Shown in pieces: positions 1-52,751 of a DNA stretch of 52,751 nt (positions within the stretch are counted from its first letter, which is position 1; each line of letters starts with the position of its first letter). The notes beneath the pieces were generated by a model. It was not told the DNA's origin. It saw only the letters and a program-made list of their open reading frames with translations, and did no database searches. Made by a program: the position numbers and the translations under genes. The DNA is from a virus, in IMG/VR virus record IMGVR_UViG_3300025892_000028, positions 1 through 52,751 of that record; one strand, 5' to 3'.

Positions 1-36
1 AGAATTCCCATCCATATAAAAAATTTTTACCCCCAC

Positions 37-1641
37 CTAAGAGTCCCAATAAGTTTTTCGGAGGTATTCATAGTGGTTAGTAGAAATTTTTGCGAGATCA
101 TTCCAACGTTGTATACGTCGATCAGAATTTTCTAAGATATCGGGAAGCATAAGATCTAAGCGTTTAAGAGAAGGACCAGAACCATAGTAAGCATCTTTAG
201 TAATTTGCCAAGAGTTGAGAGACATATGATTCATTCCATTCATTATACAGGATGTTCCGTTATCTGACTTATCCTTACAGTCAAAGTAAGATTTTGTCAG
301 GACTTCGGAGATATAGTAATCGTGACTGTGAAGTGGTGGCATATTTCTCTCATATGGCAGGAGGTGAGTATTGTAGTCACGAGTTCTGCAATCCTTCCAA
401 TATTTTGTATCATCACGTTGAGTGAACATATAATGAGATGCAGTAAATTTTGCGAGACCATCAAAGTTTGATCTACAGAGGATATTGAACTCATTAACTT
501 GGAATTGATTATACCCATCATCATTCAGAATTTCTGTAAGGCGATCAATGGTTGTGATAGTAGTAAAGAGACCGGTAGATTCTAAGGGTTCAATGAAACC
601 CGCAGAGAGACCAACAGCGACACAGTTTTGAATCCAGAGATCTTTCTGAACACCGTTGCGAAAGTGAACATCATTATATGAGGATATTTCAGATGTCTTA
701 TAGCCTTGAGCTTTAAGGTGGGAGGTGAATTCTAACAGGGCGTCGTCTGATGTCGTGTAGTGATCACTATACACGTAGCCTGTGCCGATACGAGACCATG
801 TAGGAGTATTCCACACCCATCCATTGCCTAGAGCGGTACAATCTGTATAATTCTTCATTTGATTATGAATATCATTGTAAGGCACTCTTGCAGTCCATGC
901 TCGATTGTTAGGAATGATATCAGAATATGATATCCACTCAGACTTAAGTTTATTAAGTAGAAGAGATTTGAAACCGGTACAATCAATAAAGAGATCAGCA
1001 TGAACTAGATCGCCATTTTTTAATTGGACAGATTCAATTCCATCATCATTTAAATTGATATCAGTAACAGTAGAGGAGATATGTTGAACATTACGAGGAA
1101 TGCAGACATGATCACGAAGATAATCAGCGAACATGATGGCATCAAAATGAAATGCATATGCCCGTGAAAGATCTAGATTAGCAAACTCTCTATTTTTATT
1201 AAAACTAATTGTATTGTTATGACACAGTGCTACTGCAGGCCAGTAAGAATCTGCAAAATAAGAATTAGGTAATTCTGGATATTTCCACTTAAGATATTGG
1301 AAAGCATTAATACCTAATTCTTGAAATATTTGTTTGTCTGGAGATGATGAACCGAAGGGATAATGAAAACCCTTGTCATCTTTTTTATAAAACTGATTAA
1401 ATTTAATACTAAGTTTATATGTTCCATCACAATAACGAAATAGATCAGTAGGATCAATACCTGCTGAGTGTAACCAAAAGGTGAAATGTTCTAATGTACT
1501 TTCCCCGACACCAATTCTTGGAATGTCTGGACTTTCGATAACAGTAATTTTTTTATTAGGAAAGAATTGACTTAAAGATGATGCTGTCATCCACCCAGAT
1601 GATCCGCCACCTACAATTACAATACTATCCGAACAATTCAT
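37..1641 (-). CDS. prnA: Flavin-dependent tryptophan halogenase (PrnA-like)
   Basis: A 534-residue protein, the usual length for this family, which uses FADH2, O2 and halide to halogenate tryptophan or another indole. Seen in the sequence: the N-terminal FAD fold with GGGSSGWMTA at residues 11-20, VGEST at 45-49, a lysine (K76, in TYKLSIKF) at the place of the catalytic lysine of PrnA, DCTGF at 220-224, the signature WVWNTP at 275-280, GTGYVYS at 286-292 and EPLESTG at 351-357. The signature is normally WxWxIP; here isoleucine is threonine. Marine T4-like phages are known to carry such genes; the true substrate is unknown. It is complete and lies alone on the minus strand, divergent from the gene at 1716. 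A flavin reductase partner is not in the window. Confidence 0.93.
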   Translation of the reverse strand: MNCSDSIVIVGGGSSGWMTASSLSQFFPNKKITVIESPDIPRIGVGESTLEHFTFWLHSAGIDPTDLFRYCDGTYKLSIKFNQFYKKDDKGFHYPFGSSSPDKQIFQELGINAFQYLKWKYPELPNSYFADSYWPAVALCHNNTISFNKNREFANLDLSRAYAFHFDAIMFADYLRDHVCIPRNVQHISSTVTDINLNDDGIESVQLKNGDLVHADLFIDCTGFKSLLLNKLKSEWISYSDIIPNNRAWTARVPYNDIHNQMKNYTDCTALGNGWVWNTPTWSRIGTGYVYSDHYTTSDDALLEFTSHLKAQGYKTSEISSYNDVHFRNGVQKDLWIQNCVAVGLSAGFIEPLESTGLFTTITTIDRLTEILNDDGYNQFQVNEFNILCRSNFDGLAKFTASHYMFTQRDDTKYWKDCRTRDYNTHLLPYERNMPPLHSHDYYISEVLTKSYFDCKDKSDNGTSCIMNGMNHMSLNSWQITKDAYYGSGPSLKRLDLMLPDILENSDRRIQRWNDLAKISTNHYEYLRKTYWDS

Positions 1642-1660
1642 AACAAGAGACTTTCATAAC

Positions 1661-1666
1661 ATTATA
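1661..1666 (-). promoter_or_regulatory. Possible -10 element for the halogenase gene
   Basis: On the minus strand a TATAAT hexamer lies 19 bases before the halogenase ATG, in an AT-rich stretch shared with the divergent gene at 1716. No good TTGACA lies 17 bases upstream, so this is only a weak promoter candidate. Confidence 0.3.
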
Positions 1667-1715
1667 CTATATATTTTCCGAAAATGCTATATAAAATTAA
1701 TTACACATAATAGTT

Positions 1716-1883
1716 ATGGAAAGTATTCATATAGATTTGTCAGAGCATGAGATGGATGTAGTTCTGAATGCATTAGAGATTGCGGTCGATAATGCTGACG
1801 AATATGACAGTGGTGAGTATGAGGAAGTATTGTTTGGCGTACAGCGAAAGCTTGACGAACAGTATGAGCTTGATGTAGAATAG
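1716..1883 (+). CDS. Small acidic protein, unknown function
   Basis: A 55-residue open frame starting MESIHIDLSE and ending ELDVE. It is strongly acidic and predicted largely helical, with no cysteine or membrane segment. It is the first gene of a rightward run of tiny genes and is followed after 19 bases by the glutaredoxin gene. There is no clear ribosome binding site; ATG at 1716 is the only sensible start. I do not recognise the family; tiny acidic proteins are common next to nrdC-type genes in cyanophages. Confidence 0.65.
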   Translation: MESIHIDLSEHEMDVVLNALEIAVDNADEYDSGEYEEVLFGVQRKLDEQYELDVE

Positions 1884-1902
1884 TAGTTTACCATTAGTAA
1901 AA

Positions 1903-2139
1903 ATGCCTTACACCGTCTATAGTAAGAAGAACTGTTCTTACTGTAACAATATCAAAAAAATTCTAACAGGATTGGGAGAGAGTTATATTGAGTTAACGTT
2001 AGATCGTAATTTCACCAAGGAGGACTTCATTAGGAAGTTTGGATATGGAGCATCGTTTCCAAGGATAATGGAAGGCGATCAATTATTAGGAGGAGCAAAT
2101 GAAACTATTATGCATTTGCGTCAGAAGGGATTACTATGA
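1903..2139 (+). CDS. Glutaredoxin
   Basis: A 78-residue single-domain glutaredoxin, the compact size usual for phage versions. The active site is CSYC at residues 11-14 just after the first beta strand (YTVYSKKN). SFPRI near residue 52 supplies the cis-proline and LLGGANE near residue 61 the glycine pair used to bind glutathione. In T4-like phages such proteins reduce phage ribonucleotide reductase, or act as general dithiol donors; no reductase gene is in this window, so the partner is inferred. Its TGA stop overlaps the next gene's ATG as ATGA at 2136-2139, implying translational coupling. Confidence 0.92.
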   Translation: MPYTVYSKKNCSYCNNIKKILTGLGESYIELTLDRNFTKEDFIRKFGYGASFPRIMEGDQLLGGANETIMHLRQKGLL

Positions 2140-2282
2140 AAGTAGGAGTTCAGATTGGAGAGAATAGCGAGATGATCTTTGATAGTTATGACAAGGCAAT
2201 GGATTACATTGAACTTATCATACCAGAGGTAGAATCGTTAAATATAAGTACTGATGACATCAAGGTAAAGTATTATGGCTAA
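2136..2282 (+). CDS. 48-residue hypothetical protein
   Basis: Small open frame coupled at both ends: its ATG overlaps the glutaredoxin stop (ATGA) and its end overlaps the next start at 2275. The protein begins MKVGVQIGEN and ends KVKYYG. It looks like a compact alpha/beta peptide without membrane segments. No family recognised. Tight overlaps on both sides and an in-frame acidic composition like its neighbours argue that it is real. Confidence 0.62.
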   Translation: MKVGVQIGENSEMIFDSYDKAMDYIELIIPEVESLNISTDDIKVKYYG

Positions 2283-2457
2283 AAAATGGCATATCAGAGA
2301 AAAGAACTCTTCACGTTATGTTGAGGGTGATTGGATCTATTACATTCAGGATAACATCTGGGGTGGATTTGACAGAGCAAATTATTGGAGAACCAAAAAG
2401 GAAGCGGCAGCCTATCTTACTGACATTTTGAAGAGAGGTGAAGTTTATGGCGAATGA
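2275..2457 (+). CDS. 60-residue hypothetical protein, aromatic-rich
   Basis: A 60-residue protein starting MAKKWHIREK, unusually rich in tryptophan and tyrosine for its size (four W and six Y), with a basic helical C-terminal part (TKKEAAAYL). It overlaps the preceding gene by 8 bases and the next start by 11. It could be a small nucleic-acid- or protein-binding factor; no family is recognised and no function is claimed. Confidence 0.62.
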   Translation: MAKKWHIREKNSSRYVEGDWIYYIQDNIWGGFDRANYWRTKKEAAAYLTDILKRGEVYGE

Positions 2458-2644
2458 AGAATACTTTGACTTTGAGGAGGTGCTAGCCCGCATAAATAAT
2501 CTCGAAGTAGTTGTATCAGGGTTATCTACTCCAGAGTTGAATTATAAACGACCTGGTAGTGAAGAGTATGAGAAACTTACTGATACATTAGATTATCTCC
2601 ACAATAAGATAGCAGAACTAGAAACCAAATGTCATACACCATAG
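2447..2644 (+). CDS. 65-residue hypothetical protein, coiled-coil-like
   Basis: Starts MANEEYFDFEEV. I chose ATG at 2447 because GAGAGG at 2433-2438 lies 8 bases upstream as a ribosome binding site; an in-frame GTG at 2438 would add three residues but destroy that spacing. The protein is acidic with heptad-like helices in both halves and ends KCHTP. It overlaps the next gene's start by 16 bases. Function unknown; it closes the cluster of tiny genes that follows glutaredoxin. Confidence 0.65.
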   Translation: MANEEYFDFEEVLARINNLEVVVSGLSTPELNYKRPGSEEYEKLTDTLDYLHNKIAELETKCHTP

Positions 2645-3660
2645 TATACAGTGATTATAATGGTCTCCCTGGTGGAGAAGGTAACTATGATTTTTTAAGT
2701 GGTGCTCAGGCACCAATACTACCTGCTGTAGATCTATTCAACAGTTTCAATTTTGAAATCAAGGCAACGACAGCAAACGTTGCTGCACCTCCAACACAGA
2801 AGACTGGTGCAGGAAAAGATGGTCGGACATATAGTAATTCAACAAACTATAGGACCAGAGGTTATAGGTATGGTTCTAGCACTGCTAAGCCTCAAGGAGC
2901 ATATGGCGGTATTCATGTTGCACGTATTCCTACCGATGTGAGATGGGTAGATACCAATGGTCCTGATGGTGATGGTATTGCACAGAATGAGAAGGGCGAT
3001 TGGTTTAATCGCGAAGTGCTATCTAAAGCAGATGGAAGAGGTGGCGGTGTTACTTTTGTAAAAAATCCAACAGCATCAGGTAATACTAATTTATCGTTTG
3101 TTACAAGCACAGAGGAAGTTACAGCAGCAGAATCATTTACTATTCCTGCTTGGAATAGTTTAAGTATTCAAGGTTCTTATAATGGTGGTGTGTTTTGTTA
3201 TAATGAATTTGGATATATCGATGAGGATCCAAATACTTATGGAAATGCAGATTATACATCCCAAACATATGAGGTAAGTAATCTTTATGAATTACCTGAA
3301 AAGATTGATAACCTTTATAAGTTTATTCCTGACCAGCGAGAGACCACAACACTTACATTCACAGTTGAAGTAGATTGGAGAGTCTACATTAGTTATGGCA
3401 TATATGCAGGATTCATTGATGCATCAAATCAGGCAAAGATTTTAGATAGAATGGGATATACTAGTGCTACTCAAACTGGTACTGATGTTCACATAATCAC
3501 TCATGTTATTAATAATGATACTAGTAACTGGCCTAAGATCTTAGAAGACATACTAAGTAATAGACAAAGATCACAGGCAGAACAGAATGAGCGTCTCGGA
3601 CAAACATTCCCCACTACTGACATTGAAGTTACGCTATCTCAGAAAATAGAGGCAGAATAA
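2629..3660 (+). CDS. Putative virion structural protein, unknown family
   Basis: A 343-residue protein starting MSYTIVYSDYNG. It is rich in Gly, Asn, Thr, Ser and Tyr, as in beta-structured tail proteins, and lacks a signal peptide or membrane helix. A glycine/tyrosine-rich stretch (about residues 60-95) is followed by a mixed region and a more regular C-terminal part with DWRVYISYGIYAG near residue 250. It starts inside the end of the preceding gene and stops one base before the PAAR gene, so it is probably co-translated with the spike-tip and adhesin genes. That context suggests a baseplate or spike-associated role. T4 has gp53 and gp5 in the corresponding region, but I cannot show homology to either. 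Confidence 0.72.
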   Translation: MSYTIVYSDYNGLPGGEGNYDFLSGAQAPILPAVDLFNSFNFEIKATTANVAAPPTQKTGAGKDGRTYSNSTNYRTRGYRYGSSTAKPQGAYGGIHVARIPTDVRWVDTNGPDGDGIAQNEKGDWFNREVLSKADGRGGGVTFVKNPTASGNTNLSFVTSTEEVTAAESFTIPAWNSLSIQGSYNGGVFCYNEFGYIDEDPNTYGNADYTSQTYEVSNLYELPEKIDNLYKFIPDQRETTTLTFTVEVDWRVYISYGIYAGFIDASNQAKILDRMGYTSATQTGTDVHIITHVINNDTSNWPKILEDILSNRQRSQAEQNERLGQTFPTTDIEVTLSQKIEAE

Positions 3661-3661
3661 T

Positions 3662-3973
3662 ATGTCATTAAGAGCTGCTGGCAGGATCGGAGATGTTTAT
3701 ATAAACAGATGTAGCACACCAATGCAAGGTACAGGTGCTCCAACTGTTTTTATGGAACAACTTGCTAGTAGTAGAATTGGTGATAGGACTATTCCTTATC
3801 AGGAAATAGTTCCATGTCCAAAATGTTGTAAGACTTTTACAGCAACTGTTCTTTCTGGTTCTCCTAAGGTATTTGCTCAGGGTTTAGCAGTAGAGGCAAT
3901 TGGTGATCTTGCATTAGGTATTACTGGATCATTTCCTTTACTTAAAGGTGCTCCGACAGTATTTGTAATATGA
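3662..3973 (+). CDS. PAAR-type spike-tip protein (T4 gp5.4-like)
   Basis: A 103-residue protein with the PAAR layout: AAGRIGD near the N terminus, GTGAPTVF at about residues 23-30, SSRIGD at 36-41, a middle segment with CPKCC, a second VEAIGD and a closing GAPTVFVI. PAAR proteins form a sharp cone on the central spike of contractile tails and often carry an extension. The cysteines of CPKCC and the earlier RCSTP could help bind a metal, which is inference. Its stop overlaps the ATG of the large Ig/glycine-rich adhesin at 3970, suggesting that the two products act together at the tip of the tail. Confidence 0.85.
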   Translation: MSLRAAGRIGDVYINRCSTPMQGTGAPTVFMEQLASSRIGDRTIPYQEIVPCPKCCKTFTATVLSGSPKVFAQGLAVEAIGDLALGITGSFPLLKGAPTVFVI

Positions 3974-6900
3974 GAGTAATTCCATTTAGTAATCAAGTTA
4001 AATTTATTCCTAAAGACAGTAAGAGTGATCGGATAACTCCTGCTGCTTGGTTTACTGTAACTGAAACAGATATTGCTATTTCCGAATCTGGTTCTGGTGC
4101 CACAACTGCCAATATTGCGGATCCTAATAATTCTCCTGGGGGAGCTGCTGCTGCCGGTGGTAGTGGTGGATCTACTCTGGAAGATTTAATACCACTTATT
4201 AATAATGTAACGCCAAGGGAAGATACTTTTATTCAATTACTTGAACCAACAACAGTTCCATATGTATTAATAGCATCTGCTGGCACTAACTTAGCGGATC
4301 CAGCATTGCTGAGATATCAGTGGCAAGTGAAAGATTCTGGAACTAATACTTATGTTGATATTTCTGGTGCTAATTCTGTATCATATTCAGTTGCTGCTGG
4401 GTTGACTGTAGCAACTGATGATGGTGATTGCTATCGTTGTAAGATAACTCACCTTGGTACTGCAGTAAACTCTCCTCAGTATACATCCAAATATGAATTT
4501 GATATTCGCAGAACAATTACGATTACATCACAACCTGAATTATTATCATCTGCAGTGGCTGGTGATACACTTACTTTAACTATTGCGGCAACAATTAGCA
4601 GTGATGTAGTTAGTTTTCAGTGGCAACTGAAAGAAAATAATACTAATACTTTTATTAGTATTATTGGTGCTAATTCAGCAAGTTATACTACACCAGTATT
4701 AGACACCTATGAAGATAATGGGGATCAATATAGATGTATTCTAACTAATCCATTTGCAAACACTGTAACATCGTCTATTGTTACGCTGATTGTTGATGGT
4801 GCTGACTTCAGAGTTAATCCTCCCATTTATCGACTTGATGTTGATGGTGTTGGATATAATACAGAATTCTGGAGTTTAGAAAAAGATGGGGCATTAATTC
4901 TAGATCCATTAGAAAGTTCTGACTACACTATTACTTCATTGGATAGTAGGAGAACTAAATTTCTTTCTCATCTATGGGGTCAGGGAACATGTGCTGGTAA
5001 AGGTGGTTACACAAAAGCGGGTGTTCCTATTGCATCAACTGAAAGTGTTTCTATGATATTGAATGCCGGTGGAGGTGCTGCCGGATCCTCTGATAGTGGA
5101 CGCTATGCTGAAGCAGGTGGTGGGTATGCTGGTATTTTTAATGGTACTTTCGATGAAACTACTATATCTCATACGAATGCTCTTGCTATCGCAGGTGGCG
5201 CTGGTGGTTCTAGTCTTAACACAACTTCTTCTTGTACTGGATCCCAATCATCAATATCATATCCTTATACTACTACTACTTCTTATCAGCAAGCATATGA
5301 TTGTTCGACAACTGAGTATAGAAGTAATTACGGAAACATCTATCATCTTTTTGATTGGGCTGGTAATCGTACTTTATCTTTAACGCATAATGGAACCCCA
5401 CTGCAGGCTCGTTTTGCCCTTGGTGGGCAATACCAGGCAAGAAGATATTATGTATTTTTTGCTCCAGGCCATTATATGTTGGATAATAATTATTCTTTGA
5501 GCATTTCTAGTAGTGGATGTACTGCTGGAAGCAACCCTAGATGTCCTGGGATGTATTATGTTATTAATATGAAATACTTCCACTTTTTCTCCGTTACTTT
5601 TTATAGATATGATATGAATGTTACTTCATTCACATCAAGGTTCACTTATTCGGCTACACAATCAAAAAGAACTCCAAGAACATGCTATAGAACTGCTTAT
5701 ACTAGCACTACTAACTATTATTCACATACACCAACTGCAGCAGTCTCTGGTGGGTCTGGAGGTGGTCTAACAGGAACTGATGGTGGTGATAGTTCACAAT
5801 CAGTAATTTCTGCTACTGGAGGCGATGGCGGATCTCAGTCTGCGGGTGGGTCAGGAGGCACCACATCATCTGCTGGATCAACTAACGGATCTGATGGTTC
5901 TGCTCTGCGAGGTGGCGCTGGTGGTGGTAATAGCGGATCTTATGCTGCTGCCGGTGGCGGTGGCGGTGGTGGCGGTTACTATGGCGGCGGCGGTGGTGCT
6001 GGTGGTTATGATGGATATAATGGAAGTAGTAATCCTGGAAGAGGAACGCAATCAGGTGGCGGTGGTGCTGGTGGTTCAGGTTATATTGATGTCAGTGTAG
6101 TTGGAACTACAGGATCATTCGCCAATGAAACTAATACAAATAGAGGGACTGCAGGTGAAGAACAGCAAAATTCAAGAATTGTTATTAATGCGACATATAT
6201 TGAAGTGACAGCAGAACCAGAATCTTCTATAGTTAATGAAGGAGATACAGTTACATTTACTGCAGGAGCAACAGTAGTAAATGGTGAAGGTGAGGTAGTA
6301 AGTTTTCAGTGGCAGAAAAAGACATCTGGTATTTGGAATGATATTTCTGGAGCAAATTCTGCTAATTATGTTACACCTTCATTAACTCTTGCAAATACTA
6401 ATGAATCTTATCGTTGCGTTTTAAATAATGACTACTGTGCAGAAAAAATTAGTGAAGAAGCTGTTACTGTTGTAGCAGGAGCAGCAGAAACTAATTTTGT
6501 AATTACTAATACTGGTCAGACGAATATACCTATACCATCTGCTGCTTCTGAGTTTACATTTAAAATCTGGGGTGCTGGCGGTGCTGGCACTGGAGAAGGT
6601 TTCCCTGTTAGAGGTGGATCTGGTGGATTTGCAATGGGTACTATACTCATTCCTGAATCTAATACAAATAGTATTAATATATTTGTTGGTGCTACTGGTT
6701 TAGGTTCTCCTTCAGGTATGTCTGGATATGGTGCTGGTCGTGGTGGTCAAAGATCAGAAATGACATTTGGTTCAGATATTGTTTACGTTGGTGGTGGTGG
6801 CGGATCAGCACAAGCAGGTAATGGTGGATTTGGTGGTGGTGCTAATAGAAATGGTGGTGCTGGTGATGGCACATTTGCTCCTGGTAGTGGTGCTAGCACT

Positions 6901-8007
6901 GGAGGAGGTGGCAGTACTGGTGGTACTACAGGTCGTTCTGGTGGTGGAGCTGGTGGCGGTTTCCCTTACAACACTGGTAACCGTGGTGGTGGAGGAGGAT
7001 CAGGATATTATGGTGGAGGCGGCGGTGGCGGCGGTAATGGCACCACAGGAAAATCTGGGGGTGGCGGCGGTGGATCAGGATATAAAACTGGAACCGGTAT
7101 TACTAATTTTGTAACTGCTGATGGTTCTAGAGGATCTACTACTGCTCCATATTCAGATGATCCAGACTATCTTTCTGGTCGTGGAGGTGCTGGTCAGAAT
7201 GGTCTTGGTGTGATTAATTTCCTCGTAGAAAACCAATTAGTCATGACTGGTCTTAGTAGTTCTAATACAACTGATCTCAGTACTTTATCTTCAACTTTAA
7301 CTCTTACTGAAAATGTCCTTCTATCACCGCTTGATGGAGACTATGATGTAGTTATAAAATGTCGTGGAGGAAGTCCATCTGGAACAGGTGCATATGTTCA
7401 GGGAACAATTCACATGACTAGCGGAAATATTTACAAACTTTATTATGATGCTAACTATGCGGCAGTTTTCTTCGGAACTTCGGTAGATGGGAATAAGTGT
7501 ATAATGCTTGGTGCTCAAGGTGGATTTCAGGGAAATGGTGTATATGGTGGAGTTGGTGCCGGTGGTAATGCTGGATATCCGTCTGGAAATTCTGGAAGCA
7601 ATCTTAACGCTTCTGGTGGAGGTGGCGGTGGAACAACAACTGGATATAGATCAGGATCTGGTGGTGGCGGTGGATATGCGGGAGCTAGTGATGGATATAC
7701 TGGATCTCCCGGAACTAATGGTGGGTTCTTCCAATCTGGCAGAAAAGGTCGTGGTGTTGATGGTAATGGTGGTAATGGTGGTATGGGATATTTTGGCGGC
7801 GGAGGCGGCGGCGGTGGTTGGGACTTAGAATATAATGCTGGTGGTGAATTTGGTGGCGGTGGCGGAGGAGGATCTTCATATTATGGAGGTCTTCCAAAAC
7901 CTTCTATTAATTCTTATAGTCCAGCAGAAGTTGTTGTTAGTAATCCTTCTGCTGGTAATGAGGCAGGAGGAGTTCAACTTCAAATTATCAGTGTGACTGC
8001 TGCATAA
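3970..8007 (+). CDS. Giant Ig-like/glycine-rich adhesin of the tail
   Basis: A 1345-residue protein. At least three Ig-like domains are visible by their FQWQ/YQWQ tryptophans and YRC cysteines: W118/C157 region, W217/C256 region and W780/C815 region. Three glycine-rich modules follow or interleave: about residues 335-705 (poly-Gly peak 655-705), 865-1075 and 1095-1345. Each begins with a beta segment such as FKIWGAGG and ends in GGGGGGYYGG-type runs, resembling the glycine-rich domain also found in ALK-type receptors and the polyglycine sandwiches of gp38-type phage adhesins. The first module holds an aromatic and cysteine-bearing insertion at about 422-590. It directly follows the PAAR gene. 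The likely role is host recognition at the baseplate or spike; similarity to known adhesins is by pattern only. Confidence 0.8.
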   Translation: MRVIPFSNQVKFIPKDSKSDRITPAAWFTVTETDIAISESGSGATTANIADPNNSPGGAAAAGGSGGSTLEDLIPLINNVTPREDTFIQLLEPTTVPYVLIASAGTNLADPALLRYQWQVKDSGTNTYVDISGANSVSYSVAAGLTVATDDGDCYRCKITHLGTAVNSPQYTSKYEFDIRRTITITSQPELLSSAVAGDTLTLTIAATISSDVVSFQWQLKENNTNTFISIIGANSASYTTPVLDTYEDNGDQYRCILTNPFANTVTSSIVTLIVDGADFRVNPPIYRLDVDGVGYNTEFWSLEKDGALILDPLESSDYTITSLDSRRTKFLSHLWGQGTCAGKGGYTKAGVPIASTESVSMILNAGGGAAGSSDSGRYAEAGGGYAGIFNGTFDETTISHTNALAIAGGAGGSSLNTTSSCTGSQSSISYPYTTTTSYQQAYDCSTTEYRSNYGNIYHLFDWAGNRTLSLTHNGTPLQARFALGGQYQARRYYVFFAPGHYMLDNNYSLSISSSGCTAGSNPRCPGMYYVINMKYFHFFSVTFYRYDMNVTSFTSRFTYSATQSKRTPRTCYRTAYTSTTNYYSHTPTAAVSGGSGGGLTGTDGGDSSQSVISATGGDGGSQSAGGSGGTTSSAGSTNGSDGSALRGGAGGGNSGSYAAAGGGGGGGGYYGGGGGAGGYDGYNGSSNPGRGTQSGGGGAGGSGYIDVSVVGTTGSFANETNTNRGTAGEEQQNSRIVINATYIEVTAEPESSIVNEGDTVTFTAGATVVNGEGEVVSFQWQKKTSGIWNDISGANSANYVTPSLTLANTNESYRCVLNNDYCAEKISEEAVTVVAGAAETNFVITNTGQTNIPIPSAASEFTFKIWGAGGAGTGEGFPVRGGSGGFAMGTILIPESNTNSINIFVGATGLGSPSGMSGYGAGRGGQRSEMTFGSDIVYVGGGGGSAQAGNGGFGGGANRNGGAGDGTFAPGSGASTGGGGSTGGTTGRSGGGAGGGFPYNTGNRGGGGGSGYYGGGGGGGGNGTTGKSGGGGGGSGYKTGTGITNFVTADGSRGSTTAPYSDDPDYLSGRGGAGQNGLGVINFLVENQLVMTGLSSSNTTDLSTLSSTLTLTENVLLSPLDGDYDVVIKCRGGSPSGTGAYVQGTIHMTSGNIYKLYYDANYAAVFFGTSVDGNKCIMLGAQGGFQGNGVYGGVGAGGNAGYPSGNSGSNLNASGGGGGGTTTGYRSGSGGGGGYAGASDGYTGSPGTNGGFFQSGRKGRGVDGNGGNGGMGYFGGGGGGGGWDLEYNAGGEFGGGGGGGSSYYGGLPKPSINSYSPAEVVVSNPSAGNEAGGVQLQIISVTAA

Positions 8008-8008
8008 C

Positions 8009-8037
8009 TTGACAGATTTCGTTTATCTTGGTATACT
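8009..8037 (+). promoter_or_regulatory. Sigma70-type promoter for the 8062 gene group
   Basis: TTGACA at 8009-8014, a 17-base spacer, and TATACT at 8032-8037. The hexamers and spacing are near consensus for host housekeeping sigma factor. It begins just after the adhesin stop and precedes three small genes (8062, 8202, 8293). An inverted repeat ACTACT-TG-AGTAGT at 8035-8048 overlaps the -10 end and the expected start point. Confidence 0.8.
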
Positions 8038-8061
8038 ACTTGAGTAGTCAATGATTGAGTA

Positions 8062-8205
8062 ATGGCAAAAAGCCCAAAGTTCGGTTCAAATGAAAATATT
8101 GAGACCAAACCGAAAAGAACACGTCAGGGAACTGGTAAACATACTAAATATAGTGCAACCTCCAGTAATGGAAAGCGTAAACGTTATCGAGGACAAGGAA
8201 GATGA
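8062..8205 (+). CDS. 47-residue basic protein, unknown function
   Basis: Starts MAKSPKFGSNENIETKPK and ends RYRGQGR. It is very basic (about a third Lys/Arg), low in hydrophobics and probably disordered until bound, so nucleic-acid or ribosome binding is plausible but unproven. It is first behind a consensus sigma70 promoter and its TGA overlaps the next ATG (ATGA at 8202-8205). Similar small basic proteins are conserved among cyanomyoviruses in my recollection; no function is known to me. Confidence 0.75.
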   Translation: MAKSPKFGSNENIETKPKRTRQGTGKHTKYSATSSNGKRKRYRGQGR

Positions 8206-8300
8206 GCGAAGAAACACCAGCACCAAAGTCTTATGGTTATGTTGTAGGCAAAAGAGCCTCTGAGCAAGATCATCCAGATAAAGAAAAGTCTGATGAGTGA
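8202..8300 (+). CDS. 32-residue hypothetical peptide
   Basis: Open frame MSEETPAPKS to EKSDE, coupled to the preceding gene by ATGA and overlapping the next start by 8 bases. The charged, hydrophilic composition suggests no stable fold alone. The two flanking overlaps are the main argument that it is translated; length alone would not support it. Confidence 0.5.
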   Translation: MSEETPAPKSYGYVVGKRASEQDHPDKEKSDE

Positions 8301-8751
8301 AATTGAAGAGCATATTAAAGAGTGGATTAGTAAAATTTCCGAGTTTAGACCAGAACTAAACAATTTTGCTATCTGCCCTTTCTCTTCAACAGCAACTTAT
8401 AAGATTATTCAAGCACCTATTGACGATATCATGCCTTTAACTGGGTGTGATGTCGTCATTTTTGCTGTTGAAGACTATTTGGATGTCAATGCTATTCAAA
8501 TGTGGTGTGAAATTTATAACACTATTTACCCTGAATACATTTTTTTAGAGGATTGCGCTTATTCTCATACCTTCATTAATGGTATTCAGACAAATAATGC
8601 GAAATATAACTTACTCTTATGTCAAAGTAAGGAAAAATTGCGAAAAAGTCGTAAAATACTAGCAGAATCGGGATATTACGAGCATTGGAATGATGCAATG
8701 ATGAAAGAAATACTCGGAAAAGATTTTGATGTAGTAAACCACTATAAATAA
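8293..8751 (+). CDS. 152-residue hypothetical protein with ICPF motif
   Basis: A soluble alpha/beta protein starting MSEIEEHIKEW. Visible conserved-looking elements are AICPF at residues 26-30, the strand DVVIFAVEDY near 53-62, FLEDCAYS with FINGIQTN near 85-99 and YYEHW near 128. The ICPF segment after an N-terminal helix recalls DUF1415-type proteins, but I would not assign that family without a profile search. It is third in the sigma70-promoted group. Its last codons (Tyr-Lys-stop) are the late promoter TATAAATA that serves gp25. Confidence 0.7.
   Translation: MSEIEEHIKEWISKISEFRPELNNFAICPFSSTATYKIIQAPIDDIMPLTGCDVVIFAVEDYLDVNAIQMWCEIYNTIYPEYIFLEDCAYSHTFINGIQTNNAKYNLLLCQSKEKLRKSRKILAESGYYEHWNDAMMKEILGKDFDVVNHYK
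8743..8750 (+). promoter_or_regulatory. T4-type late promoter before gp25
   Basis: TATAAATA, 20 bases before the gp25 ATG and overlapping the stop codon of the preceding gene. It matches the NATAAATA late motif of T4-like phages, recognised by the gp55-type sigma factor. Confidence 0.8.
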
Positions 8752-8770
8752 TTGAAAAAAACCATATCAA

Positions 8771-9175
8771 ATGGCATTAAAAGCATCAAGATCCTATAAG
8801 GACTTGAGTTTCACATTTAAAACCAACCCTCTCAGGAAGGATTTAAACCTTTTGAAGGATGAAAATGCGATTAAGAGGTCACTCCTTAATCTTTTTTCTT
8901 ACAGGAAGGGTGAAAAGTTTTTTAATGCTAGTTTTGGTAGTGGAATTCCTGAATTGTTATTCGATCCATTTGATTTTATTACTGCTGGATCAATAAAAAC
9001 TGAGATAGAAAATTTAATTACTTTATATGAACCCAGAATTAATCTTATTGAGGTAGTTTTGGATTTGAATGAAGATCAATATGAGTATGATATTCAAGTA
9101 ATTTATAGTATTCCTGATACAGATCCTCAAATCTTCACCACTTCGTTAACATTAACGTCATCATCAAAGATATAA
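8771..9175 (+). CDS. 25: Baseplate wedge protein gp25
   Basis: A 134-residue member of the GPW/gp25 family, T4 gp25 being 132 residues. The family hallmark EPR sits at residues 87-89 in LYEPRINLIEV, and the preceding pattern (AIKRSLLNLFSYRKGEKFF, then FGSGIPELLF) is typical. gp25 forms the core wedge with gp6 and gp53 at the tail sheath end, where it helps start sheath polymerisation. A late promoter lies directly upstream and gp6 begins four bases after its stop. Confidence 0.96.
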   Translation: MALKASRSYKDLSFTFKTNPLRKDLNLLKDENAIKRSLLNLFSYRKGEKFFNASFGSGIPELLFDPFDFITAGSIKTEIENLITLYEPRINLIEVVLDLNEDQYEYDIQVIYSIPDTDPQIFTTSLTLTSSSKI

Positions 9176-9178
9176 TCA

Positions 9179-11029
9179 ATGGCATTCGCACAAGTTAGTT
9201 CCCTAGATTACGCTGATATCAAAGCCGCCTTGGTTGAATACCTGAGGCGAAATACTGATTTTACAGATTATGACTTTGAAGGATCAACACTGTCTTCTAT
9301 TGTTGACCTCTTAGCATACAACACTTATTACACTGCCTTCAATACTACGATGGCAGTTAACGAGAGTTTTTTGGCATCTGCCTCTCTAAGAGACAATATT
9401 GTAAAAGTTGCTAAACAACTTGGATACAGTCCAAAGTCAACAACTTCAGCAACAGCATTTCTTAAATTAAAAGTTGATTTTAGTAGTGTTGCTGCAATTG
9501 ACCAAAGATTGGTCCCATCATTCCTTACTCTCAAGAAGGGGAATTGTTTTGTTTCATCAAATCCTGAAAATAGAAACGAAACATATCAATTCTCGACATT
9601 AGAAGATATTGTATCTCCAGTAACGAATAATATTGCATATATTTCAAATGTTTCATCAGATCAGTTGCAGGTAACTGAAGGAATTTACTTAAAATTTAGT
9701 TATGCTGTAGATAATACAATTCCTAATCAAAAATTTATCATTCCTACTGCTAACGTGGACACTGAAAGTATTAAAGTAGCAGTAAGAGAAAATGCTGCTG
9801 CATCTAAAACTGAAGTTTTCACAAAAGTTGAGAATATCCTTGATGTAACAGCAGTTGATAAAGTATTTTTTGTTCAAGAGACTGATGATGCTAGATATGA
9901 ATTAATTTTTGGCGATGATGTATTAGGTAAGAAAGTTACTGACGGACAGATCGTTGAAATTACATATATTGCGTCATCTGGTAAGTCAGCAAACAAATTA
10001 AAGAATTTCGTTTTTTCCGGGGAAATTTATGATGAAGATTTGAATCGAGTTTTAACCGGTATTACAACAACAGTTATAGTTGGTTCCGAAGGTGGTGATG
10101 ATATTGAAGATAGTGAAGTAATCAGAAAAAATGCTCCTGCATTCTACTCCTCACAAAATAGAGCAGTAACACTAGAAGATTATAAGGTAATTACACAAAG
10201 ACTTTACTCATCAATTGCTGATATTATTGTATATGGTGGTGAAAATGAAGAACCACCTGAGTATGGTCGTGTAAAAATTGCTATTAAACCAAAATATAGT
10301 GATATTTTAAGTAATTCTACTAAAAGAGATATTATTAGCAAGCTTAAGAAGTATACAGTTGCTTCTGTTACTCCAATTATTGTCGATCCGTCAATTGTTG
10401 ATGTAGTTTTAAGAACTAAAATTTATTATAAGCAAACTGAGACTAATTTAACATCCGAGCAAATAAGAAATGTTGCTATTCAAAATTTAACGGAATATAG
10501 AAATACTAATAATATTAGTAAGTTTGGTGGGATTGTTAGAAAAAGTAAAATAACCACAGTTATTGATGCTTCAGAAAGTTCAATTGCAGGTAATGTTACT
10601 GAGTTTACATTAAGAAAGAAATTAATACCAGCACTTAATACTGTAGCCCAATATTTGTTGTGTTATGTAAATGAGTTCCAAACATCATGTGTTGGAAAAA
10701 CCACTATCACAAGTTCCAAATTCAGGACTGTAAATTATCCAAATGACGATTCATACATGGAAAATACTGAGGATGGTGCAATTAGAATATATACTATTGA
10801 TTCTGCTACTGCATCAAAGAAAATTCTAGTTGAAAATGCAGGAACTGTTGATTTTACTAATGGCAAAGTGAATATAAATTCAATTCAATTTATTAGCGGC
10901 AGTAATGAAGACAATGAAATCTTTATTAGTGCTACACCACTTAATGATGATGTGAGTGCGGTGAGAGAAGTATACTTAAATCTCTCAATAGAAGATAGCA
11001 TTCTCCAGGTATTCCAAGAAACAGCATAA
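9179..11029 (+). CDS. 6: Baseplate wedge protein gp6 (J-like)
   Basis: 616 residues against about 660 in T4. The N-terminal region (DYADIKAALVEYLRRN, then GSTLSSIVDLLAYNTYY and ESFLASASLRDNIVKVAKQLGY at about residues 11-85) is the recognisable baseplate J/gp6 signature. The middle holds an FGDDVLGKK segment near 244 and an AVTLEDYKVITQRLY segment near 326, also characteristic of J-like proteins. gp6 dimers form the continuous ring that ties the six wedges together. It lies between gp25 and gp7 as in contractile-tail modules, separated by only 1-4 bases. Confidence 0.94.
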   Translation: MAFAQVSSLDYADIKAALVEYLRRNTDFTDYDFEGSTLSSIVDLLAYNTYYTAFNTTMAVNESFLASASLRDNIVKVAKQLGYSPKSTTSATAFLKLKVDFSSVAAIDQRLVPSFLTLKKGNCFVSSNPENRNETYQFSTLEDIVSPVTNNIAYISNVSSDQLQVTEGIYLKFSYAVDNTIPNQKFIIPTANVDTESIKVAVRENAAASKTEVFTKVENILDVTAVDKVFFVQETDDARYELIFGDDVLGKKVTDGQIVEITYIASSGKSANKLKNFVFSGEIYDEDLNRVLTGITTTVIVGSEGGDDIEDSEVIRKNAPAFYSSQNRAVTLEDYKVITQRLYSSIADIIVYGGENEEPPEYGRVKIAIKPKYSDILSNSTKRDIISKLKKYTVASVTPIIVDPSIVDVVLRTKIYYKQTETNLTSEQIRNVAIQNLTEYRNTNNISKFGGIVRKSKITTVIDASESSIAGNVTEFTLRKKLIPALNTVAQYLLCYVNEFQTSCVGKTTITSSKFRTVNYPNDDSYMENTEDGAIRIYTIDSATASKKILVENAGTVDFTNGKVNINSIQFISGSNEDNEIFISATPLNDDVSAVREVYLNLSIEDSILQVFQETA

Positions 11030-11030
11030 A

Positions 11031-14000
11031 ATGAATTTTAACAAATTAACTATCTCAGACTTAGTAGATCAGCAACTACCAGAGTTTGTTGTCAACGAAT
11101 TTCCTACATTTGTAAAATTCTTTGAGGAATACTATAAATCATTAGAATTATCTGGTGGTCTTCTTGATATCACCAATAATTTCCTTGATTATAAAAATAT
11201 TGATAATTTAAGAAAATATAATCTTGTTACTACCTATAAATTACAGCAACTAATTTCTGATACTGATGAAAGCATTGTTTTAGACAGTCTTGATGGTCTT
11301 CCTTCTGAAAATGGATTGATCAGCATAGGTAATGAGATTATTCTTTATGAGACAGTTAATTTATCGTCTAGAACGCTCTTAAATTGTAAAAGAGGATATA
11401 CAGCAACAACTAAGTTTGATGGCACTGCAACGACCGTAGAGAGCACTGTAGCAGCATCACACCGACCAGATGATACTGTCACAAATTTATCAAATCTTGT
11501 TCTATTTCTTATCTTAAGAAATTACGAACATCAATACCTTGCTGGGTTCCCATTCGAGAATATTTCTTCTAGTATTGATAAAGATACCTTACTTAGAAAT
11601 ATTAAAGATTTTTATAATTATAAGGGAACTGATATTTCCATTGAATTTTTATTCAGAGCTTTATTTGATGAAGAAATTACGGTAAAATACCCAAAAGATT
11701 ATGTAATCAAAGCTTCTTATTCAGATTTTACTGTTGATGATATTATTAAAGTAGAGGCAATTGAAGGAGATCCATATGATCTTATTGGAAATGAATTAAA
11801 ACAAACTGATGCTAGTGGAGTATTGACATCTAGTGCTGTAATTGATGAAATTTTAATTAACAATATTTCAAATTATGCTTCTGCCAATAAAAATGTTTAT
11901 GAGTGTAGGTTAAACGTTCTCAATCAACAATTTTTTCAAATTCCTAGAGAAAGTATTCTGAGAGGAGTCTTATCGTCTACGGATTCTGTAATTACTGTTG
12001 ATAGTACAATTGGATTTCCTCAGTTAAATGGAATTATCCAAATCGATGATGAAGTTATTACTTATCGATATAAAACGTTCAATCAATTTATTGATTGTGG
12101 AAGAGGTGTTTTTAATACTGTTGCTGTTAATCATGCAGATTTAAGTGATGTTAGAACTACCGAATTTCTTTTTGGTTATAGTGATGGTATAGAACTTGAA
12201 TCAAATAAAGTATCCATGAGGTTACTTGGTGTTTCTTCTAGTGTAACTGTAGATGATGGTGGTGCTTATTTCGAGGAAGCTGAAAAAGTAGATCTATCAC
12301 CTGATGGAGATATTGATTCTAGACCACAATTTACAACATGGATAAAAAATGAAGTTGGAACTCTCTCAAGTAGTTCTGATGTTCAGATAAACAATAATGT
12401 TGAAACTATTACCACTGAAATATCAAATATTTACAAAGATGATAATTATGTTTATCTTGTTTCTTCTGGACTTCCTGTTCATCCTATCGGATCGTTTATT
12501 GGAACCGGATTTAGAGTAAATAATCAAAATCTTTTAAAGTTAATTCCACTTTCAACTGAAAAAAATACTCAAACTCAATTTACTGGGAATAAAGCAGTTG
12601 GTTTGTTTATTAATGGCGTAGAAGCATTTAGTTCTCAGGATTATGAAGATATTTCATTCGGTAATATCGAAAGTGTTGAAATTATTCAAAAAGGATTTGG
12701 TTTCGAGAATGATATTCAACCCGTATTCAGAGTAGCGAATTCTACCGGCACAGGAGCTACATTTAATGCAAATATTATAGATGGAAAAGTATTTTCAGTA
12801 TCAGTAGTAGATGGCGGAAATGGATATACTCAAAATCAACCATTAGAAGTTACATATGGATTTGATGCCACTGCAACAATTGCTGATGATACACATATCA
12901 TCAATGGTTCTATTAGAACAATTACAGTAACTAATCCAGGTCAAGATTATGTTACCACACCTAATGTAGAAATTATTGATAGCACTGGTAAAGGAACAGG
13001 TGCTTACGCTATTGCTGAAATAACTAATAATCAGTTAACTGGTATTGTTGTTCTTAATGGAGGTGTTGATTACAGTGATAAAGATACTATCACTGTAAGG
13101 ATTGTTTCTAAAGGTACTGGTGTTGTTGCCAATGCTGTAGTTAAAAAATGGTCTTTTGATAGAGTATTTAAGACAAAAAACTCTATTGACATAAATGGTA
13201 ACTGGGCACCTGCACAAACAATTAAATCTGATACTGGTAACGGTTATCTATATCCAAGTAGAAATATTGCGTATAATCTTCAGTATGCATATCCATCAAA
13301 TCCAAAAATCCTTAGACATTCACTATCTGATAATGTTCAGGGTGTAAATGCTAACTACGATGAAAAAACATCTGGATTTGTTCACTCTCCTATTTTAGGA
13401 TGGGCGTATGATGGAAATCCAATTTATGGTCCTTATGGATATCTTACTCCAACCGTTCCTGCTAATGGTATTTCTAGACAAACCAGTTCTTATGTATTAA
13501 AAACTACTGCAGAAGCTACTAGACCTAACGTAGTAAAATATCCTTTAGGTTCTTTTGTCAATGACTATGAGTTCATTCAAGGATCTGGAAGTCTTGATGT
13601 CAATAATGGTCGTTTTTGCATCACTCCAGAATATCCCGATGGAAGATATTGTTACTTCATCACCGTGGATAGTTTTGGTGCTGGTGTTTATCCATATATT
13701 CTCGGAAAGACATATCATTCTGTTCCAGCAGAAAATAATTTCAATATTGAGTTTAATCAACAGAACGAAGATAATTTACCTAAAGATGCAAGAAGAATTA
13801 GAAGTTCTTCTACCCCAAGTAAAGGTTTTGATGCTATTTTATCAGTATCCAATGTAGAAAGAGGAACTATTGATAAATTTGTTGTTAATGAAAGTGAGAA
13901 TGTATTCAAAGTATTAGATTCTTTATACATCGATAATAACGATACTGAAGGTTCTAGGGCATTTGGTAGAGTTGAATCAGTTAAAGGTGAAAATGTAACT

Positions 14001-17000
14001 ACCGTATCATATCAAGTTGCTTCGGGATCTACTATTCCATCAACAAATGGAATTCCTGATGCCCCGTGGCCTTCTGAAATTAGTGCCCCTCAATATACAG
14101 ACACCAAATATGATATAACTGTAGAAACTTCAACACCACATTTATTATCTGATGATGATATTGTTACACTAGCATTAGATAGACAAGCAGTATCAGTAAC
14201 AAAAACTTTTAAAGTAAGAGTATCTAATTATCAGACAGTACATTACACACCTCCTGTTGTTGAAAGTTTCTTAGTTGTTGATGTTGCTTTCAACCAAACA
14301 ACTATTAACGTAGATAACTCTGATGATTATAGAGAAAATGATTATTTGAAAGTTAATGATGAAATTTTAAAAATTGTATCTATTGATTACAATTCAGATC
14401 AAATTACCGTCGAAAGGACTCAATTTGGATCTCCATTAAGATTACATGCAGCTACTAATAAAGTAGAACTTTACATACCTGATGATCAACCAGATTATAG
14501 ATTAACTGAGGGGTCGGCAATCACAAGTAGTGGTGTTTCAGGAACAATTTATAATATTGATAAGGAAAATTCTTTTATTGAAGTGAGAGTTGGTTCAGGC
14601 ACGCTTACAAATTCAAGTGTTCTTACAGATACATCTTCACCAACAGGAAGAACTATTAATGTGAGTAGTGTAACTAATACTGAGATTTATTGGGAATTTG
14701 ATCCTACTGGAACTGGTAATCATTATGTTCGCGATTTATCTTTTAGATTAATTAGGGGAACTCAATATATTTTTGATACTAGCGATGGAAGTATTTTTGG
14801 GAATAGTTTAATTTTCTCCGAAGATTCAGCAAATATCAATACTGTCACAGGTGTAACATCTGTTGGAACTCCAGGCACTTCTGGATCATCAGTAACTATC
14901 ACAAAAGATGCATTGCTGAACTTTGATGTTTCTAGAATATATTATTATGAGCAAAACGGTCAAATCCTCAATAATAAAACATTTTTCCCAGTCCTCACAT
15001 TTCCTGATGGCGTCAAAACAATCAAAGTTGTTAATGACAATAGTTTTAAGTTCACTATTCCCATTCAACCTGAAGAGACTACTTATACAAATTTAGTTTC
15101 ATATACTACAACTTCAGGAACTAGTATTGGTGCAATTAATACTGTTGCGGTAGTTGATGGTGGCGAAGGATATAAAAAACTTCCAAATATTTCTGGAATT
15201 ATCCATACTGAATTAGATGCAGCAAAATTGTCATATTCAATTACTGGTGGTTCATTTGATGATACATTCAGTGTTTTAAATCCAGGAAATAGATATTCAA
15301 GTAATACAAAAATTATTGTCAATACTCTCACTGGTAGTGGAGCAGTTTTAACACCAACAATTGTTGGGGGCAAAATACTTTCGGTAAAGGTTACTGTTGC
15401 TGGTAAAGGATATGATGAAAATGATACTATTTCAATAATTGATACTGGTGCCAAAATTTTCCCAATCAGTGATAGTATTGGCAGAATTAAAACTATTAGA
15501 TTTAATAATAGTGGAAGTCAGTTTAATCCTGATAGAACATTCTCTAAATCTTTAGTATTCAAACAAAAAGTAATTATTACTGGTATTACTGGCGGTGTTT
15601 ATAAACTTTCAGAAAATGTAACATCTTCAGGTGGATTATCCGCTAAGATTGAAAAAATAAGAGAAATTGGTGTTGATATTTACTTACTTGATTTAAAAAT
15701 TAACTCAGGAACTCCTAAAGTAGGTGATACACTTACTGGTTCTGTTTTACAGGTAACTTCTACAATTTACTCGGTGACAAATCCAGATATTATTGGAAAT
15801 ATTTCTGGATTTATTTCAAAAGTTGGTTTCTTTGATTCTGATTTAGGTAAAATTAGTGCTTCATCACAAAAAATTACTGATAGTTATTATTACCAAGATT
15901 TCTCCTATGTTATTAGAAGCACAAAATCTCTAAGTGATTATAAAAAATATGTTGATGAAACAACACATCCACTTGGATTTAAATTATTTGGTGAAGTATC
16001 TGTAGAGAATGATGTTGACTTTGATGATACTGTAACAGGAAACCCATTCAGTATCGGTCTTGCTGACGATCATTCTGCCAATGAAGTTATTATTACATTA
16101 CCTAATGTAAATGTAGAATCAGATATTGTTTTCAAAAAATATGAAATTTCTAGACTTAATACAGCTAATTTAAAAGCCTATCGTGGTATAGGAGCTGCTC
16201 GTCTTAATTTCTTGGATAATCAAATTGAAGCAGTGCAAATGGCAGATCTTTCTGCAGATCTTGATGCTAGCACTCAAACATATACCTTGACGACACAGGA
16301 TGGTAATTTCCCATTAGATACTTTTAATACATCCATACTTCTTTCATTGAATGATGTATTCCAAGAACCATTCCAAACATCTACTGTAAGTGGAATTAGT
16401 TACTCTGGTGGAATTGCAACTATTACTACTGCTACAGATCATAATTTAGCAACTACATCAGTAGGTCAAACATATCCAAATCAGAAATATATTCATATCT
16501 CTGGTGTAACCAATACTGGCAATTTAAATTTTAATGATCAATTTGAAGTATATGATGTACCATCAACAACGTCAATTAGAGTTCTTTTTGATAATCCAAA
16601 CGGTTATTTGACAAATAATGATCCTGCAGTTTGTGCTGATGTTCAAAGTACTATTGAGAGTCTAGTTGGAATTTTAACGTATTATTTAAATAATCCATCT
16701 GATGCACTTCCTACAAATAACACAGGTATTTGGTTGGATGAAGATCAGTCAACTGTTGTTAGTGCCAATAGACATAGAGATGGTGCTGATTTAATTGATC
16801 TCAATAGATTTGAAATTATTGATAGAGCTAATGCAGAAATTTCTTTAGAGTATCCTGATTTCTACTATCCAAACGATACTCAGACCACCGGATATAGCAG
16901 ACAGAAAGATGCTTATAGATTAATTCAGCAAAACCGTAAAGAATTGATCGACAGAGGTGCTGCTGAAATTGCAGTTCAATATCCTGATTTTGTATATCCT

Positions 17001-20000
17001 TTAGATCCTGCTACTGCAAGTGATTATCGTTTCAAGGATGCTTACAGACTTATTCAGCAAAATAGAACTGAGATCATTGATAATGCTTGGACAACTATGC
17101 AGGGTGGATCAAATCCTGCAGATGCTGCTGTAGAAACTAAGTGTAAACGTGATATCGGATTGTTTATTGATTATACTTCACTTGACCTGGTTAATGGTGG
17201 TAACGAGTATGCACGTAAATTCGCGTTACAGTATTTTGACGGTGCTGGAAATCCTCTTACGAATGGATTACTTGGTGAGGAGTTAGCATCAGTTGATGGA
17301 TTTACTGCTGCTAAGGATAATATGATCCTTGCATTTACCAATCAACTTACAATTACTGATACTACGATCACTGCAGATCCTGCTGGTGCTCCTTTATGTG
17401 CTAACGTAACATCTGCTATTACAGTTCTTGCTGGTATTGTAAATGATGCTATCACAGCAGGATCTACTGCTGGTCTTCCAACAGAAACTATCGGTGCTGA
17501 TACTACTGGCGAAGCAAAATGTAAGCGCGATCTTGGATTGTTTATTGATGCCGTATCACTAGATGTTCATACTGGTGGTAATGTATATGCTATTAAATTC
17601 CTCAAAAAATATTTTAATGCTCAAGGAACATCATTTATCTCAAATGGTCTTTCCGGTGAAATTCTAGAATCTAATACTGCATTCAATAAAGTAAGAGATT
17701 TGATGAAGCAAGCAATTGTAAATCAACTTCTCGTTAAGGATCTTACTATTACTGCTGGTAATGCTAGTTACTGGGGGAATGCAGTTGGAACACCGACAAA
17801 TGTAACCTATGATGCTAATACTGGCGTCTCAGTTATCACGATTGCTAATCATGGATTATCTAATGGTGAAGATGTTAAGATCAGAGATAATGGTTTGACA
17901 TTTACCTGTGAAATGGATGGGAACGTTAAAGAAAAATCTTATCCAAGACTTCTTGATGGCAATTCAAATACAGCAATGTCTGTTTCTAATGTTACTACAG
18001 ATACATTTGAAATCAATGTTGGCACTTCACCTATTGTAAATTTCAATGTTAGTGATGCTACTTACACTCCTTCTACGGGAGATGTTGAGATTAACATTGG
18101 CACTCACTCATTACGTGCAGGAACATCCATTAAACTTGCTGACGAAGCACTTACATTCACCTGTGATTTTGACAACAATCAAACTCAGCATAGTTACCCC
18201 AAGACTGCTATCTTAAGTGAAACTGTTACAGATGCCTCTTATGATCCAGTACTTGGTGTTCTTACTGTTACTGTTAAAAATCATGGATGGGAAAACGGAG
18301 ATCTTATTAAATTTGATGATGACTCTCTAGTCTTTACTTGTGGAATGGATGGAAATGCTACTAACCACCCATACCCTCGTTCTACTGATCCATTCAGTGG
18401 TAAGTGGATACCCATTTACGCTGTAACAGGAAATACTTTTAGGGTTGCGGTAGGAGTTTCAACTAATACTTCTACACATACATTTGTTAGTGCAGTCGAA
18501 GACGGATTGAAGAAGAAAAAAGATAAGACATACGATACTGCTGTAAATATTGTCACAGTCACAGCAGATACAATTACCATTAACGTAGGTAGTTCAACGG
18601 ATACATCAGCACATACATTTATTTCTGCTGTTCCGAATGCTGTTATTTCTGGTGCTGATTATCAGCATACATTCATAAGAGCAGTAACCGATGCCATTGT
18701 AAGACCTGTGGTCAATTCTCCTGTTTCAAATAACAGTAATGGTGCATGTGCTGACATTAAATCAAATATTAATGATCTTGTCGAAATCGTAACACTATAC
18801 TTAACACAAGGATCGTTAACTTTCCCAAATGCTCTACCAGCACAATCCATAAGAGTTCCTTCTGCTGGCGAAGCAAAATGCAAGAGGGATTTAAGTTTAA
18901 TTGTTGATGCTGTTATTGGTGATATGAGAACAGGTGGTAATTCCAACATTAGAAGTTCTACTGAAAAATATTTGGATGGAGCTGCTTTATTAAGTAATGG
19001 TCTTGCGGGTGAAATAAATGAATCTATCACTGCTTTCAATAAGGCAAGGGATCTGATGAAACTTGCTATCGCTAACCAACTTTATATTCAAGATTTAACT
19101 ATCTTACCTGATTTCCTTACTACTTCAGGAACTATTGAGGCATCGAGTCTCACTAATTCTATTTTCACCGAAGGTCAGTTTGAATATTCTAATGCGATAC
19201 TTAAACTATATGAAACTGTGGCAGAAGGAACTGTATTCCATAGTACTTTCTTCAAATTTGTTTCCGCTGGAGATGATAATCGATATTCATATAAAGTAAA
19301 AAATATCTTGTTTGATGGTGTTAGCAAGAACTACCCTCTATATAAAATTAATGGCACTAATGTCACTACGGAGGCAGATGAAAATCTATTAGTGTTTATT
19401 GATGGTGTTCTTCAACTTCATGGAGAATCTTATACCATTGATAGAAGTGTAAATCCCAATGTAATTAAATTTACTGATGTAATAGAAAAAGACAGACACT
19501 TCTTCTCGTATACATTCAGTAAGTATAAAGTCTTAAACAATTTTGCAGACAAATTTAATTCTAGTGCAAAATCATTTGAATTTGCGTTTGGAGAGGACAA
19601 CATTCTTCCTCCAGATGATCATCAAATGTTGGTGATGCTTGATGGTATTCCTCAAGTAGAAGGATCTTCATACACTATTGTTGATAACGTAATTACATTT
19701 ACTGAAGCACCTACTACAGGGAAAAGATGTTTTGTATTATATTTCTATGGAAAAGTCTTCGATAAAACTATTTCAATTTGGAATGGTGAAGTATTTGAAA
19801 ACTTAGAATATATTGGTCAGAACAGTCCTGAAGGATGTCAATATTTAAGTAAGGTTGCGAATACCGGAGATATTATTAAATCTGGGGATAAGATCAGAAT
19901 TGATGGTGAATCAGTCAAAGAAATTATTAGAGTTGAAGAAAGAGCACTTAAGAATACTGACAACTTAGTTTACACCGCATTAGTATACACCGATAATTCA

Positions 20001-21002
20001 TATATTCGCGGTAAGAATGCTGTTGCTAATGCTGTAATAGATCCTAGTGCTACTATGGTTTCGGGTGGTAATCCAGTTGGCATTGATGGAACTGTGGGTG
20101 TTGAATTTACTATGGGAATTCCTACAGTATTTGCTCCAGGACCAATCACTAGCATCAACATAACAAATCCTGGTCTTGAGTATGATGTAGCTCCTATCGT
20201 TTTATTCAAAACAGAATGTGATAATCCAGGAACTGGTGCAGAAGCTATCGCTCAAATTACTAATGGTAAAGTAACTAATGTCATTATCACAAATGGTGGT
20301 TCTGGATATACAGCAGCACCTGAATTGATTTTTGCTAAAAAGTATGAGATCATTAGACCTCATACACCATTGTTTATGAGAAATAACACAATCGTTGATA
20401 TTTCTTTGGCAAATGCATTGTTACCTGGATTTAATGTCGCAAATGAATCTGAACTAGAAGATATCATTCCTTTAGTTTCAACTCAACTTACTACTTCACG
20501 CACTAATGTACTTGAAGTTGAAAATAAAACTAACCGAGATACATCACGTCCTGGACTTTCTTATGTTCTTGAGACATTTGATAATAACAAATTCTCGTAT
20601 GAACCTCAAGAACTTAATGATCCATTGGCATCTTACCTTGGTACTGGTGTTACTATTGAAATGATTAATAGATATGCTCCTGCTCTTACAGTTGGTGACT
20701 TTACTACTCACAGAGGGGCTACACAAGGAGCGACTGAACCAAATATTATTAACATTGGACCAGAAGCATATGTGGCATATGGTCTTACATTAAATGGTAA
20801 TATCAATGATACTGTCACTACAATTACAGTTACTGGCGATGTTTCCAACTTCCCTCCAGCGGGATATTTGGAGTTTGGGGATGAGATCGTTCAATATACT
20901 TCAATTTCAGGACAAGATTTTATTGTTGTCCGAGGAGTAAATGGAACTACAGCAACATCACATACAGATACAGATTATTTGAGACTCGCTTGGCGAGGGT
21001 GA
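11031..21002 (+). CDS. 7: Giant baseplate wedge protein gp7 with long modular extension
   Basis: 3323 residues, about three times T4 gp7. The gp7 link is seen at residues 190-222: DFYNYKGTDISIEFLF and ALFDEEI match the DFYSTKG, FLF and LYNEEV segments of T4 gp7, and position between gp6 and gp8 agrees. Beyond that are modules: G(S/N)GYT-type beta repeats near 593, 635, 674, 1373, 1416, 1457, 3044 and 3087; a YHYH-type segment (GWAYDGNPIYGPYGY, 790-804); a cupredoxin-like segment lacking copper ligands (about 1219-1340); three KCKRD repeats at 2037, 2164 and 2616; three FTC-(D/E/G) repeats at 2291, 2375 and 2434; two IDG-Q-YT modules near 2788 and 2867. The N-terminal part is probably wedge-bound and the rest projects. 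No frameshift is seen across almost 10 kb. Confidence 0.88.
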   Translation: MNFNKLTISDLVDQQLPEFVVNEFPTFVKFFEEYYKSLELSGGLLDITNNFLDYKNIDNLRKYNLVTTYKLQQLISDTDESIVLDSLDGLPSENGLISIGNEIILYETVNLSSRTLLNCKRGYTATTKFDGTATTVESTVAASHRPDDTVTNLSNLVLFLILRNYEHQYLAGFPFENISSSIDKDTLLRNIKDFYNYKGTDISIEFLFRALFDEEITVKYPKDYVIKASYSDFTVDDIIKVEAIEGDPYDLIGNELKQTDASGVLTSSAVIDEILINNISNYASANKNVYECRLNVLNQQFFQIPRESILRGVLSSTDSVITVDSTIGFPQLNGIIQIDDEVITYRYKTFNQFIDCGRGVFNTVAVNHADLSDVRTTEFLFGYSDGIELESNKVSMRLLGVSSSVTVDDGGAYFEEAEKVDLSPDGDIDSRPQFTTWIKNEVGTLSSSSDVQINNNVETITTEISNIYKDDNYVYLVSSGLPVHPIGSFIGTGFRVNNQNLLKLIPLSTEKNTQTQFTGNKAVGLFINGVEAFSSQDYEDISFGNIESVEIIQKGFGFENDIQPVFRVANSTGTGATFNANIIDGKVFSVSVVDGGNGYTQNQPLEVTYGFDATATIADDTHIINGSIRTITVTNPGQDYVTTPNVEIIDSTGKGTGAYAIAEITNNQLTGIVVLNGGVDYSDKDTITVRIVSKGTGVVANAVVKKWSFDRVFKTKNSIDINGNWAPAQTIKSDTGNGYLYPSRNIAYNLQYAYPSNPKILRHSLSDNVQGVNANYDEKTSGFVHSPILGWAYDGNPIYGPYGYLTPTVPANGISRQTSSYVLKTTAEATRPNVVKYPLGSFVNDYEFIQGSGSLDVNNGRFCITPEYPDGRYCYFITVDSFGAGVYPYILGKTYHSVPAENNFNIEFNQQNEDNLPKDARRIRSSSTPSKGFDAILSVSNVERGTIDKFVVNESENVFKVLDSLYIDNNDTEGSRAFGRVESVKGENVTTVSYQVASGSTIPSTNGIPDAPWPSEISAPQYTDTKYDITVETSTPHLLSDDDIVTLALDRQAVSVTKTFKVRVSNYQTVHYTPPVVESFLVVDVAFNQTTINVDNSDDYRENDYLKVNDEILKIVSIDYNSDQITVERTQFGSPLRLHAATNKVELYIPDDQPDYRLTEGSAITSSGVSGTIYNIDKENSFIEVRVGSGTLTNSSVLTDTSSPTGRTINVSSVTNTEIYWEFDPTGTGNHYVRDLSFRLIRGTQYIFDTSDGSIFGNSLIFSEDSANINTVTGVTSVGTPGTSGSSVTITKDALLNFDVSRIYYYEQNGQILNNKTFFPVLTFPDGVKTIKVVNDNSFKFTIPIQPEETTYTNLVSYTTTSGTSIGAINTVAVVDGGEGYKKLPNISGIIHTELDAAKLSYSITGGSFDDTFSVLNPGNRYSSNTKIIVNTLTGSGAVLTPTIVGGKILSVKVTVAGKGYDENDTISIIDTGAKIFPISDSIGRIKTIRFNNSGSQFNPDRTFSKSLVFKQKVIITGITGGVYKLSENVTSSGGLSAKIEKIREIGVDIYLLDLKINSGTPKVGDTLTGSVLQVTSTIYSVTNPDIIGNISGFISKVGFFDSDLGKISASSQKITDSYYYQDFSYVIRSTKSLSDYKKYVDETTHPLGFKLFGEVSVENDVDFDDTVTGNPFSIGLADDHSANEVIITLPNVNVESDIVFKKYEISRLNTANLKAYRGIGAARLNFLDNQIEAVQMADLSADLDASTQTYTLTTQDGNFPLDTFNTSILLSLNDVFQEPFQTSTVSGISYSGGIATITTATDHNLATTSVGQTYPNQKYIHISGVTNTGNLNFNDQFEVYDVPSTTSIRVLFDNPNGYLTNNDPAVCADVQSTIESLVGILTYYLNNPSDALPTNNTGIWLDEDQSTVVSANRHRDGADLIDLNRFEIIDRANAEISLEYPDFYYPNDTQTTGYSRQKDAYRLIQQNRKELIDRGAAEIAVQYPDFVYPLDPATASDYRFKDAYRLIQQNRTEIIDNAWTTMQGGSNPADAAVETKCKRDIGLFIDYTSLDLVNGGNEYARKFALQYFDGAGNPLTNGLLGEELASVDGFTAAKDNMILAFTNQLTITDTTITADPAGAPLCANVTSAITVLAGIVNDAITAGSTAGLPTETIGADTTGEAKCKRDLGLFIDAVSLDVHTGGNVYAIKFLKKYFNAQGTSFISNGLSGEILESNTAFNKVRDLMKQAIVNQLLVKDLTITAGNASYWGNAVGTPTNVTYDANTGVSVITIANHGLSNGEDVKIRDNGLTFTCEMDGNVKEKSYPRLLDGNSNTAMSVSNVTTDTFEINVGTSPIVNFNVSDATYTPSTGDVEINIGTHSLRAGTSIKLADEALTFTCDFDNNQTQHSYPKTAILSETVTDASYDPVLGVLTVTVKNHGWENGDLIKFDDDSLVFTCGMDGNATNHPYPRSTDPFSGKWIPIYAVTGNTFRVAVGVSTNTSTHTFVSAVEDGLKKKKDKTYDTAVNIVTVTADTITINVGSSTDTSAHTFISAVPNAVISGADYQHTFIRAVTDAIVRPVVNSPVSNNSNGACADIKSNINDLVEIVTLYLTQGSLTFPNALPAQSIRVPSAGEAKCKRDLSLIVDAVIGDMRTGGNSNIRSSTEKYLDGAALLSNGLAGEINESITAFNKARDLMKLAIANQLYIQDLTILPDFLTTSGTIEASSLTNSIFTEGQFEYSNAILKLYETVAEGTVFHSTFFKFVSAGDDNRYSYKVKNILFDGVSKNYPLYKINGTNVTTEADENLLVFIDGVLQLHGESYTIDRSVNPNVIKFTDVIEKDRHFFSYTFSKYKVLNNFADKFNSSAKSFEFAFGEDNILPPDDHQMLVMLDGIPQVEGSSYTIVDNVITFTEAPTTGKRCFVLYFYGKVFDKTISIWNGEVFENLEYIGQNSPEGCQYLSKVANTGDIIKSGDKIRIDGESVKEIIRVEERALKNTDNLVYTALVYTDNSYIRGKNAVANAVIDPSATMVSGGNPVGIDGTVGVEFTMGIPTVFAPGPITSINITNPGLEYDVAPIVLFKTECDNPGTGAEAIAQITNGKVTNVIITNGGSGYTAAPELIFAKKYEIIRPHTPLFMRNNTIVDISLANALLPGFNVANESELEDIIPLVSTQLTTSRTNVLEVENKTNRDTSRPGLSYVLETFDNNKFSYEPQELNDPLASYLGTGVTIEMINRYAPALTVGDFTTHRGATQGATEPNIINIGPEAYVAYGLTLNGNINDTVTTITVTGDVSNFPPAGYLEFGDEIVQYTSISGQDFIVVRGVNGTTATSHTDTDYLRLAWRG

Positions 21003-21006
21003 TAAA

Positions 21007-21014
21007 TATAAATA
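21007..21014 (+). promoter_or_regulatory. T4-type late promoter before gp8
   Basis: TATAAATA starting five bases after the gp7 stop and 36 bases before the gp8 ATG. It lies within the run GATAAATATAAATAAC, so a second overlapping partial copy is present. Confidence 0.8.
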
Positions 21015-21050
21015 ACACAAGGAAAACCGTAAACATTAACATTTATAGAA

Positions 21051-22622
21051 ATGCCAGCACTTATTTCTGAACAATTTAGAATTCATAATGCCCAACAGTT
21101 TGAAGAAGCATTTTCCGAGGCAGCACCCACGAACATGTATTTCTTCATGGGTAGACCCCAAGACTGGGATACCGCTGCTGTAGCTGGTGCGACTTCATAT
21201 GTCGGTCAAGCTTCAGGTAGTCAGCACAGTGGATCTTATCTCGCAGCTCCTGATGAGAACAATCCACCAACACCCATCGATAGTTTCAATTACGAAAAAG
21301 AAATTTTTGATGATATGATTTCTCTTAAGAGAATTCAATCGTCAGATGTTAGATTAGTTGTCAATAGATACAACTGGACTTCAGGAACGACATATTCAAT
21401 GTATCGTTCTAACTACAGCGCAGACTTCAAGGCAAACTCTGCCGGAGAAAATGCACCACATATTTACTCAGCAAAATATTATGTTGTAAGTGACTATAAG
21501 GTTTACAAGTGTATCTACAATGGATCATCACCTGCTAACCCTAATGGTATTGCTTCTACTGTTGCCCCTAGTGGAACTGGAACTACTATCTTCACAACTG
21601 CTGATACTTACAAGTGGAAATTTCTCTACAGCATCGGAACTGATGATGTAATTAAATTCTTCACAACTTCCTATGCCCCCGTCCCCGCTAACTGGGGCGT
21701 CGGAGCCGCTGGAGACCCCGCTAATGGTGTTGATGTTAAAGCAGCTGCTGTAGACGGTGCTATCGACACTGTAGTGATTAATACTGGTGGCACAGGATAT
21801 ACTGATAATGCTTTGACCGGATATACTAACGTCCCCATCCGTGGAGACTGGGCGCAAAACGGAGGTGTTCAAGCACTTGCGACAGTCAAAGTTAGTAGCG
21901 GTGCTGTTAGTGAAGTAACAATCACTACTCCCGGATCTGGTTATACTTATGGTTACATTAATGTAAACTCAACTGAAATCTCTGGTATCGGTGCTCCTGG
22001 AGTAACAGCAGTCCTGGAAGTTATCATTCCTCCTGCTGGTGGTCATGGATATAACATTTATAAAGAACTTGGCACTAAGCGTGTCATGGTGAACTCTAGA
22101 GTTCAATATGATGAGAACCTTGAGTTCCCTGTTGATACTGATTTCAGAAGAATTGGTGTCCTTCGCAATCCTGAAGAATCTGGCGGCGGTGTTGCTGCTG
22201 GTTCTACCTATAATGGTTTGACTGCTATCAAGTTCCCTTCTGCAACAGTTGCTTCATTCAATGTTGATGAGACTGTTACACAAACTACAACTGGTGCCTC
22301 AGGTAAAGTTGTTTCTTGGGATTCTAGCACTAAAATCCTTAAAATTTATCAGAGCAGCTATGAGCACATTGCTACTGGCAATCAGGGTGGAGATTTAACT
22401 CCTTTCTCTGGTTCAAATGCAATCACTGGAGCACTTTCTTCATCTGTTGAAACTCCAGATACTACTTATAGTTTGACTACTTCAAATCTGACTTTTGCTA
22501 ATGGTTATTCACCATCAGAAATTAAAAGATATACTGGTGACATCATTTATGTTGAGAACAGAAGAACTGTTTCTCGTTCCATTGATCAAATTGAAGATGT
22601 CAAATTGGTCGTAGAATTCTAA
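21051..22622 (+). CDS. 8: Baseplate wedge protein gp8
   Basis: 523 residues against 334 in T4. Homology to T4 gp8 is visible at both ends: MYFFMGRPQDW near residue 24 corresponds to FITFGRSEPW, YKWKFLYSI near 190 to YVWEYLFEI, and the C-terminal RYTGDIIYVENRR with DQIEDVKLVVEF to RHSGEMIYMENRP with DQTEEINILFTF. The extra length includes two GxGYT beta modules near 243 and 292, of the type also found in gp7. gp8 forms a dimer in each wedge and contacts gp7 and gp10 in T4. It has its own late promoter. Confidence 0.95.
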   Translation: MPALISEQFRIHNAQQFEEAFSEAAPTNMYFFMGRPQDWDTAAVAGATSYVGQASGSQHSGSYLAAPDENNPPTPIDSFNYEKEIFDDMISLKRIQSSDVRLVVNRYNWTSGTTYSMYRSNYSADFKANSAGENAPHIYSAKYYVVSDYKVYKCIYNGSSPANPNGIASTVAPSGTGTTIFTTADTYKWKFLYSIGTDDVIKFFTTSYAPVPANWGVGAAGDPANGVDVKAAAVDGAIDTVVINTGGTGYTDNALTGYTNVPIRGDWAQNGGVQALATVKVSSGAVSEVTITTPGSGYTYGYINVNSTEISGIGAPGVTAVLEVIIPPAGGHGYNIYKELGTKRVMVNSRVQYDENLEFPVDTDFRRIGVLRNPEESGGGVAAGSTYNGLTAIKFPSATVASFNVDETVTQTTTGASGKVVSWDSSTKILKIYQSSYEHIATGNQGGDLTPFSGSNAITGALSSSVETPDTTYSLTTSNLTFANGYSPSEIKRYTGDIIYVENRRTVSRSIDQIEDVKLVVEF

Positions 22623-22664
22623 TATATACCATATAAGATCAAAACAACATTCTAGTCTAGTAAT

Positions 22665-25600
22665 ATGCCCCAGAGTACTAATCTAAACAAAGCTCCATAC
22701 TTTGATGATTTTGATCCGAATAGTAACTTTTATAGAGTTCTTTTCAGACCTGGATACTCAATTCAATCTAGGGAGTTAACAACTCTACAATCTATTCTAC
22801 AAAGTCAAGTTGAGAGCCTTGCTAAAGCAAACTTTAGGCAGGGATCTGTTGTTGTTCCTGGGGAAGTTATTGTAGATAAACAGTATAGTTATGTGAAGGT
22901 AAGTTCCTTCACAAATAATTTACAAATTACCGATTATATCGGTAAGAAAATGACGGGTAATATCTCTGGTGTAGTTGCTACGGTATTAAATGCCACTGCT
23001 TCTACCTCTACAGATTCACCTACTTTATTTGTTAAATACGAAACTGGTGGTAATACTAATACAGCACTTACATTTAGTGAAGGTGAAACAATTACAGCAA
23101 ACACTCCAGGATCTCCAACCGCAATTGTTGGTATTACTGGAAATGTGAAACCTACTGAAAGTAGTGCCATGGGATATGGTTCTGCTGTTTCGGTTAGAGA
23201 AGGTATCTATTTCATCAATGGATCTTTGGTGAAAAATGAAAACGCAACTTTACTTCTAGATAAGTATGGTAATAGTCCTACTTATAAAGTAGGTTTTATT
23301 GTATCAGAGCAACTTATTACGCCAGAGGAAGATTTCTCTCTGCTTGATAATGCTCAGGGTTATTCTAACTATGCTGCTCCTGGAGCTCACAGACTTAAGT
23401 TATCTGTAACGTTAGTAACAAGACCTATTAACTTAGAAGCACAAAAAGATTTTGTAGAGTTACTTCAAGTAAGAAATGGAAATGTTGATGCTACTGTAGA
23501 TCTCGTTTCCCCTAATAGTCTTATTGAAGATATTCTTGCTAGAAGAACATTTGATGAGTCTGGTGATTATGTCGTCAAAGAGTTTCTATTAAACTTTAAG
23601 GAAAGTTTAGCAACTGCAGATAATAATGGTGTATACTCTGCAACTCAAGGTGGATCTGAAGATAAATTTGTAGCAGTCATTGAACCCGGAAAGGCATATA
23701 TAAAGGGTTATGAAATTGAAACTACATCAGTAAGATATGTTGAGATTGATAAAGCAAGAACAACTGAAACACAAGAAAATAATTCATTAAGTCCCGGTGA
23801 AGGATCCAACTTCACAGTAACTAATCTTTTATCATTCCCTGATGTTGAAAGTAAGTCCCAGTCATTAACTGGTACTGGATTACTTAGCACCAACGCATAT
23901 CAGGAACTGAAATTGTATGATAAGTACAATGATATTGTATTCGGTCAGTCTACTGCTAATCTAGATGGCACTGCACCAGAAGCAGAAAATTTCTGGATGG
24001 TTACAATCGAGACTTTATCTGCTACAGATCAAGTTGCATTAAATACTAACTATAGCAATGGCGCTCTTTCAGGTCAAGTCAGATATTATCAATTAAATGC
24101 ATCTTTAACCGAAGCAGTTGCTATTCTTACGAAAGCATCGTCAGTTGGATTTGATATTGGTGATAATATCACCATGGGTGCTGTTTCAGGAACATTGAAA
24201 ACAGCAGAAAGACTTACGACACCTTATATTGGTGTTGGTAAGACTAAATCAGTTAAATTTCTTACAGGAACTTCAGCAGCAGGAGTCTATAATAAAACAT
24301 CACTTTACAAACTTGGTTTGTTTGGTGTAGAATATTTTACTAAAATTTTATGTCGTAATCCACTGAATTTCTCAGTGGGTAAATTTATTACCGGACAGTC
24401 AAGTGGTGCCAGAGGTATTGTAGAGCAATTACTCACTGATACAAATGAATTAATTCTATCCAGAGTTTCCGGTAATTTTACTGATGCAGAAACTTTACTT
24501 TCAGAACAGGATGGAACTACAACACCATATAATTTTGTAGAACCAAAAGGTTCTTTAGCGTCACTTAAAGTAGCATCTTTTGGTGCAACATATGCAGCAA
24601 ATACAGACATCACTGCAATCAATGTTAATGGTGTAAATAAACTTACTGAAATTGGTGCTTCAAATATTACTATTTTAAGTAATGAAATTAGATCTATTGC
24701 GATCACAGATGCTGCGAGAGCAGCACTAGGAACATTTACAACTGCTCCCACTATAGAAATTGTTGATCCAACTGGTAGTGGATGTGTTGTTGTTGCAGAT
24801 TTAAATGATAGCACTATTGTAAATTATGATTCATCTTTTGTGAAGAGTTTCTTTAATGCTACGACAGGAAATAATTTTGCCGGTGATATTTACAGTAATG
24901 ACTTGTCTTTCTATATTGATAATGGAGCTACATTCAGTGGCACTGAAGGAGACTATTTTATTACTGCAGATAATCTTGGTTCCAGACCAGATGTAGATCT
25001 AGTAAAAGGAGATGTTATTGCTGTTGTTGATAATGCTGGTGTTACCAGAAAATACTTGACAAAATATTCAGTGCCTGATGGTAGTTCAGGTTCTGCTAAA
25101 ATCTTTATCTATGGCGCTGTTCTTTCAGCATTCGCAACTAAGAAAATTTCTAGAATTCGTTCAAAACTTTCTGGTGCTGAATCAAATACTTTATTATATC
25201 CACTGCCAAATAAGCATGTAAAAACAATGGTGTTGGACGCCAATAACACCAACATTGATTATACAGTACAACAAGAATTCTTAGGAAATCTTGATAATAG
25301 TGGTTCTATTAGTATTAGTGTGGGAACAAACGAACAGTTCCTAGGATATACATCAGAAAATTACGTGATGTCAAACCCAAATACGGGTGAATTACTTGAT
25401 CTCAGTAATAATGATCCCAGTAACCCTACAGTATCTTTGGGCAATAGTGCTCAGAGTATCACACTTGATCTTGGTGCCACATTTGCTGACATTCCATTCA
25501 AGTTAATTGCTCCTATAAGAAAGGCAGATACTTCTCCCAAGACTAAAATTCTCGTTGAAAATCAAGAATACAATGTATCTACAGGATTTTCAGATCCATC

Positions 25601-28600
25601 AATTCCCATTCAATATGCTGATGGATTGAAATTAAAAGCAATTTATATGTCTGCTACTGCTGCAGATGCTACTAATAACGATGTTCAAGTCACTGATCGC
25701 TTCAATTTCGATGGCGGTCAAAGAGATACGCATTATGATCTTGCTCGTATTACACTAAAACCAGGAGCAATTGCACCTACCAGTAAACTTCTTGTGGTAT
25801 TTGATTACTTCAAACATATTGGTGGTGTTAATACTGGTGATTATTTTACAGTAGACTCATACACTAATATTACTTACAGTGATATTCCATATTACAATTC
25901 AAGTGTTTATGGAAGAATTTCACTTAGAGACACAGTTGATTTTAGACCTAGAGTTTCTGACTATGATGGTCTAGACACAGCTACGGTTCTTCCTGGATAT
26001 AGTGATAAAGTAACTGTAAATGCTCTTAAGTTTACTGGAACCGGATCTTCACCATCCACACTTCCTATTTCAGGAACATCTTTTGATTCTGGATATGAAT
26101 TCTATCTGAATAGAATTGATTCTGTTTATATTAGTAAGAGTGGTGGTTTTGTTGTTTCAAAAGGAACTCCGGCACTAAACCCACAGACACCTCAAGAAAT
26201 TTCTGATGGTATTCTTTTATACCACTTAAACATCCCTGCCTATACCTACAGTCTTTCTGACATCACTTCTAAAAGTTTCGATAACCGTCGCTATACGATG
26301 CGTGATATCGGTAAACTTGAGAAGAGAGTTGAGAAACTTGAATACTATACAGTATTAAGTCTCCTGGAACAGGATACATTCAACACTCAAGTCAGAGATG
26401 AGTTTGGTAATGACAGATTTAAGAATGGTATTCTTGTAGATAACTTTGAAGGTCATGGAATTGGCAATACAGCATCAACAGATTACAAATGTGCTGTTGA
26501 CACTCAACTAGGAATTTTAAGACCTAGTTATGCTGCCTCTCAAACAAGTCTTATTGAAAAGGATTTAAATGACGCTCAAAGGACTGCTAGTGGGTATGTA
26601 AGAAAAGGTGAGCTTATTATGCTACCTTATACTGAGATAACAACAGTAGAAAATTTAGCTGCCACTAAAACTATTACAGTCAATCCAAATAAATCAGCAA
26701 AGTTTGCTGGTGTGATGACATTAGAACCCAATATCGATGAGTGGAAAGATACTTATACGGCACCTGAGTTAATTGTAAATGAGAACTCAGTTTTTGATAA
26801 TATCAAAAATAACAATTCCGAATTGTGGGGAAGTCTTTGGAATGAGTGGCAGATCTCATGGACTGGAACGCCAACATATGTTCTGAATAACTCTACTAAC
26901 TTTACTGGTTCTTCTAATCAATTTGCTTCTGTACCTGATGTTGCTATCGCTAGTAAGACTAGAACGAGATCCAGAAATGGTACATTAAATAGAGTTTCAC
27001 CTTATGGATCTGCTGCATTAGACAGAGGTCAAAGATCTTTAGCAACTCCTTACAATCCTTATATCAGAACTAAGAAAGTTCAATTTGTTGTTAGCGGTTT
27101 AGAACCAAATACTAAGTTGTATGCTTTCTTTGATGGCATCTCAGTTTCTTCATGGGTAAATCCAGATGATGTGACTAACATCACAACACCATTTACTGGC
27201 ATTGCTGGATATGCTGAAAAAGGTTTCGGTGAAGATATCGTTACTGATGATAATGGAAGCATCAGTGGTATTTTCTTAGTTCCTAATGGATATGCTCCAA
27301 CCAAAACTAAGAAGACAATTGATTTACAAACTTCTCCTGGAACATTCTACGATAACACAAGTTCTAAGAAATCATTTGTTGTTGGTAGTAAATCATTTAG
27401 ATTAACTTCAAGTGCTACAAATAGTGGTTCCAATGCAGATGTTGCTACTTTTGCAGAAACATCATATAATGTAACTGGATTACCTGAAACATTCACAACT
27501 TCTATCCAATCAACTAGAGTACCTTATATCAGCAGAAGGTCAACTTCAAATTCTGATACAGTTCAGTATGTTGGTAGTTCACTAGTTAATATCAATCAGT
27601 CTGGATTACTAGATCCTCTTGCTCAGACATTTAAAGTTTCTGCTTTTGAAGAAGGATTATTCCTTTCTAGTATTGATCTTTACTTTGGCAATAAAGCGAC
27701 TCCAACTGGAGAAGACACTAATAGACCAGTGAGTGTATACCTAACAGAAACCAATGGCGGTGTTCCTACGAGAACAGTTTTACCATTTAGTGAATGCACT
27801 ATGGATTCTGACACTAGACTTAGAATTAAAATGAGTGTTGATGTTCCTTCTGGTGTTACACTGCTTGCTGGAGAAACAATTACTGGAAAAACTTCTGGTG
27901 CCGTAGGAACAATTAAAACTAATTTAACTACCACAACAGCAAATGCTAGATATAACTTAATTCTTTCAAACCATAATGGAATCGAATTCCTTGCTGGTGA
28001 AGAATTTACTGTCAATAGATCTCCTGCTATCACTATCACTACATTTAATGTAGATGATGATTCTGGTGTAGTTGAAAAAATTAAAGTTACTAGTTTTGGT
28101 TCTCAATACGATGATTCGACTACAACAGTCAATATCACTGGCGATATCGGCGGATCATTCGGTTCTTCTGCTAGTGCGTCAGCTAAAATTTACAATGGCA
28201 AAGTTTATGAGGTTAATCTAACTAATAAAGGATCTGGTTATTACACTGCACCTACAGTAATTATTAATGGTGGTGACAGTTTAGCATCTGCTACAGCGGT
28301 ATTTAAAGTGACAAATCCAGCTGTTAAAATGGGAATTTCATCTTCAACTGATGCTTCTAATAAAACTAAGTTTAATTTTAGGTCACCTGTTTATCTGCAA
28401 AATGATGCAGTGTATGCTTTAGTCGTAACTACCTCATCTAAAGATTATACTTTATACAGTTCGGTAGTAGGTGATACGCTTTTAAATAGTGGTATCGCTG
28501 CAGCAGCTCAACCAAATGTAGGATCGCTGTATAAGTCACAGAATTCTTCAGCGTGGGTTGAAGATAAATTACAAGATCTTAAGTTTGTTGCTAACAGATG

Positions 28601-30245
28601 TGTATTTAATACTGCAGGAACAGGAAATATTGAATTAGTGAATGATGATTTAGATGTCGTAGAACTTCCTGACAATGCTATTTCTGTCGATAATACTCTA
28701 GGAACCTCAGCACTATTTGGTTCTAATCAAAAAATTCTTCGTGTCAATCAACCCAATCATGGTATGAAAGAAGGTGATCTTGTCATAATTGATAATGCTG
28801 TTGGTGCTGGTGCAGAAAATGGTATTTTCGGAGTTCCTGTAACATTAATCAATGGTTTGCATTCGGTTAGTAATGTTGGTATTGATGAGTATTGCATTTT
28901 TATTGATACTACTCTTTGGAATGCTGCTAATGTCGCTATGACTGGAAGTGGTTCTGGGGGTGGAAATGCAATGACAGCAACCACCAATAAGTTGTATCAA
29001 ATCGTTTCTCCTCAAGTTGCTCTTCTAACTTTCCCGTCATCTACAGTTTCTCAGAATATTAAAACTGTCTATGGCAAACCAGTTGATTCAACTACAACTA
29101 ATGAATATAAAATTTCTCCTACCTACTTTATTACTTCCAATGACAATTATTACTTTGAAGAAAGTAGAGTAATTGCTTCGGCAGTCAATGAAGTATACAG
29201 AGGTCAATCATCTTTAATGAATGGAGAAAGATCTGTAACTCAAACTATTTCGCTTCAAACATCAAAAGATAATATCTCACCTGTGCTTGATGCCAACAGA
29301 TGCAATTTGATCACTGTTTCTTCTAGAATGGATAATCCAACTGGTAAAGAAGATAGATTTGGTACTGTCTCTCAAACTTTAATCGTAGATGTAAATTCCG
29401 ACTATACAGTAACAACTGTTAGTCCTGATGTAGTTTCAACAGGAGTCTTTACTTATTCAAATTCTAGTGGTGGTGATTTTATCAATACCATTGATACTTC
29501 TAGTAGACTAGTACAAACAGCTTCTGGTGCGTCAGGTCAAATTGTTGATGTTGATTTAGCAAATAGCACATTAAAATTAATTGATATTACCGGCACTTTT
29601 GTTGCAGGCAATCCTGTTACTCAGAGTGCAGTAACCGCAACATTATCTACTACCACACTTAAATCTGGTATTGTTATTGGTTGGGATTCGGGAACTGGAT
29701 CACTGAAAGTTAAAGTTACTACTGAGGATTTATTCGTATCTGGTGACATTATTGATGATAGTAATACAGGAACATCTCCACAAACGAGCAGAGTTATTAA
29801 TTCAATCACGGGATCTAATGGGTTCTTATTTGTGGGTGAAGATTCATTCAACAGTTCTTCATCTTCTAAGTATCTCACTAAAGAGGTAACATTAGAAACT
29901 CCAGGAACATCTCTTGATTGTAAGATTACTGCAAATATGTTTGATAATAAAAATATCAAAGTCTTCTATAAAGTAAGACCTGATGGCAGTTCTGATGATT
30001 TCAAGAATATCTCATGGGAAGCCTTCAATGGCACAGGATACTCAGACAATACGAATACTGTAATTCCAAGTAATCTTAAATCTTTCTCTCCATCGGTAGA
30101 AGATTTAGGTTCATATCTGGAATATGCTTATAGCGTAGATAATCTGAAACCATTCTCATCATTCGCAATTAAAATTGTGTTTGTTGGAAATGATCCATCA
30201 CTTGCTCCAAGAATTGAAGACATTCGTGCTATCGCTCACTCATAA
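22665..30245 (+). CDS. Giant DUF4815-type baseplate/tail structural protein
   Basis: 2526 residues. The N terminus (KAPYFDDFDPNSNFYRVLF then RPGYSIQSRELTTLQSILQ, residues 8-47) is the DUF4815 signature known from tailed phages. A short coiled coil (RDIGKLEKRVEKLEYYTVL) lies at about 1210-1228. It is followed by domains shared with other phage tail proteins: GLEPNTKLYAFFDG near 1475 and LDPLAQTFKV near 1648, where the latter begins a strand-rich domain. GxGY modules occur near 1809 and 1852. By position after gp8 it may replace T4 gp9/gp10 functions, linking baseplate and fibres, but I see no sequence similarity to those. Its stop overlaps the next ATG by one base (TAATG). Confidence 0.85.
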   Translation: MPQSTNLNKAPYFDDFDPNSNFYRVLFRPGYSIQSRELTTLQSILQSQVESLAKANFRQGSVVVPGEVIVDKQYSYVKVSSFTNNLQITDYIGKKMTGNISGVVATVLNATASTSTDSPTLFVKYETGGNTNTALTFSEGETITANTPGSPTAIVGITGNVKPTESSAMGYGSAVSVREGIYFINGSLVKNENATLLLDKYGNSPTYKVGFIVSEQLITPEEDFSLLDNAQGYSNYAAPGAHRLKLSVTLVTRPINLEAQKDFVELLQVRNGNVDATVDLVSPNSLIEDILARRTFDESGDYVVKEFLLNFKESLATADNNGVYSATQGGSEDKFVAVIEPGKAYIKGYEIETTSVRYVEIDKARTTETQENNSLSPGEGSNFTVTNLLSFPDVESKSQSLTGTGLLSTNAYQELKLYDKYNDIVFGQSTANLDGTAPEAENFWMVTIETLSATDQVALNTNYSNGALSGQVRYYQLNASLTEAVAILTKASSVGFDIGDNITMGAVSGTLKTAERLTTPYIGVGKTKSVKFLTGTSAAGVYNKTSLYKLGLFGVEYFTKILCRNPLNFSVGKFITGQSSGARGIVEQLLTDTNELILSRVSGNFTDAETLLSEQDGTTTPYNFVEPKGSLASLKVASFGATYAANTDITAINVNGVNKLTEIGASNITILSNEIRSIAITDAARAALGTFTTAPTIEIVDPTGSGCVVVADLNDSTIVNYDSSFVKSFFNATTGNNFAGDIYSNDLSFYIDNGATFSGTEGDYFITADNLGSRPDVDLVKGDVIAVVDNAGVTRKYLTKYSVPDGSSGSAKIFIYGAVLSAFATKKISRIRSKLSGAESNTLLYPLPNKHVKTMVLDANNTNIDYTVQQEFLGNLDNSGSISISVGTNEQFLGYTSENYVMSNPNTGELLDLSNNDPSNPTVSLGNSAQSITLDLGATFADIPFKLIAPIRKADTSPKTKILVENQEYNVSTGFSDPSIPIQYADGLKLKAIYMSATAADATNNDVQVTDRFNFDGGQRDTHYDLARITLKPGAIAPTSKLLVVFDYFKHIGGVNTGDYFTVDSYTNITYSDIPYYNSSVYGRISLRDTVDFRPRVSDYDGLDTATVLPGYSDKVTVNALKFTGTGSSPSTLPISGTSFDSGYEFYLNRIDSVYISKSGGFVVSKGTPALNPQTPQEISDGILLYHLNIPAYTYSLSDITSKSFDNRRYTMRDIGKLEKRVEKLEYYTVLSLLEQDTFNTQVRDEFGNDRFKNGILVDNFEGHGIGNTASTDYKCAVDTQLGILRPSYAASQTSLIEKDLNDAQRTASGYVRKGELIMLPYTEITTVENLAATKTITVNPNKSAKFAGVMTLEPNIDEWKDTYTAPELIVNENSVFDNIKNNNSELWGSLWNEWQISWTGTPTYVLNNSTNFTGSSNQFASVPDVAIASKTRTRSRNGTLNRVSPYGSAALDRGQRSLATPYNPYIRTKKVQFVVSGLEPNTKLYAFFDGISVSSWVNPDDVTNITTPFTGIAGYAEKGFGEDIVTDDNGSISGIFLVPNGYAPTKTKKTIDLQTSPGTFYDNTSSKKSFVVGSKSFRLTSSATNSGSNADVATFAETSYNVTGLPETFTTSIQSTRVPYISRRSTSNSDTVQYVGSSLVNINQSGLLDPLAQTFKVSAFEEGLFLSSIDLYFGNKATPTGEDTNRPVSVYLTETNGGVPTRTVLPFSECTMDSDTRLRIKMSVDVPSGVTLLAGETITGKTSGAVGTIKTNLTTTTANARYNLILSNHNGIEFLAGEEFTVNRSPAITITTFNVDDDSGVVEKIKVTSFGSQYDDSTTTVNITGDIGGSFGSSASASAKIYNGKVYEVNLTNKGSGYYTAPTVIINGGDSLASATAVFKVTNPAVKMGISSSTDASNKTKFNFRSPVYLQNDAVYALVVTTSSKDYTLYSSVVGDTLLNSGIAAAAQPNVGSLYKSQNSSAWVEDKLQDLKFVANRCVFNTAGTGNIELVNDDLDVVELPDNAISVDNTLGTSALFGSNQKILRVNQPNHGMKEGDLVIIDNAVGAGAENGIFGVPVTLINGLHSVSNVGIDEYCIFIDTTLWNAANVAMTGSGSGGGNAMTATTNKLYQIVSPQVALLTFPSSTVSQNIKTVYGKPVDSTTTNEYKISPTYFITSNDNYYFEESRVIASAVNEVYRGQSSLMNGERSVTQTISLQTSKDNISPVLDANRCNLITVSSRMDNPTGKEDRFGTVSQTLIVDVNSDYTVTTVSPDVVSTGVFTYSNSSGGDFINTIDTSSRLVQTASGASGQIVDVDLANSTLKLIDITGTFVAGNPVTQSAVTATLSTTTLKSGIVIGWDSGTGSLKVKVTTEDLFVSGDIIDDSNTGTSPQTSRVINSITGSNGFLFVGEDSFNSSSSSKYLTKEVTLETPGTSLDCKITANMFDNKNIKVFYKVRPDGSSDDFKNISWEAFNGTGYSDNTNTVIPSNLKSFSPSVEDLGSYLEYAYSVDNLKPFSSFAIKIVFVGNDPSLAPRIEDIRAIAHS

Positions 30246-30448
30246 TGGATAAGGTCAAAGTAGAAGGTCACAGCAACTTATATCGTGATACACAAAGTGG
30301 TGCTGTAATCAATTCCAATCGTTCGGAATATGAAAAATATATGAAAGCCAAGCAAAATAGAACTGGCATGAGAAATGAGATAAATACTTTGAAGCAAGAA
30401 CTTGATGAAATCAAGCAGTTACTAAAGAAACTTACAAATGGCAATTAG
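30245..30448 (+). CDS. 67-residue coiled-coil protein
   Basis: Starts MDKVKVEGHSNLYRD. The first half has a HSNLYRDTQSGAVIN segment typical of a small conserved cyanophage family; the second half (about residues 39-63) is a regular heptad coiled coil (LKQELDEIKQLLKKL). It overlaps the preceding stop by one base and the following fibre start by 11, so it is translationally coupled to two virion genes. It could be a trimerising adaptor or chaperone for the fibre, which is inference from position. Confidence 0.75.
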   Translation: MDKVKVEGHSNLYRDTQSGAVINSNRSEYEKYMKAKQNRTGMRNEINTLKQELDEIKQLLKKLTNGN

Positions 30449-32555
30449 AGAAGTATTAGTTAGTTTTACATTCGAGCAACAGCGCCAGATGCTTAATCTG
30501 ATCGGCGCTGATGTGGGAGATGCAAGTTTATTACTAACTCCGACAAATGTTGTAGTCACTGCAATCAATGAGATCATCACTGGTGATGTTGATTTATCAA
30601 ACCAAACTATTGGGATGGATGATGGCACACTAGTATCACCAAGTTTATTTTGGGATGCGGGTCAAGGATTTTATAAAGTAGATGCTAATAAATTAGGATT
30701 AACTACCAGTCTTGCCGTTACTGGTAACTTAGAAGTAGATGGAGATATTACATTTAGAGCTGGTTCTGGAACTGGAGGAACATTAACATTCGGTGATCTT
30801 GATACTGATAATATTGTCCTTAATGCAGAACTTCAATCAAGTATCGTTCCTGATAGCACAGCAAATTATAATCTAGGTAGCCTTAACAAGCAATGGAATA
30901 ACTTATGGATTGATGGAACTGCTTCTATTGATACACTAGAAGTGGATTTGAATACTACACTTACTGGAGAACTTGCAGTAAATTCAGGTATTCTTAAGGT
31001 TGATAGTGGAACTGTAACGACAGCAACTATTTTCAATAATTACATCACTACTGCCCAAGTCCTTATGGACGCAACTGATATTACAATAGGTGCTAATGTT
31101 GCTGGCAGTCTTGCTATCAGAAATAATAATATTACAACATCGAGAACTAGTATCAATGTTTTTAATACGATAGCAACAACAGTTAATGCTTTTGGTGCTG
31201 CCTCTAATGTAGTTACTGGTTTTAGTACTTTTGGAACCACTGGAGTAAATAGTAACTTTAATATTAGATCTGATGATACCGTCCTAGATGGTGACTTAAA
31301 CGTCAATGGTGGTGAAATTCTATCATCACAAAATACTTTTGATCTTTTAATTGCTAATAATGATGTAAGAATTGGTGCTGCTAATGGTGTTGGCGAAACC
31401 ATAATTAATAATTCACTGAAGGTTACTGAGAATGTAAATCTTGCAAACTCAGGAACAAATATTACTATTAAAGATAATACAACAAACGCTCTTGCTATCA
31501 AAGAGGGTTCTAATACTTATGTTCAACTTCAGACGACTGATGCATCTGAAAGAGTTATTATCTATAAAGATCTTTATGTTGTAGGTAACCTTGATATTTC
31601 GGGTTCATCAACAGTCATTGATACAACTACTTTAACAGTAGAAGATAAGAATATTGAACTTGGAACTAGCGGATCACCTACCGATGCCTTAGCAGATGGT
31701 GGCGGAATTACATTAAAGGGAACTAGTGATAAGACAATTACTTACAGTAATACTAATACAGCATGGACATCTTCGGAAAACTTTGATCTTGCTAGTGGAA
31801 AACAGTATAGAATTAATAATGTAAACTTCTTAACATCCACTCAAATTGGTCCGTCAACTGGAGTTATTTCACTTGGTGCTGGTGTAACAACATCATCTTT
31901 GACTTCTGTTGGAACTTTAAGTGCTCTAACAGTATCTGGTAATGGATCAATTGGTGGAACCCTTGGAGTTGGTGGAGCAACTCCAAGTCTTTATCATTCT
32001 GCTACTAATGGACTTGTAGTTTCAAGAGGTGGAATAAATGAAGGCATCACAATTGACTGTTCTAATCAGGCAGGTATATTTTTCAGCAATGGTTCTAATG
32101 GTGCCGTAGATATTAACGGACAACTCATTTATTATCATACAGCTAATGATGAAAGTATGAGAATGCTTGTTGATGGTGGTGAAAGAATGCGTATAAATAA
32201 TGATCGTATTATAACAACAGTTGAAATAGTTGATCCTCTTGGTTCAATAAGAAGTTTTGGAGTTGTTACAAAAAGTTCTGACTATACGCCAGTTCATACT
32301 GATGCTGGAAAAATGATTAAGAGAACTGGTGGAAATGTGACAATTGCTTATGATGGTGCTTTCGATAATGGTGATATAATTACCATCCTCAATACTTCAT
32401 CAACTTCTATGAGTATTATTCAGGGTGCAGGTAATACTTTATATAATACTGCAGATGGAACAACTGGTAATAGAACATTAGCAGCTAGAGGATCAGCTAC
32501 AGTTCTTTCTGCAGCTGGTACAACTTTTTATATTTCTGGTTCTGGGTTAAGCTAA
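30438..32555 (+). CDS. Tail fibre protein with beta-repeat shaft
   Basis: 705 residues. After a short N-terminal segment (MAIREVLVSFTFEQQRQMLN) comes a repetitive shaft of TLTVSGNL/LEVDGDITF-type short strands common in phage fibres. Recognisable fibre pieces are NYNLGSLNKQWNNLW near residue 141, TLTVEDKNIELGT near 399 and the C-terminal domain (about 600-705) with KMIKRTGG, GDIITILN, GNRTLAARGSATVL and the ending FYISGSGLS. This C-terminal block is a frequent trimeric fibre end. No catalytic residues are evident. It is followed after 11 bases by a sigma70 promoter for the next gene. Confidence 0.85.
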   Translation: MAIREVLVSFTFEQQRQMLNLIGADVGDASLLLTPTNVVVTAINEIITGDVDLSNQTIGMDDGTLVSPSLFWDAGQGFYKVDANKLGLTTSLAVTGNLEVDGDITFRAGSGTGGTLTFGDLDTDNIVLNAELQSSIVPDSTANYNLGSLNKQWNNLWIDGTASIDTLEVDLNTTLTGELAVNSGILKVDSGTVTTATIFNNYITTAQVLMDATDITIGANVAGSLAIRNNNITTSRTSINVFNTIATTVNAFGAASNVVTGFSTFGTTGVNSNFNIRSDDTVLDGDLNVNGGEILSSQNTFDLLIANNDVRIGAANGVGETIINNSLKVTENVNLANSGTNITIKDNTTNALAIKEGSNTYVQLQTTDASERVIIYKDLYVVGNLDISGSSTVIDTTTLTVEDKNIELGTSGSPTDALADGGGITLKGTSDKTITYSNTNTAWTSSENFDLASGKQYRINNVNFLTSTQIGPSTGVISLGAGVTTSSLTSVGTLSALTVSGNGSIGGTLGVGGATPSLYHSATNGLVVSRGGINEGITIDCSNQAGIFFSNGSNGAVDINGQLIYYHTANDESMRMLVDGGERMRINNDRIITTVEIVDPLGSIRSFGVVTKSSDYTPVHTDAGKMIKRTGGNVTIAYDGAFDNGDIITILNTSSTSMSIIQGAGNTLYNTADGTTGNRTLAARGSATVLSAAGTTFYISGSGLS

Positions 32556-32565
32556 TGCGTATTAA

Positions 32566-32594
32566 TTGACAGACTAAATAAATTGTAGTATAAT
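32566..32594 (+). promoter_or_regulatory. Perfect-consensus sigma70 promoter
   Basis: TTGACA at 32566-32571, spacer of 17 bases, TATAAT at 32589-32594, 24 bases before the ATG of the 65-residue gene. The spacer contains CTAAATAA, close to the late motif, so early and late polymerase forms might both use the site. Confidence 0.88.
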
Positions 32595-32617
32595 AACAAC
32601 TGAAACTGAGGAACCAC

Positions 32618-32815
32618 ATGGAAGCAGCAACACTGCGTGAAAATTTCACACAACAATTTAATAGTGCCATTGAAGAGATCAAAAATCTCCAAGCACAAGT
32701 CGAAGCAAAGAAAGAACTTGCTTTAAAACTCAAAGGTGCTCTTGAAGCAATCGATCTGATGGAACCACCCGAAGAAACTACAGAACCGGAAGTAGTAACT
32801 CCAGAAGTAGAATAA
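32618..32815 (+). CDS. 65-residue coiled-coil protein with acidic tail
   Basis: Starts MEAATLRENFTQQFNSA; residues 3-48 form a continuous amphipathic helix with heptads (AIEEIKNLQAQVEAKKELA), and the last 17 residues are acidic and proline-rich (EPPEETTEPEV). GAGG at 32607-32611 acts as ribosome binding site. It is a single-gene unit: consensus sigma70 promoter upstream and rho-independent terminator directly downstream. That isolates it from the late fibre genes on both sides and suggests expression earlier in infection. Similar small coiled-coil proteins recur in cyanomyoviruses; the function is unknown to me. Confidence 0.8.
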   Translation: MEAATLRENFTQQFNSAIEEIKNLQAQVEAKKELALKLKGALEAIDLMEPPEETTEPEVVTPEVE

Positions 32816-32823
32816 TATAAATA
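32816..32823 (+). promoter_or_regulatory. Late promoter, first of a tandem pair
   Basis: TATAAATA immediately after the TAA stop of the 65-residue gene. It lies upstream of the terminator hairpin, so a transcript starting here would include the full hairpin and probably be terminated, unlike one from the second copy at 32835. Confidence 0.6.
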
Positions 32824-32825
32824 CT

Positions 32826-32861
32826 GACCTTCCTTATAAATAACAAGGAAGGTCTTTTTTT
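32826..32861 (+). terminator. Rho-independent terminator containing a late promoter
   Basis: Perfect 10-base-pair stem: GACCTTCCTT (32826-32835) and AAGGAAGGTC (32845-32854), 9-base loop, then seven T (32855-32861). It ends the 65-residue gene's sigma70 transcript. The loop reads ATAAATAAC and forms, with the last T of the arm, a late promoter. Confidence 0.92.
32835..32842 (+). promoter_or_regulatory. Late promoter inside the terminator loop
   Basis: TATAAATA spanning the loop of the 32826-32861 hairpin, 23 bases before the ATG at 32866. A start point some 5-8 bases downstream would fall in the 3' arm of the hairpin, so the late transcript could not form the terminator. Confidence 0.8.
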
Positions 32862-32865
32862 GTAT

Positions 32866-33204
32866 ATGTCCGCAATTACACTTAACTTAGTGATAGAACA
32901 GGGGACTGATTTTTCAGCAACCTTTACTATCAAGAATTCGGATGGCGCACCAGTTAATCTTTTGGGTTTTACTGCTGCCGCTAAACTGAAGACTAGTTAT
33001 TACACAACCAGTGCTGCAACAGATTTTGCAGTCACTTTCGTAAATAGAAGTAGTGGTATAATTAGAATTGATTTATCGGATACTGTTACAACTACATTGA
33101 AGCCAAGAAGATATGTTTATGATATTGTTCTGACATCCGCGACTGGAAATAAAACCAGATTTATTGAAGGGATTGCAACAGTAACACCAGGAGTGACAGT
33201 ATAG
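32866..33204 (+). CDS. Small virion structural protein (112 residues)
   Basis: I chose the ATG at 32866 (MSAITLNLVIEQGTDFS); an in-frame TTG at 32860 would lie in the terminator T-run and is unlikely. The sequence alternates strands (FSATFTIKN, GFTAAAKLK, IIRIDLSDTV, RRYVYDIVL) as in a small immunoglobulin-like or BppU-N-type beta sandwich, ending GIATVTPGVTV. It is driven by the late promoter in the upstream hairpin and its TAG overlaps the GTG start of the next gene. The likely role is a fibre or baseplate-attached accessory; the family is not certain. Confidence 0.75.
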   Translation: MSAITLNLVIEQGTDFSATFTIKNSDGAPVNLLGFTAAAKLKTSYYTTSAATDFAVTFVNRSSGIIRIDLSDTVTTTLKPRRYVYDIVLTSATGNKTRFIEGIATVTPGVTV

Positions 33205-33908
33205 TGTCGAATTACGAAATTAATACTACAAATTTTACTGTTACTCAGGGTGCTACCGATCCTTATAGTATCGGTCTTAATTATGAAGCGCCGGTAAAAG
33301 GCATTCAATATCAGAATTTAATTCTGGATGATCTTGCTTCGCAATTTGATGGTGCTCAAACAGTGTTTAACTTGAGTACTTCAGGTACATCATATGAACC
33401 ATTGAATGATCAGCAACTGATTATTTCGATTGACAGTACTATTCTTCAACCTGGAGTTGGATATACAGTATCTGGAAATCAGATCACATTTGCAACTCCA
33501 CCCGCTAGCACTAGTGTGCCGTTTTTCGGCATTGCTCTTGCTAATACTGCTGATCTGACAAGAACAATTAATTATGTAGTAGATAATGGTTCGCGACCAA
33601 TGACTACAGGTAACAAAGGTTATTTGACTATTGATGTTACCGGCACTATCAGGTCATGGGTTTTACTTGCTGATGCAGATGGAACATTAGAAGTAGATTT
33701 GAGAAAATCTACCTTTGCTGACTATCCTAACGTTGTATCAATCTGTGGGGGTAATACTCCACAACTTGTATCCACTAATAAGAATACTGATATTGATTTA
33801 ACTAATTGGAACACCACTTTGAATGCAGGTGACATCATACAATATGAAGTTATAAATACTACAGTATCAATCAGTAATTTTGCTATCTCATTGAAAGTAG
33901 AATTATAA
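33204..33908 (+). CDS. Virion structural protein with IDG-YTV and C-terminal fibre domains
   Basis: 234 residues from a GTG start that overlaps the previous stop (TAGTG). Residues about 38-110 form a module (LILDD, FDGAQTVFNLS, LIISIDSTILQPG, YTVSGNQITFATPP) that also occurs twice in the giant gp7 here. The C-terminal part (about 135-234: GYLTIDVTGTIRSWVLLAD, then LEVDLRKSTFADYP, ending FAISLKVEL) is a beta domain seen at the end of many phage tail proteins, as I know them. No enzyme motif. A late gene by context, co-transcribed with 32866. Confidence 0.78.
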   Translation: MSNYEINTTNFTVTQGATDPYSIGLNYEAPVKGIQYQNLILDDLASQFDGAQTVFNLSTSGTSYEPLNDQQLIISIDSTILQPGVGYTVSGNQITFATPPASTSVPFFGIALANTADLTRTINYVVDNGSRPMTTGNKGYLTIDVTGTIRSWVLLADADGTLEVDLRKSTFADYPNVVSICGGNTPQLVSTNKNTDIDLTNWNTTLNAGDIIQYEVINTTVSISNFAISLKVEL

Positions 33909-33932
33909 TAATTTTACTTTGAGTAAAATTAT
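33908..33932. repeat. 11-base-pair AT-rich inverted repeat overlapping a late promoter
   Basis: ATAATTTTACT, loop TTG, then AGTAAAATTAT: perfect arms. It begins at the stop codon of the 33204 gene; its 3' arm runs into TATAAATA at 33930. It lacks a T-run, so it is a poor terminator; it could stabilise the upstream mRNA end. Confidence 0.7.
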
Positions 33933-33937
33933 AAATA
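33930..33937 (+). promoter_or_regulatory. T4-type late promoter for the 391-residue protein
   Basis: TATAAATA 40 bases before the ATG at 33978, continuing as TATAAATATAAA. The leader contains a strong ribosome binding site, GGAGGAAC. Confidence 0.8.
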
Positions 33938-33977
33938 TAAACAGATAAAACGAATTTTCCGTGGAGGAACACTTTAA

Positions 33978-35153
33978 ATGGCACTTTTAGTACCTAACAT
34001 TGGTGAGGTAGAGTCACTTCGCTATTTGCTGAATGCTACTCATCAAATCCCTAGAAACTTAACTCTAAAGCTTTTCACATCAAACACAGACCCTGCAGAA
34101 GGTGATGTTCCTTCAGCAACTGCTTACTATGAGCCTTATGCTGATGGTAACACTAATGGTTATGGATCAGCAGTTGATACAGGTTATCCTTTAGTAGATA
34201 ACAACCGTGCTGATCAATCATATAATGCTAACTATGGTATTCTTTTAAATGGTAATCGCTGGGCGATTGCTACTGCTGGAGATCCTATTGCTTCTGGAAC
34301 CGGCACTGGAACTGCCGCTGAATATACAATTACAGTTTCTTCTGTAACCGGAACTATTAGTGTTGGTAACCTTGTATCAGGCACAGGAATTGGCGCAGGA
34401 GCAAAAGTTTCCAGAGTTTCTGGTTCAACAATTGTTCTCACAGTTGCCAACGCTGGTGCTGTTTCTGGAACAATCAACTTCTCTGGTGGCGTAACTACTG
34501 CTACTTATCCTGAGCAAACCTTCACATTTACCGCTGCTGCTGGTAATGTTTATGGTTACTACTTGGCTCGTGCAAACAACATGCCTCTGACAATTCAGGG
34601 TGTAGTTGATGCTGCCGGTGCTTCTGCAGGAACTACCCTTACTAAGGGTGATAACACAAATCCATGTAATGGTGTTGTTGGTAATTCCTTCATCACTCTT
34701 CCAAACGTCGCTTCCATCATGGACGACATCACAGTTGGAATGGATGTTACTGGTAACAATGGCGTTGCATCAAACACCGTTATCATCGGTATTGATCTTC
34801 TTAATAGAATCCTCTATTTGAACAATGCTCTGATTGATAACATTCAGGTTGCTACCGACTCATCAATCACTCTTGAGTATAGCAAAGTAACTGCTACCGG
34901 TCATGGTTTGGTTGCTGGTGATGTTATTTACATCGCACAGGGTTCAACCAACACTGGCACAGTTGCTGCTACATACACAATCTTCTCTGTAGATGATGCT
35001 AATACATTCACTACAACTCCTGCTCTGAAAGGAACGGGCGACCTCACTCTTTACAGCAGCATCATGTTTGCTGAAAGATTTACAAATGGTCCATACCCCA
35101 TTCAGAACAACGGTGACCAAATCAAGATCACATTGAACGTCAGCCTCGACTGA
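33978..35153 (+). CDS. Virion structural protein (391 residues), probably abundant
   Basis: Starts MALLVPNIGEVESLRYLLN, an N terminus I associate with conserved cyanophage virion proteins. It has its own late promoter and the best ribosome binding site in the window (GGAGG), and ends before a strong terminator, all suggesting high expression. Two copies of a small module (NLVSGTGIGAGAKV near residue 130 and GMDVTGNNGVASNTV near 253) recur, and TATGHGLVAGDVIYI near 305 is a strand-turn element shared with other proteins here. Composition is Gly/Ala/Thr/Asn-rich with no cysteine pairs or membrane helix. The exact position in the virion is unknown. Confidence 0.8.
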   Translation: MALLVPNIGEVESLRYLLNATHQIPRNLTLKLFTSNTDPAEGDVPSATAYYEPYADGNTNGYGSAVDTGYPLVDNNRADQSYNANYGILLNGNRWAIATAGDPIASGTGTGTAAEYTITVSSVTGTISVGNLVSGTGIGAGAKVSRVSGSTIVLTVANAGAVSGTINFSGGVTTATYPEQTFTFTAAAGNVYGYYLARANNMPLTIQGVVDAAGASAGTTLTKGDNTNPCNGVVGNSFITLPNVASIMDDITVGMDVTGNNGVASNTVIIGIDLLNRILYLNNALIDNIQVATDSSITLEYSKVTATGHGLVAGDVIYIAQGSTNTGTVAATYTIFSVDDANTFTTTPALKGTGDLTLYSSIMFAERFTNGPYPIQNNGDQIKITLNVSLD

Positions 35154-35188
35154 TATATAGTATACAACTTTTTATTATTTGTTTTTGC

Positions 35189-35211
35189 GGGGGGATTATG
35201 TCCCCCCTTTT
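35189..35211 (+). terminator. Rho-independent terminator after the 391-residue gene
   Basis: GGGGGGA (35189-35195), loop TTATG, TCCCCCC (35201-35207), then TTTT. A seven-pair stem with six G-C pairs. The G-run itself is unusual in this AT-rich sequence. Confidence 0.85.
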
Positions 35212-35228
35212 AATGACAAAAAACATTA

Positions 35229-38200
35229 ATGAATACATTTAACTACAATACATCAAACGTAAACCATTATGTAACTACGGATTTAGGCTCTCTTGGAGAT
35301 GCCCCTACATCCACAGTCGATAATGGTGAGACCGCGTATGATTTAGTAGTTTCTGGTGATTATATTGTTACTGGTGATATATTAGTTAACTTCTTTACTG
35401 AAGAAGATTATCAAGAAATTAATTTTACTGAAACAACTTATCCGTTCGGCACGTTTAAGGTTTCTAATACTACAAACTCTGCAGCTACAGTAGTATTCGT
35501 ATCGAAACCAGAACCGATCAAGTTATATCAAAAAGCAATAGTAGTTAGAAAACAAGCCTGGACCGGTTCAGGAACCCTCTTTGAGATCGCTGACGGGCGC
35601 GAGAGGATGATTGCGCCATGGATAGGATCATCTGGACCTCTGAGGGTTTCTGGCGGCGCTGAGAGCAGCGTAACGCATAAATTTACAGAAGACTCAATAA
35701 GAACCTATGGTAGTAGCGTTGACTATGGACTAGTCCCTGCTGCTGTAGGTTCTTCTATATCTTATGGACAAGTCACTGATATTGTTGATGAAGGAGAATT
35801 TGATAATGGTGATATCATACCAGGTGATGGTAGACCCTACGGGTTATTCTCACTAGAAGGATTTAATAGCAGTAATTTCAGAATTAAAGCATGGGCTGGT
35901 TCTGGTAACATCAACATCTCTGGGCAAGAAAGTTCCCAGTTTAATGAACCAACCCCACAAATCTATATTGTAAAGACATCTAAACTGACTGGTGTTGGTT
36001 TAAATATTTACAATTCAACCAATCCAGATTCATTCACCCGAGCAACATATCAAGGAAGTGGATCGCTATTTGAAATTGGTCAGAAGGACGAAAGATCAGT
36101 ATTTGCTTATAATACTCAGACAGTAGGATCAGAATATCAGTCTCTTCAGACAGAAGATTATCAAACAATTAATCAATCTGCTGGAACTACAGAAAATTAT
36201 GGACAAATTCTCAGTCCTGCAGATGCTGGCGAACTAAGTTACGGTGGATTTAATACTAATTTTGCCAGGTTTGGAGCAATTAAAGTTAATGGTTCTGCTG
36301 CGGTAAGACAAGCAGATAATTATACTGCATCTTATGAAGCTTCATATGCCTTTGTAGATATTGGTCCTGATGTAGATATAGTAAGTGATTTCTATTATTC
36401 ATCTGGTGTTCAGTATAGGAATGGTGGTCTTGGATTTGGATCTAATGGTGGATTTAATATTGGACCCCATTACAAAATTGATGGCAGCAATGGCATCGAT
36501 CAGATGGCATGGTTCCTTGATCTCACTAATGTAACTCATATAACTGTTACTGGTATCAGAGGTAATGATAGTAATGGTGGAAATGAAGACAATATAAGTC
36601 CAGATAGTTTACAGTATTACTTCACTAAGACAGGAGTATCTGGAGTAAATGGTGTAGCATTCCCCGGCGAACAAAATTTTGTTGGTCTGGAAGTAGCAAC
36701 TGATGGTGTTAGCGAAAGAACTATCACAGTTCCAAGTGAATTCAGAGTTTCTGGTGTTCAGTTCAGTCTCCGATTATATTTCTCGCAAGATGAATATGGC
36801 ATAAAACAAGTAGCATTAAGAAATGCTGATACAAATTCAGGATTTGTTACGGTTCTTCCAGATGAGTTAGTATCTAATTATAGTGCAAGTCTCACTCATG
36901 TTGCAGTTGAAAACTCTGGTACTGGCACTGGATATACTGGAGGATTTAATTCAGGTACAGGCACTAAGTATTTTAGATTCGGCACTTCTAATGTTAATGA
37001 GTACAGAGAATTAACTTGGGTAGCTGATGCTTCAGAACTATCTGAATTTATATTTGATCTTATTGCTGGCAATAATAGTAATGGAGGAAATAGTCCAGAA
37101 AGTGTAGACGATCTCGTCTTCTATTGGAGAGATGTAAATACTTTCCGTCCTATTGAAGTACTTACAGATTCCGATGAACCTGAGGATTGGAAGAAAGTAT
37201 TTTCTACTATACCACCAGAAGCTAGAAATGCCGGACAAGAGTTTAAGTTACGTCAATTTGGATCTGGAACATTTGATAATGTTGGTATAAGATCTATTGA
37301 ATTTGTTCCTACACTGGATACATCTAATGTAAATATTGTAACTCCTAATCTTAAAACTGATACTGTTTTCGTTCGCGGCGATGCTACGGTTCAGTTTGTA
37401 GAACCAGCGGCACAAATTTATGTTGTAAATGGTTCCGGTGTTCTTACATTATCAGGCACAATGCCTGAGCAATACATTATAGGAAACTATAATACAACTG
37501 GTTCATTCATTACTTCCGGTCAGAATGATGAGAGAGCAGTATTTGATTACAATGATAGTTCTATTGAGGTAGTACAAGATCCTATTGATAATGGATCACT
37601 ATCTTCCTTTGGATCTACATCTGATTACGGTCAAGTTACTCAACCTTCCGTAGGAGAAACAAGTTACGGTCAGATAGTAGTTACAGAAACTACGCAACCA
37701 TTTGGAAGACTATTTGAAGTTACCGGTGGTGATAGAGCACACGCAAATCCAAAAGCATATCTTGGTGCTACTGCTGAGATTAGAATTACTGGTGGATATA
37801 GTAATCTCCAGTTCACTTCTCAAGCTGGTGAATCAACAGTTCTCTTCAATACTTCTGGTGGAGATGCTGATAGTTTCAGCAGACCTTACATTGGTTCTGG
37901 ATCACTCTTCCATATTGGAGATCGTGTAGAGAAGACAGTATATGCTTATAATAGTTCTTCAATTATAACTTATGAAGAACCAATTGACATTGGATTAATC
38001 ACAAATAGTGCTACACAATTTACAGATTATGGTTCTGTAGGTTCTGATTATTATCCTAATATTAATTATGGATCAGTTTCAAATGATGGATCAGATCTCA
38101 ATCCACTCGGAAAATTATTTGAAATTGGTGGATCAGCAGTTGAAGAATTCTTCCCAACGTTTGCTTGGAACCGTCAAAGTCCTCCAATTAGGATCTTCAA

Positions 38201-41200
38201 CGAACAGCAAGATCCTGCTGACTTTAGGTTCCGTCCACATTGGAGAACTGATACTACTACAACTAATCCTCCAAAACTTAGAAATGCTCCAGATGGAGAG
38301 TTCAATACATATGCTCAGTCTAGACCTTTCATTGCATCTGGTTCACTCTTCCATATTGGAGATAAACTCGAAAGTGCAACATATGATTATAACGAATCAT
38401 CGATAGTCGAATTCACTCATGGTGGAGACTATGGTTCTATTACATCAGCATCGTCTACTAATATTGATTATGGTGATGTAACTGGTATAGTTACTGAGGG
38501 TGAATTTGATAATGGTCAAGTAGTAATTACCGAAACTACACAACCTTATGTTGGATTGTTTAGTTTCCAAGGTGCTGCTGCAACATTCTTCATCCGTGGA
38601 CCTTATAGTTCCAAAGAAGGTGGCATTAGGATCTTCAACGAACAGCAAAATCCTGCCGACTTTAGTTTCCGTCCACATTGGAGATCACGTCCTTACGAAC
38701 AAGGAAAACTTACCGGTAATGCTGAAACACCAAGAACTAGACCTTTCATTGGTTCTGGTTCACTGTTCCATATTGGAGACAGAATTGAGAAGGCAGTATT
38801 CTCATACAATAATTCTTCAATAACAACTTTTGAAACTGCTGAAGATTATCAATCTATTACATCAAATGCAACCTCAAATATTGACTATGGTGTAGTTGGT
38901 GGAATTGTAACTGAAGGTGAATTTGATAACGGTCAGTTAGTAATTACCGAAACTACTCAACCATTCGGTCTGTTTAATATTACTGGTGATTCCATTGATA
39001 AGTGGCAGCAGTGCTTTACTAAGATTGGTAGTGGTTCACTATTCTCATTCAACGGGGGAATTGAAAGCAGAACAGATGATTATCCAGAAAGCACAGTACT
39101 GTTCAAGTTTACTGGTAACCTCACAGAAAGTTTCGGTAAGGGACTTTACACTGGTTCTGGTTCACTGTTCCATATCGGAGACAGAATTGAGAAGGCAGTA
39201 TTCTCATACAATAATTCTTCGATTATTGCTAGTGTATCTCCTGATGAGGAGTTTGGTTCCGTTACAGATCCAAGCACTACATCAAGCGATTATGGTTCAA
39301 TAACAAATGCTTATCTGCCACCTAATACTGATAATGGTGATCTGATTACTCTTCGTGGAGATGAAAATCCATTCGGATTATTCAGTATTTCAGGTGGTTC
39401 ATCCGAAAGGCAAATTGATGATTATGTTGGTTCAGGGTCACTGTTCTCTGCTAAAGGTGCTGCTGAAGCATTCATCGCTCAGACACCTGAAGAAACCTTC
39501 CTGCTCAAAATGCGTGGTGGCGCAGTTGAGAAGCATATTGAGAACTGGGTCGGATCTGGAACCATCAAATATCCAGAGGACACACCTCTCGCTCCTAATG
39601 CTGCAGTCAGATTCCGTCCACATTGGAGGGGGCGTTCCTTTGAAGGTCCAATTACCCTCAGCGGTGTTGGTGGTGAATTCTTCCGTGGATCTTATGTTGG
39701 TAATAAATCTAATGTCAGCCTCAGAATTCTTACACCTAATGAAGGATTTGAGTGGAGACAGTATAGACCATCACCACGTTATGTTAACTCCGTATATGGC
39801 AAGATTGGTGGATCTGCAACAGTTGCTGGTATATCAGTATCTCAAAAAGTTAATGTTTACGGATATTATGGTGATGATAGAGATCCAGGAACTTCTGGTT
39901 CACTATTCACATTTAATAGTGCTACAGAAGTAGCTGGTTATAATCCAACAACAGACACAGTTCTTTATACTGCTTCTGGTACTGCTGCTTCCAAATGGAA
40001 TCCTGCATGGACATCACGTCCTGATGGTTCACCTAGACTTTCCGGTACTCCTAAACTTCAACTTAGATTCAACATCTTCACTAATCCTGAAGTTGAAGTA
40101 TTCAAATTTGATGGTACTCCAGATCTCAAGATCACTCTTAATTATAATGGTTCGGGAACATTATTTACTAGTAATGGATCTAGTGAAGTTCGTGGGTTCA
40201 ATCCATCAACAGATACAGTTCTATTCAAGGCAAGTGGAAATCCAATTGTTCTGTTCTCGCTGTTACATATTGGTTCTGGATCACTATTTGGTTTCGGATC
40301 TGCAGCAGAAGCAAGAACAATTCTTGCGCCAGAAAGCACAGTTCTATTCATTCCATCTGGTTCAGGATCAGCAAACATTGTTCGCGCACATGAAGGTTCA
40401 GGAACAAATATTGTTTCTGGAACTGTCGAAGAAACACTTACAAATGCATATCAAGGAGAGGGTTCACTCTTCAGTGCAGGAAGTGCAGCAGAAGTTACAG
40501 CAATTTCCGAAGCAGAAAGCACTGTCCTATTCAAGTCTTCTGGTGGAGAAGCAAATGCATTCGTCAGATCTGCTATTGCCGAAGGTAATGTTACTATCAG
40601 CGATAATCTGGATGAAGCATTCGCAAGACCTTATGCTGGCGAAGGTTCGCTCTTCGGATTTGATGGTGCTGCCGAAGCGGTAACAGTAGACGAAGAATCT
40701 ACTGGTCTGTTTAACTTTATTGGTGATGCCAATATTGTTAGAGATAGATCTTTTGCTGGCGAAGGTTCACTCTTCGGTATCGGTGGAGCATCAGAAACAA
40801 GTGTTATCTCACCTGATCTCGAAACCGGTCTATTTGAGATTACTGGTTCTGCTGTTGGAATTAGAACTAGATCCTTTACTCCTGATGGTGGAGAAACATT
40901 TGTTTACGGTGATGGTGGTGTAGTATCAACCAGAATTTATACCGGTAAAGGTTCACTCTTTGGAATTGGTGGTGCTACCGAATCTACTACAACTAATCTT
41001 CCTCAAAATACACTTCTTTATACTGTCGAAGGACGTGGTGTTGTTACTAGAGCAAGAGATTTTGCTGGTTCTGAATCTATATTCACTAGTGGCAATGCCC
41101 TTCCTGTTGCGGCAGTTGTATTTACCGGATCAGGAACACTCTCAACATTCAATGGTGCTGCAGAATCCAGAACAATTACTTCCGAAAGCACTGTTCTCTT

Positions 41201-41591
41201 CAAACCAAGTGGTAGTGCTGCAGAAAGCTTTACTGAAGGAAATTATGATGCTTCTGGAAGTGCAACAATTTCAGGTGAAGCATCTGATATTAAGAATACT
41301 CGTAGTGAGAGAGTATTTGCATATGTATCAACTAATGGCGAAGCAATCGCCCGACAGACATATGCTTACCTTGGAACTGGTACATTCTCAACATTCAATG
41401 GTGCTGCTGAAGCGAGAGCAATTGACATTGAAACACCAGTATCTGTTAATCTGTTTACTGTTGTCGGAAATAACCCAGGAAGTGTTACTAGAGTCACTCA
41501 ACCAGGAACAGCGAAGTTTGTTCTGAGTGGAGCATCTGTCAATGTTTTAAAACTATTCAGTCCAATAAGAATATTCAGTACGATAATATAA
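35229..41591 (+). CDS. Repetitive giant tail-fibre protein (2120 residues)
   Basis: The N-terminal 110 residues (NTFNYNTSNVNHYVTTDLGSL) precede an array of repeats built on GSGSLF(H/G)(I/F)G. In the first half, repeats carry DR(I/V)EKAVFSYNNSSI and FDNGQ(V/L)VITETTQP blocks with IFNEQQ(D/N)PADF and FRPHWR; in the second half shorter units read GSGSLF-GFGSAAEA-ESTVLF-SG. Residues about 450-700 form a non-repetitive globular insertion (NGGNEDNISPDSLQYYF region). The C-terminal end (ASVNVLKLFSPIRIFSTII) lacks repeats. The pattern fits a long rod. No late promoter is visible between the preceding terminator and this ATG, so the promoter is unidentified. Confidence 0.85.
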   Translation: MNTFNYNTSNVNHYVTTDLGSLGDAPTSTVDNGETAYDLVVSGDYIVTGDILVNFFTEEDYQEINFTETTYPFGTFKVSNTTNSAATVVFVSKPEPIKLYQKAIVVRKQAWTGSGTLFEIADGRERMIAPWIGSSGPLRVSGGAESSVTHKFTEDSIRTYGSSVDYGLVPAAVGSSISYGQVTDIVDEGEFDNGDIIPGDGRPYGLFSLEGFNSSNFRIKAWAGSGNINISGQESSQFNEPTPQIYIVKTSKLTGVGLNIYNSTNPDSFTRATYQGSGSLFEIGQKDERSVFAYNTQTVGSEYQSLQTEDYQTINQSAGTTENYGQILSPADAGELSYGGFNTNFARFGAIKVNGSAAVRQADNYTASYEASYAFVDIGPDVDIVSDFYYSSGVQYRNGGLGFGSNGGFNIGPHYKIDGSNGIDQMAWFLDLTNVTHITVTGIRGNDSNGGNEDNISPDSLQYYFTKTGVSGVNGVAFPGEQNFVGLEVATDGVSERTITVPSEFRVSGVQFSLRLYFSQDEYGIKQVALRNADTNSGFVTVLPDELVSNYSASLTHVAVENSGTGTGYTGGFNSGTGTKYFRFGTSNVNEYRELTWVADASELSEFIFDLIAGNNSNGGNSPESVDDLVFYWRDVNTFRPIEVLTDSDEPEDWKKVFSTIPPEARNAGQEFKLRQFGSGTFDNVGIRSIEFVPTLDTSNVNIVTPNLKTDTVFVRGDATVQFVEPAAQIYVVNGSGVLTLSGTMPEQYIIGNYNTTGSFITSGQNDERAVFDYNDSSIEVVQDPIDNGSLSSFGSTSDYGQVTQPSVGETSYGQIVVTETTQPFGRLFEVTGGDRAHANPKAYLGATAEIRITGGYSNLQFTSQAGESTVLFNTSGGDADSFSRPYIGSGSLFHIGDRVEKTVYAYNSSSIITYEEPIDIGLITNSATQFTDYGSVGSDYYPNINYGSVSNDGSDLNPLGKLFEIGGSAVEEFFPTFAWNRQSPPIRIFNEQQDPADFRFRPHWRTDTTTTNPPKLRNAPDGEFNTYAQSRPFIASGSLFHIGDKLESATYDYNESSIVEFTHGGDYGSITSASSTNIDYGDVTGIVTEGEFDNGQVVITETTQPYVGLFSFQGAAATFFIRGPYSSKEGGIRIFNEQQNPADFSFRPHWRSRPYEQGKLTGNAETPRTRPFIGSGSLFHIGDRIEKAVFSYNNSSITTFETAEDYQSITSNATSNIDYGVVGGIVTEGEFDNGQLVITETTQPFGLFNITGDSIDKWQQCFTKIGSGSLFSFNGGIESRTDDYPESTVLFKFTGNLTESFGKGLYTGSGSLFHIGDRIEKAVFSYNNSSIIASVSPDEEFGSVTDPSTTSSDYGSITNAYLPPNTDNGDLITLRGDENPFGLFSISGGSSERQIDDYVGSGSLFSAKGAAEAFIAQTPEETFLLKMRGGAVEKHIENWVGSGTIKYPEDTPLAPNAAVRFRPHWRGRSFEGPITLSGVGGEFFRGSYVGNKSNVSLRILTPNEGFEWRQYRPSPRYVNSVYGKIGGSATVAGISVSQKVNVYGYYGDDRDPGTSGSLFTFNSATEVAGYNPTTDTVLYTASGTAASKWNPAWTSRPDGSPRLSGTPKLQLRFNIFTNPEVEVFKFDGTPDLKITLNYNGSGTLFTSNGSSEVRGFNPSTDTVLFKASGNPIVLFSLLHIGSGSLFGFGSAAEARTILAPESTVLFIPSGSGSANIVRAHEGSGTNIVSGTVEETLTNAYQGEGSLFSAGSAAEVTAISEAESTVLFKSSGGEANAFVRSAIAEGNVTISDNLDEAFARPYAGEGSLFGFDGAAEAVTVDEESTGLFNFIGDANIVRDRSFAGEGSLFGIGGASETSVISPDLETGLFEITGSAVGIRTRSFTPDGGETFVYGDGGVVSTRIYTGKGSLFGIGGATESTTTNLPQNTLLYTVEGRGVVTRARDFAGSESIFTSGNALPVAAVVFTGSGTLSTFNGAAESRTITSESTVLFKPSGSAAESFTEGNYDASGSATISGEASDIKNTRSERVFAYVSTNGEAIARQTYAYLGTGTFSTFNGAAEARAIDIETPVSVNLFTVVGNNPGSVTRVTQPGTAKFVLSGASVNVLKLFSPIRIFSTII
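38187..38684 (+). repeat. Direct DNA repeat, 60 bases, two copies
   Basis: 38187-38246 and 38625-38684 differ at three of 60 positions and are 438 bases (146 codons) apart. They encode the RIFNEQQ-PADF-FRPHWR block of the fibre. The close DNA identity suggests recent duplication or gene conversion within the array. Confidence 0.85.
38751..39220 (+). repeat. Direct DNA repeat, 68 bases, two near-identical copies
   Basis: 38751-38818 and 39153-39220 differ at one of 68 positions and are 402 bases (134 codons) apart. They encode GSGSLFHIGDRIEKAVFSYN. More diverged copies start near 37891 and 38335, giving a four-member array with 400-440-base spacing. Confidence 0.9.
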
Positions 41592-41598
41592 TAGTTCT

Positions 41599-41606
41599 TA
41601 TAAATA
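41599..41606 (+). promoter_or_regulatory. T4-type late promoter before the 62-residue gene
   Basis: TATAAATA eight bases after the fibre stop and 31 bases before the ATG at 41637. Confidence 0.8.
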
Positions 41607-41636
41607 AAAGAAGAAAAACTCCCAGTTTAATAGAAA

Positions 41637-41825
41637 ATGACAACCCAAGTACAGTTTCGTAGAGGAACTACATCTCAACATCAAACATTTACTGGCGCTG
41701 AAGGTGAAATCACCGTTGACACAGATAAGAAAACTGCTGTTGTTCATGACGGGGTACAACCAGGAGGACATGAGATGGCTTCTAGAGCAGCATTAGTTGC
41801 TTATACGATAGCCATGGGTCTTTGA
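41637..41825 (+). CDS. Standalone Mtd-N-like module (62 residues)
   Basis: The protein contains VQFRRGTTSQHQTF, GAEGEITVDTDK and VVHDGVQPGGHEM, the well-known pattern of the N-terminal domain of major tropism determinant-type fibres, where it usually heads a much longer receptor-binding protein. Here it is a complete gene with its own late promoter and a stop just after the domain (ending AYTIAMGL). The next gene begins 40 bases later in another reading context and is a 1900-residue protein. It may be a detached attachment module, or a cap protein. No frameshift that would fuse the two is visible in the 39-base gap, which contains stops. Confidence 0.82.
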   Translation: MTTQVQFRRGTTSQHQTFTGAEGEITVDTDKKTAVVHDGVQPGGHEMASRAALVAYTIAMGL

Positions 41826-41864
41826 AAATTTATTATATTTAAAAATCATAAGGAAATTTAAAAA

Positions 41865-44800
41865 ATGGCAAAGAAATTAGTTACCTATTACTCATTTGAA
41901 CCTTCTACAAATACTGTAAAGATTCCTGGTAATATTAAAGCAGAAAAGCTTCTGCTTATCACAAACATTACTGACAATACACCGATTTACATTTTCTCAG
42001 ACCAATTTCTTGGTCTAGAATCTGCAACTTATAATCAAACTACAGAAGAAACTGAGTTTGTTCTGTCGTGTAATTGCGGCACAATGTCCTCCACGGATAA
42101 ATTGCAAATTTTCTATGACAAACCATATGTAAGTATTGAACCTTCCGAGACTTTCGTTGACGCTGTTTCAAAGTTCAGAGTTTCAAATCCAGAAAACCTG
42201 ATTGATACTGACTTTGAGTATGGTCCTCAGGCTTCTAAATGGGAAACTCTTCAGACGATTAATAATATTCCGTCTTTCTACTCATCTTCTTCTGATACTA
42301 CTATTTCGTTTATCACGAAAGTAGAATCATTTATTGATAGTGAGTTAATTACTGTTACTACTAGTTTTGATCATGGTCTTACTTCTGGTCTTCCGATTAC
42401 AGTAACTGGTCTTTCTTCCACTACCGCAGAAGGTACTTATTTAATCCAGTCAGTACCAACTACTACAACATTTACATTCAAGTGTAGAGCAGCACAACCT
42501 AGTAGTAGAGAACTCCAGGGTACTTACACCTCTATTATTCCTGGTAAATTCTTCCAAGGTTCTCAAATTGCTCTTGATGAATCACAAGGAATTGTCAGCG
42601 AACTTTACAATTTCCGAGTCAAAGTCTATTCTGTCTGGCAATTTACACTTCCTTCAGTTCCTGCTTCATGGGCAGTAAACGATTCTATTATTATTGATAG
42701 CGGTGGTGCGGGTTTAATTTCAAGAATTGACGGAAATGACGTTTACGTCTGGTTCAATTCTGTTGCTCAATCTAATCCTGTCGATGGTGATACACTCACA
42801 GCCAAAGAAACTGATGTTGTTGTAACAACAGTTGTAGGAGCAAGTAACAAGTATTTCATTAACTCATCTGAAGCTGCAGGAACTGAATATAATGATCAGC
42901 AATATGTTCAGCAAGAAACATTATCTCTTGCTAAAAAAGCGATCTATACTTTTGATGTATCAGATACATCAGTGAGCACCCACCCATTTGAATTCAGCGC
43001 AACTGATAATGGTACTCATGATGGTGGTACAGAATACACAACTTTTGTTTATAAGCATGGAACTCAAGGAACTGCTGGTGCTTATATAAGAATCTACTTC
43101 GATTATAATACCCCAGATAACTTATATTATTATTGCGGGTCTCACAGTGGAATGGGTGGTGATATCACAACAGCTGTTACTACTACATCTAAAGTATTCT
43201 TGACAACATCTGCAGAACATGGTTTTGCTGATAATACTAATTTCTACTTTGTTAATACAGTTTCACCTAAGATCTTTGACATTCAAGATGGGTCAGCAAT
43301 AGCAGCTGATGGTGAACCTGTCATTTCAGATTCCGATACATTCACTAATGTTATCACACCTGATCTTACTAAAACAGATCCATATAATATTGAATCTACA
43401 TATACATTAAGATTTGATGAAGCAGATATCAACTATGGTTCTGATAGAATTACCCTTCCCAATCACAGATTTGAGACTGGTTATTCATTACTATACTATC
43501 CAAATCCAGGAGACACTCCTATTGGTGGATTGAGCAGAATGTCTGTTTATTATGTCAAAAAAATTGATGATAATACCATTGAATTATATGATTCAATGAG
43601 AGTTCAGGCAAATTATCTGAAGAACCTCAGTCCAGGTGGTACATTTACCCATGGTCAGCATAATCTTGGACTGGTATACAATATCTACAGGGAGCAGAAA
43701 GGATATAATAACTGGTATACTTACTACTATCCTTACTATAATAACTTTGGTTCTACATATTCCGGTTATGATCTTAGAGATAATCAATATGGATTAGGAG
43801 GTCAGAACTGGGATAGAACGATCTTCTTCTCTCAAACCAGAAGTCATGCTGGTGGTAATAGTGGTAATGATAGATTTAGGTATTGCGATACTTGGTTCAG
43901 ATTCTTTAATACATTTTGGAAAACTTATGGTTACAATCATGTAACTCTTCCACTGGGAACATCCGCTCAGTTCCAGGGAGTTTATGATATGCTGACTGAT
44001 ACTTCACATAATGGTTATAGTAACAATAGTTACGCTAATGCATATTGGGTTGGTGCTTTAAATGGTAATGGTCCTGCTGGTGTAGGAAATCCTTACTATT
44101 GGACATCTAATTTCTATATTGACTATGTTCAGACTGGAAACTCACCATACATTAGAATGCGTGGTAATAACTGGTTCTTCTGGTATCATCAAAACGGTCG
44201 TGGATACAACCTAGATAGAAGATTTGGATCTCACACCAGTGATGGTGGGACCAACATGTATATCATGTTTGGTAAGCAAAATACTACCACAAATGATTCG
44301 ATCTATAAAGAAAATCACCTTGCAGAAACCGGACACACTTATACATTAGATACCACTAGTGGTGACATTCATTACTATACTGGCAGTAATGCTACTAGAA
44401 ACCAACTTGGAAATGGAACAAGTATCACCACAGAAAAAATTGATGCCAATAGAGTTCGTTTGAAGGATACAAGTAACAATGTATACAGATTAGCAGCTGT
44501 AACAGGTGCTCCTACACTTTCCGGTACATTTACATCACCATTCAAAAACTCAATTTTTGTTGCTGAACATCAATTCTCAAACAATGAGTATTTAAGATAT
44601 GATCAAGTTGGGTCTGCGCCAATTGCTGGACTGGTTTCTGGAAACTCCTACTATGTAAAAGTTGTTGATGCTAATAGATTCCAACTAGGATCTACAGTCG
44701 GTTTCTCAACTGAAATTGACTTCACTAATAAAGGAACTGGACTTCAGTCATTTGAAAATACAACCGCTGCTTTTGGTACAACTGATGGTTCATATACAAC

Positions 44801-47567
44801 TACTAAAGCAGTTAGTGATACCAAACTTTCCGTAACAATTCCATTCAAAATTCCTCCTGCATTGAAGGGATTTGACGCTAATGCAAATGTCACTATTGCT
44901 GATGATTATATCACAATTAATAATCACTATTTTGCTACTGGAACAAGGGTCATCTATGACGCTCAAGGAGGAACACCACTTGGCGGATTGACTGATGGTG
45001 CGGATTACTACATTATTGTTATTGATAACAATATCTTCAAACTAGCAACAACTTTGGCAGATTCTGTTGCAGGAAATGCCATTACCATTTCAACTAAACC
45101 TGGAAGTACTGAAACACAACAATTCATTAGTGCTAGTATGTCAGGTCAGGTTTCTGGCACTGGTACAGTAGAAGTTACATCTGGTAGTAGACTTGTTACT
45201 GGATCAAATGCTGCATTCCAGAGATTCTATAAGATCGGTGATAAACTGAGAATTGTTAATAATGCAACTACACCTGGTGTAATTGTTGAGAAGACAATTA
45301 CAGCAATTACTGATGATGATAATATGTTGGTTGATACAACATATGACTTCACCAACAGTGGTTTAAATTATCTAATTCCTTCTTACATCTATGTAAGACC
45401 TGATGGTTTCTATCTCCACAGACCATTTGACGGTGGCATGGAAATTGGTACTTCTAAGTCACCTAACTCTAGAATTTCTAGACAGACTCGTAAGTATTTC
45501 CGTTATCAGTCAGGTAAAGGTATTCAGACCTCATTCGCTATTAACTTCATTCCTCAAGTTCCTGTTCAAACAATTTCGTATACTCCAATTGGAACTACTA
45601 CGGTAGTAACAGGTGCTACGATGACAACGGGTGGATCAACATTGACGGTTAGTGATACATCAGCTCTAACAGTAGGACAAATTGCTTCTGGAGAAGCTGG
45701 TCTTGGAACCAAGTCCAGAATTGTTCAGATCATTGATGCTACAACACTAGAAATGAGTACATCTTGCACTGGAACTTTCACTGGTGGCACAATCACATTC
45801 GCTAGAGTCGAACTTGCGACCATCGTCTGCACAAAACCACACCAGTTTGAATCTGATGTCCAAGTTACGGTCAAGGGTTGTAGTGTTGAAGAATTTAATA
45901 TCACTGGAGATATTTACAGTATCGAAAATGATTTCTCATTCAGATATCTTCTCCCAGCACAACCCACATCTGATGTTGGTGGTGGATTCACTACCGTATC
46001 TATTGTTGCCTGGAGTGACTGTTCAATCCGTGCTGGTATGTTTGATGATCAGAATGGTTTCTACTTTGAATATGATGGTGCAACACTTAACTGTGTCAGA
46101 AGATCTTCTGTCCAACAACTTCCTGGAACTATCGCTGTAGCAAACGCCAGTCAAATTATTACTGGAACTAATACATCGTTTATCTCTCAAGTTGCCGTTG
46201 GTGAGCATCTCGTTATTCGCGGAATGACATATCAAGTTGTTAAGATTGCTAGCAATAGTCAACTTACAATCCAACCTTCTTATCGTGGTGTTAGTGCAAC
46301 TGACGTTATTTGCACCAAAACTATTAATACTGCAGTAGCGAAAGAAAATTGGAACATTGATAAAGCAGATGGTGATGGTCCATCTGGTTACATCTTGAAT
46401 CTTGATAGAATTCAAATGTGCTATATGGATTACTCCTGGTATGGTGCTGGTAAGATCCGTTTCGGATTTAAAGATCAAGATGGACATGTTAAGTATGTCC
46501 ATGAATTTAAGCACAACAACCGTTTGACGGAATCTTACTTCCGTTCTGGTAACCTACCTGCTCGTTATGAAGTAGTTAACTTCACATCACCGACATATGT
46601 CGGAACCTTGTTCCACTGGGGTACTTCAGTTATCATGGATGGTACAATGCAAGATGACGAAGCATATCTCTTCACAGCATCAGGCAACGTCCAGAAGTAT
46701 ACAAATGCTACTGCCGAAAGTTCTAGCACCAACGCCAATAGTTTCCTGAGATCATATTACCAAGGCACATGGTGGAACAGAACGTTCTATCTCATCATGC
46801 GTTTCCCATCTAGTGAAGCATCTAAGTTCTCAATTAACACATTGATCTATGAGAACACTGTTGCCAATGGTTACTTCTTAGAAGGTAGACCAATTGACTC
46901 TAAGTCTCGTGTCTCAGGTAGCTACTATGAAGCCGCAATTCAATATGTAGAAGGAACTGCAACTGTATTCCCATATAACTATACAAATCAGATTAATTCT
47001 ACCATTGGAAATCCTGCTGTTCCTTCAGGAACAACAATGAATATCGGTGCCCCTGCTGGTGTTGATAACATTATTCCTGATAACATCCCACTGATTTCAA
47101 TCAGACTGGCACCTTCAGTTGACTCTTCAATTACTGGTGCTCTCGGAGAACGTGAAATTATCAACAGAATGCAACTCAAACTTGACTCTGTTGGTATTCT
47201 AACTACACATGAGACGGAACTATCACTGATCTTGAACCCACAACTTTCAACAGATGAGTTCCAGAATGTTGACGAACCTTCGCTCTGCCAACTCGTTAAG
47301 CATGGTCCTAACGATGTTATCACAGGCGGTTCTAAGATTCTCTCATTCAGAGCATCTGGTTCTGGAGATGGTAATACATTCTCAACAGAATACGATCTTA
47401 CGAAACTGAGTGATTTGGGTAACTCAATTCTTGGTGGTGATGGCGTTTATCCAAATGGACCTGACCTACTTTGCGTCGTTGCTAACATTGTTGACTCAAC
47501 AGGTGTTAGTGTTACAAACCCATACTCAGTATCTGCTAGGGTTACCTGGCAGGAATCACAAGCATAA
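41865..47567 (+). CDS. Giant virion protein with cupredoxin-like domain (1900 residues)
   Basis: Ribosome binding site AAGGAA precedes the ATG. The N-terminal part (MAKKLVTYYSFEPSTNTVKIPG) starts a strand-rich region. Residues about 350-435 resemble a cupredoxin: HPFEF with H373, and YYYCGSHSGMGG with C424, H427 and M430, in the order of a type-1 copper site. Residues about 607-845 are an aromatic, asparagine-rich insertion (NNWYTYYYPYYNN, NWFFWYHQNGRGY) between two repeats of a YYVK(K/V)-D-NTIEL-type module. A GLGTKSRIVQI module lies near 1278. The C-terminal third (FRSGNLPARYEVVNF, LFHWGTSVIMDG near 1583) is conserved-looking in cyanophages. It is probably an adsorption structure; copper binding is inference. 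Confidence 0.82.
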   Translation: MAKKLVTYYSFEPSTNTVKIPGNIKAEKLLLITNITDNTPIYIFSDQFLGLESATYNQTTEETEFVLSCNCGTMSSTDKLQIFYDKPYVSIEPSETFVDAVSKFRVSNPENLIDTDFEYGPQASKWETLQTINNIPSFYSSSSDTTISFITKVESFIDSELITVTTSFDHGLTSGLPITVTGLSSTTAEGTYLIQSVPTTTTFTFKCRAAQPSSRELQGTYTSIIPGKFFQGSQIALDESQGIVSELYNFRVKVYSVWQFTLPSVPASWAVNDSIIIDSGGAGLISRIDGNDVYVWFNSVAQSNPVDGDTLTAKETDVVVTTVVGASNKYFINSSEAAGTEYNDQQYVQQETLSLAKKAIYTFDVSDTSVSTHPFEFSATDNGTHDGGTEYTTFVYKHGTQGTAGAYIRIYFDYNTPDNLYYYCGSHSGMGGDITTAVTTTSKVFLTTSAEHGFADNTNFYFVNTVSPKIFDIQDGSAIAADGEPVISDSDTFTNVITPDLTKTDPYNIESTYTLRFDEADINYGSDRITLPNHRFETGYSLLYYPNPGDTPIGGLSRMSVYYVKKIDDNTIELYDSMRVQANYLKNLSPGGTFTHGQHNLGLVYNIYREQKGYNNWYTYYYPYYNNFGSTYSGYDLRDNQYGLGGQNWDRTIFFSQTRSHAGGNSGNDRFRYCDTWFRFFNTFWKTYGYNHVTLPLGTSAQFQGVYDMLTDTSHNGYSNNSYANAYWVGALNGNGPAGVGNPYYWTSNFYIDYVQTGNSPYIRMRGNNWFFWYHQNGRGYNLDRRFGSHTSDGGTNMYIMFGKQNTTTNDSIYKENHLAETGHTYTLDTTSGDIHYYTGSNATRNQLGNGTSITTEKIDANRVRLKDTSNNVYRLAAVTGAPTLSGTFTSPFKNSIFVAEHQFSNNEYLRYDQVGSAPIAGLVSGNSYYVKVVDANRFQLGSTVGFSTEIDFTNKGTGLQSFENTTAAFGTTDGSYTTTKAVSDTKLSVTIPFKIPPALKGFDANANVTIADDYITINNHYFATGTRVIYDAQGGTPLGGLTDGADYYIIVIDNNIFKLATTLADSVAGNAITISTKPGSTETQQFISASMSGQVSGTGTVEVTSGSRLVTGSNAAFQRFYKIGDKLRIVNNATTPGVIVEKTITAITDDDNMLVDTTYDFTNSGLNYLIPSYIYVRPDGFYLHRPFDGGMEIGTSKSPNSRISRQTRKYFRYQSGKGIQTSFAINFIPQVPVQTISYTPIGTTTVVTGATMTTGGSTLTVSDTSALTVGQIASGEAGLGTKSRIVQIIDATTLEMSTSCTGTFTGGTITFARVELATIVCTKPHQFESDVQVTVKGCSVEEFNITGDIYSIENDFSFRYLLPAQPTSDVGGGFTTVSIVAWSDCSIRAGMFDDQNGFYFEYDGATLNCVRRSSVQQLPGTIAVANASQIITGTNTSFISQVAVGEHLVIRGMTYQVVKIASNSQLTIQPSYRGVSATDVICTKTINTAVAKENWNIDKADGDGPSGYILNLDRIQMCYMDYSWYGAGKIRFGFKDQDGHVKYVHEFKHNNRLTESYFRSGNLPARYEVVNFTSPTYVGTLFHWGTSVIMDGTMQDDEAYLFTASGNVQKYTNATAESSSTNANSFLRSYYQGTWWNRTFYLIMRFPSSEASKFSINTLIYENTVANGYFLEGRPIDSKSRVSGSYYEAAIQYVEGTATVFPYNYTNQINSTIGNPAVPSGTTMNIGAPAGVDNIIPDNIPLISIRLAPSVDSSITGALGEREIINRMQLKLDSVGILTTHETELSLILNPQLSTDEFQNVDEPSLCQLVKHGPNDVITGGSKILSFRASGSGDGNTFSTEYDLTKLSDLGNSILGGDGVYPNGPDLLCVVANIVDSTGVSVTNPYSVSARVTWQESQA

Positions 47568-47585
47568 ATTTAGGAGAAATCTAAC

Positions 47586-47855
47586 ATGCCACAAAACGAA
47601 ATCGATGTGCCTCTAAATGAGGCACCAGGTGATGCGACACTTGCTGCTTATGAAGCAGCCGTTCAAGCAATTGACTGGAACTATGCTGAGGGTGATGAAG
47701 CAGCATTACAATCCTACTATGCTGCTAAAGTATTAGAAAATGGATTAAGAGATCAATTTGGTGGGTCAATACCATCTAAATTAAATAAACCAGGTATGGA
47801 ATCAATTGTCAATATCTGGAATAAGTATGCTCCAAATTCAGAAAAATTAGTTTAG
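47586..47855 (+). CDS. 89-residue acidic hypothetical protein
   Basis: Starts MPQNEIDVPLNEAPGD with ribosome binding site AGGAG at 47571-47575. The protein is acidic, predicted helical (AAYEAAVQAIDWNYAEG, AALQSYYAAKVLENGL) and ends APNSEKLV. It lies 18 bases after the giant virion gene, so it is likely in the same late transcript, and a bidirectional terminator follows it. It may be a small virion or assembly factor; no family is recognised. Confidence 0.75.
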   Translation: MPQNEIDVPLNEAPGDATLAAYEAAVQAIDWNYAEGDEAALQSYYAAKVLENGLRDQFGGSIPSKLNKPGMESIVNIWNKYAPNSEKLV

Positions 47856-47871
47856 TTTTAGAAAATAAACA

Positions 47872-47901
47872 AAAAAATGGAGGGTCACCCCTCCTTTTTT
47901 T
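47872..47901. terminator. Bidirectional terminator between converging transcripts
   Basis: A-run, GGAGGG (47879-47884), loop TCAC, CCCTCC (47889-47894), T-run to 47901. With A-tract on one side and T-tract on the other it can act on both strands, ending the 47586 gene on the plus strand and the 47900 gene on the minus strand. Confidence 0.9.
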
Positions 47902-48679
47902 ATGCAATTGCGCCAACCAAAGAATATCTAATAGATTTATATTCATCAACATCATACCCTATACTGTGATAGAAATCTCCTTTGTATATGGTAAGTGAAT
48001 TGAAATCAGCTGATACTGAATGATATCTTTCATAATGATCATCCGACTTAAATCTAATCCATTTACCTAGTTTTTTATCTTTCAGTAAAGAATTGTTATA
48101 AGCATCATCTACTTCATTTTCAGTAGGATATCTAGACATACGAGATCCTCTATAATTATAAGAATTATTTTTAAGTTTATACCTAAAAAAATCTGTATAA
48201 CTTTCTTCATTCTCAGTTAAAAATAAATTTAATGCAAATGAAAATGGATCCGTATGGGGGCGATAGTTTGAGCAATATGATGGCATTCCAGGATAACAGC
48301 AATTAGTATAATAATTCCATTTAATTCTTCTATACTCATACTTTACCATATGATAGTGTTTAAGAATATTAAAAAATGCTATCGATAAATTATTTCTGAA
48401 AAAGGTGTCTGGAACTGGTGCCTGAAAACCAGGAGCCATGCTACTACTATTGCTATCTTTAGTAGTTCCATCACTTATAGATTTGGTTTTATCTTCAGAA
48501 GGAAAATAGGATATAAAATTTCTTAGATCTATAGGATTTTTTAGGAAATTATGAACTTTAATATATTCAAGCTCTTCTACTTTAAAAGCTTGAATGTCCA
48601 TATCAGAATTTACTTCTGTTAATTCCTTAATTTCACCAGCACTATACCTAGGTATAACTTCATAATTAAAATCATTCAT
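47900..48679 (-). CDS. DUF6445-like 2OG-Fe(II)-oxygenase-type protein, intact triad
   Basis: 259 residues from the ATG at 48679, which overlaps the preceding stop by eight bases; an ATG at 48706 would add nine residues. Counting from 48679, the jelly-roll metal motif is H142-x-D144 (YRPHTDPFSFALNLFL), the distal histidine is H238 (YKGDFYHSIGYD) and R251 follows in SIRYSLVG, in the order used by 2OG-Fe(II) oxygenases. FFRYKL near 165 and the layout recall DUF6445 proteins, which in bacteria often sit beside tryptophan halogenases, as I know them. It is third in a minus-strand operon and ends in a bidirectional terminator. Activity and substrate are inference. Confidence 0.7.
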   Translation of the reverse strand: MNDFNYEVIPRYSAGEIKELTEVNSDMDIQAFKVEELEYIKVHNFLKNPIDLRNFISYFPSEDKTKSISDGTTKDSNSSSMAPGFQAPVPDTFFRNNLSIAFFNILKHYHMVKYEYRRIKWNYYTNCCYPGMPSYCSNYRPHTDPFSFALNLFLTENEESYTDFFRYKLKNNSYNYRGSRMSRYPTENEVDDAYNNSLLKDKKLGKWIRFKSDDHYERYHSVSADFNSLTIYKGDFYHSIGYDVDEYKSIRYSLVGAIA

Positions 48680-49574
48680 ATGAAAGAAATTCCATAGGCA
48701 TTTCATTGGTCATTTGATCGCCCATTACATTTCCGAAACCATCCTCTTCTTTAGCAGGAAGACTTAAACATCCTTCAAGATGATAGTGTTCAGAAACATT
48801 ATCGTAAACATTCTGATACCAACAGTTGCCTGGATAAAGAATTGCTCTATTGTATTTTGCTGGAACATGAATAAGTTTATTAAAATACTCATCACCATCC
48901 CAAGTTTCATATTGTTTAGTGGTATTTTGAGATACATACTTATAATTAAGTAAATCCATAATCTCTCGTTTAGATTCAGGATCTGTAACACCTTCAAATA
49001 ATTGAGTTACACCATAGTAAATTTGGTTTTCGTAAGAAAAATTATAGAATGACATACCACTCTTTCCGAGTGCTTCATCTTCAGTGCCCAAAAATACTTT
49101 CATATTCATATAAAAATTTCCAGGATGACATTTTTCTTTATTGGTATTAATTGTCATATTAGGATAATAATAATTTCCAGTCCAAAGACAACTGTTTATC
49201 ATCCTTTCAAATTCTTGTGTAGTTGGTTGATTATTACTATCATTTGGAATATAATCCCATTCCTTCAGAACGCCAATTGCATTCATTGTCAATTGCTGAG
49301 TAACATTTGGATGAAATAATTGGTTCTCACCCATAGGTTTTTGGAATTCATATTTTTGATCGCTTTCTCTTCTTGATTCTTCTTCTAAAGTTTTTTGTCC
49401 TGTATCAAATGGAACAGATAATAAATTATTTAAAGAACTTTCAGGATCAGAAAAGAAATCATCAATTACCAAGCAGCTAAATTCAGATACTCTTTTTTCC
49501 TGAACTATAGCTTTATCGGTCATTTCAAATCCGAAGTTATTAATATATTTAATTTTTGATTGAATATTTTTCAT
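48672..49574 (-). CDS. DUF6445-like protein lacking the metal triad
   Basis: 300 residues from ATG at 49574; the longer TTG start at 49580 overlaps the preceding stop and is less likely. FSCLVIDDFFSDPESSLNNLL near residue 32 resembles the N-terminal start of 2OG-oxygenase-type domains. The segment CHPGNFYMNMKVFLG (149-163) aligns with the HxD region of the neighbour but has H-P-G, and LYPGNCWYQNVYD (247-259) aligns with its distal histidine region but has glutamine. So both proteins share a plan and this one has lost two ligands. It may be a regulatory partner of the intact protein. It follows the 149-residue gene by two bases. Confidence 0.68.
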   Translation of the reverse strand: MKNIQSKIKYINNFGFEMTDKAIVQEKRVSEFSCLVIDDFFSDPESSLNNLLSVPFDTGQKTLEEESRRESDQKYEFQKPMGENQLFHPNVTQQLTMNAIGVLKEWDYIPNDSNNQPTTQEFERMINSCLWTGNYYYPNMTINTNKEKCHPGNFYMNMKVFLGTEDEALGKSGMSFYNFSYENQIYYGVTQLFEGVTDPESKREIMDLLNYKYVSQNTTKQYETWDGDEYFNKLIHVPAKYNRAILYPGNCWYQNVYDNVSEHYHLEGCLSLPAKEEDGFGNVMGDQMTNEMPMEFLSYE

Positions 49575-49576
49575 AA

Positions 49577-50026
49577 TCAATGCTCCACCGTAGGTGTTCC
49601 GCTAGCAATATCATTCCAAATTTCTTCTTGTTTTTGATCTATTTCATCAGAATGAACTAAAAATGAATTATCAAGTTCAATACTTTTAACGTATTCCTGA
49701 ACCCATTTACTCAGAATAGACATATATGCATTAGTTACATCAGTATGAGGTTCGTAAATGACATCAATAAAATCGTGCGTAACATTAAAACTTCTTTCAT
49801 TTGATAATGGAAATAGTCTACCAAATTGAAGTTCACCTTGTTGAGTAGGAAGGTCTGTAATATTCATATCCTCATCAACATTAGACAAAATATTATTAAC
49901 ACATTCGATAGTAAATGGATCTGAAATTACATAACCCAAACTTTTATTTTCTTCTTTGTCCAAAGCTTCTTTAACATCACAAACAATTGTTGTTTGATTT
50001 TTGAGTAGGCAAAGTTTAACTGTCAT
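49577..50026 (-). CDS. 149-residue phage protein, Sm-like N-terminal part
   Basis: Starts MTVKLCLLKNQTTIVCDVKE. The N-terminal strands, then GYVISDPFTIECV, and after a gap LQFGRLFPLSNERSFNV and DVIYEPHTDVTNAYM match a small protein common in marine T4-like phages as I remember it (KLCLLK..., PLS..., EP...), with an Sm-like barrel layout. RNA binding has been suggested for such folds but is not shown. The C-terminal 40 residues are an added acidic helix. First gene of the minus operon, directly behind a sigma70 promoter. Confidence 0.7.
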   Translation of the reverse strand: MTVKLCLLKNQTTIVCDVKEALDKEENKSLGYVISDPFTIECVNNILSNVDEDMNITDLPTQQGELQFGRLFPLSNERSFNVTHDFIDVIYEPHTDVTNAYMSILSKWVQEYVKSIELDNSFLVHSDEIDQKQEEIWNDIASGTPTVEH

Positions 50027-50048
50027 TGGTATTTGAATTTATGGTATA

Positions 50049-50077
50049 ATTATAATACAGAATTTAGTTCACGTCAA
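50049..50077 (-). promoter_or_regulatory. Sigma70-type promoter of the minus-strand operon
   Basis: Read on the minus strand: TTGACG (50077-50072), 17-base spacer, TATAAT (50054-50049), 23 bases before the ATG at 50026. Confidence 0.8.
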
Positions 50078-50080
50078 CCC

Positions 50081-50090
50081 GCTAAATAAA
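50081..50090 (+). promoter_or_regulatory. Late-like motif before the 106-residue gene
   Basis: GCTAAATAAA, one mismatch from the late consensus, 31 bases before the ATG at 50122. It would diverge from the minus-strand promoter beside it. A minus-strand TATAAATA at 50104-50111 also lies in this gap. Confidence 0.35.
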
Positions 50091-50121
50091 TTCAGTTCAC
50101 CAATATTTATAGCACAAGAAA

Positions 50122-50442
50122 ATGAATACCGTTTCGGATATCCCCCTATATGAAATTGTTCAGGAAATTGAAAAAGTTCATGGTTCAGAAAAACATATGG
50201 TAATTGAGATCATTACCAATGATGAAGCAACTGAAGATAAACCTCATCCATTAATTAGAGAGGAAGACATCTACAGACCTGATGGGTGGCAATTAAATGA
50301 TGGAATTTGGTTCTGGTGTGAATTTGAAAATCAAGTTGCTGTATTTGATAATGTTACTGCGGTAAAACATTGGTTTATTGAAGATTGTAATAGAGAAAAT
50401 AAAGAAGATAATACTGATATCAAAATAAAGCAGGACTTATAA
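50122..50442 (+). CDS. 106-residue hypothetical protein
   Basis: Starts MNTVSDIPLYEIVQEIEKVHG. It is acidic, with a helical first half and an aromatic core (DGWQLNDGIWFWCEFENQVAVF at residues 54-75; AVKHWFIEDC follows), ending in a charged tail. No family recognised. Its stop is followed at once by the ATG of the oxygenase at 50443, so the two are probably made together. Confidence 0.7.
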   Translation: MNTVSDIPLYEIVQEIEKVHGSEKHMVIEIITNDEATEDKPHPLIREEDIYRPDGWQLNDGIWFWCEFENQVAVFDNVTAVKHWFIEDCNRENKEDNTDIKIKQDL

Positions 50443-51036
50443 ATGAAACTAAATAAATTATTTCCTAAAATTGTTGCTGAGTTTGATGGTGTATGTGTAG
50501 ATAATATTCCAGCAATGATAAAAGAGGTTGAAGAATTATCGTCATATGGCACTAAGAGAAATAGTACATTGAATGTAGAATCTTCTCATAGATCTATTCA
50601 AACAATTCATAGACTGCCACCTTTCAAGCCATTAGCAAAAGAAGCACTTTCAAATGCAACTAAATTTTTAAGTGAGTATGGATATACCAATCAGCTGCCA
50701 CATCTCTATATTAGTAATATGTGGTTTAATATTTCAGAAAAAGGTGATTATTTATTTCCCCATACTCATCCCGGATCATTATTATCTGGAGCATATTATC
50801 TAGATACAGATGAGTCCCACTACATTTATTTCTATGATATGTATAGAAATCTTACCGAATCCCCCAGTTTTCCTAATGATTTAAATACAGACACATACCC
50901 TATGCCATGTACTCAAGGAATGATGTATCTATTTCATTCAGATTTTGTTCATGCAGTTCCTAGACAAGAAGCAGATGCGAGAAAAATTGTCATTTCATTC
51001 AACTTAAGTTTTGAAAATTTGAAATCCATGCATTAA
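50443..51036 (+). CDS. 2OG-Fe(II) oxygenase (2OG-FeII_Oxy_5/TIGR02466 type)
   Basis: 197 residues, the usual size for the family. The core reads MWFNISEKGDYLFPHTHPGS at residues 93-112, then GAYYLDTDE, and LFHSDFVHAVPRQ (163-175) with RKIVISFNLSF (180-190). H107 and/or H109, H170 and R180 are the expected iron and 2-oxoglutarate ligands. Such proteins are widespread in cyanophages and may hydroxylate or demethylate phage or host substrates; the substrate is unknown. It is a different subfamily from the minus-strand pair nearby. Its end is followed by a terminator with an embedded late promoter. Confidence 0.9.
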   Translation: MKLNKLFPKIVAEFDGVCVDNIPAMIKEVEELSSYGTKRNSTLNVESSHRSIQTIHRLPPFKPLAKEALSNATKFLSEYGYTNQLPHLYISNMWFNISEKGDYLFPHTHPGSLLSGAYYLDTDESHYIYFYDMYRNLTESPSFPNDLNTDTYPMPCTQGMMYLFHSDFVHAVPRQEADARKIVISFNLSFENLKSMH

Positions 51037-51037
51037 T

Positions 51038-51045
51038 TATAAATA
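51038..51045 (+). promoter_or_regulatory. Late promoter overlapping a terminator, before gp13
   Basis: TATAAATA whose last five bases are the start of the 5' hairpin arm at 51041. The start point predicted 5-8 bases downstream lies in the loop or the end of the 5' arm, giving a leader of about 25 bases to the gp13 ATG at 51077. Confidence 0.82.
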
Positions 51046-51072
51046 CCTCTAGGAAACTAGGGGTATTTTTTT
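51041..51072 (+). terminator. Rho-independent terminator after the oxygenase gene
   Basis: Arms AAATACCTCTAG (51041-51052) and CTAGGGGTATTT (51057-51068) pair fully with one G-U, around a GAAA tetraloop, followed by the T-run ending at 51072. It lies between the oxygenase stop and the gp13 start. Confidence 0.9.
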
Positions 51073-51076
51073 ATTC

Positions 51077-51871
51077 ATGGCAAAACCCTCGACACGCCAG
51101 GAGCTAATTGATTATTGTCTGAGGAAATTAGGATTCCCAGTACTAGAGATTAATGTGGATGATGATCAAATTGAAGATCTTGTAGATGATGCAATTCAGT
51201 TCTTTCAAGAGCGTCATTTTGATGGAAGCGTCAAAACATTTTTAAAATTAGAAGTAACTGACCAGATGATTACCGATGCGAAAGTGAACGGTGCCATTGC
51301 TGGTTCAGATTTTGTAGAGCAAAATAATTTTGTAACTGTCCCAGAACATGTTCTGGGAGTAACTAATGTATATGCTTATGATAATAGTTCATCAGCAGTA
51401 TCAGGAAATATCTTCAGTATGAAGTATCAATTATTCCTGAATGATTTCTATAACTTCGGTTCTATGGAAATTTTAAATTACTATATGGTAAAGCAATATC
51501 TAGAAACAGTTGATTTTGTAATTGGTAATTTTAAACCGATTAGATTTAATAAGAGAGAAAATAAACTATACATTGATACTGATTGGGATCAGTTAAATGG
51601 TGGTGATATGATTTTGATTGAATGTTATAGGATGATAGATCCATCAACTGCTACTGAAGTTTATAATGATGTGTGGATGAAACGTTATCTTACTGCTCTT
51701 ATTAAAAGACAGTGGGGGCAAAACCTCATCAAATTTAAGAACGTTCAACTTCCTGGTGGAACAACTCTGAATGGTAGAGAGTTCTACGAAGATGCACAAG
51801 CAGAAATTGATACTATTCTTGGTGAATTTAAGTTATCAGCAGAGTTACCACCACTAGACATGATCGGATAA
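51077..51871 (+). CDS. 13: Neck protein gp13
   Basis: 264 residues against 309 in T4 gp13. Shared features: the N-terminal LRKLGFPVLEINVDDDQIED and FFQERHFDG correspond to [21 protein letters not shown] and YGEYHFDG; the C-terminal LPGGTTLNGREFYEDAQAEID corresponds to [21 protein letters not shown] and the end to DPPFGILVG. gp13 with gp14 closes the filled head and joins it to the tail. It has its own late promoter and is followed after one base by gp14, as in T4. Confidence 0.95.
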   Translation: MAKPSTRQELIDYCLRKLGFPVLEINVDDDQIEDLVDDAIQFFQERHFDGSVKTFLKLEVTDQMITDAKVNGAIAGSDFVEQNNFVTVPEHVLGVTNVYAYDNSSSAVSGNIFSMKYQLFLNDFYNFGSMEILNYYMVKQYLETVDFVIGNFKPIRFNKRENKLYIDTDWDQLNGGDMILIECYRMIDPSTATEVYNDVWMKRYLTALIKRQWGQNLIKFKNVQLPGGTTLNGREFYEDAQAEIDTILGEFKLSAELPPLDMIG

Positions 51872-51872
51872 A

Positions 51873-52751
51873 ATGACTAGAAATTTATATTTTACACAAG
51901 GAACTAAGGGTGAACAGAACCTAGTACAGGATCTGGTTGACGAACAGATCAAAATGTATGGTCTGGAATGTTATTACATTCCTCGTCAGATCTACGAAGA
52001 TAAGTTGTGGAATGATATCTATTATTCTCAGTTTAAAGATAGTTATCTTATTGAGATGTATCTGGAAAACTTTCAAAATTTTGGTGGCAATGGTGACATG
52101 CTATCAAAGTTTGGTCTTCGCGTAACTGATGAAGTAACACTTACACTTTCTAGGAGAAGATGGAGAGATTTTGTAGATGTCTCTACTAATAAAATTGTAT
52201 CTGGAAGACCTAATGATGGAGATTTAGTATGGTTTCCTTTGAATGAAACTGTATTTGAAATCAAGTATGTAGAAAATCAAAAACCATTCTACCAGTTAGG
52301 AAGTCTATATACATATACGTTGACGTGTGAAGTCTTTGAATACGGCGATAGTATCTTTGATACTGGCGTTACTTCTATTGATAACACTGAAATGGAATCT
52401 GGAGTATTCCCAATTCTATTGAACCTCAATGGAAGTGGATACTTTACTGAAGATGAAAAAGTTTCTGGAACTAGATTTGATGCTGCTGCAACTGCAGTCG
52501 CTGATGCATCTGGAGTTCTTGGTGCGATTACTATCACATCAGCTGGTCAGAAATATGAAACTGCTCCAAATGCATTTTGGTATTCTCCTACAGGAACATT
52601 CATCACTTCATCTACAACTGCGATCACCAATGGTGTAGTCAGTGCTGTCAATGCTCCTACAGGATCATACATATATGGAGATGTTGTTTATGATGCCAAC
52701 GATCAAATTGTAAGTATCACTGGATGGAATCCAATTATTAAAATTGATTCA
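51873..52751 (+). CDS. 14: Neck protein gp14, 3' end outside the window
   Basis: Open for 293 codons to the right edge from ATG at 51873. T4 gp14 (256 residues) matches are MYGLECYYIPRQ near residue 28 (MRGVECYYVPRE in T4), FGLRVTDEVTLTL near 80, and PNDGDLVWFPLNETVFEI with PFYQLG near 111-140. The protein is longer than T4's: from about residue 185 it carries a GSGYFTEDEKVSGT segment and a TITSAGQKYETAP module like those in gp7 and gp8. gp14 acts in the head-to-tail connector. Coupled to gp13 by a one-base gap. Confidence 0.93.
   Translation, partial: MTRNLYFTQGTKGEQNLVQDLVDEQIKMYGLECYYIPRQIYEDKLWNDIYYSQFKDSYLIEMYLENFQNFGGNGDMLSKFGLRVTDEVTLTLSRRRWRDFVDVSTNKIVSGRPNDGDLVWFPLNETVFEIKYVENQKPFYQLGSLYTYTLTCEVFEYGDSIFDTGVTSIDNTEMESGVFPILLNLNGSGYFTEDEKVSGTRFDAAATAVADASGVLGAITITSAGQKYETAPNAFWYSPTGTFITSSTTAITNGVVSAVNAPTGSYIYGDVVYDANDQIVSITGWNPIIKIDS

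Follow-up and report, generated by a model that had tools for sequence, protein, structure and literature searches.

A predicted 2-oxoglutarate oxygenase and its degenerate paralogue form a conserved gene pair in uncultured T4-like phages

Introduction

Marine T4-like phages carry many 2-oxoglutarate (2OG) oxygenases, the substrates of which are unknown. The ribosomal prolyl hydroxylases OGFOD1, Tpa1 and Ofd1 combine, as is predicted for the phage gene pair described here, one catalytic DSBH with one DSBH free of a metal site, and for the second domain of OGFOD1 a role in binding of the substrate or of a partner has been proposed (PMC4396695). In OGFOD1 and Tpa1 the two domains are parts of one chain, whereas in the phages they are two separate adjacent frames in all 31 contigs, and with an identity of about 10% the resemblance is a likeness of plan and not membership. 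Proteins of the DUF6445 family (PF20043) are encoded beside tryptophan halogenases in Proteobacteria. They belong to the same family as the two phage proteins and have the HxD...H...R signature in common with one of them, P2, but their halogenase is adjacent, while that of the phages is distant from the pair or absent, and the phage proteins pass the family cut-off only just. To the same family belong the phrog_1644 proteins of Kyanoviridae (Syn9 gp46, S-RIM14, S-SSM7), and those that were aligned have an intact triad; unlike the pair, their genes are situated in varied places and no degenerate partner was recognised. The viral halogenase VirX1, finally, is the nearest solved relative of a halogenase which is encoded in the analyzed DNA outside the operon of the pair. 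In the literature that was searched we found no mention of DUF6445, and nothing on a halogenase-SapC-TonB-cupin cluster, on cyanophage prolyl hydroxylases or on phage pseudo-oxygenase heterodimers.

Results and Discussion

The window, i.e. the whole 52,751-nt stretch of an IMG/VR virus record that was analyzed, carries at its distal end T4-like phage genes for the baseplate, the tail fibres and the neck. Three minus-strand genes, in the operon order phrog_431 gene, P3 and P2, are flanked there by the gene of a large tail protein and by gp13/gp14 (Table 1). An earlier note on this DNA had described P2 and P3 as two adjacent minus-strand genes of a shared plan, and the coordinates hold. P3 is counted from its ATG, with an in-frame TTG at 49580, and the likely start of P2 is at 48679, since its relatives begin at an ATG equivalent to that position. 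Scans of viral contigs yielded 31 further contigs with P2 relatives, which together with the window makes 32 pair-bearing records. A P3 relative directly precedes P2 in 31 of the 31 contigs having both sides, the window included, several of these contigs being near-identical, so that independent lineages are fewer than 31. Around the cassette the genes keep a constant order: nearly all relatives that were read have the phrog_431 gene ahead of the pair, and the tail protein is the neighbor also in those relatives whose contigs extend to it. The neighboring 2OG-FeII_Oxy_5 gene comes and goes among relatives. In relatives without it, the small gene at 50122-50442 of the window is longer, 128-153 aa compared to about 100 (equivalents in loci L006, L007, L009, L013 and L015). 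It is plausible that the host is a cyanobacterium. Two Photo_RC (psbA/psbD-type) genes were found on one pair-bearing contig of 177.7 kb, and none in the window. Syn9 (gp213, L054 7914-8570) and the same 177.7 kb contig (record of L015, 51202-51633) each have a separate DUF6445 gene close to psbA/psbD-type genes.

Table 1. Features of the locus and related frames; positions refer to the window unless an accession is given.
Feature	Position	Strand	Description
Flavin-dependent halogenase	37-1641	-	PF04820, VirX1-like, about 46 kb from the pair
Structural/tail protein	41865-47567	+	1900 aa virion protein, converges on the P2/P3 pair
Putative terminator	47871-47894	-	GGAGGGGTGACCCTCC and T-run, directly 3' of the P2 stop
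P2	47900-48706	-	DUF6445/phrog_1644, intact HxD...H...R; predicted active Fe(II)/2OG oxygenase, 268 aa
P3	48672-49574	-	P2 paralogue, same predicted fold; predicted non-catalytic partner
phrog_431 gene	49577-50026	-	149 aa, E 4e-16; first in the operon
Putative sigma-70-like promoter	50049-50077	-	TTGACG-N17-TATAAT, 51 nt before the first ATG of the operon
T4-type late promoter motif	50104-50112	-	CTATAAATA; motif from PMC2984593
2OG-FeII_Oxy_5 oxygenase	50443-51036	+	phrog_81, ordinary type, immediately before gp13/gp14
gp13/gp14	51077-52751	+	follows the 2OG-FeII_Oxy_5 gene
Short halogenase-like frame	KX349305.1 21026-21988
Short halogenase-like frame	GU071098.1 168252-169244
Short halogenase-like frame	NC_028663.1 183737-184705

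P2 and P3 align over their length in BLASTP (2e-5, 20% identity), and the profile-profile comparison by hhalign gives 99.5% with an E of 1.9e-22. In Pfam profile searches both pass the DUF6445 cut-off of 24 bits, P2 with 25.4 and P3 with 26.5, although a P3 fragment from a six-frame search reached only 21.1; against phrog_1644 the E values are 6e-16 and 8e-10, respectively. At the level of sequence this confirms that P2 and P3 are paralogues of DUF6445/phrog_1644. Sequence profile searches of the PDB with the two families gave nothing useful, therefore the structural assignment was carried by comparison of folds. The AlphaFold2 models are confident (pLDDT 89 and pTM 0.86 for P2, 84 and 0.83 for P3), and according to them both proteins would have prolyl-hydroxylase-like 2OG oxygenase (DSBH) folds. 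The solved folds nearest to P2 in Foldseek are the P4H of P. putida (4j25, E 1.8e-5), a Dictyostelium PHD, OGFOD1, Tpa1 and PHD2, all its PDB matches up to E 0.001 being of the 2OG oxygenase type, and the one nearest to P3 is OGFOD1 (1.9e-5). The TM-scores obtained with solved structures are low, between 0.35 and 0.5, and these matches can therefore suggest the class of substrate only weakly. Compared with predicted viral proteins, P3 reaches a best TM of 0.81 on the target, and cyanophage proteins, for example one of S-SSM7, are among its top matches. Pfam and the models thus agree with the earlier note, which had called both proteins DUF6445-like from the letters alone and had read them as an active/pseudo-oxygenase pair.

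The two paralogues differ in the active site. The HxD, distal His and Arg previously read in P2 are H151-T-D153, H247 and R260. P2 keeps HxD...H...R throughout the cassette relatives (22 of 22). H151, D153, T171, H247 and R260 stand in all cassette P2 sequences of the alignment, and the same residues occur in the DUF6445 sequences with which they were compared, 10 from cultured phages and 7 from bacteria. With a DSBH fold, a metal triad and a 2OG-binding Arg, P2 has what defines the Fe(II)/2OG oxygenase superfamily, and it is predicted to be a working enzyme of this type. P3 of the window does read H-P-G at the HxD position, as had been reported, but the Gln said to replace the distal His stands one residue further on, the column itself being occupied by Tyr. 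The His of H-P-G is absent from most P3 relatives, the distal His column holds His in one of 16 (a sequence without HxD), and the triad as a set occurs in no P3 sequence. HxD is present in all 25 aligned sequences of P2 and other DUF6445 proteins and in none of 23 P3, and triad loss is thus a property of the P3 clade and not a chance event. P3 fails this DUF6445 signature, and its columns for metal and 2OG binding are lost or variable, with the H, D, T, H and Ser gone; by sequence it is a degenerate paralogue and not an active member of the family. All 16 P3 nevertheless keep the structural Gly93 and Asn236 columns. P3 has invariant residues of its own (G84, Q87, M142, P153, N244, R245, Y266), and its reading frame is open in all 31 contigs. 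Its dN/dS of about 0.2 equals that of P2 (0.19-0.22 for both), is similar to that of the tail protein and lies above that of gp13. P3 is a maintained protein, since selection on it is as strong as on P2.

The arrangement is old, because relatives of P2 can share as little as about 33% identity, and those of P3 about 20%. The trees of the two proteins are congruent (distance correlation 0.90, 16 phages). An exclusive sister clade of P2 and P3 was not recovered in them, therefore the duplication need not have arisen inside this phage clade. Protein searches found no P3 orthologue among the cultured phages examined, and in 21 cultured or named phage records the P3 profile gave no orthologue either, its matches being short and weak and several of them to ordinary oxygenases. 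No such pair was encountered in the named phages searched. The idea of an active and a pseudo-oxygenase of DUF6445 type was well founded: on the evidence of alignments and models the pair is real and conserved across a group of uncultured viruses.

The operon probably has its own signals, the promoters being called as matches to a consensus. A TTGACA-like/TATAAT-like pair with a spacing of 16-17 nt stands 50-53 nt before the ATG in 23 of 23 loci, with scores of 10-12 out of 12; in random 140-nt stretches of the window a score of at least 10 is reached in 5.5% and of at least 11 in 0.5%. The window has in addition a T4-type late motif, TATAAATA, of which this is the sole copy on its minus strand, and this motif lies upstream of the operon in 7 of 7 loci of the window's close clade. 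A G+C hairpin with a T-run, equivalent to that of the window, follows P2 in 23 of 23 loci. For cyanomyoviruses it is known that sigma-70-like promoters can precede the homologues of early genes and NATAAATA the late genes, and that some genes have both (PMC2984593). Early or middle expression of the operon is likely from these motifs. Late-only expression, suggested by the exact CTATAAATA, was considered and dropped, the sigma-70-like promoter at a fixed distance being general.

Our preferred reading, to which we give even odds (about 0.5), is that of a protein hydroxylase, P2, with a non-catalytic partner, P3. P2 and P3 would be old duplicates kept as one functional unit. P2 would bind Fe(II) and 2-oxoglutarate and hydroxylate a polypeptide side chain in the manner of proline hydroxylases; P3, having lost the cofactor sites, would pair with it and provide docking of the substrate or a partner as well as stability, a role modeled on the non-catalytic C-terminal DSBH domain of OGFOD1/Tpa1. 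The phrog_431 protein would be made together with both from the sigma-70-like promoter, with the late motif added in the window's clade, and production of the pair would probably begin in the early or middle phase of infection. The substrate may be a protein of the host or the neighboring tail protein, and the halogenase would not be needed.

A shared operon and co-inheritance would equally fit two separate functions. P3 could act independently of P2, as an oxygenase-fold binding protein or an inhibitor directed at a host protein, nucleic acid or 2OG signalling. This is in accordance with its larger divergence (mean distance 0.69, compared to 0.56 for P2) and its own invariant residues, and the sigma-70-like promoter would suit an early takeover of the host. 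In all phages seen, P3 stands next to P2 in a fixed order and the two genes have a common history; this argues against independence, which we regard as unlikely.

The earlier note had also proposed that the pair acts with the halogenase of the window on one substrate, for example a halogenated indole or peptide, hydroxylation and halogenation being two steps of a pathway. The halogenase, there called PrnA-like, is indeed 46 kb away on the same strand and belongs to PF04820 (E 2e-101, 340 bits, profile 2-407 of 458, above the curated cut-off), but its nearest solved structure is VirX1 (E 2e-99); its identity to halogenases of named phages is at most 48% over three quarters of the length, or 40% over nearly all of it. 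The known tendency of bacterial DUF6445 to go with tryptophan halogenases was borne out, and it favors a shared substrate: 17 of 35 halogenase-bearing genomes have DUF6445, and in a halogenase-selected sample 15 of 20 DUF6445 loci (L163-L182) are accompanied by a halogenase at no more than 8 kb, in most cases as the direct neighbor. The same can be said of phages in which only a few kb separate phrog_1644-type genes from halogenases (Syn9, S-RIM44) or DUF6445 is about 5 kb away from one (Syn9, S-CREM1). Halogenases of close relatives (97%) come from the same metagenomes as the pair contigs, so the species group of the window probably carries both, and in the two records holding both, the strand is the same and about 46-48 kb separate them. 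These two, the window and G028, are however the only ones among the 32 pair-bearing records, most of which are short fragments, and the halogenase is absent from pair-bearing contigs as long as 177.7, 132.5 and 133.0 kb. The expected co-occurrence was not found in 21 selected cultured or named phages either, a halogenase being present in 6 of 10 records with DUF6445 over the cut-off and in 8 of the 11 others. The pair thus shares neither an operon nor, regularly, a genome with the halogenase, from which its own promoter and terminator set it apart, and a halogenase-linked biosynthetic module found no support. We find a shared substrate decidedly improbable and an obligatory partnership unlikely; the halogenase probably has a separate function. 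Optional cooperation is possible because of the neighborhoods in Syn9 and S-RIM44.

Many cyanophage halogenases are clustered beside tail-fibre genes with several 2OG and JmjC oxygenases (Syn9, L055 1821-13215; L186, L188, L189, L190, L191, L192), an arrangement suggesting that virion or tail-fibre proteins are modified jointly. Since such clusters of named phages include phrog_1644 members in some cases, protein modification could be a common theme without a pathway linking P2, P3 and the halogenase. S-RIM14, S-SSM7 and P-TIM40 have short second halogenase-like frames of 367-391 aa which are without the middle of the family profile (Table 1).

It is very improbable that P2 and P3 are structural proteins of the virion with the oxygenase fold as a mere scaffold. 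PHROGs labels phrog_1644 'minor coat protein' and the pair sits beside tail and neck genes; against this, P2 and all other aligned family members have the full catalytic set, and the pair has a sigma-70-like promoter and is encoded on the other strand than the structural genes. The label itself appears doubtful, because the aligned phrog_1644 members otherwise keep the full 2OG oxygenase signature. Decay of P3 as a pseudogene after duplication, to which the loss of all its catalytic residues could be attributed, is rejected by the dN/dS, the open full-length frame conserved across deep divergence and the confident fold.

Conclusions

Inheritance of the pair as a unit across this group of uncultured viruses points to the dead twin as a partner of the live enzyme. 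Tentatively, and with more doubt than for the partnership as such, we put forward that the dedicated pseudo-oxygenase may be an essential subunit of a phage hydroxylase acting early on a host protein, a split OGFOD1-type enzyme of an uncultured T4-like marine clade. A strictly co-inherited active/pseudo pair offers a testable handle on phage 2OG oxygenases, as P3 could be used as a bait for the substrate.
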